Source: an uncultured Blautia sp. (GTDB lineage: Bacteria > Bacillota > Clostridia > Lachnospirales > Lachnospiraceae). Taken from it: a stretch of 47,994 bases of DNA. The stretch spans positions 1 through 47,994 of the forward strand of contig CAMOQF010000005.1 in the NCBI GenBank assembly GCA_946622645.1. Direction: 5' to 3'. Made by a program: the position numbers and the translations under genes. Positions 1 to 47,994 of the stretch are shown here, piece by piece; the first letter of the stretch is position 1, and every line of letters begins with the position of its first letter. The notes under the pieces were generated by a model. The model was given only the letters and a program-made list of their open reading frames with translations, searched no databases and was not told the origin of the DNA.

Positions 1-24
1 TTCTGTCTCAGCGACAGCTTAATC

Positions 25-53
25 AGATTATCACAATCAAACCGTCGTGTCAA
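25..53 (-). promoter_or_regulatory. SigA-type promoter firing out of the left edge
   Basis: On the minus strand TTGACA (53-48) is followed after 17 nt by TAATCT (30-25). The predicted start near position 18 lies just before a 5-bp stem with a 5-nt loop (CTGTC/GACAG, 3-17). No gene to its left is visible, so the target is outside the window. The near-consensus -35 and exact spacing support the call; the target is unknown. Confidence 0.55.
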
Positions 54-78
54 CACCTTTTTTCAATTTTTTTGAAAA

Positions 79-117
79 AAGTTTTAAAAATCCGCCTCTC
101 TTTTTCAGAGGCGGATT
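79..117 (-). terminator. Intrinsic terminator of the fsa-tkt-DUF5711-cvpA unit
   Basis: A perfect 11-bp stem (AATCCGCCTCT at 89-99 with AGAGGCGGATT at 107-117) has a 7-nt loop and, read on the minus strand, is followed by a run of U residues. It sits just past the cvpA stop codon. Confidence 0.9.
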
Positions 118-150
118 ATACTATACCATTTTCAGTGTTTTTCGTCAAGC

Positions 151-876
151 TTACACGTAAAAAATATTTGCGAAGAATTTCACAAAAACATTGTTGTCAT
201 AGAGAAAGTCGAGGAAGGTATCCTTATAGATATACTCCATGGCTGTCTTTCCTGCGGAAGTGTTCGCGAGCAGCGTAAGGATCATCATCAGGACCCACAC
301 AAAGATCACCGCTTCGATGATGCCCAATGCTGCTCCGGCGAGCTTGTTTACGCCGTGCAGTACAGGCAGCTTTGCAAACAGATTCAGCGCAAACGCGAGA
401 ACCCTGATCAGGATCATCGCCAGGAGGAAGGACGCCAGGAAGGAGATCACATTTGTCACGATTTCCGCCAGTGATTTCCCCAAATATTGTTTAAATGCTT
501 CTTTGGCTCCCACCGCGGCTTTGTCGATGCCCAGTTTGGTGTAAGACGCGCTGTTGTTGTTCTCCTTCAGGATATCTTTGATCAGATCCGGGAGGGGCAT
601 CTGTTCGATCGCCTGATCAAGCGTCATACTGCCCGACGACTCTGTCGGCAGCATGTCGTCGATGGTCTCAGAGACCTTTTCCGATACGGTTTTGTGAATC
701 GGCGTGTGATCCCGCAGAAACTGATTGACGTATGGATTGATCACCCAGACGATCACGATCGACAAAAAAAGCAGCAGCGTGGAAACAGCCTGTTTGATAA
801 AACCTCTGTGAAAACCCCAGAAGGCCATCAGTACGATACAGGCAGCGACCACAATACCGGGCCATGTCCAGTTCAT
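151..876 (-). CDS. CvpA family membrane protein
   Basis: This 241-residue protein has hydrophobic segments at about residues 5-25 and 30-48. A polar, largely extracytoplasmic stretch (about 50-130) follows, then further membrane segments at about 138-165 and 180-205. The four-helix layout, the opening Trp/Gly-rich helix and the length fit the CvpA (colicin V production) family, whose Gram-positive members are poorly understood membrane proteins. It is the last gene of the unit with transketolase and DUF5711, 36 nt after DUF5711, and a strong terminator follows. Family assignment is by pattern; no enzymatic residues are evident. A role in envelope biology is inferred from the family and from the membrane-anchored neighbour. 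Confidence 0.8.
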   Translation of the reverse strand: MNWTWPGIVVAACIVLMAFWGFHRGFIKQAVSTLLLFLSIVIVWVINPYVNQFLRDHTPIHKTVSEKVSETIDDMLPTESSGSMTLDQAIEQMPLPDLIKDILKENNNSASYTKLGIDKAAVGAKEAFKQYLGKSLAEIVTNVISFLASFLLAMILIRVLAFALNLFAKLPVLHGVNKLAGAALGIIEAVIFVWVLMMILTLLANTSAGKTAMEYIYKDTFLDFLYDNNVFVKFFANIFYV

Positions 877-912
877 GCGTCACCTCCGGATAAGAATTTA
901 CGGTTTCTGACA

Positions 913-2157
913 TTAGCTCAGTTTGATCAGGTTGACGCCCGAATCCAGTACCATCATGTAACGGTTCCATCCGACTTTGAAGAAGTCCTTGATGGTCCCG
1001 TCTATAGTACCGTTGAATTTTTCGATGCCGCGGGAATTGACCACGCAGACCTGAGAGCTGTTGTACATGATGATATAGTCATCGCTCATGCGAATGTTGG
1101 TGTACGGAATATTGAAATCCTTGGAGAACTTGAGAGCTCCGTCCGTGTTGTACACTTCCATGGTATAGAGCTTCTCCTTGTCATCGTTCCGGAAGACAAG
1201 GCCGATCCTGTCGTCATCATAGAAAGTGCTGATGATCTCTTTATCCACCGAGACGGTCTTGTACTCTTTCGGGATCTGACGGCCGTGGTAGACCGTAAAG
1301 CCGTCGTCACGGATCGCAACGCAGTCGCCGCCGCCCAGATACTGGATCTGGGGGATCAGGACGCCGTCGTAGGTATAGCCGCTGACGATACGGTCATCCT
1401 CGTTCTGCCCTACGTCGCCGAAGTTGTAGAAGGCGACGTAGCTGGTGGTCTCGCTTCCGTCTACGAACTGATAGGTCACCATCATGATGACGCCGTCGTC
1501 CGAGACCGCCACGTCCATAGGATATCCGGGGTCGTCGATCTTGGTCTGGTTTTCCGCGATCAGGCTGCCGTCCCCGGAGTAATAATCGATCCAGGTGTCA
1601 TCCCCGCTGTCCAGAATGACGGCGGTCAGTCCATCGGCGGAAGTACGCGCTTTTACGATGGTATAGGGAGTCGTGGCCGTACCGGTCACCCCGTTTTTAT
1701 CCGCAAAGACCAGGGTGGTCCCGTCCCGGTCCGCGATCACGCAATAATCGCCGTGTACATCCGCCACCGGATTGTTCATGTTGTAGGGTTCGCTCCAGAT
1801 TGTCTCCATATCGTCTGTCTGGAGCGATATCTCATTGGGACTGTAGCGAAGGACATTGCCTGCCATCTCAATATAGCGGGTGGATACAACGTCCTCCTGC
1901 TCGCTGGTCTTGAGGATCGATATGTCGTGATATGTCCGTTTTTCAAGGTACAACAGTACGACGCCTGCTATCAGCAGAACCGCAGCCACAATGATCAGCA
2001 CACGGGTGATCCGTTTTCTGCGTCTTTTCCGCAGCCGGGCCTGGTACGCTGTCTGGCTCTCCCGTTCCGGCACACGCCTCTGGGGCTTCGCCCTTTTAGC
2101 CGCGGCCTGATTCTTTTTTTGTCCTTGATTTTTCGGTTCCCTCGTTGTTTCAGCCAT
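913..2157 (-). CDS. DUF5711 family membrane-anchored beta-propeller-like protein
   Basis: The 414-residue protein starts with about 48 very basic residues (Arg/Lys/Gln-rich). One transmembrane helix (about 52-70) follows, then a long extracytoplasmic region of short repeated beta-type strands with Asp/Gly turns, consistent with a propeller-like sensor or scaffold. This architecture matches the DUF5711 proteins of Lachnospirales, which often lie beside cvpA as here. The function is not known. It starts 17 nt after the transketolase C subunit and precedes cvpA by 36 nt, so the three are probably cotranscribed. The type II membrane topology (cytoplasmic N terminus) is inferred from the positive N terminus. 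Confidence 0.75.
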   Translation of the reverse strand: MAETTREPKNQGQKKNQAAAKRAKPQRRVPERESQTAYQARLRKRRRKRITRVLIIVAAVLLIAGVVLLYLEKRTYHDISILKTSEQEDVVSTRYIEMAGNVLRYSPNEISLQTDDMETIWSEPYNMNNPVADVHGDYCVIADRDGTTLVFADKNGVTGTATTPYTIVKARTSADGLTAVILDSGDDTWIDYYSGDGSLIAENQTKIDDPGYPMDVAVSDDGVIMMVTYQFVDGSETTSYVAFYNFGDVGQNEDDRIVSGYTYDGVLIPQIQYLGGGDCVAIRDDGFTVYHGRQIPKEYKTVSVDKEIISTFYDDDRIGLVFRNDDKEKLYTMEVYNTDGALKFSKDFNIPYTNIRMSDDYIIMYNSSQVCVVNSRGIEKFNGTIDGTIKDFFKVGWNRYMMVLDSGVNLIKLS

Positions 2158-2174
2158 TGTCCCTCTGATTATTC

Positions 2175-3113
2175 TTAGATGAATTCTTTGATCTGGCGGT
2201 AGATGCCCGCTGCATCCAGTTCATATTTTTCCAGCAATGCTGCTGCCGGGCCGGATTCGCCAAAGACGTCGTTGATCCCGATCCTCTTGACCGGTACGGG
2301 AGCTGCTTCCGCAAGGCATTCGCAGACTGCTCCGCCCAGGCCGCCGATGATGGAATGTTCTTCCACTGTCACGACTTTTCCGGTCTCTTTTGCAGAAGCG
2401 ATCACCAGCTCTGTATCCAGCGGTTTGATGGTATGTATGTTGATCACCTTGGCGTCAACGCCTTCTGCGGCCAGCTTTTCAGCCGCTTCCAGAGCGGGAG
2501 CGACGCAGAGGCCGTTGGCGATGATGGTGAGGTCCTTGCCTTCTCTTAAGACAATGCCTTTGCCAAGTTCAAAATGATAGTCCGGATTGTCGTTGATCAC
2601 CGGAACCGCGAGACGTCCGAAACGCATGTAAACAGGTCCCTTGTGCTCATACGCGGCTTCTACCAGAGCTTTTGCTTCGATGTCATCGGAGGGGCAGGCT
2701 ACGACCATGCCGGGGATGACTCTCATCAGCGCAAAGTCTTCCAGGCACTGATGGCTGGCGCCGTCCTCGCCGACGGAGATGCCGCCGTGGGTAGCGCCGA
2801 TCTTCACGTTGATCTGCGGATAGCCGATGGAGTTGCGGACCTGCTCATAGGCACGTCCTGCAGCGAACATTGCGAAGGTGCTGGCAAAGGGAACTTTGCC
2901 GGTGGTGGCAAGGCCGGCTGCAATGCCGGTCATATTGCATTCCGCGATACCGCAGTCAATGTGCCTTTCCGGAAATTCTTTCTGGAAGATGCATGTCTGG
3001 GTGGCATTCGCCAGGTCGGCGTCAAGCACCACGACATCGTCATGCTTTTTTCCAAGTTCAACCAGGGCATTGCCGTAGCTGACACGGGTAGCGATCTTCT
3101 TTACTTCTGACAT
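2175..3113 (-). CDS. Transketolase, C-terminal subunit
   Basis: This 312-residue protein carries the pyrimidine-binding domain of transketolase followed by the C-terminal transketolase domain. The central part contains the GATHGGISVGEDG(A)SHQ segment typical of split bacterial transketolases, and the FGESG motif lies near the end. The N-terminal half of the enzyme is the separate upstream gene, whose last 13 nt overlap this start, so the two are translationally linked. Together they transfer two-carbon ketol units in the non-oxidative pentose-phosphate pathway using thiamine diphosphate. The partner and the upstream transaldolase-like gene strongly support pentose-phosphate function rather than a dehydrogenase E1 beta subunit. 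Confidence 0.92.
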   Translation of the reverse strand: MSEVKKIATRVSYGNALVELGKKHDDVVVLDADLANATQTCIFQKEFPERHIDCGIAECNMTGIAAGLATTGKVPFASTFAMFAAGRAYEQVRNSIGYPQINVKIGATHGGISVGEDGASHQCLEDFALMRVIPGMVVACPSDDIEAKALVEAAYEHKGPVYMRFGRLAVPVINDNPDYHFELGKGIVLREGKDLTIIANGLCVAPALEAAEKLAAEGVDAKVINIHTIKPLDTELVIASAKETGKVVTVEEHSIIGGLGGAVCECLAEAAPVPVKRIGINDVFGESGPAAALLEKYELDAAGIYRQIKEFI

Positions 3114-3940
3114 AATGCTTCACCTGCTTTCTCCAGATCGGCCATAGCCTGGGCATACTGTTCATCGTTGGGAGCTTTTCCATGCCAGCCTGCCTGGCCT
3201 TCCATAAAGGAAACGCCCTTGCCTTTGACCGTCTTCATGATGATGGCGGTCGGAGCGCCTTTTACGGTCTTCGCTTCATCGAACGCTGCCTTCAGCTGAT
3301 CCATATCGTTGCCGTCCGCAACATTGATCACATGGAAATTGAAGGCTTCGAATTTTTTGTCGATGGGATAAGGAGAATTGACCTTATCGATGGGGCCGTC
3401 GATCTGCAGGCCGTTGTTGTCCACGATCACGACCAGATTGTCCAGTTTGCGGAAGCCTGCGAACATGGCTGCTTCCCAGACCTGGCCTTCCTGGATCTCA
3501 CCGTCGCCGAGGAGGGTGTACACACGGTAGCTCTTGTTGTCAAGCTTGGCGGAAAGGGCCATGCCTACTGCCGCCGAAATGCCCTGGCCCAGGGAGCCGC
3601 TGGACATATCCACGCCGGGGATATGCTTCATGTCCGGATGTCCCTGCAGGTAGGAGCCGAGATGTCTGAGCGTCACAAGATCTTCCTTGGGGAAATAGCC
3701 TCTTTCAGCCAGCACGGAATAATATCCGGGCGCAGTGTGGCCTTTGGAGAGCACAAAGCGGTCCCTGTCGGGATCCTTGGGATTTTTGGGATCAATGTTC
3801 ATCTCTTCAAAATAGAGATAGGTATAAAGATCTGCGGAAGAAAGAGATCCGCCCGGATGTCCGGCTTTGGCGGCATGCACCGCCGTCACGATGTCCTTGC
3901 GGACCTCGTTTGCGATTTTCTGAAGTTCTGTCTTATTCAT
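3101..3940 (-). CDS. Transketolase, N-terminal (thiamine diphosphate) subunit
   Basis: The protein from the ATG at 3940 has 279 residues. It contains the GHPGGSLS segment near the start and the thiamine diphosphate/Mg motif GDGEIQEGQVWEA...NNGLQ at about residues 143-170. An in-frame upstream start at 3967 would place the initiator before the Shine-Dalgarno AGGAGG (3954-3959), so 3940 is preferred although the spacing is long (13 nt). It forms the catalytic pair with the overlapping downstream C-terminal subunit. The order transaldolase-like, N half, C half forms a compact non-oxidative pentose-phosphate operon. Confidence 0.92.
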   Translation of the reverse strand: MNKTELQKIANEVRKDIVTAVHAAKAGHPGGSLSSADLYTYLYFEEMNIDPKNPKDPDRDRFVLSKGHTAPGYYSVLAERGYFPKEDLVTLRHLGSYLQGHPDMKHIPGVDMSSGSLGQGISAAVGMALSAKLDNKSYRVYTLLGDGEIQEGQVWEAAMFAGFRKLDNLVVIVDNNGLQIDGPIDKVNSPYPIDKKFEAFNFHVINVADGNDMDQLKAAFDEAKTVKGAPTAIIMKTVKGKGVSFMEGQAGWHGKAPNDEQYAQAMADLEKAGEALCQK

Positions 3941-3967
3941 AATAAAATGATCGCCTCCTGTATCCAT

Positions 3968-4621
3968 TTATTCGCCGAATACAGCGATATAGTCTTTCTG
4001 GAATTTTTCAATGCCGGCGTCTGTCAGCGGATGATGCAGCATCTGCTCCAGTACCTTGAAGGGAACGGTCGCGATGTCAGCGCCCGCGAGAGCGCACTGC
4101 TCCACATGGATCGGATGGCGGACGCTTGCCGCGATGATCTCAGTGGGGATATCAGCAACCGCGAAGATCTCCGCGATGGTCTCGATCAGCTGTACGCCGT
4201 CTGTAGAAATATCATCCAGTCTTCCAAGGAAGGGAGATACGTAGGAAGCGCCTGCTCTGGCGGCCAGAAGAGCCTGGGCCGCGGTAAAGATCAGGGTCAC
4301 GTTGGTCTTGATGCCTTCTGCGGAAAGAACCTTGACTGCTTTCAGGCCTTCGCCGGTCATGGGGATCTTGACGACCATGTTCGGATGGATCGCCGCGATC
4401 TCGCGTCCTTCTTTGATCATGCCTTCCGCATCGGTCGTGGTGGCTTTTACTTCGCCGCTGATCGGGCCGTCCACGATGGAGGTGATCTCTTTGATCACTT
4501 CGTTAAAATCTCTTCCCTCTTTCGCGATGAGAGACGGATTGGTAGTAACGCCGCAGATGATGCCCATATCATTTGCGATGCGGATGTCTTCCACCTTGGC
4601 TGTGTCTATAAAGAATTTCAT
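3968..4621 (-). CDS. fsa: Fructose-6-phosphate aldolase / short transaldolase (MipB/TalC family)
   Basis: The 217-residue protein is the size of the short transaldolase/FSA group. It begins [13 protein letters not shown], has the GVTTNPSL signature at about 24-31, and has the Schiff-base lysine in VVKIPMT near residue 85. The family either transfers dihydroxyacetone between sugar phosphates (transaldolase) or cleaves fructose 6-phosphate; sequence alone does not settle which. The two transketolase genes follow directly, so transaldolase activity in the pentose-phosphate pathway is the likelier role. It is the first gene of the unit, behind its own promoter, with a GGGAGGG ribosome site. Confidence 0.9.
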
Positions 4622-4672
4622 GGCACTCCCTCCCGGATGATTAGAATGGTATACATAATGTCTGTTGTTTCA

Positions 4673-4700
4673 ATGATACATCAAACCACCAAAAAGTCAA
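4673..4700 (-). promoter_or_regulatory. Promoter of the fsa-transketolase-cvpA unit
   Basis: Minus-strand TTGACT (4700-4695), a 16-nt spacer and TATCAT (4678-4673) lie 23 nt beyond the recR stop codon. No terminator is visible between recR and this promoter, so some readthrough from dnaX-recR is possible. Confidence 0.6.
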
Positions 4701-4723
4701 TACGGGACTCCGGCGGTCACAGG

Positions 4724-5323
4724 TTACAGTTCCACACGCCCGTCCAGGGCTCTCAGCAAAGTTACTTCGTCAATGTATTCCAGATCGCCGCCCACCGGTA
4801 CGCCGCTGGCGATGCGGGTAGTGCGTATGCCGGCCGGTTTGATCAGCTTGCTCAAATACATGGCGGTGGTCTCGCCTTCGAGACTTGAATTGGTTGCTAT
4901 GATCACTTCTGAAACATCCGTTTCCTGAAGGCGATGCATGAGTTCTTTCAGGCGGATATCGTCCGGCCCGATCCCCAGCATGGGTGAGATCGCGCCGTGA
5001 AGCACGTGATAAACGCCGTTAAATTTGCCGGTCTTTTCATAAGCGGCCAGATCCCTCGTGTTCTCCACCACCATGATGGTGCTGTGGTCGCGCTTTTCAT
5101 TGGCGCAGATCGGGCAGATCTCCCGGTCTGTCAGGGTACAGCAGCATTTGCAGTACCGGACATTCTCACGGGCGGAGAGGATGGAATCTGTCAGCTGCTG
5201 CACCTGTTCCCTGGGCATGTTCATGACATGGAACGCCAGACGCTGGGCTGATTTTGCCCCGATGCCGGGAAGCCGCGCAAACTGTTCGATCAGTCTGTTG
5301 ATATGACTGCTGTAATAATCCAT
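4724..5323 (-). CDS. recR: Recombination mediator protein RecR
   Basis: The 199-residue protein is full length for RecR. It has the N-terminal helix-hairpin-helix (LPGIGAKSAQRLAFH, about 17-31) and a four-Cys zinc finger (CKCC...CPIC, about 58-73). A Toprim domain follows (VVENTRDLAAYE and later IIATNSSLEGETTA), and the end is the GGDLEYIDEVTL(L)RAL motif. RecR works with RecF and RecO to load RecA at gapped DNA. Its start overlaps the last base of the ybaB gene, giving the classic dnaX-ybaB-recR arrangement. Confidence 0.97.
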   Translation of the reverse strand: MDYYSSHINRLIEQFARLPGIGAKSAQRLAFHVMNMPREQVQQLTDSILSARENVRYCKCCCTLTDREICPICANEKRDHSTIMVVENTRDLAAYEKTGKFNGVYHVLHGAISPMLGIGPDDIRLKELMHRLQETDVSEVIIATNSSLEGETTAMYLSKLIKPAGIRTTRIASGVPVGGDLEYIDEVTLLRALDGRVEL

Positions 5324-5691
5324 CAGAAGCCGAAGCCTCCTCCAAGACCGCCGAGGCCTCCGAGCCCGCCGGTCATTTTGGACATGACGGCCGCCGACTC
5401 CTCTTCCACTTTACGGAGCGCTTCGTTGACAGCTGCGACGATCAGATCCTCCAGCATTTCGATATCTTCCGGATCCACCACTTCTTCTGAAAGCTTGATG
5501 CCGGTGATCTCGCGTTTGCCGGTGACGGTCACCTCGACGGCGCCGCCGCCGGAGGAAGCGGTAAATTCCTTCTCCTCCAGAGCCTTCTGGTTTTCTTCCA
5601 TCTGGCGCTGCATCTTCTGCGCCTGTTTCATCAGGTTGTTCATGTTGCCGGGCATTCCCATGCCCGGATAACCGCCTCTTTTAGCCATCAA
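5323..5691 (-). CDS. YbaB/EbfC family nucleoid-associated protein
   Basis: The 122-residue protein has the YbaB core: [20 protein letters not shown], then the [17 protein letters not shown] strand region, then the [14 protein letters not shown] helix. It ends in a Gly-Leu repeat ([12 protein letters not shown]), common in clostridial members. The family binds DNA as a dimer. The start overlaps the dnaX stop by 4 nt, and the next gene is recR, the conserved order. Two adjacent Met codons (5691, 5688) could each initiate. Confidence 0.93.
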
Positions 5692-7292
5692 TAAACCTCC
5701 TCCGGACCGTCGTCCGTTTCTATTTCTGTATGAATGTTCTGAAAAGCCTGTTCTATGGTCACGGGTGAAAGCGTCTTTTCCCGCAGGTTTTCTTCCAGCA
5801 CAAAGCGGATCTCGGGCGAGAGGCCCGTTTCACGCTGAATGATCTGTAAAAGAGATTCCTTCCACTCCGGATTTTCCACGTACATTTCCGCCGTGAGGTC
5901 CGGAAAGATCACGTACAGGATACCGTCTGCACTCTCCGGATCATAGCGGATGGAAGCGTTGCGGAGGACGACCAGAAAACCGCCTGTGGTATAGCCGATC
6001 AGCCTGTGCCAGTCGCCTGCGATCTGCTGCAGTTCCTGCGGAGCGGGACGTTTTGGGGCGGCAGGCGGCTCCTCTTTCGCTTCTGAGAGTTCTTCGGCGC
6101 GGCGCGTCCCGGATGACGGTACGGCAGCCGCGGGAGGCGCTTCATCCATCCTTTTTTCCAGCAGCCGGATCCGGTCCAGGACAGAGCCGAGATCTGTCTC
6201 CATGGAAGGCCGGCACAGCTTGATCAGCGCCACTTCCGTAAGGACTCTTTTCTGGGAGGACAGGCGCATCTGGCCGGAGAGCTCGGAGAGGACGCGGATA
6301 TACCGCATCAGGGTTTCCGGAGATACACTGCGGCTTTCCTCCTCAAGAAGCCTGCGGTTTTCGGAGGACAGGTCGATCACGTCCCCTGCGTCATCGGACG
6401 ACGCCAGCAGGAGGAGCGACCGCAGATACCAGATAAAATCCGAGACAAACTGGCCCAGTTCTCTTCCGCCGATGATCATCTCCTCCAGGATGGAGATGCT
6501 GCCGGATACATTCCCGGAAAGGATGCAGCGCAGCAGCCGGCTGTATACCGAGATGTCCGCCGCGCCGAGCACGTCCAGCACCTTGTCGTAGGTCAGGGTT
6601 TCTCCCAGATAAAAGGCTATGCACTGATCCAGAAGGCTCACCGCATCACGCATGGAACCGTCGCCGGCTCTTGCGATGTAGCGTACGGCCTTTTCCTCCG
6701 CCCGGACGCCCTCCTCTTCCAGAAGGTGCTGCAGACGGGCGGCGATGGTATCCACCGGGATCCGGCGGAAGTCATATCGCTGGCAGCGGGACAGGATGGT
6801 CACCGGGATCTTGTGCGCTTCCGTGGTGGCCAGGATAAAGATCACATATTCCGGCGGCTCCTCCAGCGTTTTCAGGAGCGCGTTGAAAGCGCCCGTGGAA
6901 AGCATGTGGACTTCGTCGATGATGTAGACCTTGTACCGCCCCTGGGTGGGCCGGTAAGCAACTTCCTCCCGGATCTCGCGGATATTGTCCACGCCGTTGT
7001 TGGAAGCCGCGTCGATCTCGATCACATTCAGGGAAGCGCCGGAGAGGATCTCCCGGCAGGTCCTGCACTGGTTGCACGGGCTTCCGTCCCGTGGGGATTC
7101 ACAGTTGACCGCTCTGGCAAATATCTTGGCCACGGATGTTTTGCCGGTCCCGCGGGTCCCGCAGAACAGGTAGGCGTGGCCGATCCGGTCCGCTTTCAGC
7201 TGATTGGTGAGGGTGGTCACGATGTGATCCTGCCCTTTCACATCCTCAAACCGGTCCGGTCTGAATTTTCTGTACAGAGCAATGTAGCTCAT
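5688..7292 (-). CDS. dnaX: DNA polymerase III subunit gamma/tau
   Basis: The 534-residue clamp-loader ATPase contains the Walker A segment [10 protein letters not shown] (about 44-53), a four-Cys zinc module (C64...CNQCRTC), Walker B IIDEVH and the sensor/arginine-finger segment [10 protein letters not shown] collar domain follows, then a variable Ala/Pro/Glu-rich linker and a C-terminal domain. It assembles the polymerase III holoenzyme and loads beta clamps. No A-rich slippery run is visible in the linker, so a programmed-frameshift gamma form is not indicated. The ribosome site AAGGAGAAAG precedes ATG 7292. No promoter is visible between pfkA and dnaX. Confidence 0.96.
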
Positions 7293-7317
7293 TCTTTCTC
7301 CTTATATTCAAGAGTTC

Positions 7318-7357
7318 AGGCAGGAACCCGGACGCATGCGCGAGAGAGCCCCTGCCT
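7318..7357 (-). other. Inverted repeat between pfkA and dnaX
   Basis: AGGCAGG (7318-7324) and CCTGCCT (7351-7357) can form a 7-bp stem around a GC-rich 26-nt loop, directly after the pfkA stop and before the dnaX ribosome site. On the minus strand no U-run follows, so it does not look like an efficient terminator. It may be a weak terminator, an RNA processing site or part of the dnaX leader. Confidence 0.35.
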
Positions 7358-7365
7358 TCTTTTAC

Positions 7366-8448
7366 TCAATCGCCAAAGCTGATGCCGATCTGTTTGGCGG
7401 CTTTTACTGTCTGGTCCTTTGCGGAAACCATCTTGAGCTTGCCGGCGCATTCGGCCAGCGGGACACGTTTGATCTTTCCGTTTACGATACCGACCATGAT
7501 GCCGTATTCCTCATCCATGATGGCTTCGGCAGCGCCTGCGCCCAGTCGGGTCGAAAGGACACGGTCATACGGACAGGGCTCGCCGCCGCGCTGGGTGTGG
7601 CCCGGAACGGTGATGCGGACTTCGCTGCCGGTCTCTTTCAGGATGCGGTCTGCGATCTCGTAAGATACGGACGGATACTTTTTGGCTCTGGCTTCCAGTT
7701 TTTCTTTTAATTTCTTCTTGGGAAGCTTGGCGTCTTCTTTGGAAATGGCGCCTTCCGCGACCGCAAGGATCGTAAATCTCTTTCCGGCCTTGGCGCGGGC
7801 CTGGATGGCGGCGCAGACCTTTTTGATGTCATAGGGGATCTCGGGGATCAGGATGATGTCGGCACCGCCTGCAAGACCTGCATGCAGTGTCAGGGAGCCG
7901 ACCTTGTGTCCCATGACTTCCACGATAAAGACACGGCCGTGGGAAGCAGCGGTGGTGTGAATGCCGTCGATCGCTTTGGTGGCAATGTCCACGGCGCTCT
8001 GGAAACCGAAGGTCATGTCTGTCCCGAAGATATCGTTGTCGATGGTCTTGGGAAGATGGATGATGTTAAGACCTTCCTCGCGAAGAAGGTTGGCGGTCTT
8101 CTGGGTGCCGTTGCCGCCCAGGATCACCAGGCAGTCCAGACAGAGCTTGTAGTAGGTCTGTTTCATGGCTTCTACTTTGTCGAGGCCTTTTTCATCCGGA
8201 ACACGCATCAGTTTGAACGGCTGACGGCTGGTGCCCAGGATGGTGCCGCCCTGTGTCAGGATACCTGAAAAGTCTCTTGAAGTGAGCATGCGGTATTTGC
8301 CATAGATCAGGCCTTTGTAGCCGTTGTCAAAGCCGTAAACTTCCAGCTCGTCAACCATGTTGGAAAGGCCTTTCACAACGCCTCGCATGGTCGCGTTGAG
8401 TGCCTGGCAGTCTCCGCCGCTTGTCAGCAATCCGATTCTTTTGATCAT
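7366..8448 (-). CDS. pfkA: 6-phosphofructokinase (mixed GGNGT / PKTIDND type)
   Basis: This 360-residue enzyme has the PFK fold signature LLTSGGDCQALNA at its N terminus, the nucleotide/Mg loop GGNGT at 111-115 and the catalytic loop PKTIDND at 133-139, followed by GFQSAVD and GRVFIVEVMG. It phosphorylates fructose 6-phosphate in glycolysis. Gly114 is the residue associated with ATP use, whereas Lys134 replaces the Gly of the classical ATP enzyme and is typical of PPi-type and some long ATP-type enzymes. Asn113 stands where Escherichia coli has the Mg-linked Asp103. The phosphoryl donor therefore cannot be read with certainty; ATP is my first guess. Its ribosome site is AAGGAGGG before ATG 8448. 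Confidence 0.93.
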   Translation of the reverse strand: MIKRIGLLTSGGDCQALNATMRGVVKGLSNMVDELEVYGFDNGYKGLIYGKYRMLTSRDFSGILTQGGTILGTSRQPFKLMRVPDEKGLDKVEAMKQTYYKLCLDCLVILGGNGTQKTANLLREEGLNIIHLPKTIDNDIFGTDMTFGFQSAVDIATKAIDGIHTTAASHGRVFIVEVMGHKVGSLTLHAGLAGGADIILIPEIPYDIKKVCAAIQARAKAGKRFTILAVAEGAISKEDAKLPKKKLKEKLEARAKKYPSVSYEIADRILKETGSEVRITVPGHTQRGGEPCPYDRVLSTRLGAGAAEAIMDEEYGIMVGIVNGKIKRVPLAECAGKLKMVSAKDQTVKAAKQIGISFGD

Positions 8449-8478
8449 AATACCCTCCTTTGATCTCGTCCCTTTTTT

Positions 8479-8496
8479 ACTGCAGTCAGCTGCAGT
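8479..8496. promoter_or_regulatory. Perfect 18-bp palindrome in the pfkA leader
   Basis: ACTGCAG-N4-CTGCAGT is a perfect inverted repeat (7+4+7), located about 8-25 nt downstream of the expected pfkA transcription start. It could be a repressor operator or a short RNA stem. I do not recognise a known regulator site. Confidence 0.5.
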
Positions 8497-8510
8497 GACT
8501 TCTGTTTATC

Positions 8511-8539
8511 ATTATAGCTTATTTCGCCTCTTTCTACAA
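8511..8539 (-). promoter_or_regulatory. pfkA promoter
   Basis: On the minus strand TTGTAG (8539-8534), a 17-nt spacer and a perfect TATAAT (8516-8511) precede pfkA by 62 nt. The -35 is weak, and the divergent HD-GYP promoter begins only 8 nt away. Confidence 0.65.
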
Positions 8540-8546
8540 CCTTTTC

Positions 8547-8576
8547 TTTACACTGAATCGGCGGCTGTGATATAAT
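8547..8576 (+). promoter_or_regulatory. Promoter of the HD-GYP gene
   Basis: TTTACA (8547-8552), an 18-nt spacer and TATAAT (8571-8576) point rightward, back to back with the pfkA promoter. The expected start is near 8583. Confidence 0.65.
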
Positions 8577-8650
8577 AATTTCAGCTTGATCACCAACAGC
8601 AGAACGTGTATGTTTCTGATCATTTTACGAGCAGCAGGAGAGGGGGCGCC

Positions 8651-11128
8651 ATGGACAATACTTTCTTATTTGCGTATATATGGGTCTGCGTTTTCCTTGC
8701 TCTTGTCGATTTTTATTTCGCACGCATGGGGTTTAAAAAAACAGCGGAGACAAAGGAGCCTGCCGGGCGTTTTCTGGGCCGTTCCGCCTTCTTCGCCGGC
8801 GTTGTCACGCTGTCCTACATCCTCAGCATCCAGGCCATCGGATACCGCGCCATGTCCGCTGCTTCCAGCCTGTACTTTATCTGCATCGACTGGATGCTCA
8901 TCTCCCTGCTGCAGTTTGTCTATCTGATCACGGATTCCGTGAAATTCCGCAACGTCTTCCTTCGAAACGTCATCTTAGGCTACGCCTGCTTTGACACGGT
9001 CTGTCTCATCGTCAATGTTTTCTTTGAAGTGGAACTCAGCTATACGGACCGCGGCACCGCGCTCGCTTCCTACTCCTACCAGATGAAGCCTCTCTATTAC
9101 ATGCATCTGGGCTTCTCCTATCTTCTTATCATCCTGGTCCTTTTCCTCCTGATCCGCAAACTGATCAAGACTCCCATACAGTACCACAACCAGTATATCC
9201 TCATCGTCTTTGTGATCGTCTGCGTAGTGCTCATCAACGCCTTCTTCCTGTACCTGGACGGGAGCCGGCTCTTCAACAGAGTGGATATCTCCATCATCGG
9301 CTACAGCTTTGCCCTGTATCTGATGTACTGGGCTGCGTTCGACTACCGGCAGAACGAGATGATGAAGACGCTGTCCATGATGATCTTTCAGAACATCGAT
9401 CAGGGGATCGTCCTTTTTGACTACGCCGGACAGCTGATCATGTATAACGACAAGGCGGGACTGCTGTTTTCAGACATCGACTTCCCCGTAAAAATGCCCT
9501 GCGATGAATTCCTTGTAAAATGTCACATTCCCCGCGAGCAGATCGAAAAAGGACAGCACACCTTCCTTTGCGACAAGCGCGGTTCTCTGGGAGAACCGCT
9601 CCGGTGCGACTACCGGCGTCTTCTGAATAAAAAGAACAAGCCTCTCGGAAATCTGTTTGTCTTTACGGATATCTCCAACGACACGGATCTGCTGACCGGC
9701 TTCCACAGATGGGAGGACTTTCAGCAGGCGGCCTCCAGCAGCTCCATCTGTTTCCCGGCGCCGGCTTCCGCGGCCGTCTTCGACATCGTCGGCCTCGGCG
9801 CCATCAACCGGGAACAGGGCCATGACGCCGGCGACGAGCGCATCCGGTCCCTCGTCAAGATCCTGCGGGAGATCCTTCCCAAGAACACCAGGTTTATCCG
9901 CGGCTATGAAGCCAATCTCATCGCCGTCTGCATGCGCACGTCCGAAAAAGAGCTGCGTCTCAAAGCAGAAGAAGTGGCAGACGTCTGTACGGACACGGTT
10001 CTCTACGGGCTTGCCCAGACAAAAGAAGATTCCGCTGATAACAGTTCCCGCGATGAGAGCGATATCCGCCTGGTCATGGATGCCGTGCAGGAAGCCCTCC
10101 GCTCTCTGCGCACCAAAAAGCTTCTGAACCATGATTCGATCCACTCGCAGACCCTCACCTCCCTGGTCACGGCCCTGCAGACGTCGGACTTCGAGACGGA
10201 AGCCCATGTGCAGCGCACGCAGAAAATGGGCACTCTTCTGGGAGAGCGTGTCGGACTTTCAGATGCGGATATCACAGACCTGCAGCTCTTATGTCTGCTG
10301 CATGATATCGGCAAGATCAGCATTCCGCTGGAGATCCTCAACAAGCCGGGGCGTCTGAACGCCGAGGAATGGGCCATGCTTCGTTCCCACCCCGAAAACG
10401 GTTATCAGATCGCCATGTCAAACGATGAGCTGAAGCCCATCGCCCGCATGATCCTCTGCCACCACGAACGATGGGACGGCGAAGGTTATCCAAACGGACT
10501 CTCGGGCGAAGAGATCCCTCTTCTCTCCCGTATCATCTCCATCGTGGACGCCTATGACGCCATGGTCAATGACCGCGCTTACCGGAAAGCCCTTTCGCCG
10601 GAAGCAGCTCAGGGCGAGATCCTGCGCTGCCGCGGGACACAGTTCGATCCGGTCCTTGCGGATGAATTCTTAAAAATGCTTTCGGAAGATCCGCTTCTTG
10701 CAGCAGGCGAACACACCGGCGCGGAAGAGATCCACACCGTGATCCACCGGCCAGACGACGTTCAGGGGATGGGAAATATCATGCCCGTCCTGTACAGCCG
10801 TTATCTGCTGGACGCCAACGAGACCATCATCGAGACGGACGATCAGTTTGAGAAGCTGACCGGTTATTCGAAAGCCGAAGCCGAAGGAAAAATGTCGCAG
10901 CTCGACCTGATCCCGCCGGAAGACAGGGCGCATTACATGAGCCAGCTGGGCCATCAGCTTTCGCAGGCCAATTTTGCCTACCTCGAGCACAATATCCTTC
11001 GGAAGGACGGAAGCCGTGTGCCGGTCCTCTGTTATGGCAAGAAATTCTATGACAGCGCCGTGCGCGTATTCCGCAGCGAGATCCTCGTGACGCCCAAGAG
11101 CATGGCCGCACTTGACAAAGGAGTCTGA
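8651..11128 (+). CDS. Membrane HD-GYP signalling protein with degenerate GGDEF and C-terminal PAS
   Basis: The start at 8651 follows AGGAG (8636-8640) and gives 825 residues. About seven hydrophobic helices (roughly 3-230, histidine-kinase N-terminal 7TM style) are followed by a PAS-like segment (240-340). Next is a GGDEF-type domain (345-450) with DLLTGF and FDIVGLGAINREQGH but RGYEAN in place of GGDEF, so it is probably catalytically dead. An HD-GYP phosphodiesterase domain follows, with HDIGK at 551-555, HHERWDGEGYP ending at 614 and DAYDAM. A second PAS domain closes the protein (about 715-815). The HD-GYP motifs are intact, so cyclic-di-GMP hydrolysis is expected. The input signal is unknown. 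The SRP RNA promoter lies in its last codons. Confidence 0.9.
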   Translation: MDNTFLFAYIWVCVFLALVDFYFARMGFKKTAETKEPAGRFLGRSAFFAGVVTLSYILSIQAIGYRAMSAASSLYFICIDWMLISLLQFVYLITDSVKFRNVFLRNVILGYACFDTVCLIVNVFFEVELSYTDRGTALASYSYQMKPLYYMHLGFSYLLIILVLFLLIRKLIKTPIQYHNQYILIVFVIVCVVLINAFFLYLDGSRLFNRVDISIIGYSFALYLMYWAAFDYRQNEMMKTLSMMIFQNIDQGIVLFDYAGQLIMYNDKAGLLFSDIDFPVKMPCDEFLVKCHIPREQIEKGQHTFLCDKRGSLGEPLRCDYRRLLNKKNKPLGNLFVFTDISNDTDLLTGFHRWEDFQQAASSSSICFPAPASAAVFDIVGLGAINREQGHDAGDERIRSLVKILREILPKNTRFIRGYEANLIAVCMRTSEKELRLKAEEVADVCTDTVLYGLAQTKEDSADNSSRDESDIRLVMDAVQEALRSLRTKKLLNHDSIHSQTLTSLVTALQTSDFETEAHVQRTQKMGTLLGERVGLSDADITDLQLLCLLHDIGKISIPLEILNKPGRLNAEEWAMLRSHPENGYQIAMSNDELKPIARMILCHHERWDGEGYPNGLSGEEIPLLSRIISIVDAYDAMVNDRAYRKALSPEAAQGEILRCRGTQFDPVLADEFLKMLSEDPLLAAGEHTGAEEIHTVIHRPDDVQGMGNIMPVLYSRYLLDANETIIETDDQFEKLTGYSKAEAEGKMSQLDLIPPEDRAHYMSQLGHQLSQANFAYLEHNILRKDGSRVPVLCYGKKFYDSAVRVFRSEILVTPKSMAALDKGV

Positions 11129-11140
11129 TGCCCCTATAAT
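11112..11140 (+). promoter_or_regulatory. Consensus promoter of the SRP RNA inside the HD-GYP 3' end
   Basis: A perfect TTGACA (11112-11117) and a perfect TATAAT (11135-11140) are separated by exactly 17 nt. The -35 lies inside the final codons of the upstream coding region (stop at 11126-11128). The expected start near 11147 coincides with the 5' end of the RNA helix. Confidence 0.92.
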
Positions 11141-11145
11141 ATAGC

Positions 11146-11407
11146 TTGCGCAGCCGGGGAGATAGCGGTGCCCTGTACCTGCAATCCGCTACAGCAGGGG
11201 TGATGCCAATCCGAGGGATGTATCTTGTGGAGCTGCCCTCCATAAGTGGCGTTGACGTTCGGGTCTTACGCAACAGAAATCTGTGAACCGTGTCAGGGCA
11301 GGAATGCAGCAGCACTAAGCAGAACCTTCCGTGTGCCGTGAGGGTGCCTGGGCCGAGTTAACTGTGGAGGTAACGTCCGGGGGAACTTTTCGACGTGCGG
11401 CGCGCAA
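11146..11407 (+). ncRNA. ffs: Signal recognition particle RNA, large (Alu-containing) type
   Basis: The terminal helix is formed by TTGCGC-A-GCCG at the 5' end and CGGC-GCGCAA at the 3' end (about 11398-11407). The conserved Ffh-binding helix 8 is at about 11293-11318. It shows GTCAGG, a GGAA tetraloop closed by GCA/TGC, and AGCAGC then ACTAAG on the return strand. The length of about 262 nt matches the Bacillus/Clostridium type with an Alu domain, not the short 4.5S form. It is the RNA core of the targeting particle with Ffh. The exact ends are inferred from the promoter and helix. Confidence 0.93.
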
Positions 11408-11424
11408 AAAAAGCATATTGAAAA

Positions 11425-11451
11425 GGAGCGGCTTTCTGCCGCTCCTTTTTT
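11425..11451. terminator. Bidirectional terminator between SRP RNA and the J-domain gene
   Basis: GGAGCGGC (11425-11432) pairs with GCCGCTCC (11438-11445) around a 5-nt loop. Four A's stand before it and six T's after it, so it can work in both directions. The T-run overlaps the stop codon of the converging J-domain gene. Confidence 0.9.
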
Positions 11452-12466
11452 ATGCTGTCTGCCGGCCTGCGCGATGCTGCGAAGCAGTGCCGAGGGACTG
11501 TTCATATTCTTTCAGCTTTGCTTTCTGAACCGGCGTGAGATGCCGGGGCACCTGGATCTGCACGGTGACATAGGCGTCGCCGCAGGCGTTTCCTTTCCCG
11601 GCGGGGCGGATCCCCTTCCCCTTCAGCCGCAGTTTGCTGCCGGACTGGGTCCCCGCGGGAACATGGACCACCACATCCCCGTGCAATGTAGAAACATGAG
11701 CGTCGCCGCCGAACACGGCGGTCGTAAACGGGATCTGGCCGGTGTAGTACAGATCCAGCCCTTTACGGGTACATCCGGGTCTTTCGCCCACATGCACCGT
11801 AATCAGAAGATCGCCGCTGCGGTTTCCGGACGTATGTCCTTTGCCGCGCAGGCGGATGGTCCTTCCGTCGTCGATGCCGGCGGGGATGGTGATCTCCAGG
11901 GTCTGCGCCCGTCCGTCCTGTCCTGTCAGGCGGATGGTCTTTTTCCCGCCCAGAACGGCTTCTTCAAACGTGACCTGCATGTCAGCCGTCAGGTCAAGCG
12001 AAGCCTGCCCGTACATATCCTGCGAAGTGTGTCCCTGGCTCCTCCGGCCAAAGCCTCCCCCGAAGATATCGCCGAAAATATCGTGAAGATCCTGCTCCGA
12101 GAAATTGCCCTGATAGCTGTAGCCGCTGCCGTCGCCGCCGTGAAAGCTGTAGCTGCCGCCTCCCGGAAAGCCGTCAAAACCATGGAATCCCTGAAAGTTC
12201 CCGCTGTTCTGATACCGGCGGAACTGTTCGGGGTCAAAGCCCTGCTGAAGGGACGCTTCGCCGTAGGTATCGTAGAGTTTTCTTTTTTTCGGATCGCTCA
12301 GCACCTCGTAGGCTTCCCCGATCTCCCGGAATCTCTCGGCCGCTTCCTCGTTCCCCTGGTTGGTGTCGGGATGATATTTTTTGGCAAGCTTACGGTAGGC
12401 CCGTTTGATCTCTGCTTCTGTCGCTTCTTTTTGAACGCCCAGAACGGTATATAAATCTTTTTTCAT
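11450..12466 (-). CDS. CbpA-type J-domain co-chaperone
   Basis: From ATG 12466 the protein has 338 residues. It comprises a J domain (1-70) with HPD at 32-34, a long Gly/Phe-rich region (about 75-140) and the two C-terminal substrate-binding beta domains (about 150-325). The four CxxCxGxG zinc repeats of DnaJ are absent, so it is a type II (CbpA/DjlA-like) partner of DnaK rather than DnaJ. A GTG at 12475 in the same frame overlaps the ribosome site AGAAGG and is rejected as the start. The gene has its own promoter and a leader with a terminator between promoter and start codon. Confidence 0.9.
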
Positions 12467-12505
12467 AAGTTTCACCTTCTTTCAGCGGAAGCAGCCATAA
12501 AAGCT

Positions 12506-12537
12506 AAAAAACGCCCCGGACGAGAAGTCCGGGGCGT
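12506..12537 (-). terminator. Terminator/attenuator in the J-domain gene leader
   Basis: A perfect 11-bp GC-rich stem (12511-12521 with 12527-12537, core CGCCCCGGAC) with a 5-nt loop is followed on the minus strand by six U's. It lies between the promoter at 12591-12619 and the start codon at 12466. Thus it can stop transcripts before the gene as well as readthrough from the DUF4428 gene. Confidence 0.85.
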
Positions 12538-12551
12538 CGCTTGTTCGATTG

Positions 12552-12588
12552 GTATAACAAAAAGGCCGCTTCTCGTCTTTTGTTATAC
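12552..12588 (-). promoter_or_regulatory. Palindrome / upstream hairpin at the J-domain gene transcription start
   Basis: GTATAACAAAA (12552-12562) and TTTTGTTATAC (12578-12588) form a perfect 11-bp inverted repeat around 15 nt. It covers the expected transcription start (about 12584), so it could be a repressor operator or the first hairpin of the leader RNA. Its loop contains CTTCTCGTC (12569-12577), exactly complementary to GACGAGAAG (12520-12528) in the downstream terminator. Confidence 0.6.
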
Positions 12589-12590
12589 AT

Positions 12591-12619
12591 ATTCTAGCAC
12601 AAACATTATATTGCGTCAA
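12591..12619 (-). promoter_or_regulatory. Promoter of the J-domain gene
   Basis: Minus-strand TTGACG (12619-12614), a 17-nt spacer and TAGAAT (12596-12591) lie right after the stop codon of the DUF4428 gene. Confidence 0.7.
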
Positions 12620-12637
12620 TAGGTCTTTTTGTTTTTG

Positions 12638-13456
12638 TCAGCCGATCTTGCCGCCGCAGTATTCACAGCAGCCGTTTATATCCGGCGTGGTCGTGGCGCC
12701 GCAGTACGGGCAGACCTGCGGTCCGCGGACGGCCTGCTCTCTGACTTCCTGTCTGGCGTTCATCAGGGCCTTTTTGATCTCTTTGCCCATCTCGACGTAC
12801 TGGTTGTATTCCGCGTTTCCGCTCTCATAGGCAGGGTCGGACAGGGCGGCATTGATGACGCTGCCCACGATGCCCGCAAAACCGCCGGCGTTGGTGTTTG
12901 TATGATTCTGGACCACTTCTCCTGCACGATGTTCGCCGGTGTTTACGGAGCTGTCATTCAGACGGAATTTGATCTCGTCAAAATACGGATGATTGACGCG
13001 GATGATCATGTCAAAGTAATAATAATACTCATATTTGGGCGGGCTGTAGCTTATGCTGTTGCCGTCCTTATCCTTGCGGAAGAGCTCTGTCCTGTTCTCA
13101 TCGATGTCGAGGTCGCATCCGGTCACCTGAGAATAATCCAGGACGTCCGGGTTGGCTTCGACCAGGTCTCTTGCAGAGGTCACCATGAACTTGCGGGCGT
13201 CTTCATCCAGAAGGAGCTTCACATTGCGGCCGAAGGTACGCGTCGTATGGAAGTCCTTGACAGCTTCTTTGTTGTCTTCCCGGTAGGCCAGCTGCGCCTT
13301 GATCTCGTCGAGGGTGCTGTGCCGTCTCTCACTGAAGAAGGGAGACAGTTTGGAGGCGCAGTTCTTGCAGAGGTTGCCGTCCTCCAGTTTGCGGTTGCCC
13401 AGAAGCTTTATCTTTTCGCCGCAGATGTCGCAGTATTTCTTATCAAAAAGTCCCAT
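12638..13456 (-). CDS. DUF4428 zinc-ribbon protein
   Basis: The 272-residue protein begins with a treble-clef-like zinc domain (CDICG...CKNC, residues 9-34), the DUF4428 signature. A middle region (about 60-180) has a beta-rich stretch and a YEYYYYFDMIIRVNHPYF segment. A Gly/Ala segment (about 187-205) and a C-terminal zinc ribbon (CPYCG...CEYCGG, about 247-269) complete it. No catalytic motif is seen and no signal peptide, so it is cytoplasmic. The function is unknown. The gene stands between the SH3 gene and the J-domain gene; the ribosome site GGAGGAAAAAG lies before ATG 13456. Confidence 0.8.
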   Translation of the reverse strand: MGLFDKKYCDICGEKIKLLGNRKLEDGNLCKNCASKLSPFFSERRHSTLDEIKAQLAYREDNKEAVKDFHTTRTFGRNVKLLLDEDARKFMVTSARDLVEANPDVLDYSQVTGCDLDIDENRTELFRKDKDGNSISYSPPKYEYYYYFDMIIRVNHPYFDEIKFRLNDSSVNTGEHRAGEVVQNHTNTNAGGFAGIVGSVINAALSDPAYESGNAEYNQYVEMGKEIKKALMNARQEVREQAVRGPQVCPYCGATTTPDINGCCEYCGGKIG

Positions 13457-13487
13457 TCTTTTTCTCCTCCGTTATCCTATCCGTTGT

Positions 13488-14696
13488 TCAGTACAGATAA
13501 TCCCTGTTGACATAGCCGTATTTGCCAAGAGCAGGCGCATAGACATACCAGTACTGGCTGTCGCTCGTATCCTGCAGCTGAACGGTATATCCGCTGTAGA
13601 GCTTGCCGATCTCGTTGGAAGGATCATAGGCTTTGGCAGAGCGAAGCGCGAGATAGCCTTCCGACACATAAACCGTCCTTGTATTTCCGCCGGAAGTATT
13701 GCCGTTCGGTCCTACCAGATAGTCTTTGTTGACATAGCCGTATTTGCCGAGTGACGGAGCATAGACATACCAGTACTGAGAGCCGGTTCTTTCCTGCAGG
13801 CGGACGGTTTCGCCGCTGTAGAGCCTGCCGATCTCGTTGGAAGGATCATAAGCCATGGCGGAGCGAAGCGCAAGATAACCGGTAGCCACGCTCACCTGGT
13901 AGCTGGCTCCGTCCGCGGACTCGCCTCCGCTTACATAGATCAGATAGTCTTTGTTGACATAGCCGGATCTGCCCAGTGAAGGAGCATAGACATACCAGTA
14001 CTGGGAGCCGGTCTTTTCCTGCAGCTCTACGGTATCTCCGCTGTAAAGCTTTCCGATCTCATTGGAGGGATCATAAGCCATGGCGGAACGAAGGGCAAGA
14101 TAACCGGTAGCCACGCTCACCCGGTAGGTTGCTCTGCCTGATGAAGCAGCTGCTGCAGGAGCGGGGGAATTGTTTGCGCCGCTGATGTAATACAGATAAT
14201 CTTTGTTGACATAGCCGTATTTGCCGAGTGAGGGAGCATAGACATACCAGTACTGGCTGTCAGCGGTATCCTGCACCTCTACTCTGTCGCCGTTATAGAG
14301 TTTTCCGATCTCGTTGCGGCTGTCATAGGCTTTGGCTGTGCGGAGAGCCAGATAGCCTCTGGCGACGGTCACTCCATAGATCAGGGAGCTGTCTGCTACC
14401 AGATAATCCTTATTGACATAGCCGTACATGCCAAGCTTGGGCGCATAGCCGTACCAGTACTGAGAATCGCCGGCATCCGTAACGTCAAACGCGTCGCCGG
14501 TATAGAGTTTGCCGATCTCATTGCGGCTGTCATAGGCCTTCGCTGTACGGAGGGCAAGATAACCGCTTTCGACCCGGACGTGATATCTGGTGGACGCTTC
14601 TGCCGTTCTGACGCCGAGATCCGTCACGATGGACAGGGAAAAGAACAGGGCAAAGACCGCCATCAGACAGATTAGTTTCTTTACCGTTTTTTTCAT
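13488..14696 (-). CDS. Secreted protein with five bacterial SH3-like repeats
   Basis: The 402-residue protein has a signal peptide (KK, then a hydrophobic core to about residue 28, AEA cleavage region). Five repeats of about 62 residues follow, each with the cores GYLALR(S/T)A, NEIG(K/R)LY and SQYWY(V/G)YAP...GYVN(K/R)DYL. They begin near 38, 106, 194, 263 and 337. Repeats 3 and 4 are the most alike. There is no enzymatic domain, so it is probably a cell-wall-binding or matrix protein. SH3b domains generally bind peptidoglycan. A near-consensus LexA-type box lies at the start of its transcript. The ribosome site AAAGGAGGG precedes ATG 14696. Confidence 0.88.
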   Translation of the reverse strand: MKKTVKKLICLMAVFALFFSLSIVTDLGVRTAEASTRYHVRVESGYLALRTAKAYDSRNEIGKLYTGDAFDVTDAGDSQYWYGYAPKLGMYGYVNKDYLVADSSLIYGVTVARGYLALRTAKAYDSRNEIGKLYNGDRVEVQDTADSQYWYVYAPSLGKYGYVNKDYLYYISGANNSPAPAAAASSGRATYRVSVATGYLALRSAMAYDPSNEIGKLYSGDTVELQEKTGSQYWYVYAPSLGRSGYVNKDYLIYVSGGESADGASYQVSVATGYLALRSAMAYDPSNEIGRLYSGETVRLQERTGSQYWYVYAPSLGKYGYVNKDYLVGPNGNTSGGNTRTVYVSEGYLALRSAKAYDPSNEIGKLYSGYTVQLQDTSDSQYWYVYAPALGKYGYVNRDYLY

Positions 14697-14724
14697 AGAG
14701 AATCCCTCCTTTAATAACTGTAAA

Positions 14725-14738
14725 AGAACAGGTGTTCT
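14725..14738. promoter_or_regulatory. LexA (SOS box)-like palindrome
   Basis: AGAACAGGTGTTCT contains GAAC-N4-GTTC, the inner core of the Gram-positive LexA operator (CGAAC-N4-GTTCG), with A/T instead of C/G at the outer positions. It sits immediately downstream of the -10 of the SH3-repeat gene, where a repressor would block initiation. Confidence 0.45.
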
Positions 14739-14744
14739 GTTTCT

Positions 14745-14774
14745 AGTTTAACCAGAAGCAGGATTCGATGTCAA
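14745..14774 (-). promoter_or_regulatory. Promoter of the SH3-repeat gene
   Basis: Minus-strand TTGACA (14774-14769), an 18-nt spacer and TAAACT (14750-14745). The -35 is perfect and the -10 matches 4 of 6. Confidence 0.6.
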
Positions 14775-14814
14775 TAGAATCACCGAATATTTTGCTTTCT
14801 TTTCATCGATTATC

Positions 14815-14823
14815 TGTTATAAT
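14815..14823 (+). promoter_or_regulatory. Extended -10 promoter of the PRTase-like/amidase pair
   Basis: TG-T-TATAAT is an extended -10 (TGnTATAAT); only a weak -35 is visible upstream. The expected start is near 14830, about 70 nt before the first gene. Confidence 0.55.
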
Positions 14824-14899
14824 GGAATAGAAAAATCCAAACGCAGCAGTGTTTTTGTGGCACTTTTCCACAAGAATACACTCTTACAGGAGGAAAGTT

Positions 14900-15541
14900 A
14901 TGGAAGATTATATCAAGCTTACATCTCAAAGACATCCGGAAGTGATCCTTCGCGTGATCCCGGGGCATTTTGCCACGCCCAACTCCCATATCAATTATTA
15001 TATGGACATGGCCGCTCTGAAATCCCGTACCACAGAGTCCAGGGCTGCCGCAAAAGCTTTGTCAGAGTTTTACTACAGCTCCACCGTGGTGGACACCATC
15101 GTCTGCCTGGACGGCACGGAGGTGGTCGGAGCCTACCTGGCGGAAGAGCTTTCCCACGCAGGCGTCATTTCCATGAACCGTCATAAATCCATCTATGTTC
15201 TCTCTCCGGAATACAACATGACCGGACAGATGATGTTCCGCGACAACCTCCAGCTGTGGATCAACGGCAAGAACGTGCTGATCCTGCTCGCGAGCGCGAC
15301 CACCGGCAAGTCTCTTGCCCAGGCAACCGAATCCCTGATCTATTACGGAGCCAAGGTGACCGGCATCGCTTCGCTGTTCTCGGTGGTATCCAAAGTGATG
15401 GGCGTCCCGGTGCAGTCTTTGTTTACGCCGGCAGACCTTCCTGCCTACCAGTCCTACTCTCATGAAGACTGTCCGCTCTGCAGAAGCGGCGTCCGGGTCG
15501 ATGCTCTTTGCAACGGCTACGGCTACACTCCCATCGGATAA
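14900..15541 (+). CDS. Phosphoribosyltransferase-like protein lacking the PRPP acidic pair
   Basis: The 213-residue protein starts at ATG 14900 behind AGGAGGAAAG; a longer in-frame form from 14849 has no such site. The fold resembles orotate phosphoribosyltransferase: an N-terminal Arg/His-rich segment, DTIVCLDGTEVVGAYLAEEL (flexible-loop side) and VLILLASATTGKS at 126-138 where PRPP-binding enzymes have two acidic residues before the (S/T)TG loop. Here these are Ala-Ser, so normal catalysis is doubtful. A Cys pair (CPLC) occurs near the C terminus. The gene is 13 nt from the amidase fusion gene and is probably cotranscribed with it. It may be a regulatory or binding protein; the function is not known. 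Confidence 0.7.
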   Translation: MEDYIKLTSQRHPEVILRVIPGHFATPNSHINYYMDMAALKSRTTESRAAAKALSEFYYSSTVVDTIVCLDGTEVVGAYLAEELSHAGVISMNRHKSIYVLSPEYNMTGQMMFRDNLQLWINGKNVLILLASATTGKSLAQATESLIYYGAKVTGIASLFSVVSKVMGVPVQSLFTPADLPAYQSYSHEDCPLCRSGVRVDALCNGYGYTPIG

Positions 15542-15554
15542 GGAGGCATTATTT

Positions 15555-17213
15555 TTGAAGTGTAAAAGAGTTTTTCTCTCTGTTCTCTCTGTCATGCTGA
15601 TACTGGCGTCCGGATGCCATGCAGTATCGGCAGAATCACCCGAAAGTCCCGAACCGGCTCCGCAGTCCGAATTCGCTCTCAAAATCCTGATCGACCCCGG
15701 TCATCAGGGCTCCAACGTCGACATGAGCGCGCCGGAGCCGAACGGCCCGGGTTCCTCCGTGACTAAAGCAAAAGCTACGACCGGAGCCGCGGGCGACTAC
15801 ACCAGGGTCCCGGAATACCAGCTGAATCTGGATATCTCCCTCATGCTGCGCGATGAGCTGACCGCGCGGGGGTACGAAGTTTTTATGACCCGCACGGATA
15901 ACGACACGGCCATCAGCAACAAGGAGCGCGCCGAGATGGCTTCCGCCGTCCAGGCCGACATTTTTGTACGGATCCACGCCAACAGTTCAACGGATCATTC
16001 TGTGTCAGGCGCCTGTACCATGGCTCCTTCGCCTTCCAATCCGTACGTCTCGCATCTGTCTCCGGAGTCCGAGCGTCTGTCCCGCAGCATTCTGGATGCG
16101 TACTGCGCCGCGACAGGCTTTGGCAGCCAGGGCGTCATCTTTGCGGACGACATGACCGGCATCAACTGGAGCTCCGTCCCCGTCACCATCCTGGAGATGG
16201 GCTACATGAGCAACGAGTCCGACGACAACCGCATGAATGATCCCGCGGTCCGCCTCCAGATGGTGCAGGGGATCGCCAACGGCATCGACGCTTATTTCGG
16301 GATCGAACGAAGCACCGGAGGAAGTGAAGAAGAAGTGGATATCGAATCAACCGCGAACGTTTTTGCGGAACAGAACTCGGTTCCCGCATCAGACGAAAGC
16401 CTGTCTGACCAAGGTATGCTTTCACCTCCTTCAGGGTCGGACGACAGCGCTTTTGCCGGCAATGCTTCGGATGAAAGGATCACGGAAGTGCTGCAGCAGG
16501 TGCAGTCTCATCTTCCCCAGGGGAACGGAAACTGGTCTGTGTACGTCTGCAATCTGACCAACGACACGGCCGATTCCATCAACAATGCTCCCATGCAGGC
16601 CGCGAGCCTGATCAAGCTGTTTATCATGGGCGCGGTGTACGAACGGTACGACGCCCTTGCCTCCGTGTACGGGGCAGCCGCACTGGACGCGAACCTTTCT
16701 CCCATGATCACCGTCAGCGACAATACAGCCGCCAACACTCTGGTTTCTTATCTGGGCGGAGGCGATGCCACCGCCGGGATGAACGTTGTCAATCAGTTCT
16801 GCAGAGACCACGGCTATGGCTCCACCTCGATGGGACGCCTTCTGCTGGCAAGCAACGCGAACGGCGACAACTACACCTCGGTGGAAGACTGCGGTCGTTT
16901 CCTGAAGGAGATCTACGACGCCTGCTCCGGTCTTACCGACCGGTCCAGCCTCTCGCATACTTCGGAAATGTTCGCTCTGCTGCAGCAGCAGACCCGCCGG
17001 CACAAGATCCCGGCCCAGATACCGGCCGGCGTCTCCGTCGCCAACAAGACCGGCGAACTCGACGATGTGGAAAACGACGCCGCGATCATCTTCAACACCG
17101 GCAACACCGATCTGGTGATCGTGTTCATGTCGGAAAACCTGAACAACGTCGGAGCCGCTCAGGCGTCCATTTCCGCTCTTGCTTACAGTATATACTATTT
17201 CTATAACGGCTGA
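15555..17213 (+). CDS. Lipoprotein fusing N-acetylmuramoyl-L-alanine amidase and a class A beta-lactamase-like serine hydrolase
   Basis: TTG 15555 is chosen because AGGAGG lies 8 nt upstream and it gives a signal peptide ending in LASGC, a lipobox with Cys21; the total is 552 residues. Residues 42-250 are an Amidase_3 domain with all zinc/catalytic positions visible: DPGH50, E87, H141 and E214. After a Ser/Glu/Asp-rich linker (252-305), residues 310-552 are a class A beta-lactamase-like domain with SLIK (351-354), SDN (388-390) and KTG (498-500). I see no Glu166-like residue, so peptidase or esterase activity is more likely than beta-lactam hydrolysis. Both halves act on the cell wall from outside the membrane. 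The terminator at 17239 closes the unit. Confidence 0.88.
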   Translation: MKCKRVFLSVLSVMLILASGCHAVSAESPESPEPAPQSEFALKILIDPGHQGSNVDMSAPEPNGPGSSVTKAKATTGAAGDYTRVPEYQLNLDISLMLRDELTARGYEVFMTRTDNDTAISNKERAEMASAVQADIFVRIHANSSTDHSVSGACTMAPSPSNPYVSHLSPESERLSRSILDAYCAATGFGSQGVIFADDMTGINWSSVPVTILEMGYMSNESDDNRMNDPAVRLQMVQGIANGIDAYFGIERSTGGSEEEVDIESTANVFAEQNSVPASDESLSDQGMLSPPSGSDDSAFAGNASDERITEVLQQVQSHLPQGNGNWSVYVCNLTNDTADSINNAPMQAASLIKLFIMGAVYERYDALASVYGAAALDANLSPMITVSDNTAANTLVSYLGGGDATAGMNVVNQFCRDHGYGSTSMGRLLLASNANGDNYTSVEDCGRFLKEIYDACSGLTDRSSLSHTSEMFALLQQQTRRHKIPAQIPAGVSVANKTGELDDVENDAAIIFNTGNTDLVIVFMSENLNNVGAAQASISALAYSIYYFYNG

Positions 17214-17232
17214 GTAAAATGGAGTTTACGAC

Positions 17233-17268
17233 AAAAAAGGAGATGTCTTTTCGGACATCTCCTTTTTA
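17233..17268. terminator. Bidirectional terminator between the amidase fusion and metallopeptidase genes
   Basis: GGAGATGTC (17239-17247) pairs with GACATCTCC (17254-17262) around a 6-nt loop, flanked by six A's on the left and five T's on the right. It serves both converging genes. Confidence 0.9.
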
Positions 17269-17306
17269 TATGCAGCTGATCGCAACGATCGGCAGACCGC
17301 TGTCTT

Positions 17307-19052
17307 TTATGCAGCTTCTTCGATGGCTTCCTCTTCTCCGATATAGTCATGCACCGCTTCCGCGATGGAAAGGATCTCTTCTTCCTGAAGCGGATCCGGA
17401 ATGCCGCACCACTCCAGGATCGCCAGGAAATAATACTGTCCTGTATAGGTGCTGGCTTCCAGGTAGGCCTGTATGGCGGCATCCCTGTCAGACTGCGCCA
17501 TCTTCCAGATCTCCAGGGCCGCCAGAGCGGAAGTCGCGTACATGATATAATAGAACGGTGTTTCATACAGATGAGCGGTCTCCACCCAGGTGTACCGGTC
17601 AAGTTCTGAATCATATCTCCCATAGTCCGTCAGGATCTTCTTCATCAGTTCATTCATCTGATCGAGAGACAGATCCGGATTCCGGAAGACGGTCTGTTCA
17701 AATTCTTCCACGGCCATGCCATCCAGCACTGCCTCCAGAATGCGCGCCAGCGCATTAAGCTCCATCCAGACGCCTGAACCGTCCTCAAAGATTTCCCGCC
17801 AGTATGGCATGAACAAAAGCTCCAGCCCCTGGGAATGGACCTCTTCGATATCGCTGATGGGATAATCGAAGGGAGCTTTTACCGTGCTGTGGAACATATT
17901 ATTGAAATGGCCGAATTCGTGTACGGCCGTGTAATAGTCTCTGTAATCCCCGGTCATCCTGTCCACGATCACGGCTGATCCGTAATAAGGCAGATCAGTG
18001 GTATATCCTTTATCCCTTCTGTTCGCAGACGTGTCACAGGAATAAGCCTTGCAGTCCACCAGATAGTCGAAGGCTTCGTTCAGGGCCGGACTGATCCTGC
18101 CGATAAATGGCCGGATGTCGGTGAGGATCTGTTCAAAGTCTCCGTTGCCCGCTTCATAAAGAACGTCCGTATTCAGATTCTCCATATAGAAGGTGAGCGA
18201 ACGGTAGAGGGGAACGATCTCTTTTTTGATCACGTCCCCGAGCGAGAGGATCTCCTCGTCCGTGTAGTCGCGGTCATAGTACTCATAGGCATACTCCACG
18301 TAATTGTCATATCCGTTATAACGCGCTTCCTCCGTGTAGGCGCGGACCAGATCCAGATAAACGGAACCCAGGACCGCATTCTCCGCCTTCCAGAGCTCGA
18401 GCAGGATCTTCTGGTCCTCTTCCTCGGAAAGGTCGTACGCTTCCATATACTTGTCGAAGGTCCACTCTTCTCCGTCCACGATGACCGAAACGTCCTGTCC
18501 GGCTTTTTCAAAATACTCCAGCTCCAGAGAGAGCTCCTTCGCCTCTATGCTGTTTGCCTCTTCCGTGTCCGGCTCATAGTCCCGCACATGGGAGACCTGC
18601 TCTTCACCGGGAAGGGTCTTTCTGACTTCCGCGATATAACGGCCTTTGGCCGCGCACGAAAGCCCTTCCATCATGACGTCCCGGATCTGTTCCATCAGAG
18701 CATCCGCGTTCTCCAGCTCTTCAGCGAGGGCTTCGTCCGTCGTGTCGGCCGCGGCCTCGTTTTCCAGGATGGTGAGAAGCGTAGCCTGCCGGTCGTATTC
18801 TTTCAGCATCTGTTCGCACAGATCTCTGACCGCTTCCTCGTTTCCTTCTCCCTTGTTCAGCTCCTTCATCTGCCGGGTCATCTCCTCCATGGGAGCGGTC
18901 TCCAGGCCGGTGCAGGTCAGTTCCGGATAAACGATCGGTATATGCTCTTTTACAGGGTAGGCAAAGTCACTCGCATAGGCGGCCCCGCCTGCGGTCTGTA
19001 AAGTCAGCAGGAAAGAGAGGCCAAGACACAGGATCCGTTTTTTTACAATCAT
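17307..19052 (-). CDS. Secreted M3-like zinc metallopeptidase
   Basis: The start at 19052 gives a signal peptide (IVKKRILCLGLSFLLTL...AYA) and 581 residues. An N-terminal helical region with acidic coiled stretches is followed by an oligoendopeptidase-like segment (YTEEARYNGYDNYVEYAYEY, about 239-258). The zinc motif HEFGH lies at 378-382 with a downstream Glu near 404 (EEVHSQGLE), as in gluzincins of the M3 type. It should be exported, unlike the usual cytoplasmic oligoendopeptidase F. It is the last gene of the kinase-phosphatase operon, following the unknown gene by 20 nt. A longer form from 19157 would overlap that gene and mask the signal peptide. Confidence 0.82.
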   Translation of the reverse strand: MIVKKRILCLGLSFLLTLQTAGGAAYASDFAYPVKEHIPIVYPELTCTGLETAPMEEMTRQMKELNKGEGNEEAVRDLCEQMLKEYDRQATLLTILENEAAADTTDEALAEELENADALMEQIRDVMMEGLSCAAKGRYIAEVRKTLPGEEQVSHVRDYEPDTEEANSIEAKELSLELEYFEKAGQDVSVIVDGEEWTFDKYMEAYDLSEEEDQKILLELWKAENAVLGSVYLDLVRAYTEEARYNGYDNYVEYAYEYYDRDYTDEEILSLGDVIKKEIVPLYRSLTFYMENLNTDVLYEAGNGDFEQILTDIRPFIGRISPALNEAFDYLVDCKAYSCDTSANRRDKGYTTDLPYYGSAVIVDRMTGDYRDYYTAVHEFGHFNNMFHSTVKAPFDYPISDIEEVHSQGLELLFMPYWREIFEDGSGVWMELNALARILEAVLDGMAVEEFEQTVFRNPDLSLDQMNELMKKILTDYGRYDSELDRYTWVETAHLYETPFYYIMYATSALAALEIWKMAQSDRDAAIQAYLEASTYTGQYYFLAILEWCGIPDPLQEEEILSIAEAVHDYIGEEEAIEEAA

Positions 19053-19072
19053 TTTCACAGCACTCCCGAAAC

Positions 19073-20284
19073 CTACGCTTCTTCGTAGGATTTTTCCCAG
19101 ATCTCCGAGAAGACCGCCATGGGGCAGTCCGTCAGCAGGCACATCAGAATAAAGCATTCGTAGGGATTTACAATGTAGATCTCACCCATTTTGCAGCGGC
19201 TTAAGATCCCCTGGATCTCGTTCAGGAAGGTCTTGTACCGCTCATAGGGATCCTCCTCGTCTCCCTGGGAGATGATAAAAAATTCCAGGGTGATCAGATC
19301 GAATCTCTCCACCGGAAATTTGTGGTTCAGGATGTTGGTGATCCGCTGGCGGCTGAAGCGCTTCTGGCTGAAATGCCTGGCGAGCGTCGAGGCCGACATC
19401 TTCTTCAGGTTGCCCATGTTGTTGATGGGAATGCCGCTGCAGATGACTTTCTCCACATCCGAGGGTGTGATCTGTTCCGCCGTCCAGATCCGGTCTCCCT
19501 TCCATTCGTCTTCATCCGCCTGATACAGCCCGGCGATGATCCCGCGGGTCTTCTGATACAGGGCGAGGAACTCCTGAAAGGCCTGGCTCTTTTCGGAAAG
19601 GGGATCCTCCGTAAAGACCTTCAGATGCATGAGCCAGTCCATCAGCTGCTCTTCGGTGTCCAGGGCCGGCTGCCCTGCGGGATGATCCTTCCGGATGCCT
19701 GTCTCATCGGGCGCAGCAGCGAGAAATCTTTCTTTGATCTCCTGTGCCTTTGTATAGCCCAGTCTGTTTGTATAGCAGAACCAGAAGATCGCTTCGTCCG
19801 GATTGTTAAAATCAAAATCCGGTTCTTTCAACACGCGGGTCAGAAAATCGCTCACATCTTCCACGGTCATCCGAAGGCCGAAGCCGAGCAGAAATACGGT
19901 CTCCCGCTTAACGGAAGCCTGGCTCAGCCAGTTGGAAGCGAGGGAGGAGAGCTTGGTGGAAGTCGGCGTCATGGATTTGGGGGTGCAGGTCTCCCGGAAG
20001 GAATCGATCATGATCTCACGGTAAAGCTCCTGCGGCACCTCGGGGAAGGGTTCGGTGAGGCCCGCCCGTTCGTAGATGTATCTTTTCAGATAGTCGCCGA
20101 AAGAGACAAGCTCCATCTCTTTGTAGAGATAGTTAAAGATGGTTTCGGCATCCTCATCCTCAAACTCTTCGAGGCTCACCACCTCGCGGAAGCGGCGGGC
20201 GGCTTTTCTGGTAAATTCATAATCCTGGATCGGTTCGATGTTTTCGGCCTGTTCAAAATCCAGGTCCTGCATACTGTTTCGCAT
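19073..20284 (-). CDS. Uncharacterised helical protein in the kinase/phosphatase operon
   Basis: The 403-residue protein has no signal peptide or membrane helix and no motif I can name. It is rich in helices, Asp/Glu and aromatic residues. A conserved-looking core RETVFLLGFGLRMTVEDVSDFLTRVL is followed by NNPDEAIFWFCYTNRLGY and, later, SASTLARHFSQKRFSRQRITNIL, which resembles a helix-turn-helix-like segment. It lies 9 nt after the PP2C gene and 20 nt before the metallopeptidase gene, so it probably belongs to the same signalling module. A role as a kinase substrate or adaptor is only a guess. The ribosome site GGAGAG precedes ATG 20284. Confidence 0.7.
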   Translation of the reverse strand: MRNSMQDLDFEQAENIEPIQDYEFTRKAARRFREVVSLEEFEDEDAETIFNYLYKEMELVSFGDYLKRYIYERAGLTEPFPEVPQELYREIMIDSFRETCTPKSMTPTSTKLSSLASNWLSQASVKRETVFLLGFGLRMTVEDVSDFLTRVLKEPDFDFNNPDEAIFWFCYTNRLGYTKAQEIKERFLAAAPDETGIRKDHPAGQPALDTEEQLMDWLMHLKVFTEDPLSEKSQAFQEFLALYQKTRGIIAGLYQADEDEWKGDRIWTAEQITPSDVEKVICSGIPINNMGNLKKMSASTLARHFSQKRFSRQRITNILNHKFPVERFDLITLEFFIISQGDEEDPYERYKTFLNEIQGILSRCKMGEIYIVNPYECFILMCLLTDCPMAVFSEIWEKSYEEA

Positions 20285-20293
20285 ACTCTCTCC

Positions 20294-21061
20294 TTACCGG
20301 GCCACACGCCCCAGCCAGATCGTCGTGTTATCGCGTCCGCCATGATCAAGCGCCATGGAAAGAAGCCTTTCCACGGCTTTCTCCGGTTCCGTCTCCTCGG
20401 AGAGCACCTTCTCGATGGACCGGTCGTCCACCATGTCGGTCAGACCGTCTGTGCACAGAAGGATCTGAAGGCCGTCCTGGACACGGACAGATTCTATTGT
20501 CGGGTCCGGCGTCATCCCTTCGGAGTCCTCCATGCCAAGATACTGGACAAGCGGCGCTTTTCCTATGGAAGAAAAGCGAAGCACATGATCCTTCGACACC
20601 TGCCGGAAGCCGGAAGGTTCCTTCAGATAGATGCGGCTGTCTCCCAGGTTAGCCAGATGGACTGCCTTCCTGGTAAAGAAAGCGCACACCATGGTGCTGC
20701 CCATGGATTCGATCCGGTTTTCCCTTCCATAGCCGGTCACCCTGTCGTTCATCGCAAGACAAAGCTCCCGGAGATAGCGTTCCCAGTCGAAAAAGAACCA
20801 TCCCGGCGGATGTTCCCGCAGATATGCGCCAAAGGAGACAGCGCCGAGGTACGAAGCGGTCTCTCCGCAGCTTTCGCCGCCCATTCCGTCCAGAACGGCC
20901 GCGCCGCAGGAACCTTTCCCGCGCAGTTTTCCGGTCACGATCCCTTCTGAGCCGTTGTTCTGTTCCGGAAGGAAATGCCCGTCGCACCAGAAATTGTCTT
21001 CATTGTTCTTTCGCACCTTCCCGATGTGGGATGTGTATGCGTAATCGATGTTATATGTCAT
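20294..21061 (-). CDS. PP2C-family protein phosphatase
   Basis: From ATG 21061 the protein has 255 residues; an in-frame GTG at 21073 overlaps the GTGAGG ribosome site and is not chosen. PP2C motifs are visible: IGKVRKNNEDNFW near the N terminus, LDGMGGESCGE (metal site), NLGDSRIYL, VSKDHV, LLCTDGLTDMV and GGRDNTT(I)W. It dephosphorylates Ser/Thr residues with two Mn/Mg ions and is expected to oppose the adjacent kinase. It lies 23 nt after the kinase gene. It appears soluble and cytoplasmic. Confidence 0.93.
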   Translation of the reverse strand: MTYNIDYAYTSHIGKVRKNNEDNFWCDGHFLPEQNNGSEGIVTGKLRGKGSCGAAVLDGMGGESCGETASYLGAVSFGAYLREHPPGWFFFDWERYLRELCLAMNDRVTGYGRENRIESMGSTMVCAFFTRKAVHLANLGDSRIYLKEPSGFRQVSKDHVLRFSSIGKAPLVQYLGMEDSEGMTPDPTIESVRVQDGLQILLCTDGLTDMVDDRSIEKVLSEETEPEKAVERLLSMALDHGGRDNTTIWLGRVAR

Positions 21062-21084
21062 CTCAAGCCTCACAGTATGGTTTG

Positions 21085-22689
21085 TCAGGTCTCCATCTGG
21101 ACGATGGATCTGCGCCAGTATTTGTCACCCCGTTCTTCATATTCCGGATCGTCGTATTCTTCATCGTGAACGCTGCCCTCTTTGTCGATCCAGCGGATCA
21201 GCATACCGTCGCGGTAGTAATACAGCTCTTCCTCTTCGCCCTTCCAGATATAGGCAAAGAAAAGGCTGCCGTTCCAGTAATAGTATTCTTCGTTGACGCC
21301 TTCCTCAGAGAGGGCCGGATAGACCATCACTTTGCGGAGCTGACCGTCTTTGTCATAGTATTTGACGCGTTCCCCTTCGGTCCCGATCGTATCGTAGCCG
21401 GGCAGCTCCTCCACGATGGTGGTGACGCGCTCGCTGATCAGATCCATCGAGGTGGCAAAGTCCAGGCTGGCCGTTTCTTCCGAGACTTCGCTGCGGTCCT
21501 GGATCGAAGAGATCATGCGCTCCGTCTGTTCACGCACGGTATCCTCCACCATCCTTTTCAGGAAATATCCGACGCCGGCGCCGACAAGCACGATCACCGC
21601 CAGGAATGCAGCCGCCCAGGGCACCGCCTGGCGGAAGCGTGAAGAGGTTTCATTTTTTTTGTGATCTTTGTCCTGATTTCCGTCTGAAACGCCGTCCGAC
21701 CCGGAGTCTGTTCCGGATGTCTCTTCTTGCACGCCGGACGGTTCGGGAATGATCTCAGCCGGCTTTCCGGTCAGGATCCTCTGCTGCACCTTTTCCAGAT
21801 CCGCAAGCATTTCGCCGGGAGTCCGGTAGCGTTCGGCCGGGGAATAGGCGCAGGCTTTGAGGATCACATAGGAAAGATCCTCCCCCGCGTCCGCGCTCGG
21901 CGGCAGGGCTTCGCCCGACATTCTGCGCACCAGAGCGTTTTCTTTGTCCTTGTAGGTGATCAGCTGCTTGTCCAGACTGATGAACGGGAGCCGGTTCTGG
22001 TTGGTCAGGCGGTACATGACAAGGCCCAGGGCATAGATGTCCACCTGGTTCGTGCAGGGCTCTCCGTGGTACATTTCCGGCGCCATGTAGGAGCTTGTCC
22101 CCTTTTTGGAAAGGCCGCCGATGGTTTTTTCGATCTCGCGGGCGATGCCGAAATCTCCCAGTTTAAAGTCACCGAAACGGGAGACGAAGATGTTCTCCGG
22201 TTTGATGTCCCTGTGTATGATGTGGAGCCTGCTGCAGTAAATGAGGGCGCGGCACAGATCGCAGCCGAGCTTGACGGTCTTTTCTTCATCAAAGCTGTTT
22301 TCGGTCAGGTATTCCTGAAAGCTTTCCAGGAATTCCATGCGGATGTAGATTTCCCATCCGATCTCATCCAGGTACTCGGTGACCTTGTAGTCTTCGACGG
22401 CGACCACGTAGGAATTTCCGCGGAAATTTTCCATGGTGCTGATCTCGCGCAGGCACTCTTCCATCACGTTTTCAAAATACCTGCGGGCGTCCTCTTCGCT
22501 GCCTGTCTCGGCAAGGACACTGCTGAGTTCTTCGCGGCTCTCCGGAATAGTGATGATCTTGATGGCCGAATAGAAGGAATGGCCTTTTACGGTCCGTTCC
22601 GCTTTATAGACGCGGCCATAGGCGCCTTCGCCGGCTTTGCTGATGATGTTCCATTCCGGCCAAGGGCTCATGGGAAGCTCCCGATCCAT
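21085..22689 (-). CDS. Membrane Ser/Thr protein kinase without PASTA domains
   Basis: The start at 22689 lies 7 nt after AGGGGG; 534 residues. The N-terminal kinase domain has the Gly loop GEGAYGRVY (about 20-28), a catalytic Lys in AIKI, HRDIKPEN at about 159-166, DFG at about 179-181 and a GTSSYMAPE activation segment. A Ser/Asp/Gly-rich linker leads to one membrane helix (about 356-377). The roughly 155-residue outer domain has repeated Tyr/Glu/Trp-rich strands (YYYWNGSLFF, YYYRDGMLIRW), not PASTA repeats. It probably senses something outside the cell, but the ligand is unknown. The PP2C gene is directly downstream. Confidence 0.93.
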   Translation of the reverse strand: MDRELPMSPWPEWNIISKAGEGAYGRVYKAERTVKGHSFYSAIKIITIPESREELSSVLAETGSEEDARRYFENVMEECLREISTMENFRGNSYVVAVEDYKVTEYLDEIGWEIYIRMEFLESFQEYLTENSFDEEKTVKLGCDLCRALIYCSRLHIIHRDIKPENIFVSRFGDFKLGDFGIAREIEKTIGGLSKKGTSSYMAPEMYHGEPCTNQVDIYALGLVMYRLTNQNRLPFISLDKQLITYKDKENALVRRMSGEALPPSADAGEDLSYVILKACAYSPAERYRTPGEMLADLEKVQQRILTGKPAEIIPEPSGVQEETSGTDSGSDGVSDGNQDKDHKKNETSSRFRQAVPWAAAFLAVIVLVGAGVGYFLKRMVEDTVREQTERMISSIQDRSEVSEETASLDFATSMDLISERVTTIVEELPGYDTIGTEGERVKYYDKDGQLRKVMVYPALSEEGVNEEYYYWNGSLFFAYIWKGEEEELYYYRDGMLIRWIDKEGSVHDEEYDDPEYEERGDKYWRRSIVQMET

Positions 22690-22719
22690 GTACACACCCC
22701 CTTTCTATACTTTTTTTGT

Positions 22720-22728
22720 ATTATAACA
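22720..22728 (-). promoter_or_regulatory. Extended -10 promoter of the kinase operon
   Basis: Minus-strand TGTTATAAT (22728-22720) is an extended -10 with perfect TATAAT. The position expected for the -35 falls inside the rpoC terminator hairpin and shows no good match. Confidence 0.6.
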
Positions 22729-22733
22729 CAAAC

Positions 22734-22760
22734 CGGGCGGGGGTGAAATACCCCCGCCCG
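22734..22760 (-). terminator. rpoC terminator hairpin
   Basis: An 11-bp very GC-rich stem (22734-22744 with 22750-22760, CGGGCGGGGGT/ACCCCCGCCCG) with a 5-nt loop begins 15 nt past the rpoC stop. The following U-tract is interrupted (GTTTGTGTT), so termination may be incomplete. Confidence 0.75.
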
Positions 22761-22775
22761 ATCAATGTGTTCGCT

Positions 22776-25700
22776 TTATTCTTCTTCGGAGGGTTCGTCG
22801 TCAGAAAAATCTTCCTCTTCCTCGAGGATCTCATCCTCTTCCAGAGTATCGTCTTCCTCCAGAAGATCGTCCGGCTCCTCATCTTCGGGAAGATCTTCCG
22901 TAATGACTTCTTCCTCTTCAAAGTATTCATCGTCGCTGCCGGTATCCAGTTGGATCTGGCTGTACCGTTTGAGGCCTGTGCCGGCCGGGATCAGCTTACC
23001 GATGATCACGTTTTCCTTCAGACCGACCAGATGGTCGACCTTGCCTTTGATGGCGGCCTCGGTCAGGACCTTGGTCGTCTCCTGGAAGGAAGCTGCCGAC
23101 AGGAAGGAATCCGTCGCCAGAGAGGCTTTGGTGATGCCGAGAAGGACCTGTTTGCCTTCAGCCGGCGTCTTGCCTTCTGCGATCATCGCTTCGTTGATGT
23201 CTTCGAACTCCAGGACATCCACATGGGTGCCGGGAAGGAACTCGGTATCGCCGTTCTCTTCCACGCGGATCTTCTTCAGCATCTGGCGCACGATGACCTC
23301 GATGTGTTTGTCGTTGATCTCCACGCCCTGCAGGCGGTACACTCTCTGTACTTCACGGAGCATGTAGTCCTGCACGGAGCGGACGCCCTTGATGCGAAGG
23401 ATGTCGTGCGGATTGACGGAACCTTCGGTGATCTCGTCGCCGGCTTCCAGGAACTGGCCGTCGGACACCTTGATGCGGGAGCTGTACGGGATCAGGTAGG
23501 TCTTGGAATCGCCCGTCTCCTGATCCGTCACGATCACTTCCCGTTTCTTCTTGGTGTCGTTGATGGTCGCAACGCCCTTGATCTCCGTGATGATGGCAAG
23601 GCCCTTGGGCTTTCTTGCCTCAAACAGCTCCTCGACACGGGGAAGACCCTGTGTGATGTCGCCGCCGGCAACGCCGCCGGAGTGGAAGGTACGCATGGTC
23701 AGCTGTGTGCCGGGTTCGCCGATGGACTGGGCCGCGATGATGCCGACCGCCTCACCGACCTGAACCGGCTCGCCGGTAGCCATGTTGGCGCCGTAGCACT
23801 TGGCGCAGATGCCCACCTTGCAGCGGCAGGTCAGGATGGTCCTGATCTTGACGCGCTCGATGGCTTCGCCTTTCTCGTTCACCCCTTCTTTGATGATGCG
23901 GGATGCTCTTCTGGGCGTGATCATATGGTTGCGCTTGACGATCACTTCTCCATCCTTGTTGGTGATGGTCTCGCAGGCGAACCTGCCGGTAATGCGCTCC
24001 TGCAGGGTCTCAATGGTCTCTTTGCCGTCCGTAAAGGTCTTGACATACATGCCGGTGATTTCTTCACGGTTTTCGCAGCAGTCGGTCTCACGGATGATCT
24101 GCTCCTGAGAAACGTCGACCAGACGGCGGGTCAGATAACCCGAGTCAGCGGTACGGAGAGCCGTATCGCTCATGCCCTTTCTGGCGCCGTGGGCGGACAT
24201 GAAGTATTCCAGAACGTCCAGGCCTTCACGGAAATTGGACTTGATGGGAAGCTCGATGGTATGGCCTGTGGTATCTGCCATCAGTCCGCGCATGCCGGCA
24301 AGCTGTTTGATCTGCTTGTCGGAACCACGGGCACCGGAGTCCGCCATCATGAAAATGTTGTTGTATTTGTCGAGGCCGCCGAGCAGAGCGGATGTCAGCT
24401 TTTCGTCGGTCTCTTTCCAGGTGTCCACGACCTCTTTGTAACGCTCTTCCTCCGTGATCAGACCACGGCGGAAGTTCCGGGTGATCTTGTCCACGGTGTT
24501 CTGCGCGTTCTGGATGAGTTCCGGCTTGATGGGCGGAACCGTCATATCCGAGATGGAAACCGTCATGGCAGCCCGGGTGGAATATTTGTAGCCGGTCTCC
24601 TTGATGGCGTCCAGCACCTCTGCGGTACGGGTAGCCCCGTGGGTGTTGATGACTTTTTCAAGGATCTGCTTCAGCTGTTTTTTCTTGACCAGGAAGTCCA
24701 CTTCCAGCAGAAGCTCGTTGCCCGGGATGGAGCGGTCTACAAAGCCCAGATCCTGCGGAAGGATCTCGTTGAACAGGAATCTGCCCAGCGTCGACTCGAT
24801 ATTCTGGGTCAGGACGGTGCCGTCCGGCTGGATCTTCGTACAGCGCACCTTGATCCTGGACTGCAGGGTGATAACGCCGTTTTCATATGCCAGGATGGCT
24901 TCGTTGACACTGCGGAAGAATTTGCCTTCGCCCTTGTTGCCGGGACGCTCCTGGGTCAGGTAGTAGATCCCCAGGACCATATCCTGTGAAGGAACGGCCA
25001 CGGGACCGCCGTCGGAGGGCTTTAACAGGTTGTTGGGTGAAAGCAGCAGGAAACGGCATTCCGCCTGGGCTTCCACCGAAAGGGGAAGATGGACTGCCAT
25101 CTGGTCCCCGTCGAAGTCCGCGTTGAAAGCGGTACAGACAAGAGGATGCAGCTTGATGGCCTTGCCTTCCACCAGGATGGGCTCAAACGCCTGGATACCC
25201 AGACGGTGCAGGGTAGGCGCACGGTTCAGCATCACGGGATGCTCCTTGATCACCTCTTCCAGCACGTCCCAGACCTGGTTATCCATCTTTTCCACCATCT
25301 TCTTGGCGCTCTTGATGTTGTGGGAGGTGCCGTTGGCGACCAGCTCCTTCATGACGAAGGGCTTGAACAGTTCGATCGCCATCTCCTTGGGCAGACCGCA
25401 CTGATAGATCTTCAGCTCCGGTCCTACCACGATAACGGAACGGCCGGAATAGTCCACACGTTTGCCCAGAAGGTTCTGACGGAAACGTCCGGATTTACCT
25501 TTCAGCATGTCGGAGAGGGACTTGAGCGGACGGTTGCCGGGTCCGGTGACCGGACGGCCGCGGCGGCCGTTGTCGATCAGCGCGTCCACAGCTTCCTGCA
25601 GCATACGCTTTTCGTTGCGGACGATGATGTCCGGAGCGCCCAGCTCCAGCAGTCTTTTCAGACGGTTGTTGCGGTTGATGATCCTGCGGTACAGGTCGTT

Positions 25701-26489
25701 CAGGTCGGAGGTGGCAAAACGGCCGCCGTCCAGCTGTACCATAGGACGAAGGTCCGGCGGGATCACGGGGATGACCGTCATGATCATCCACTCCGGACGG
25801 TTGCCGGACTCGCGGAAGGATTCCACCACTTCGAGACGTTTGATGATCCGGGCCCTCTTCTGGCCGGAAGCGTCCTGAAGCTCGTCTTTCAGCTCCTCGG
25901 CTTCCTTGTCCAGGTCGATGGCTTCCAGAAGCTCTTTGATGGATTCGGCTCCCATCTCCGCGCGGAAGGTGTTCCCGAACGCCTCACGGGCGTCCTGGTA
26001 TTCCTTCTCGGAGAGGACCTGCTTGTACTGCAGGCTGGAGGTTCCCGGATCCAGCACGATATAGCTTGCGAAGTACAGTACTTTCTCCAGTGTACGCGGA
26101 GAAATATCGAGGATCAGTCCCATGCGGGAGGGGATCCCTTTAAAATACCAGATGTGGGAAACGGGCGCGGCCAGCTGAATATGGCCCATCCGTTCACGAC
26201 GGACCGAAGACTTGGTGACTTCTACGCCGCATCGGTCACACACCACGCCTTTGTAACGGATCTTTTTGTATTTACCGCAGTGGCATTCCCAGTCTTTGCT
26301 GGGTCCGAAGATCCGCTCGCAGAACAGCCCGTCCTTTTCCGGCTTCAGAGTCCGGTAGTTGATGGTCTCAGGCTTTAAGACCTCACCGCGGGACCATTCG
26401 CAGATCCGCTCGGGAGAAGCCAGCCCGATCTTGATCGCATCGAAGGTCATTGGCTGATAGGTTGCGGTGGTATTGGTTGAATCTGCCAT
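22776..26489 (-). CDS. rpoC: DNA-directed RNA polymerase subunit beta'
   Basis: The 1237-residue protein has the N-terminal zinc finger ([19 protein letters not shown]), the catalytic Mg site NADFDGDQ, the bridge-helix/trigger-loop region ([23 protein letters not shown]) and the second zinc site ([11 protein letters not shown]). The C-terminal roughly 50 residues are almost entirely Glu/Asp, an acidic tail longer than in most homologues. It is 12 nt downstream of rpoB and cotranscribed with it. It forms the active centre with the beta subunit. Confidence 0.99.
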
Positions 26490-26501
26490 TTATTTGCCTC
26501 C

Positions 26502-29500
26502 TTACTCTTCGTCAAGAGTTTCCTGGAATTCATCGAAATCATCAGCGTCATCCATGACCGAATCCTCGTCGTTTATATCCACCAGCTCTCCGTCCGAGAA
26601 TTCCTGCTGGGTATAGCCATGGCTTCCGAAGGATTCCCGGTCTCTGCGGCCTCTGGAATCGCCTTCGATGACAGAGCGAAGATCGGTGTCGCCGTAATCC
26701 ACGGTCTCCATGATCTCTACTTCTGTCTGGTCGTCCCGCAGGACTCTTACATCCAGACCGAGGGACTGCAGCTCTTTCAGCAGGACCTTGAAGGATTCCG
26801 GAATGCCGGACTCGGGGATGTTGTCGCCTTTTATGATCGCTTCGTAGGTCTTGACACGGCCGACCACGTCGTCCGACTTGACCGTAAGGATCTCCTGCAG
26901 GGTGTAGGATGCGCCATAAGCCTCCAGCGCCCAGACTTCCATCTCACCGAAACGCTGGCCGCCGAACTGAGCCTTGCCGCCCAGCGGCTGCTGGGTAACC
27001 AGGGAGTACGGGCCTGTGGAACGTGCGTGGATCTTGTCATCCACCAGGTGATGGAGCTTCAGGTAGTGCATGTGGCCGATGGTGACGGGGCTGTCAAAAT
27101 ATTCCCCTGTACGGCCGTCTCTCAGGCGGACCTTGCCGTCGCGGGAGATCGGAACGCCCTTCCAGACCTCTCTGTGGGCCTTGTTCTCATCCAGGAACTG
27201 CATGACCTCCGGGGCGAGCTGATCCTGATATTTGGCGCGGAATTCTTCAAAATCTTCCGTGTTGACGTAGTCGTTTGCCATCTCCAGGGTATCCTGGATG
27301 TCACTCTCGTTCGCGCCGGCAAACACAGGCGTGGACACATTGAAGCCCAGGGCCTTGGCTGCCAGGGACAGATGGATCTCCAGCACCTGGCCTATGTTCA
27401 TACGGGAAGGCACGCCGAGCGGATTCAGCACGATATCCAGCGGACGTCCGTTGGGCAGGAAGGGCATATCCTCCACCGGGAGCACCCGGGAGACAACACC
27501 CTTGTTTCCGTGACGGCCTGCCATCTTGTCGCCTACCGAGATCTTTCTCTTCTGCGCGATGTAGATACGCACGGACTGGTTGACGCCTGCGGGCAGGGCA
27601 TCCCCGTCGTTTTCTTTGGTAAACACCTTGGCATCCACAACGATGCCGTATTCCCCGTGGGGAACCTTGAGGGAAGTATCACGGACTTCGCGGGCCTTCT
27701 CACCGAAGATCGCGCGCAGCAGTCTTTCTTCCGCCGTGAGCTCGGTCTCGCCCTTGGGCGTGACTTTTCCTACCAGGATGTCGCCTGCACGGACCTCGGC
27801 GCCGATGCGGATGATGCCGCGCTCGTCCAGATCCTTCAGGGCATCGTCGCCAACGCCGGGAACGTCGCGGGTGATCTCCTCCGGCCCCAGCTTGGTGTCG
27901 CGGGATTCCGCCTCGTATTCCTCGATATGGACGGAAGTATACACGTCGTTCATGACCAGGCGTTCAGACAGAAGGACGGCGTCCTCGTAGTTGTAGCCTT
28001 CCCAGGTCATGAAGCCGATCAGCGGGTTCTTGCCCAGAGCCAGCTCGCCGTTGGCGGTGGAGGGGCCGTCCGCGATGACATCGCCGGCTTCCACATGCTC
28101 GCCCTGGTTGACGATGGGCTTCTGGTTATAGCAGTTGCTCTGATTGGAGCGCAGGAACTTGGTCAGATGATAGTCGTCCCTCGTTCCGTCGTCGTTTTTG
28201 ATGGAAATGTCCGTGGAAGTCGCGCTCAGCACGGTGCCGGACTTTCTGGCGGTCACGCAGACGCCGGAGTCGACGGCCGTCTTGGTCTCCATGCCGGTGC
28301 CGACGACAGGCGCTTCCGTGGTCAGAAGCGGCACTGCCTGACGCTGCATGTTGGAGCCCATCAGAGCACGGTTTGCATCATCGTTCTGCAGGAAGGGGAT
28401 CAGGGCTGTCGCCACGGAGAAGACCATCTTGGGGGACACGTCCATGTAATCGAACATGTGGCGGTCATACTCCTGTGTCTCTTCGCGGAAACGGCCGGAT
28501 ACCATCTTACGTACGAAATGGCCTTCTTCGTCCAGGGCTTCGTTCGCCTGGGCCACGTGGTAGTTGTCCTCCTCGTCAGCGGTCATGTAGACGACCTCGT
28601 CCGTGACGACCGGGTTCTCGGGATCGGATTTGTCGATCTTGCGGTACGGCGCTTCCACAAAGCCGTACTGATTGATCCGGGCGTAGGAGGCCAGGGAGTT
28701 GATCAGACCGATGTTGGGACCTTCAGGGGTCTCGATGGGGCACATTCTTCCGTAGTGGGAATAATGTACGTCACGGACCTCGAATCCGGCTCTGTCACGG
28801 GACAGGCCGCCGGGACCCAGTGCGGACAGACGTCTTTTATGCGTCAGCTCACCCAGGGGGTTGTTCTGATCCATGAACTGGGACAGCTGGGAGGAACCGA
28901 AGAATTCCTTGACCGCGGCCGTGACCGGTTTGATGTTGATCAGGGACTGCGGAGAGATGCTTTCGGAATCCTGCGTGGTCATACGCTCACGCACCACTCT
29001 TTCCAGACGGGAAAGACCGATGCGGTACTGGTTCTGCAGCAGCTCGCCCACCGCACGGATGCGGCGGTTGCCCAGATGGTCGATGTCATCGTCGTTCCCG
29101 ATCCCGTATTCCAGGTGCATATTGTAGTTGATGGAGGCAAAGATATCCTCCTTGGTGATATGCTTGGGGATCAGGTCGTGGATATCCCGTTTAATGGCTT
29201 CGACGCGCTCTTCAAAGGTCTCGTTCTCATCCAGGATGTGGCGCAGGACCGGATAGTAGACCAGCTCTGTCACGCCGATCTCTTTGGGATCGGTGAGTTC
29301 CGGGATGAAATTGCGGATGTCGACCATCATGCTGGAGAGGACCTTGACGGAACGGTTTTCCGTCTCGATCCAGACAGCCGGAACGGCCTCGTTCTGGATA
29401 CGGTCGGCCAGCTCTCTGGTCACGGCAGTCCCGGCTTCCGCCAGGATCTCCCCGGTCAGTTCGGATACGACGTCCTCCGCGAGGCGGTGATGGACGATCC

Positions 29501-30362
29501 GCTTGTTCAGATGGAGCTTCTTATTGAATTTGTAACGGCCGACCTTGGCAAGATCATATCTTCTGGGGTCGAAGAACATGGCCGTGATCAGGCTCTCGGC
29601 GTTTTCCACGGCGAGCGGCTCGCCGGGACGGATCTTTTTGTAGAGCTCCAGCAGACCTTCCTGGTAGTTGGTCGCCGTGTCCTTGCCGAAGCTGGCCAGG
29701 ATCTTGGGCTCTTCGCCGAACATTTCGATGATCTCGGCGTTGGAGCCTACGCCCAGGGCACGGATCAGCACGGTGATAGGGACCTTACGGGTCCTGTCCA
29801 CACGTACGTAGAATACGTCGTTGGAATCGGTCTCATACTCGAGCCAGGCGCCTCTGTTGGGGATCACTGTGCTGGAGAAAAGCCTTTTTCCGAGTTTATC
29901 GTGCGTGATTGCAAAATAGATACCGGGGGAACGTACCAGCTGGCTGACGATGACTCGCTCGGCGCCGTTGATAACAAAGGTACCTGTTGCAGTCATGAGC
30001 GGAAGGTCTCCCATAAAGATCTCGTGCTCGTTGATCTCTTCTGTCTCTTTGTTGATCAGCCTGACGCGGACTTTCAAAGGTGCGCTGTATGTTACGTCTC
30101 GTTCTTTGCATTCTTCGATGGAATACTTGGCGTCGTTTTCATCGTAAGTAAAATCGATGAACTCAAGGCTCAGCTTTCCGCCGAAATCGTTGATCGGAGA
30201 AATGTCGTCAAACACTTCCTTCAGGCCTTCTTTTAAGAACCACTGGTAGGAATCCTTCTGAACCTCGATCAGATTAGGCATCTCCAGTACTTCCTGCTGC
30301 CGTTGGAAGCTCATGCGGCTGCTTCTTCCGGTTTTTACAGAACGAATTCTGTTTTTTTCCAT
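26502..30362 (-). CDS. rpoB: DNA-directed RNA polymerase subunit beta
   Basis: The start at 30362 is set by AGGGGTG upstream and homology ([12 protein letters not shown]); a longer in-frame extension to 30497 runs through the promoter and is rejected. The 1286-residue protein contains the rifampicin pocket ([22 protein letters not shown]), the [11 protein letters not shown] segment, the [14 protein letters not shown] region and the C-terminal [18 protein letters not shown]. The rifampicin region looks wild type apart from Gly where many species have Ser or Ala. The C-terminus is acidic (about 25 residues). It is preceded by its own promoter and leader hairpin. Confidence 0.99.
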
Positions 30363-30406
30363 GGACGTTTCACCCCTGTTTTCTGTAGATATATGGACTG
30401 GGAACC

Positions 30407-30429
30407 TGTCGAAAGGCGCACTTTCGACA
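30407..30429 (-). other. Perfect hairpin in the rpoB leader
   Basis: TGTCGAAAG (30407-30415) and CTTTCGACA (30421-30429) form a perfect 9-bp stem with a 5-nt loop about 8 nt after the expected rpoB transcript start. No U-run follows, so it is not a terminator. It may stabilise the transcript or be a protein or processing site. Confidence 0.65.
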
Positions 30430-30443
30430 ATATAGCACCCTAT

Positions 30444-30472
30444 AGTGTAACACAAAGAGATTTTAAAGTCAA
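30444..30472 (-). promoter_or_regulatory. rpoB promoter
   Basis: Minus-strand TTGACT (30472-30467), a 17-nt spacer and TACACT (30449-30444), located between the rplL terminator and rpoB. The expected start is near 30437. Confidence 0.65.
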
Positions 30473-30496
30473 CAAAAAAATGCAGAAGTTTTTTCA

Positions 30497-30531
30497 CGAC
30501 AAAAAGCCGCTCCCTCGCGGGAACGGCTTTT
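30497..30531 (-). terminator. rplL-rpoB intergenic terminator
   Basis: AAAAGCCG (30502-30509) pairs with CGGCTTTT (30524-30531), extended inwards by a T-A and three C-G pairs after one mismatch. Five U's follow on the minus strand. It can be a full or partial terminator after rplL. Confidence 0.8.
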
Positions 30532-30544
30532 GAAAACGCTCTGA

Positions 30545-30916
30545 TTATTTAAGAGTGACCTTAGCGCCTTCTGCTTCGAGCTTAGCCTTGATGTCCTCAG
30601 CTTCTGCCTTGGAAACGCCTTCTTTGACGGGCTTCGGAGCTTCGTCGACAACTGCCTTGGCTTCTTTGAGGCCGAGACCGGTGATCTCACGGACAACCTT
30701 GATGACCTTAACCTTGTTCGGGCCAACCTCTGTCAGCTCAACGTCAAACTCGTCCTTCTCAACAACTTCTTCTGCGGGGCCGGCTGCTGCTACAACAACA
30801 CCTGCTGCTGCGGAAACGCCAAACTCTTCTTCACATGCCTTTACCAGGTCATTCAGCTCTAATACGCTCAGCTCTTTGATCGCTGCGATGAATTCTTCTG
30901 TGGTCAGTTTTGCCAT
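30545..30916 (-). CDS. rplL: 50S ribosomal protein L7/L12
   Basis: From ATG 30916 (GGAGG 8 nt upstream) the protein has 123 residues; a longer in-frame form from 30931 is rejected. It has the N-terminal dimer helices ([32 protein letters not shown]), the Ala-rich hinge ([13 protein letters not shown]) and the compact C-terminal factor-binding domain ([32 protein letters not shown]). It forms the ribosomal stalk that recruits translation GTPases, and it follows rplJ by 34 nt as usual. Confidence 0.98.
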
Positions 30917-30950
30917 CTTATTTTCCTCCATTATAATATTTTTTGAATGA

Positions 30951-31493
30951 TTATTCTGCTGCCGGAGCTGCTTCTGCTTCCGGAGCTGCTTCTGCTGCGG
31001 GCGCGGCCTCGCCGTCCTTTTCGCCGATCTGCTTCAGGACACGGGCGAAGTTGGCGACCGGTGACTGCATGCTGCCTAACAGACGGCCCAGAAGGATCTC
31101 TCTGGACGGAATGTCTGCCAGAGCTTTCATGCCTGCGGCGTCATTGTACTTTCCTTCGATGACACCGGCGATCATCTCAAGCTTCTGGAACTGCTTTGCA
31201 TACTTGGCGATGATGCGGGCAGGTGCAGTAGCATCTTCCTTGGAAACCGCAAGAGCGTTTGTGCCGTTCAGATGCTCAGCAAGAGCTTCACATGCTGTGC
31301 CGGCAAAGGCGCGGTTCATCAGTGTGTTCTTGTAAACTTTGTAGAGGATTCCGGCTTCTCTCATCTCTTTACGGAAAGCAGTATCCTGTTCTACGGTCAG
31401 ACCGCTGTAGTTTACCAGAACGACAGACTCTGCATCTTTGACAACGCCTGCGATCTCGTCTACGATTGGCTGTTTGAGTTCTACTTTTGCCAT
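30951..31493 (-). CDS. rplJ: 50S ribosomal protein L10
   Basis: The 180-residue protein begins [14 protein letters not shown] and has the L10 core ([25 protein letters not shown]) and helical C terminus. It ends in an Ala/Glu/Pro repeat tail ([18 protein letters not shown]) longer than in many homologues. It anchors L7/L12 dimers to the ribosome. An L10 leader RNA with a terminator precedes it, the place where excess L10-L12 complex represses synthesis in the family. Confidence 0.97.
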
Positions 31494-31681
31494 GAAACGT
31501 GTTACCTCCTTATAGATTTTTGATCCGCTGTCGTCAGCATCCCGGTTGTCTATAAGTCTGTACGAATATAGAAAACGGGCCTGCCAGAAAGACAGACCCG
31601 GTCATTCACTCAGAATACACAGTCCTCGGCAGGCGCATTGCTGCTTATGCCTTGCGGCACCTGCTGTCTTCGGCAGCGTTC
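31494..31681 (-). ncRNA. L10 leader (ribosomal autoregulatory leader)
   Basis: The roughly 188-nt stretch between the promoter and the rplJ start is rich in stems. A strong terminator-like hairpin sits at 31576-31600. Complementary stretches at GCTGCCG/CGGCAGC-type arms lie in the upstream half. The position and arrangement match the L10-L12-binding leader known upstream of rplJ in Bacillota. The assignment rests on location and structure, not on a covariance search. Confidence 0.75.
31569..31600 (-). terminator. Attenuator hairpin of the rplJ leader
   Basis: CGGGCCTGCC (31576-31585) pairs with GACAGACCCG (31591-31600) with two G-U pairs and a 5-nt loop, followed by UUUU on the minus strand. 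It lies between the rplJ promoter and gene. Confidence 0.75.
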
Positions 31682-31687
31682 CTGTGT

Positions 31688-31716
31688 ACAATAGCATATT
31701 CAGAATATAATGTCAA
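31688..31716 (-). promoter_or_regulatory. rplJ-rplL promoter
   Basis: Minus-strand TTGACA (31716-31711), a 17-nt spacer and TATTGT (31693-31688). It begins only 8 nt after the upp stop codon, and no terminator separates them. Confidence 0.75.
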
Positions 31717-31724
31717 GCACAAAC

Positions 31725-32354
31725 TTATTTGGTGCCGAAGATCCTGTCGCCCGCATCTCCCAGGCCCGGGCAGATGTAAGCGTTCGAATTCAGCTCTCTG
31801 TCGAGGTTGCCGACGTAGATCTGGACATCCGGATGTGCTTCATGAAGCTTTTTTAAGCCCTCCGGAGCGGCGATCAGGCACATGAACTTGATGTTCTTTC
31901 CGCCTTTTTCCTTGACGAAATCGACGGCGGACACGGCGGAGCCGCCTGTCGCAAGCATGGGATCCACAACGATGGCGATCCTTTCCCCGATGGAATCCGG
32001 GAGCTTGCAGTAATATTCGTGCGGTTCATGGGTCTCGGGATCACGATAAAGGCCGATATGGCCCACCTTGGCCGAAGGAACCAGCGTCAGGATGCTGTTG
32101 ACCAGGCCCAGGCCGGCACGAAGGACGGGAATGACTGCCAGCTTTTTGCCGGAGATCATCGGCGTCATGCAGGTTTCCAGCGGCGTGGTGATCTCTACGT
32201 CCTCCGTGGGAAGGTCCCGCAGGGCTTCGTAACCCATGAGGATCCCGATCTCCTCCACCAGCTTGCGGAATTCGTTGGTGCCGGTGTTGACATCGCGGAG
32301 CATAGAGATTTTATGCTTGATCAGCGGATGATCCATGATAATCACGTTTTCCAT
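31725..32354 (-). CDS. upp: Uracil phosphoribosyltransferase
   Basis: The 209-residue protein is full length. It opens with the typical [14 protein letters not shown], has PVLRAGLGL, and has the PRPP-binding motif [13 protein letters not shown] (about 125-137), ending with [13 protein letters not shown]. It makes UMP from uracil and PRPP in pyrimidine salvage. It follows hpf by 33 nt and probably shares its transcript. The rplJ promoter begins right after its stop codon. Confidence 0.97.
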
Positions 32355-32387
32355 GTCATTTTCCTCTCTGTACGAAGATGTGGGTTT

Positions 32388-32915
32388 TTAGTATTCGGGC
32401 TCGATCAGGCCGTAGGTATTGCCTTTTCTTTTATAAACGACATTGATCTGATCCGTCTCGGCGTTGTTGAATACAAAGAAATTGTGTCCGAGGAGCTCCA
32501 TCTGAACGCAGGCATCCTCCGGATACATGGGCTTGATGTCGAACTTTTTGGAACGGATGATCCTGACATCTTCGCTCTCTTCATACTCGTTGTCGATAAA
32601 CGCCTGCTGGAAGTTGCCTCCCGACTGTTTGCGGTCGATGATCTTGTTTTTATAACGGCGGAGCTGCCGTTCAATCACCTCTTCCACCAGATCGATGGAT
32701 ACATACATGTCGTTGCTGGTCTGCTCTGAACGGATGATGCTGCCTTTCACCGGAATGGTCACTTCGATCTTCTGACGCTCTTTTTCCATGCTGAGGGTCA
32801 CGATCACTTCCGTGTCGGCGGTAAAATACCGTTCCAGTTTTCCAAGCTTTTCTTCAACTGCTGTTCTCAGGCCGTCACTGACCGGAATGTTTTTTCCACT
32901 GATGATGAATTTCAT
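32388..32915 (-). CDS. hpf: Ribosome hibernation promoting factor, long form
   Basis: The 175-residue protein has the N-terminal S30AE/HPF domain (MKFIISGKNIPVSDGLR...KLGKLERYF) and the longer C-terminal domain (RSKKFDIKPMYPEDACVQMELLGHNFFVFNNAETDQINVVYKRKGNTYGLIEP) that dimerises ribosomes into 100S particles. It acts in stationary phase or stress. It has its own promoter (32948-32976) and an AAGGGGG ribosome site, and it is followed by upp. Confidence 0.96.
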   Translation of the reverse strand: MKFIISGKNIPVSDGLRTAVEEKLGKLERYFTADTEVIVTLSMEKERQKIEVTIPVKGSIIRSEQTSNDMYVSIDLVEEVIERQLRRYKNKIIDRKQSGGNFQQAFIDNEYEESEDVRIIRSKKFDIKPMYPEDACVQMELLGHNFFVFNNAETDQINVVYKRKGNTYGLIEPEY

Positions 32916-32947
32916 GCTTCCATCCCCCTTTTCTGGTTGATGGTAAT

Positions 32948-32976
32948 ATTATAGCATAAGTTTTCGTTTATGCCTA
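32948..32976 (-). promoter_or_regulatory. hpf-upp promoter
   Basis: Minus-strand TAGGCA (32976-32971), a 17-nt spacer and perfect TATAAT (32953-32948), lying between hisA and hpf. Confidence 0.65.
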
Positions 32977-32992
32977 TGTTTTTATAAAGATT

Positions 32993-33766
32993 TCACAACT
33001 TTTTTTGACATAACCTGGTAAAAGGAAGCGTTCCGCCAAAAATGTCCAGGGCGCTGCCCACGGTGACGTCGAGTTTTTCCTTCCCGTGGATCTTCAGATC
33101 CATCAGATCCTGCCAGCTGCCGACTCCGCCGGCGTAGGTGACAGGGCACCCCGAAAAATCCGCGAGCATCTCTGCCAGCGGTTTTTCCACCCCGGAAGCC
33201 TTGCCCTCCACATCCACGGCATGTACCAGAAATTCGCTGCAGTACCCGCACAGGGTCTCCAGAGTCTCTTTTGTCAGGACGGTGTCCGTAAAGGTCTGCC
33301 ACCGGTCCGTCACGATATAGTAGGCTCCGTCCTTTTTGCGGCAGCTTAAGTCCAGCACCAGCCGGTCTTTTCCCACCGTGCGGACCATCTTTTCCAGATT
33401 TTCCCAGTAGATCCTCCCCTCGCGGAAAACATACGAGGTGACGATCGCATGGCTGGCGCCCGCGTCCAGAAAGGCTTCCGCGTTGTCCGGGTTGATGCCG
33501 CCTCCGGCCTGCAGTCCGCCGGGATAGGTCCCGAGGGCAAGGAACGCCTGGTCACGAGTAGCCTCGTAATAGGGGGAGCCTTCCTTGTTGAGCATGATCA
33601 CGTGTCCGCCCGACAGTCCCGCGTCCCGGTACAGGGCGGCAAAAAAAGAGGCATCCCGGGAGGAGACAAAGTTTTCACGCGCTTTGTCCCCTTCATCCTG
33701 CAGGCTGCCTCCTACGATCTGTTTTACTTTTCCGTTGTGTATGTCAATACATGGCCTGAATTTCAT
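32993..33766 (-). CDS. hisA: HisA, phosphoribosylformimino-AICAR ribotide isomerase, eukaryotic (His6)-like type
   Basis: From ATG 33766, 257 residues. The opening FRPCIDIHNGKVKQIVGGSL is characteristic of the fungal/plant His6 branch rather than standard bacterial HisA. The (beta/alpha)8 barrel phosphate sites are visible as QAGGGIN and TYAGGVGSW. The enzyme catalyses the fourth step of histidine synthesis. It overlaps no other his gene; instead it follows dapB, its start lying 7 nt beyond that stop. A longer form to 33925 would run into dapB and is rejected. Whether it is the main HisA of the organism cannot be told here. Confidence 0.85.
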   Translation of the reverse strand: MKFRPCIDIHNGKVKQIVGGSLQDEGDKARENFVSSRDASFFAALYRDAGLSGGHVIMLNKEGSPYYEATRDQAFLALGTYPGGLQAGGGINPDNAEAFLDAGASHAIVTSYVFREGRIYWENLEKMVRTVGKDRLVLDLSCRKKDGAYYIVTDRWQTFTDTVLTKETLETLCGYCSEFLVHAVDVEGKASGVEKPLAEMLADFSGCPVTYAGGVGSWQDLMDLKIHGKEKLDVTVGSALDIFGGTLPFTRLCQKKL

Positions 33767-33773
33767 ATCAACC

Positions 33774-34541
33774 TCAAAGCGCGGTGCTTTCGATGACGTC
33801 CTGCATGGAATAAAAACCGGGCTCTTTCCCGACGAGGAAACGGGCTGCTTCCAGCGCGCCTTTTCCGAAGATCGCGCGGCTGAGCGCGGTATGATGAAGC
33901 TCGACCACTTCATCCTCCCCTGCAAAGATCACGTCATGCTCCCCGACGATCGTGCCGCCGCGGACGGCGGAAATGCCGATCTCTTTGGGGTCGCGGGGCT
34001 CTCTCCGCCGGCTGCGGTCATAGGTGTAGGTGAATTCATAGTCCATGGCCTGGTTGATGCTGTCGGCAAGAGCGAGGGCCGTGCCGCTCGGCGCGTCCAT
34101 TTTTCTTCTGTGATGCTTTTCGACGATCTCCATGTCAAAGCCGGCCGGAGAAAGGACTCTGGCCGCATCCTTCACAAGCTTCAGAAGGACGTTCACGCCC
34201 AGAGACATATTGGCCGATTTTAAGACGGGGGTGGCCGCGGACACTTCGTTCAGGCGCTGCTGCTGCGCGTCCGAGAGACCGGTCGTGCAGATGACGGCCG
34301 GGATCTTTCTTTTTTCGATTTCCGTGAAAAGACCGTCCAGAGCGCCCGCCGTCGAAAAGTCGACAAGCGCATCGGCGGGTATATCGCATTCCTCTAAACT
34401 CTCGAACACCGGATAAGGGAGGTTCCCGTCTTTCCGGACATCGATCCCCGCGACGATCTCGAAAGAGGGATCCTTCTCACACAGCTGTGTGATGACTTTG
34501 CCCATGTATCCGCTGCATCCGTGCATGATGATCCTGGTCAT
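33774..34541 (-). CDS. dapB: 4-hydroxy-tetrahydrodipicolinate reductase
   Basis: The 255-residue protein has the NAD(P)-binding GCSGYMGKVI at the N terminus, VDFSTAGAL, the catalytic/substrate segment EKHHRRKMDAPSGTAL and the late VRGGTIVGEHDV. It reduces the product of dapA in diaminopimelate and lysine synthesis. It lies 15 nt after dapA. Confidence 0.97.
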   Translation of the reverse strand: MTRIIMHGCSGYMGKVITQLCEKDPSFEIVAGIDVRKDGNLPYPVFESLEECDIPADALVDFSTAGALDGLFTEIEKRKIPAVICTTGLSDAQQQRLNEVSAATPVLKSANMSLGVNVLLKLVKDAARVLSPAGFDMEIVEKHHRRKMDAPSGTALALADSINQAMDYEFTYTYDRSRRREPRDPKEIGISAVRGGTIVGEHDVIFAGEDEVVELHHTALSRAIFGKGALEAARFLVGKEPGFYSMQDVIESTAL

Positions 34542-34556
34542 ATCCTGCCTCCTGTT

Positions 34557-35450
34557 TTAATCGAGTCTGATGCCGAAATCGATCATGGCCTGTCTGAGAA
34601 CGGCTTTGTGGGCATCTTCCATCTCTGTGAGCGGCATGCGAAGCGGGCCGACGTCCCAGCCCATCATGTTCAGCGCGGCTTTCACCGGAATGGGATTGAC
34701 CTCCGAGAACAGCGCGTTGATCAGCGGGATCGCCTTCAGCTGCAGCTCTGCCGCACCTTTGATATCACCGGAGAAGAAACGTTCCGTGATCTCGTGGGTC
34801 TCACGCGGCGCCACATTGGAAAGGACCGAGATGATGCCCAGCCCGCCAAGGGACATGATGGGAAGGATCTGGTCGTCGTTTCCGGAGTAGAGCTCCAGAT
34901 CGTCTCCTGCAAGGGCTTTGAGCTTTGCGATCTGTGAAAGATTGCCGCTGGCTTCCTTGATCCCGACGATGTTCTTTACGTTTTTGACCAGATACGCGGC
35001 CGTCTCCGGCTCGATGTTGCATCCGGTACGGCTGGCGACGTTATACAGAATGATGGGCGTCTCCGGGACGGACCCGGCGATCTGGGTAAAGTGCGCGATC
35101 AGGCCCTTCTGGGTAGCCTTGTTGTAATAGGGCGTGACCAGGAGCAGCGCGTCGGCCCCGTACAGAGCCGCCTCCTGCGACATCATGATGGCCGTCTCGG
35201 TACAGTTGGAGCCTGTGCCTGCGATGACCGGAATACGGCCGGCCACCTGGTCGATGGCAAATTTGATGGTGTTCAGATGTTCTCCGTGGGTCAGGGTCGA
35301 GGATTCGCCCGTGGTCCCGCAGATGATGATGGCGTCCGTACTGTTTTCGATCTGGTACTCCAGAAGCTCCTTCAGTTTGTCATAATTGACTTTCCCGTCC
35401 GGGTACATCGGTGTAACGATCGCGACGCCTGCGCCTGTAAAAATAGCCAT
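34557..35450 (-). CDS. dapA: 4-hydroxy-tetrahydrodipicolinate synthase
   Basis: The 297-residue (beta/alpha)8 aldolase shows GTTGESSTL (about 44-52), GTGSNCT, LLVTPYYNKATQ, the catalytic Tyr in YNVASRTG and the Schiff-base Lys in GIKEASG (about 161-167). It condenses pyruvate with aspartate semialdehyde. It precedes dapB by 15 nt, and the CobO-type gene lies 29 nt upstream. Confidence 0.97.
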   Translation of the reverse strand: MAIFTGAGVAIVTPMYPDGKVNYDKLKELLEYQIENSTDAIIICGTTGESSTLTHGEHLNTIKFAIDQVAGRIPVIAGTGSNCTETAIMMSQEAALYGADALLLVTPYYNKATQKGLIAHFTQIAGSVPETPIILYNVASRTGCNIEPETAAYLVKNVKNIVGIKEASGNLSQIAKLKALAGDDLELYSGNDDQILPIMSLGGLGIISVLSNVAPRETHEITERFFSGDIKGAAELQLKAIPLINALFSEVNPIPVKAALNMMGWDVGPLRMPLTEMEDAHKAVLRQAMIDFGIRLD

Positions 35451-35479
35451 GATTTCCTCCTGACTGTACTGATTTCCTG

Positions 35480-35980
35480 TTATTGTTTACTGATCTCTTT
35501 CGTAGTGACTGTCGTCACTGTATCCACACAGCGCTCCAGTTCCTTTGGATAAGACCACCCTGTCATAATGATATGCATGGAAGGATCCTTCTGCTGCAGC
35601 ATCTCGATCAGGGTCTCCGTGCTCATGATCCCGATCTCGATCAGTCCCAGGATCTCGTCCAGGACCAGAAAATCGCATTCCTGCGTGACAATGACCTTGC
35701 GGGCAAAATTGACGGCATTCACGAGGTTCAGCTTTTCTTCTTCCTTTTCCTCCGGGGTCAGATCAGCGTAGCAGTTTTCCATCTTTTCGAACCGGAAGAT
35801 CTTGATATCCAGTCCTTCCAGCTCCTCCAGAATATCCAGCTCCCTCCGCTCGTGTCCTTTCAGGAACTGGATGATGATCACGCTTTTGCCGTGGATGGAA
35901 GCCCTGAGGCTCTGCCCGAGGGCGAGGGCTGTCTTTCCCTTCCCTTTCCCGCAGTATATTTCTGTCAATGCTTCATTCAT
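35480..35980 (-). CDS. CobO-type corrinoid adenosyltransferase
   Basis: The ATG at 35980 is preferred (MNEALTEIYCGKGKGKT), giving 166 residues. The earlier in-frame ATG at 36025 would sit only a few bases from the predicted transcript start (about 36028) without a ribosome site. The P-loop GKGKGKT lies near the N terminus, with IIIQFLKG and LVLDEILGLI following. The family adds the adenosyl group to cobalt of corrinoids. No other cobalamin gene is near, so it probably serves salvage. It lies 29 nt upstream of dapA. Confidence 0.85.
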   Translation of the reverse strand: MNEALTEIYCGKGKGKTALALGQSLRASIHGKSVIIIQFLKGHERRELDILEELEGLDIKIFRFEKMENCYADLTPEEKEEEKLNLVNAVNFARKVIVTQECDFLVLDEILGLIEIGIMSTETLIEMLQQKDPSMHIIMTGWSYPKELERCVDTVTTVTTKEISKQ

Positions 35981-36034
35981 GGGAGTGATCCGTTTTCCTT
36001 TCGTTTCAGTTTTGATTGATAACATTTTTAACGT

Positions 36035-36063
36035 ATTGTACAGCAGAAGCCCCCAAAAAGCAA
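36035..36063 (-). promoter_or_regulatory. Promoter of the CobO-type gene (possibly also dapA-dapB-hisA)
   Basis: Minus-strand TTGCTT (36063-36058), a 17-nt spacer and TACAAT (36040-36035), directly after pyk. No separate promoter is obvious in the 29 nt before dapA, so cotranscription is possible. Confidence 0.55.
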
Positions 36064-36104
36064 GCCCGAGCTCATTCCCGCTCCCGGATTGCCGGATCTG
36101 TCCT

Positions 36105-37517
36105 TTACACGGTTTCGACTTTGATGGTATTGGTATTGCCGGTTTTTCCGTTGATCAGGCCGCCGGTTATGACGACGTTGTCGTTTTTCTGAAGCCCCAT
36201 CACACGGATCGCTTCCTTCTGCGCGTGGTAGAACATGACCTCCACCGAATTGAACTCTTCGCTCAGCACCGGGGTCACTCCCCAGCTCAGGTTCAGTTTG
36301 CGCCACGCCCTTTTGGAAGTCGTCATTCCGATGATCGGCGTCGGACAGCGGAAACGGCTCACCATACGTGCCGTAGTCCCGGTCATGGAGCAGACCACGA
36401 TGCATTTGGCCTGCACATCGATCGCCATGGCGCAGGTGGCGTGGGAGACGGCGTCCAGATTGCTGTGGATGGTGAACTCCTGTGTCTGAAAACGTTTGGC
36501 GTAGGGAATGTTCCGTTCTGTAAATTCAGCAGCCTGCGCCATAGTGCGGACCGCCTCCACCGGGTATTTGCCTGCGGCAGTCTCGCCGGAAAGCATCAGG
36601 GCCGAGGTCCCGTCATACACTGCATTGGCCACGTCTGAGACCTCGGCTCTTGTGGGCCGCGGATTGTGGATCATGGATTCCAGCATCTCAGTGGCGGTGA
36701 TGACGCGCTTTCCAAGCATGCGGCATTTGTGGATCAGGTATTTCTGGACGGAAGGGACCTCCATGAAGGGGATCTCCACGCCCAGATCGCCTCTTGCGAC
36801 CATGATCCCGTCTGCCACTTCACAGATGGCGTCGATATTGTCGACGCCCGCGCGGTTTTCGATCTTGGCGATCACGTCGATGTCCTTGCCGCCGTTCTCG
36901 TCCAGGAAGGTGCGCAGCTCGACCATGTCCTTCTTCGTGGAGACGAAGGAGGCCGCGACAAAGTCGATCCCGTTCCGAATGCCGAACAGCAGGTCGGATT
37001 TGTCCTGTTCGCTCAGGAAATCGCCTTTCATGAGTTTGTTGGGGAAGTTCATGCTCTTGCGGTCGGAAAGATCGCCGCCCGCTTCCACGCTGCAGTGGAC
37101 ATTGTGCCCTTCGATCTCCGTGACCACGCAGACCACCAGGCCGTTGTTGACCAGGATCCTGTCGCCGGGATTAAGCTGGCTGCAGAGATCCGGATAGCTG
37201 ACGGATACGTGCTTCTCGTCTCCCACGCAGTCGTCCGTGGTGAAGACAAACTCCTGGCCGTCCTGCAGCGTGACACGGTGGTTCTCAAAGGTTTTGATCC
37301 GGTACTCCGGGCCTTTGGTATCCAACATGATGGCGATGGGAAGGTTCAGTTTGTCCCGCACCCTGCGGATCAGGTCGATCTTTTTCTGGTGTTCATCGTG
37401 AGTCCCGTGGGAGAAGTTCAGCCTTGCGACATTCATGCCTTCCTGGCACATTCTGGTTAAGATCTCTTCGTTTTCACTCGACGGTCCTATGGTGCAGATG
37501 ATCTTGGTTTTATTCAT
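36105..37517 (-). CDS. pyk: Pyruvate kinase
   Basis: From ATG 37517 (GGAGGG 7 nt upstream) the protein has 470 residues, the short form without the extra C-terminal domain of some Bacillota. The catalytic barrel shows NFSHG, MLDTKGPEYR, the KIENRAGV(D)N motif, ARGDLGVE and SGETAAGKYP. The C-terminal domain (about 345-470) closes the protein. It converts phosphoenolpyruvate and ADP to pyruvate and ATP. A longer form to 37541 is rejected because it includes the ribosome site. Confidence 0.97.
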   Translation of the reverse strand: MNKTKIICTIGPSSENEEILTRMCQEGMNVARLNFSHGTHDEHQKKIDLIRRVRDKLNLPIAIMLDTKGPEYRIKTFENHRVTLQDGQEFVFTTDDCVGDEKHVSVSYPDLCSQLNPGDRILVNNGLVVCVVTEIEGHNVHCSVEAGGDLSDRKSMNFPNKLMKGDFLSEQDKSDLLFGIRNGIDFVAASFVSTKKDMVELRTFLDENGGKDIDVIAKIENRAGVDNIDAICEVADGIMVARGDLGVEIPFMEVPSVQKYLIHKCRMLGKRVITATEMLESMIHNPRPTRAEVSDVANAVYDGTSALMLSGETAAGKYPVEAVRTMAQAAEFTERNIPYAKRFQTQEFTIHSNLDAVSHATCAMAIDVQAKCIVVCSMTGTTARMVSRFRCPTPIIGMTTSKRAWRKLNLSWGVTPVLSEEFNSVEVMFYHAQKEAIRVMGLQKNDNVVITGGLINGKTGNTNTIKVETV

Positions 37518-37556
37518 GATAAAGCCCTCCGTAAACAACATGGTGTGTCTGCTTTC

Positions 37557-37565
37557 AGTATAACA
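37557..37565 (-). promoter_or_regulatory. Extended -10 promoter of pyk
   Basis: Minus-strand TGTTATACT (37565-37557) is a TGn extended -10 with TATACT; no convincing -35 is seen. It lies about 40 nt before the start codon. Confidence 0.5.
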
Positions 37566-37602
37566 TAAACCCTGGTTTTTCGCATCATCAATTCAGCAAA
37601 AT

Positions 37603-37637
37603 GAAAAACGCCGGTCATATCTGCGTCTGACCGGCGT
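37603..37637 (-). terminator. Terminator of the fumC-MBOAT-SGNH unit
   Basis: ACGCCGGTCA (37608-37617) pairs perfectly with TGACCGGCGT (37628-37637), followed by five U's on the minus strand. It lies directly after the SGNH gene stop. Confidence 0.88.
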
Positions 37638-37642
37638 CTTCT

Positions 37643-38590
37643 TTATAGATCATAATGTTCTTTGATGTAAGAGCCAAGGTAATCCGCCACCTTTGCGGCT
37701 CCGCTGTTGTTCAGATGGTCCCCGTCCTGCATGTCCGTTGAAGGATCCATCCCCATCTCATCCATGGCTGTCATCAGATTCAGATAGACGCAGCCGTTCT
37801 CTTCGGCATAATCCGCTATCGCATCCGCATAATTGTTTTTCGCGACGCAGGGAACCGTGAAAAAGATGATCTCCGTCCCGTTTTCTTTGCACAGAGCGAC
37901 CATTTTATCCAGTATTTTCAAGGATTCTTTGGGAAGCTTTTTCTGCCTGACCCTCCAGGGATCCGGCAGTTCCTGCGGCTCCGCGCTGTCGCTCCCGTTA
38001 TATCCGCGTGCTTTTTCCCAGCTTTCCGGGTCGGACTCTTTGTAGTTTTCCTCCGTGATCTGGTCCCAGTTGTCATGGAAAAGGGCGATCGGGAAATAGT
38101 AGGAAACATAGTTTCCGATCTTGTCTCCGAAGCACTCGGCCAGGTATTCCCGTTTTCCTTCAAAATCGCTGATCGCCCTGGTGTAATAGATCTCGCCGTT
38201 CAGGTCGTTGTCGTTGCGCATCTGATCCACTTTGATCGTCTCGATCAGGACGACCTTCGGGTGCTGGGTTCTGAAAGAATCCTGAAGGAAAAGGAGCGTC
38301 GTGTTGAACAGCTGCCAGTTGTTGGCATAGTTATATGCGTTCAGACCATATTTTTTCTTCATCCGAAGGGTATCGCAGCCTTTCCATGCATGGCTGGACC
38401 CATAGACGATCACGTCCTGTGAGTCCTCCTCCAGATCATGAAAAGCATCGATGGCATCCAACGATCTTGAAGTGTAAGGCGGATCCAGGAAATTCCCCAG
38501 ATACAGGCCAAGAACAAGGATCAGGGCCGTCGTGATCAGGAATCCCAGGACGCGGCCCAGTTTCTTTCCTATCATACTTTGCACCTTCAT
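37643..38590 (-). CDS. SGNH-hydrolase-like partner of an MBOAT acyltransferase
   Basis: The 315-residue protein has an N-terminal membrane helix (about 14-32) and an extracytoplasmic domain. The catalytic Ser is in VYGSSHAWKG (about 61-70), VVLIETIK lies in the middle, and the DGDHLNNSG segment near 290 supplies the Asp-His pair. This is the pattern of AlgX/PatB/DltD-type proteins that pass acyl groups from an MBOAT protein to an outer glycan. It is 27 nt after the MBOAT gene. Acylation of a wall or capsule polymer is likely; the acceptor is unknown. Confidence 0.82.
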   Translation of the reverse strand: MKVQSMIGKKLGRVLGFLITTALILVLGLYLGNFLDPPYTSRSLDAIDAFHDLEEDSQDVIVYGSSHAWKGCDTLRMKKKYGLNAYNYANNWQLFNTTLLFLQDSFRTQHPKVVLIETIKVDQMRNDNDLNGEIYYTRAISDFEGKREYLAECFGDKIGNYVSYYFPIALFHDNWDQITEENYKESDPESWEKARGYNGSDSAEPQELPDPWRVRQKKLPKESLKILDKMVALCKENGTEIIFFTVPCVAKNNYADAIADYAEENGCVYLNLMTAMDEMGMDPSTDMQDGDHLNNSGAAKVADYLGSYIKEHYDL

Positions 38591-38617
38591 GCCGGGGTCA
38601 TGTGATCTCCGGGCATT

Positions 38618-40114
38618 CTAAAACTGAAAATAAATAAAATTGGCTGCGTCATAAGCAGGCCCGTATTTGCCGAACAGAAGAACCGCCGTCACCGCAAGCG
38701 CGATCACCACATACCGGAACCAGTAGTCCTGGCGTTCGATCACTTTCCGGATCTTGACATGGCGGTATTTGCAGATGTCCGCAAACAGCAGGATCACGAT
38801 CCCTACGATCATGACCCAGAAGTCCGGCGCGTCCAGCCCGCAGGTGTAGAGCGAACCGTCGAACAGGATCCAGCGGTTGGGAACCGTGGCGATGGAAACG
38901 ATGATGTTGATGGCATCCTGCAGGGTATCGGCCCTGAAAAAGATCCAGGAAAAATCCACCAGCAGAAAAGTGCCGGCCATACAGACGATCCGGTGTCCCA
39001 GAGTGTCGCGGTGCAGCCGGAAAAGCCCGACCAGACCGTCCCGGACAGGCGAAAAGATCTCCCCCAGCACCTGGTAGACCCCGTTCAGCCCGCCCCAGAC
39101 CACATAGGTCAGGGAGGCTCCGTGCCACAGCCCGCTCACCAGAAAAACGAAGATCTTGTTGAAGGCTGTGCGCAGCCTCCCTCTTCTGCTGCCGCCCATC
39201 GGGAAATACAGATAATCGCGGAACCAGGTCGTCAGGGATATGTGCCATTTCCTCCAGAATTCCTGGACAGAGACCGACAGGTAGGGCGCGTTGAAGTTTT
39301 CCATGAGGCGGATCCCCAGGATCTTTGCGGCTCCGATCGCGATCGTCGAATATCCGTTAAAGTCACAGTAGATCTGTACCGCGAAGAGAATGGTCGCGAC
39401 GATCAGGAACCAGCCGGGATAATCCTCGTAATTTCCATAGACCGTATCGACAAAGACCGCGATCCGGTCTGCAAGGACCAGCTTTAAAAAATAGCCCCAG
39501 ATCATGAGCAGAAAACCGTCTCTTGCTCTGTCAAAATTGAATTTGCGCGGCACGGCCAGCTGCTTCAGCAGGTTCCTGGAACGTTCGATGGGGCCGGCTA
39601 CCAGCTGGGGAAAGAAGGATACGAACAGCGCGTATCTGAAAAAGTTCTTTTCGGCATAGATGTCGTCCCGGTACACATCGACAGTGTAGCCCAGCGCCTG
39701 GAAGGTGTAGAACGAGATCCCCACCGGCAGGAGGAAATCAAATTTCGGGACGTGCAGGGCGATGTTGAAGCGCGCAAGGCCCTCTCTGATCAGATCCGTC
39801 GCAAATCCGTAATACTTGAACATGAAGAGGATCCCCAGATTGATCAGAAAGCTGAGCGCCACGATCCATTTTTTGCTTCTGGTACAGTTGATTCCGTCTT
39901 TTTCTTTCTTTTTCCGTCTTTCCAGGAGCAGGCCGGCAAGATACGTGACCAGCGTGGAGGTGAACAGCAGGATGGCATACTTGAAGTTCCAGCACATGTA
40001 GAAATAATAGCTGGCGGCCAGCAGCCACAGATACCGTATCCTCCCCGGCAGGTGAAAGTACACCAGCAGGACCAGAGGGAAAAACCAAAGAAATTCCAAT
40101 GAGTTGAATAACAT
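38618..40114 (-). CDS. MBOAT family O-acyltransferase (AlgI/DltB-like)
   Basis: The 498-residue polytopic membrane protein has about ten hydrophobic segments and the MBOAT core: PVGISFYTFQALGYTVDVYR, FPQLVAGPI, REFW-like QEFWRKWHISL(T)TWFRDYLYFP and the catalytic His in SGLWHGAS. It carries an acyl group across the membrane for polysaccharide modification. It lies 24 nt after fumC and 27 nt before the SGNH gene, which probably completes the transfer. Confidence 0.93.
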   Translation of the reverse strand: MLFNSLEFLWFFPLVLLVYFHLPGRIRYLWLLAASYYFYMCWNFKYAILLFTSTLVTYLAGLLLERRKKKEKDGINCTRSKKWIVALSFLINLGILFMFKYYGFATDLIREGLARFNIALHVPKFDFLLPVGISFYTFQALGYTVDVYRDDIYAEKNFFRYALFVSFFPQLVAGPIERSRNLLKQLAVPRKFNFDRARDGFLLMIWGYFLKLVLADRIAVFVDTVYGNYEDYPGWFLIVATILFAVQIYCDFNGYSTIAIGAAKILGIRLMENFNAPYLSVSVQEFWRKWHISLTTWFRDYLYFPMGGSRRGRLRTAFNKIFVFLVSGLWHGASLTYVVWGGLNGVYQVLGEIFSPVRDGLVGLFRLHRDTLGHRIVCMAGTFLLVDFSWIFFRADTLQDAINIIVSIATVPNRWILFDGSLYTCGLDAPDFWVMIVGIVILLFADICKYRHVKIRKVIERQDYWFRYVVIALAVTAVLLFGKYGPAYDAANFIYFQF

Positions 40115-40138
40115 ACAGCTACTCCGGTTCTAAATCTT

Positions 40139-41515
40139 TTACGCCATTTCTTCCGGGCGGAAGACTTTGTCAAATTCTTCCCCGCTCAAAAAGCCGAGCT
40201 TCAGGCAGGCTTCTTTGAGGGAGATGTTCTCTTCAAAAGCCAGGTGGGCCGTTTTTGCCGCATTCTCATAGCCGATGTACGGATTCAGCGCTGTCACCAG
40301 CATCAGGGAACGATGGAGGTTATCGTGCATTTTTTCACGATCGGCTGTGATGCCCTGTACGCAGTGGATCCGGAAGGATTCCATCGATTCGGAAAGCAGG
40401 CGGGCGGACTGCAGGAAGTTGTAGGCGATCACAGGCATGAAGACGTTCAGTTCAAAATTCCCCTGGGAGGCGGCCATGGAGACGGCCGTGTCGTTTCCCA
40501 TCACCTGGACGGCGACCATCGTCACCTGCTCGCACTGGGTGGGGTTTACTTTGCCGGGCATGATGGATGAGCCCGGTTCGTTTGCCGGAATGCGGATCTC
40601 GCCGAGGCCGTTTCTGGGGCCCGAAGAGAGCCAGCGGATATCGTTTGCGATCTTCATGAGATCTGCCGCCAGTGCTTTTAAGGCGCCATGGGCAAAGACG
40701 ATCTCATCTTTGGATGTCAGAGCATGAAATTTGTTCCCGGCAGGAACAAACCGTTTTCCGCACAGAGCCGAGAGCTTTTCCGCGGAAAGACTGTCAAAGC
40801 CTGCAGGAGCGTTGAGGCCGGTTCCGACAGCAGTGCCGCCCAGCGCGAGCTCCCGGAGGGGTTCAGCCGCGGTCCTGATCAGTTCGCCGTCCCTTTCCAG
40901 TGAAGAGCGCCAGCCGCTGATCTCCTGGGAAAAACGGATGGGAACCGCATCCTGCAGGTGCGTCCTTCCGGATTTTACGATCCCTTCGTTTTTTTCTTCC
41001 AGAAGCCTGAATTCCTTTATCAGTTCTTCCAGGGACGGAAGCACTCTGTCCTCCAGGATCCTGACGGCGGCAATGTGCATCGCTGTCGGGAAGGTGTCGT
41101 TGGAGGACTGGCTCATATTGATGTCGTCGTTAGGATGGCAGAGATTCTGTCCGGCCAGGCCGTTGGCTGCGTGGGCGATCACTTCGTTGGCGTTCATGTT
41201 GGACTGGGTTCCGGATCCTGTCTGAAAGACGACCAGCGGAAAATGGGACGCCAAGGTGCCTGCGGTCACCTGATCGCAGGCTTTTTCGATCACAGCGAGC
41301 TTTTCTGCCGTCATTTTCTCCGGGCGGAGAACATGGTTTGCCTGGGCAGCGGCTTTTTTGAGAAAGCCGAAGGCTTCGATGATCTCGGAAGGCATGGTCT
41401 CGATCCCCAGTCCTATCCTGAAATGTTCCAGGCTTCTCTGTGTCTGCGCGCCCCAGAATCTGTCGGCCGGGACCCGTACTTCTCCCATCGAGTCATGTTC
41501 AGTTCTGTATTCCAT
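40139..41515 (-). CDS. fumC: Fumarate hydratase, class II
   Basis: From ATG 41515 (AGGGAG ribosome site) the protein has 458 residues. A longer in-frame extension to 41671 crosses the promoter and is rejected. Class II motifs are visible: GSGTQSNMNANEV, SSNDTFPTA, GRTHLQDAVP and the signature GSSIMPGKVNPTQCE. It interconverts fumarate and malate without an iron-sulfur cluster. It is the first gene of a unit with the MBOAT and SGNH genes, an unexpected combination. Confidence 0.95.
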   Translation of the reverse strand: MEYRTEHDSMGEVRVPADRFWGAQTQRSLEHFRIGLGIETMPSEIIEAFGFLKKAAAQANHVLRPEKMTAEKLAVIEKACDQVTAGTLASHFPLVVFQTGSGTQSNMNANEVIAHAANGLAGQNLCHPNDDINMSQSSNDTFPTAMHIAAVRILEDRVLPSLEELIKEFRLLEEKNEGIVKSGRTHLQDAVPIRFSQEISGWRSSLERDGELIRTAAEPLRELALGGTAVGTGLNAPAGFDSLSAEKLSALCGKRFVPAGNKFHALTSKDEIVFAHGALKALAADLMKIANDIRWLSSGPRNGLGEIRIPANEPGSSIMPGKVNPTQCEQVTMVAVQVMGNDTAVSMAASQGNFELNVFMPVIAYNFLQSARLLSESMESFRIHCVQGITADREKMHDNLHRSLMLVTALNPYIGYENAAKTAHLAFEENISLKEACLKLGFLSGEEFDKVFRPEEMA

Positions 41516-41551
41516 GGGACTCTCCCTCTGTCTTGGTTTCTTTTTCTCCTT

Positions 41552-41580
41552 ATCATATATTATTTTGCAGAATCGGTCAA
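41552..41580 (-). promoter_or_regulatory. fumC promoter
   Basis: Minus-strand TTGACC (41580-41575), a 17-nt spacer and TATGAT (41557-41552). Both elements match 5 of 6 and support the short fumC start. Confidence 0.75.
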
Positions 41581-41660
41581 CCGGCTTTCCCTGCCGTGAA
41601 GAGGACGGGGTTCGACCGCCTGCGCCCCGCATCCTGCATAAAGCAGATCCTCCGGCAAAG

Positions 41661-41685
41661 AAAAAGGCCATCCGTGTGGATGGCC
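41661..41685 (-). terminator. Terminator of the threonine-aldolase-family gene
   Basis: GGCCATCC (41666-41673) pairs perfectly with GGATGGCC (41678-41685) around GTGT, with five U's next on the minus strand. Confidence 0.88.
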
Positions 41686-41710
41686 TGGCCGGACATGCAG
41701 TGTACGCTCC

Positions 41711-42745
41711 TTATAAAACCGCGATCAATGAAGCCGTGTCCTCTTCTGTTGTTCCCCAGTCAGTTGCAAACCGTATCACAGTATGCTGATCGTCATATTT
41801 TTCCCAGAATCCATATTCGACCTTTTCTCCCAGCTTCTTCAGGGCGTCATTTTCCATGATGCAGAATATCTGATTCGTCGGCGATTCAAAAAACAGACGG
41901 TACCCTTTTTTCTGTAAAGCTGTCCTTATGACTGCAGCGGCTTCGATCGCAGGTTCTCCGATCCTCATGTAAAGATCATCCCGGAACAGTTCGTCAAACT
42001 GGATCCCCAGCAGTCTGCCTTTCGCCAGAAGTGCGCCATGCTGCTTGATGATGGTAAAAAGGTGCGGCATTTTCCCCGGATCCGGAACCACCACAGCCTC
42101 CCCGAACATCGCGCCGCATTTGGTTCCGCCAATATAGAAAGCATCGCACACTTCCGCCAGATCCCTTAATGTGACGTCATTTTCCGGACATGAAAGCGCA
42201 TAGGCAAGCCTCGCTCCGTCCACATACAGGCTGACGTCGTACTGATCACATATCTTTCTGAAAGCCTGAAGCTCATCTCTGGAATAGAGCGTTCCGTATT
42301 CCGTGGGATGAGATAAGTAGATCATGCCCGGCATGACCATATGCTCGTGATTCACGTCATGATAATACTCTTCCAGATACTTCTCCACGGCATCGGCGGA
42401 TATCTTTCCATAGCGGTGCGGCAATGTAAGGACCTTATGCCCGCCTGCCTCGATCGCTCCCGCCTCATGGGTGCTGATATGCCCCGTTTCGGCGGCGATC
42501 ACGCCCTGATACGATTTCAGCATCGCATCGATCATGACCGCATTTGTCTGTGTGCCTCCCACAAGGAATTCAACGATGGCGTCTTTGCGTCCACAGGCTT
42601 TCCGGATCCTGTTTCTGGCGGATTCGGAAATTTCATCAAAGCCGTACCCGGCCGTCTTTTCCATGTTGGTTTCTACCAGTCTCTTCAGGATGTTCGGATG
42701 CGCGCCCTTTTCATAGTCGCAGGCAAAGCTGATTCTTTCGCTCAT
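41711..42745 (-). CDS. Threonine-aldolase-family PLP enzyme (beta-eliminating lyase)
   Basis: From ATG 42745, 344 residues; ATG 42754 in frame is possible but lies only a few bases from the AGGAG site. The pattern is fold-type I PLP enzyme: FLVGGTQTNA near 60-70, a GHISTHEAGA segment, the Asp of YVDGARLAYAL and the PLP Lys in YIGGTKCGAMFGE. The family cleaves L-threonine or allo-threonine to glycine and acetaldehyde, though substrate cannot be fixed. It has its own promoter and terminator, so it is monocistronic. Confidence 0.88.
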   Translation of the reverse strand: MSERISFACDYEKGAHPNILKRLVETNMEKTAGYGFDEISESARNRIRKACGRKDAIVEFLVGGTQTNAVMIDAMLKSYQGVIAAETGHISTHEAGAIEAGGHKVLTLPHRYGKISADAVEKYLEEYYHDVNHEHMVMPGMIYLSHPTEYGTLYSRDELQAFRKICDQYDVSLYVDGARLAYALSCPENDVTLRDLAEVCDAFYIGGTKCGAMFGEAVVVPDPGKMPHLFTIIKQHGALLAKGRLLGIQFDELFRDDLYMRIGEPAIEAAAVIRTALQKKGYRLFFESPTNQIFCIMENDALKKLGEKVEYGFWEKYDDQHTVIRFATDWGTTEEDTASLIAVL

Positions 42746-42833
42746 GGCGGTCATTTCTCCTCTTCACTTGTTCTCCCGCACGATCGCTTCGCCCCGGCAT
42801 AAGTGTTCTGCCGGTCTCGGGAGCTTTTTTTAC

Positions 42834-42863
42834 AGTATACCACCAGTATCTGCATTCCTGCAA
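42834..42863 (-). promoter_or_regulatory. Promoter of the threonine-aldolase-family gene
   Basis: Minus-strand TTGCAG (42863-42858), an 18-nt spacer and TATACT (42839-42834) with a TG extended -10. The leader to the start codon is about 80 nt. Confidence 0.6.
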
Positions 42864-42916
42864 CTGCCTCCCGGGTCCGGCCGCAAGCAAAAACACGCCC
42901 TTCCGGCTCTGTGCTT

Positions 42917-43633
42917 TTATCTCTTTTTCAGTGTTCCGCCATCCATCCTCCATTCTGTATCCGCGTATTCTCCCGCTTCAGCGTCATGTGAAACGATCAT
43001 GACCGCGCAGCTGGAATCTGCCGTCTCTCTGAGCATCGACAAGATGATCCTCGTATTGTCATCATCCAGGTCCGAAGTCGGCTCATCCGCAAACAGAAAC
43101 TTCGGATCTCCTGCCAGGGCTCTCGCGATGCACATCCGCCTGCGCTCCCCGCCCGAAAGCTCTTTCGCCCGGGCATCACAAAGATGGCTGATCTCCATCT
43201 GTTCCAGAAGGCTCATACATCTCTCTGATAAGAGGCCCTCGTTTTCTCTTTCATCGTCATCGGAAAATGAGCCGCGGGACCGGCTTCGATAGATCCGCTG
43301 CGGAAGGATAATATTCTCCTTTACGGTCAATTCCGGAAGGACATCCGCGCCCTGCGGGATCATCCCGAACAACCGGTTCCTGAGCCGGGACAGCTCGTCA
43401 TCCTTCATGGCGTACAGATCCTGCCCGTCCAGCATCACCCTGCCGCCGTCCGGTGTGAGCAGCCCTGCCATGATATTCATCAATGTGGTTTTTCCGCTCC
43501 CGCTCCTTCCGGTCAGAACAGTCACTTCTCCGGGTTCCAGTGCCAGGTCGGTCTTTGTGACCGCAAAAAACCGATTGCTCTCTCCATTTCCTCTCAGATA
43601 CCATTTTTCAACAGCAGACGCTTCTAATTTCAT
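42917..43633 (-). CDS. ABC transporter ATP-binding protein (LolD/MacB type)
   Basis: From ATG 43633 the protein has 238 residues; an earlier in-frame ATG at 43657 is an alternative with no close ribosome site. Walker A is GRSGSGKTT, the signature is LSGGERRR, Walker B is FLFADEPTSDLD and the H-loop follows (IVSHD). An extra Arg/Ser/Asp/Glu-rich insert (RSRSRGSFSDDDERENEG, about 120-138) lies before the signature, unusual for this group. It pairs with the adjacent FtsX/MacB-type permease. The substrate is unknown. Confidence 0.92.
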   Translation of the reverse strand: MKLEASAVEKWYLRGNGESNRFFAVTKTDLALEPGEVTVLTGRSGSGKTTLMNIMAGLLTPDGGRVMLDGQDLYAMKDDELSRLRNRLFGMIPQGADVLPELTVKENIILPQRIYRSRSRGSFSDDDERENEGLLSERCMSLLEQMEISHLCDARAKELSGGERRRMCIARALAGDPKFLFADEPTSDLDDDNTRIILSMLRETADSSCAVMIVSHDAEAGEYADTEWRMDGGTLKKR

Positions 43634-43664
43634 GGTTTTATGCCTTCCCCGGTTCATCAGTTTT

Positions 43665-44864
43665 TCAGTTTCCTCGAAGGACGCGCCCCGGATCCACTTT
43701 GCTCAGCCGCGCGGCGGACCAGAACGATGCCATTGATCCGACCAGTACAGTCCCCGCCACCGTCAGCAACGCTGTCAGAAGGATCGTGGATACATCCGGG
43801 GTCAGATAGGGCAGGCCGAGGCTTTTCTCGATCAGTCCGGTAAACGGAAACAGGCCCAGGGCTGAGAGCGCAACGCCTGTCAGCCCTCCTGCCAGCGAAC
43901 AGACGGCCGCCTCTTTTCGGACGACCGATCCCAGGATGGCCCGGGAAGTCCCCAGAAGCCTCAGAAGGGCAAACTCCTTCTTTCTTTCATTCGCGATCAT
44001 GAAAAACACGATCAGCAGGATCACAAATGACAGGATCCATACGACCGCGATCAGCCATGTCACCGTCCTGGAGACACCCGAAAGAGAATCGGATACGTCC
44101 GTGATCATGCTCTTTGTCCTCACAGCGCTGGCTTTGCGCGTGTGTCCCTGGATGGCGCTGTTCACCTTCCCGATGTCACAGCCCTCCTTGACCTTCACAT
44201 AAATTGCGGAAACCAGCCCTTCATCCTCGCTGGTGATCTCATGGGTGATCCCCTTTGCTTCCGCCGCTTTCAGAAGCTTGTTCATCGTTTCCATGCTGCA
44301 GTAGACCGCGCTGTCCAGGCCGGTCCCCGTTGCAGCCAGCTTGCCGATGACATGACAGGGTTCATCATAGATCTTCAGGGTGTCCGACGCGTTTACGCCC
44401 ACATCACATCCTGCCACCACATCCATATCACCCAGCCTGCTCTGACAGCTTTCTTCGATCCATGGCTGAATGATAAAGTCTGTCTCCGGATCGATCCCGA
44501 TGATCTGGATCCGGATCGAGCAGCAGTCCGCCTTCAGGGAGGACAGAAACAGCTGCGGCGCAGCCTTCTCGACTCCTTCCACCTCCAGCGTCCTGGTCAG
44601 ATTTTCTCCGCTCATATAGAATGCCCCTGTCGTTCCCTGGAGGAGCATATTCTTGAAGCTGACCTTGGACTGAGCGGAGGATGGCACCACAATGATGTCA
44701 GCCCCGAGCCGCGACTCCAGATTGTTCAGTCCTCTCTTCATCGACATCACGATGACCGATCCCCCGAACACAGAAAGCGCCAGAAACGCCGTGAGCAAGA
44801 GCAGCGAGAATGTACGCCCGGGTCTTCGAAGCAGATTTACAAACGGAAGCTTTCTGATATCCAT
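43665..44864 (-). CDS. ABC transporter permease, MacB/FtsX type
   Basis: The 399-residue protein has one N-terminal helix (about 16-36), a large extracytoplasmic domain (about 45-265, with a Cys pair at about 112-113) and three C-terminal helices (about 275-300, 320-345, 355-385). This is the FtsX/MacB topology used in mechanotransmission or export of lipids, peptides or drugs. It lies 1 nt after the DUF4418 gene and is followed by the ATPase gene, forming a three-gene operon. Confidence 0.92.
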   Translation of the reverse strand: MDIRKLPFVNLLRRPGRTFSLLLLTAFLALSVFGGSVIVMSMKRGLNNLESRLGADIIVVPSSAQSKVSFKNMLLQGTTGAFYMSGENLTRTLEVEGVEKAAPQLFLSSLKADCCSIRIQIIGIDPETDFIIQPWIEESCQSRLGDMDVVAGCDVGVNASDTLKIYDEPCHVIGKLAATGTGLDSAVYCSMETMNKLLKAAEAKGITHEITSEDEGLVSAIYVKVKEGCDIGKVNSAIQGHTRKASAVRTKSMITDVSDSLSGVSRTVTWLIAVVWILSFVILLIVFFMIANERKKEFALLRLLGTSRAILGSVVRKEAAVCSLAGGLTGVALSALGLFPFTGLIEKSLGLPYLTPDVSTILLTALLTVAGTVLVGSMASFWSAARLSKVDPGRVLRGN

Positions 44865-44865
44865 C

Positions 44866-45279
44866 TCAGCCTTTCCTCGTTAACAGAACGCCCGCCGCAG
44901 CAGACACAAGCATCAGTGAAAAAAGAACCACCATAGCCGGAAACATGATCATCCTGCACCGCATGGACTCCATGGAACACAGGCTGATCAGCGTACCGGG
45001 CGTCAGGATTCCAAGCTCGGCCGTCAGCACCATCGCCAGATACAGTCCTTTGCGGAATCCGGTGTTTTTTCTCCAGAATACAAGCGCGCTCTCTGCCGCG
45101 ATCAGGATCGCCAGGCCGAAAACTGCCTGTCCGGCCCAGTGGCAGGACCCAAATGCACCGTCCTCGTGTACACAGGGGCCTGCAAAGGTTTTGACGCCTG
45201 TCATGGCCAGGATGGCAAGTATCAGGATCACGATCGCAGGGATCGAACTTCCTTTTTTCTCTTTCATGCGAACCTCCAT
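44866..45279 (-). CDS. DUF4418 family membrane protein
   Basis: The 137-residue protein has four hydrophobic segments (about 14-32, 45-65, 73-92, 105-130). Conserved-looking Cys and His residues occur in FAGPCVHEDGAFGSCHW, between helices 1 and 2, and Cys again in LCSMESMRC before helix 4. This matches DUF4418 proteins found next to MacB/FtsX-type ABC genes. The function is unknown; the Cys/His residues suggest metal or redox chemistry, which is a guess. ATG 45279 lies 4 nt after AGGAGG; ATG 45267 is a second choice. Confidence 0.75.
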   Translation of the reverse strand: MEVRMKEKKGSSIPAIVILILAILAMTGVKTFAGPCVHEDGAFGSCHWAGQAVFGLAILIAAESALVFWRKNTGFRKGLYLAMVLTAELGILTPGTLISLCSMESMRCRMIMFPAMVVLFSLMLVSAAAGVLLTRKG

Positions 45280-45307
45280 TCCGCCTCCTTCAGCTGGCAG
45301 AATCATT

Positions 45308-45323
45308 GTTAGATTCCACTAAC
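45308..45323. promoter_or_regulatory. Operator-like palindrome 1 upstream of DUF4418
   Basis: GTTAG-N6-CTAAC is a perfect inverted repeat between the promoter and the DUF4418 start. A near-identical second copy lies 52 nt upstream in the direction of transcription. Confidence 0.55.
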
Positions 45324-45374
45324 CGTCGGGCAAAAAAATAAGAAGCACTCGGAGCCGGGCGCCGGCTCATTCTT

Positions 45375-45390
45375 GTTAGTTATATCTAAT
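45375..45390. promoter_or_regulatory. Operator-like palindrome 2 at the transcription start
   Basis: GTTAG-N6-CTAAT repeats the motif of 45308-45323 with one mismatch. It lies immediately after the -10 (45398-45403), covering the expected start near 45391, where a repressor would bind. Confidence 0.6.
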
Positions 45391-45397
45391 CCAGAAC

Positions 45398-45426
45398 ATT
45401 ATATACCGTCCCCGGCATTTGAGCAA
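45398..45426 (-). promoter_or_regulatory. Promoter of the DUF4418-permease-ATPase operon
   Basis: Minus-strand TTGCTC (45426-45421), a 17-nt spacer and perfect TATAAT (45403-45398). Confidence 0.65.
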
Positions 45427-45429
45427 GAT

Positions 45430-45554
45430 TATTTTTCAGCAGAACAGCATCTGCTGTGCAAGGAGCGCTTTCTCTTTGTGAGAAGCGCCTCCCCGACAGC
45501 AGAGTACCATCCGTGACACGGTTCTTGTCGTTTCCTGAAACAAAAAGTTTCAGA
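45430..45554. other. Structured intergenic stretch with several inverted repeats
   Basis: Between the ABC operon promoter and the CPBP gene stop are CAGCAG/CTGCTG arms near 45440-45460 and GCGCTT/AAGCGC arms (about 45466-45488). There is also a perfect CTGAAAC/GTTTCAG stem (45535-45553) spanning the CPBP stop codon. None is followed by a clear U-run, so a terminator role is not certain. I see no coding region here. Confidence 0.4.
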
Positions 45555-46263
45555 CAGTCCGGTTTTCGTTTTTTATCCTGGCAAGCCAGGTGCAGTAGAT
45601 GACCGCCGTAACAGCCGCAGCTCCAATATATATGTAGGAAACGACCTCATTTTCGGCTCCCAGGACTGAAAGAGCATCGATCAGGGAATGAGCGATAATA
45701 CACGGGATGATGCTTCCGCTTTTATAACATACCATCGTCAGGATAAAGCCCCAGCTGACGGCAAAAATGATCTGGAGAACCGTCTCAAAGCTTGCCCGGC
45801 CCATAAAGAGATTAACGATATGACCGATCCCGAATGTCACGGCGGAGACGATGATGGCCACGACCGGTTTATTTTCTCCCAGCATCGCCCTGAAAAGAAA
45901 TCCCCTGAAGATCATTTCCTCCACAAACCCTACAAGGATCATGGAAAGGACTGCGCACACCAACGGCGCTCCCTGATATGAAAGAGAAAATCCATCCCAT
46001 ACGTTGCCGGTGGCCAGGACCCACATCGGAATAAAATACAGATATTTCTTCATTTCCTTCGGCCATCCGGAAAGGCCGTACTTTTCTTCCAGATGATTCC
46101 GTTTTACAAACGCGGTAATGCCTGCCGTAAAAACGATCAATGCCACGAGCATGTATATGCTCTCATCCCCGAAACTGCTTCTGATCGTTTCTAAAATCAC
46201 GCAATACAGGACGATCCAAAGCACTGCGAACATTACTTCTTTCTCTTCATACAGTTTACGCAT
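45550..46263 (-). CDS. CPBP family intramembrane metalloprotease
   Basis: The 237-residue polytopic protein has about six to eight hydrophobic segments. The CPBP (Abi/CAAX-like) motifs are visible: EEMIFRG near 114-120, a His in FGIGHIVNL and a His in IIAHSLIDA. Family members cleave within the membrane or act as immunity proteins. It is 54 nt after the TetR regulator gene and probably in the same transcript. Confidence 0.88.
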   Translation of the reverse strand: MRKLYEEKEVMFAVLWIVLYCVILETIRSSFGDESIYMLVALIVFTAGITAFVKRNHLEEKYGLSGWPKEMKKYLYFIPMWVLATGNVWDGFSLSYQGAPLVCAVLSMILVGFVEEMIFRGFLFRAMLGENKPVVAIIVSAVTFGIGHIVNLFMGRASFETVLQIIFAVSWGFILTMVCYKSGSIIPCIIAHSLIDALSVLGAENEVVSYIYIGAAAVTAVIYCTWLARIKNENRTV

Positions 46264-46317
46264 ATCATTCTCCTTTTCTGTGATTCGTCATAAGGAATTC
46301 GCCTGGTGGAGAACTTC

Positions 46318-46875
46318 TTATGAATTTGCAGCGGCCATTCCGAAAAAGACGTTTTCCAGCATCTTCCGGCACTGTCCTTCGTCATATTCCATGGAGTTGT
46401 TGGCAAGCAGGCTTGCCATGCCATGAGCCACACAGAAGAACGTCAGAAACATCTCTCTTGCCTGTTCAACGTCTGTCCCGATCCCGGCCGCCATGATCTC
46501 CATGATCCCGGACAGGCCCGGATCTGACATGAGGACCGTCACATCTTTTCCGCCAAATTTATCCGTCTGGAACAGAAAACGGAACAGGTTCTTTTCTTCC
46601 TGGCCGAATCTGACATAGTTGAGTCCCAGAGCCAGCATCGGGTTTTCATCCGTCTCCTTCGGCATGATGAAATCTGTATGATATCTGTCCGCGATGTCAT
46701 AAGCCGCTTCCCTGATCTCATCTACCGTTTTAAAGCTGTACAGCACGGGCTGTGTGGAGCATCCAAGATACTCCGCGATCGTCCTGGCGCTCAGATTCTC
46801 ATGTCCTTTTGTTCTGATCACCTCAAATGATGCTTGCGTGACCATCTCTTTTGTTACTTTCACCTTCGGCGGCAT
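46318..46875 (-). CDS. TetR/AcrR family transcriptional regulator
   Basis: From ATG 46875 the protein has 185 residues. A longer form to 46935 would extend through the operator. The N-terminal helix-turn-helix reads KEMVTQASFEVIRTKGHENLSARTIAEYLGCSTQPVLYSF (about 8-47). The rest is a ligand-binding domain of unknown specificity. A 24-bp palindrome over its promoter suggests autoregulation, and the CPBP gene follows as a likely target. Confidence 0.9.
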   Translation of the reverse strand: MPPKVKVTKEMVTQASFEVIRTKGHENLSARTIAEYLGCSTQPVLYSFKTVDEIREAAYDIADRYHTDFIMPKETDENPMLALGLNYVRFGQEEKNLFRFLFQTDKFGGKDVTVLMSDPGLSGIMEIMAAGIGTDVEQAREMFLTFFCVAHGMASLLANNSMEYDEGQCRKMLENVFFGMAAANS

Positions 46876-46909
46876 AATCTGATCACTTCCTTCCAGTTGT
46901 ATAATTAGT

Positions 46910-46933
46910 GTTATATAAATGATATTATATAAC
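46910..46933. promoter_or_regulatory. TetR operator-like 24-bp palindrome
   Basis: GTTATATAA-N6-TTATATAAC is a perfect 9+6+9 inverted repeat covering the -10 of the TetR gene. Length, symmetry and position fit a TetR-family operator. Confidence 0.8.
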
Positions 46934-46951
46934 ATAAGGTATATATGTCAA
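46924..46951 (-). promoter_or_regulatory. Promoter of the TetR-CPBP unit
   Basis: Minus-strand TTGACA (46951-46946), a 16-nt spacer and TATAAT (46929-46924), overlapped by the palindrome. Confidence 0.75.
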
Positions 46952-46978
46952 GCCATATTTTTCAAAATAGAGAAAGAC

Positions 46979-47007
46979 TTGAATTCTTTTGTATTTGGGT
47001 GTAAGCT
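46979..47007 (+). promoter_or_regulatory. Possible promoter of the antiporter gene
   Basis: TTGAAT (46979-46984), a 17-nt spacer and TAAGCT (47002-47007), each only 4 of 6, oriented toward the antiporter. Confidence 0.4.
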
Positions 47008-47065
47008 AGTGCGTTGAAGGATCACTATATCAGCTTTGAGAAATGACATCAGTCAGGAGGTTGCC

Positions 47066-47994
47066 ATGCTGGTTCCTGTTTTATTGTTTATCCTGGGTTT
47101 AGGTTTGTTGATCAAAGGCGGCGACTGGTTCGTGGACGGCGCCACAGGCATCGCCGAACACTTCCATCTGCCTGAACTCCTGATCGGCGCCACGGTCGTC
47201 TCCATCGGAACGACCCTGCCGGAAGTCATGGTCTCGTGCCAGGCAGCCCTGAAAGGCAGCGGCGGCATCTCCTACGGAAACGCCATCGGCTCCATCATCT
47301 GCAACACAAGCCTGATCGCCGCTGTTACCGTAGCGGTCAAACCGTCCCTCGTAAAAAGAAAAAGTCTGCTGCTTCCGGCAGGATTCTTCTTTGCGGCAGC
47401 CGTTTTCTACTCTGCGATCGCATATACGACCGGACAGTTCACCAGATGGCAGGGCATCGTCCTGATCATCTGTTTTGTCGTCTACATGGTCGTTCTGCTC
47501 CTGCAGATGAAAAACAATCCCGAACCGCCTGCACCCGCCGAACAGGGTGAAACAAAAGAAAAGAGCATGCCTGTCATGATCGGGATGCTCGTCATCGGCG
47601 CAGCGGCCATCGCGGTCGGAGCGAATCTCCTGGTCGACAACGGCACCCTGATCGCCCAGGCTCTCGGCGTTCCGGACTCCGTGATCGGGCTGACCATGGT
47701 CGCCCTGGGGACATCTCTCCCCGAGCTGGTCACCGCGATCACAGCCCTCAGCAAGGGTCACGGCGCGCTTTCGCTCGGCAACATCATCGGCGCCAATCTG
47801 TTCAATCTGGTGCTGGTGTCCGGACTTGCCGTCACCATCGCTCCCTTTGGGATCCCCGCGGAAAGGACCATCAACGGGATCAACTCCTCCCTGGTGGTGG
47901 ATATCCCGGTCATGCTCTGCGTGATGGGCATCCTGTGCATCCCGGCTCTGCTGAAAGAAAAGCTCTCCCGCTGGCAGGGAGTCCTTCTCCTGTG
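47066..47994 (+). CDS. CaCA family calcium/sodium antiporter, partial (right edge)
   Basis: ATG 47066 follows AGGAGG (47055-47060) by 5 nt, and the reading frame is open to the window end (about 309 residues seen). The two alpha repeats of the family are present: GATVVSIGTTLPE...GNAIGSIICNTSLI (about 42-85) and GLTMVALGTSLPEL...GNIIGANLFNLVLV (about 210-250). About nine membrane segments are visible. The family exchanges Ca2+ (or K+) for Na+ or H+ across the membrane. The C terminus lies outside the window. Confidence 0.93.
   Translation, partial: MLVPVLLFILGLGLLIKGGDWFVDGATGIAEHFHLPELLIGATVVSIGTTLPEVMVSCQAALKGSGGISYGNAIGSIICNTSLIAAVTVAVKPSLVKRKSLLLPAGFFFAAAVFYSAIAYTTGQFTRWQGIVLIICFVVYMVVLLLQMKNNPEPPAPAEQGETKEKSMPVMIGMLVIGAAAIAVGANLLVDNGTLIAQALGVPDSVIGLTMVALGTSLPELVTAITALSKGHGALSLGNIIGANLFNLVLVSGLAVTIAPFGIPAERTINGINSSLVVDIPVMLCVMGILCIPALLKEKLSRWQGVLLL

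Follow-up and report, generated by a model that had tools for sequence, protein, structure and literature searches.

The locus examined here raises the question of what a single exported chain would do with both a zinc amidase and a serine hydrolase of the class A beta-lactamase fold. It lies in a 47,994-nt stretch of DNA (the window, from whose first letter all positions are counted) of an uncultured Blautia sp., contig CAMOQF010000005.1; the genome assembly is a 2.5-Mb draft of 186 contigs.

The gene and the two halves of its product

The fused gene (15555..17213, plus strand) is a single intact frame of 552 aa plus a stop codon, with a TTG start and no internal stop. A ribosome-binding site, AAGGAGG, read from the sequence at 15540..15546 (plus strand), overlaps the TAA of the upstream gene and is spaced 8 nt from the TTG; in the closest relative found, locus L053 (CAMOUV010000023.1, also an uncultured Blautia; halves 68% and 77% identical), the start region at 5867-5883 consists of AAGGAGG, 7 nt and a TTG at the same place. 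The start at TTG 15555, which the initial annotation had based on a lipobox and AGGAGG, is upheld; the residues it had assigned to one frame, H50, E87, H141 and E214 followed by SLIK (351), SDN (388) and KTG (498), are all present.

The protein is predicted to be exported. Its signal peptide region, residues 1-26 (15555..15632, plus strand), contains a hydrophobic stretch, the string LASGC (residues 17-21) and, ahead of residue 27, AVSA; LASGC fits the PROSITE lipobox pattern. The string is real, but its earlier reading as a lipobox is ambiguous, as a signal peptidase I-type site (AVSA/ES, with Ala-x-Ala, by eye) follows 5 residues past LASGC, while L053 has SVQA/EE at the matching site (by eye), a Pro preceding the corresponding Cys and no lipobox match; the lipobox is not shared by this sister protein, and the N-terminus appears compatible with either a lipid-tethered lipoprotein or a signal peptidase I product. 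Among 80 loci, the pattern is matched by 1 of 15 fused open reading frames (ORFs) (L088; a further one of the 15, L058, is cut at the N-terminus), and lipobox-like LLAGC, GITGC and LISGC were seen by eye in three fusions that belong to further genera of this family (L188, L191 and L192, respectively).

Residues 44-245 (15684..16289, plus strand) match Pfam Amidase_3 (PF01520; E 3.5e-36, 125.3 bits vs a curated cut-off of 27) and carry all four expected zinc and catalytic residues, H50, E87, H141 and E214, labelled as such in the initial annotation and corresponding to the zinc ligands (His, Glu, His) and the catalytic Glu. The NCBIfam model amidase_Rv3717 is matched at E 4.2e-26 and 91.8 bits, under its curated cut-off of 335. 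Rv3717/Ami1 (PDB 4lq6, 4m6g, 7agl), of the Amidase_3 fold, is the best structural match of the whole window model; unlike the window protein, these structures have no beta-lactamase-fold half. Zinc-dependent cleavage of the MurNAc-L-Ala bond is the activity to be expected of this half.

A polar linker (residues 250-305; 16302..16469, plus strand) is mostly predicted to be disordered (pLDDT <50 at 255-287 and 294-303); a hydropathy test found no hydrophobic segment within it, the maximum mean being -0.06. Beyond it, profile and structure matches place residues 306-552 (16470..17210, plus strand) in the class A beta-lactamase/PBP-A fold, in agreement with the earlier assignment of residues 310-552. 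Pfam Beta-lactamase2 (PF13354) matches at E 2.9e-33, with its best stretch at 382-524, and like the Amidase_3 match this is well past what chance would give; the nucleophile motif S351-L-I-K354 (16605..16616), the S388-D-N390 motif (16716..16724) and the K498-T-G500 motif (17046..17054), all on the plus strand, are in place. As initially reported, there is no Glu166-type residue: Leu430 (16842..16844, plus strand) aligns with that position in sequence and in profile alignment to PBP-A (Leu158), and none of 89 aligned rows with a residue there has Glu, the equivalence being one of sequence alignment only. Glu does occur at the adjacent position 429, in four alignment rows that are each a degenerate fusion and also in G073 and G029, two fusions with intact sites. 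The NCBIfam class A beta-lactamase model scores 50.7 bits, below its curated cut-off of 200.

The fold, the motifs and the non-Glu omega position of the second half are those of the PBP-A type, with 24% identity to PBP-A itself; in the structural match list, where rows within 1 Z count as tied, LRA-5 and PBP-A stand barely ahead of true beta-lactamases (6v4w 28.9, TLA-3 28.3). Fold and motifs alone cannot discriminate a DD-peptidase from another serine hydrolase. PBP-A was measured to be a DD-carboxypeptidase and DD-endopeptidase that prefers amidated stems, and was described as confined to cyanobacteria (PMC11189452); the present domain is fused to an amidase in Lachnospiraceae. LRA-5 (PDB 8eo5) is a class A-like protein without Glu166 from a soil metagenome; it was solved alone, and the matched structure has no amidase domain, unlike the window protein.

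A second beta-lactamase-fold protein is encoded elsewhere in the same genome (contig C97; L002 1486-3105; 539 aa, PF13354 at 1e-36); its SASIIK, SDN and KTG motifs lie behind aromatic/glycine-rich repeats resembling, by eye, cell-wall-binding repeats, and its gene adjoins an ORF that by eye is glutamine-synthetase-like.

Neighbourhood, distribution and origin of the fusion

Upstream of the fusion lies an orotate-phosphoribosyltransferase-like gene (14849..15541, plus strand, as the ORF is listed; its true start may be further in), whose stop is separated from the TTG by 13 nt and which is possibly co-transcribed with the fusion. Its product is 82% identical in L053, where it has the same neighbour; it has weak pyrE matches (pyrE_Therm 8.6e-08, below the curated cut-off) and no Pfam match at 0.01. 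A terminator-like hairpin, GGAGATGTC/GACATCTCC plus a T run, follows the fused gene (17239..17267, plus strand; seen by eye, absent from the program's scan list). Further downstream, a convergent conserved block (19073..22695, minus strand) beside rpoC comprises a gene of unknown function, a PP2C phosphatase gene and a Ser/Thr kinase gene; the first encodes a 403-aa protein with no Pfam or NCBIfam match at 0.01 and is found in 30 of the 80 loci. This block likely marks the window locus as the orthologue of the tandem pair of relatives. In L053 the gene order is that of the window: DnaJ, DUF4428, SH3-repeat, phosphoribosyltransferase, fusion, M3-type peptidase, the gene of unknown function, PP2C, kinase and rpoC. 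The SH3-repeat protein (13488-14696, minus strand; PF08239, with a signal-like N-terminus) has a homologue in 22 of the 80 loci around beta-lactamase-fold genes and may be a third component alongside the two domains.

The 80 loci were taken from one scan of GTDB contigs and are mostly named Blautia or Lachnospiraceae; 15 of them hold a fused ORF. A genus set of 64 genomes, the window's included and the genus taken to be Blautia, was searched at thresholds of E<=1e-45 for the second domain, found in 59 genomes, and E<=1e-60 for the amidase, found in 43; the five genomes without a second-domain match are drafts that are 72-89% complete. ORFs read at all 43 amidase loci gave 24 tandem but separate pairs, 13 fusions and 4 divergent separate pairs, and in two (G019, and G081 near a contig end) the second domain was absent from the stretch read. 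One further fusion (G002), whose amidase is too degenerate for the threshold, brings the genus total to 14. These counts are lower bounds that cover the genomes with an amidase match and G002; at least two further fusions lie outside them, in G036 (L122 5782-8262) and the L128 genome (5956-7941), where acidic repeat linkers, 322 and 161 residues long, join a more distant Amidase_3 to this second domain, between rpoC and the 403-aa-type gene of the block. At L126 and L130, two beta-lactamase-fold genes flank one amidase gene, all co-directional.

Some copy of the second domain is present in all 43 amidase genomes, 42 of them at E<=1e-45, whereas G026 has a fused copy that is degenerate and a stand-alone one that is cut. 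The rule that the amidase never occurs without the second domain is weakly supported; it is contradicted by G046, a genome from outside the genus with an amidase (51%) and no beta-lactamase-fold partner within the 16 kb read. In a family sample of 250 genomes under 250 genera, 21 genomes, counting that of the window, have the second domain at E<=1e-40; of 20 family loci read, 5 are fused (L188, L190, L191, L192, L196), 4 are tandem and 11 lack the amidase. The first four of these fusions retain HEHE, SxxK and KTG (L191 with SSN), and L196 has SxxK, SDN and KTG in its tail. A literature search of titles and abstract starts, with most subscription papers outside its scope, found no paper describing this domain pair.

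The best reading of the window gene is that it arose by fusion of the gene pair that stays tandem but separate in 24 of the 43 amidase genomes. Examples of split amidase and PF13354 pairs are those of Blautia luti (L067), B. wexlerae (L093), B. massiliensis (L092) and Faecalimonas umbilicata (L127); in the three Blautia pairs the halves are 58-65% identical to the window's and adjoin the same three-gene block. These pairs are two genes with separate products, each with an N-terminal hydrophobic segment, whereas the window has one chain. Across the 80 loci, a simple hydropathy test assigned such a segment to all 37 ORFs of separate amidases and to 69 of the 73 ORFs of separate second domains, and in many relatives ORF reading places a stop codon between the two genes. 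Readthrough across a single in-frame stop, a candidate in several relatives, was rejected and the ORFs taken as two genes, the second frame having its own Met and hydrophobic segment (by eye). The window linker lacks a hydrophobic segment yet retains, by alignment, a GxLSPPSG stretch that relatives have just ahead of the second domain; the fusion thus involved losing both the stop and the second anchor.

Trees of the second domain pair the window with L053 (support 100/100 and 99), as does the wider amidase tree (99/80); the pairing is unresolved in the first amidase tree. Each second-domain tree requires 7 changes of the fused state, and well-supported branches force no fewer than 5 of these; the amidase trees require 6, with forced minima of 3 and 4. 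Gain and loss of the fusion cannot be told apart on these trees; the direction from split to fused is the one we infer.

Loss of catalytic residues in sister fusions

Both sites are intact in 6 of the 14 genus fusions: the window, G085 (the genome of L053), G025, G083 (counted as intact though SSN replaces SDN), G073 and G029. In seven others the second site is broken and the amidase HEHE is kept; Ser351 is replaced by Gly in six of these (G074, G026, G011, G075, G076, G063), and G033 keeps the Ser and Lys, has lost SDN and shows no KTG. The remaining fusion, G002, has lost H50, E87 and H141 and has an intact second site.

The dead second domains were compared in three pairs by simple Nei-Gojobori dN/dS, in which synonymous differences of 0.27-0.71 per site are partly near saturation. 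They gave 0.074 (G011/G075), 0.181 (G076/G063) and 0.214 (G033/G026, 155 columns). The amidases of these proteins gave lower values, 0.028, 0.054 and 0.060; the neighbouring stand-alone copies gave 0.063, 0.085 and 0.121, and an intact fused pair 0.078. In the pairs tested, the dead domains are thus under constraint, though they change more quickly than the amidase does. Divergent stand-alone copies beside fusions are intact in the 5 of 6 that are readable through KTG; the sixth, cut by a contig end, has intact SxxK and SDN. Loss of catalytic residues is not tied to fusion, because a stand-alone second-domain copy (L113, at the locus of G010) is degenerate too. A simple account is also complicated by four genomes (G012, G020, G009, G007) in which such a divergent amidase carries no fused domain. 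The pattern of degeneration, which unexpectedly runs in both directions, hints that the two halves act jointly; it suggests that the second domain may have an additional, non-catalytic role in support of the amidase, comparable to that of the degenerate activators known for amidases.

Candidate functions and their meaning

We consider it somewhat probable that the window protein is an exported two-headed peptidoglycan hydrolase, a stem-peptide amidase joined to a PBP-A-like DD-peptidase by fusion of neighbouring genes. The zinc amidase half would cut the MurNAc-L-Ala bond; the other half, which keeps the residues for acylation and is missing the Glu166 for beta-lactam hydrolysis, would process these stem peptides at their D-Ala end, in the manner of a DD-carboxypeptidase or endopeptidase. 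Fusion of the adjacent amidase and serine-hydrolase genes, with the second membrane anchor gone and only a polar linker left, would mean that two membrane proteins no longer have to associate, a covalent link now holding both activities together. The two activities, their substrates and their coupling are all proposed on this basis; against them stand the sister fusions that lost one site or the other, as dual catalysis is not always what is kept.

Those same losses bear on a rather unlikely alternative, in which the second half is mainly a non-catalytic partner that, by binding stems ending in D-Ala or by touching the amidase, switches the latter on or aims it, and the catalytic residues left in the window protein are secondary or on their way out. 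The seven fusions with a broken second site, the constraint on the dead domains and the intact stand-alone copies beside five of six divergent fusions would fit such a role, as would the known need of Amidase_3 enzymes for partners. Such partners are GerS for CwlD, which it helps non-catalytically, ActH for LytH, and EnvC, NlpD and ActS for AmiA-C (PMC8496864), and catalytically inactive LytM proteins aid other autolysins (PMC10336132, PMC10268282). As in the CwlD-GerS, LytH-ActH and EnvC/NlpD-Ami systems, an Amidase_3 is here paired with a second protein, and some of those partners are inactive enzymes. Of the partners known, GerS is a lipoprotein, ActH a transmembrane protein and the others have the LytM fold; none has the beta-lactamase fold, and all, to our knowledge, are separate proteins. 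The intact sites of six fusions, the window's included, argue against this role, as do the reversed losses of G002, the degenerate stand-alone L113 and the G046 amidase without such a partner in 16 kb. A broader proposal is offered tentatively: in Lachnospiraceae, a beta-lactamase/DD-peptidase-fold domain may recognise D-Ala-ended stems for an Amidase_3, or switch it on, the pair having been fused several times and either half being able to become a pseudo-enzyme under selection.

That the protein binds or hydrolyses beta-lactams for protection or sensing is very unlikely, although it has the class A fold with SxxK, SDN and KTG. Glu166 is absent from every aligned row with a residue there and the curated cut-off is missed, on which grounds a beta-lactamase was rejected as the main reading; strains of Bifidobacterium with annotated putative beta-lactamases, of which many belong to PF13354, were susceptible to beta-lactams and negative with nitrocefin (PMC3855789). 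Sensing or binding of beta-lactams, which the initial annotation had suggested as a purpose, finds no Pfam signalling domain in the protein and no BlaR/BlaI-like protein among nine neighbours scanned, which do include the downstream, opposite-strand Ser/Thr kinase and PP2C phosphatase; occurrence of the second domain in 59 of 64 genomes is as expected of a housekeeping gene. An active site of the DD-peptidase kind may nevertheless bind beta-lactams incidentally. An assembly or sequencing artefact joining two genes might be suspected from the 186-contig draft and the separate genes of many relatives, and a frameshift had been a worry at the outset; nothing indicates one, and an artefact is ruled out because L053, another genome, shares the single fused ORF, the TTG start and the gene order. 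Further fused ORFs occur in L054, L055 and L056, and a linker without the second gene's hydrophobic segment is not explicable by a simple stop-codon error.

Both halves are known folds, here brought together as one chain that unites an amidase with a class A fold devoid of Glu166. PF13354 matches in gut genomes should not be tallied as beta-lactam resistance. If the second domain controls the amidase, partner-activated amidases would be extended to the penicillin-binding fold, giving a testable case of pseudo-enzyme evolution and a novel type of amidase regulator that would be the counterpart of the degenerate LytM activators, and penicillin bound in the domain might alter control of the amidase. 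A pair held in one chain, also kept as neighbouring genes and with sites lost on either side, would tie the removal of stem peptides to the trimming of D-Ala in common gut bacteria.
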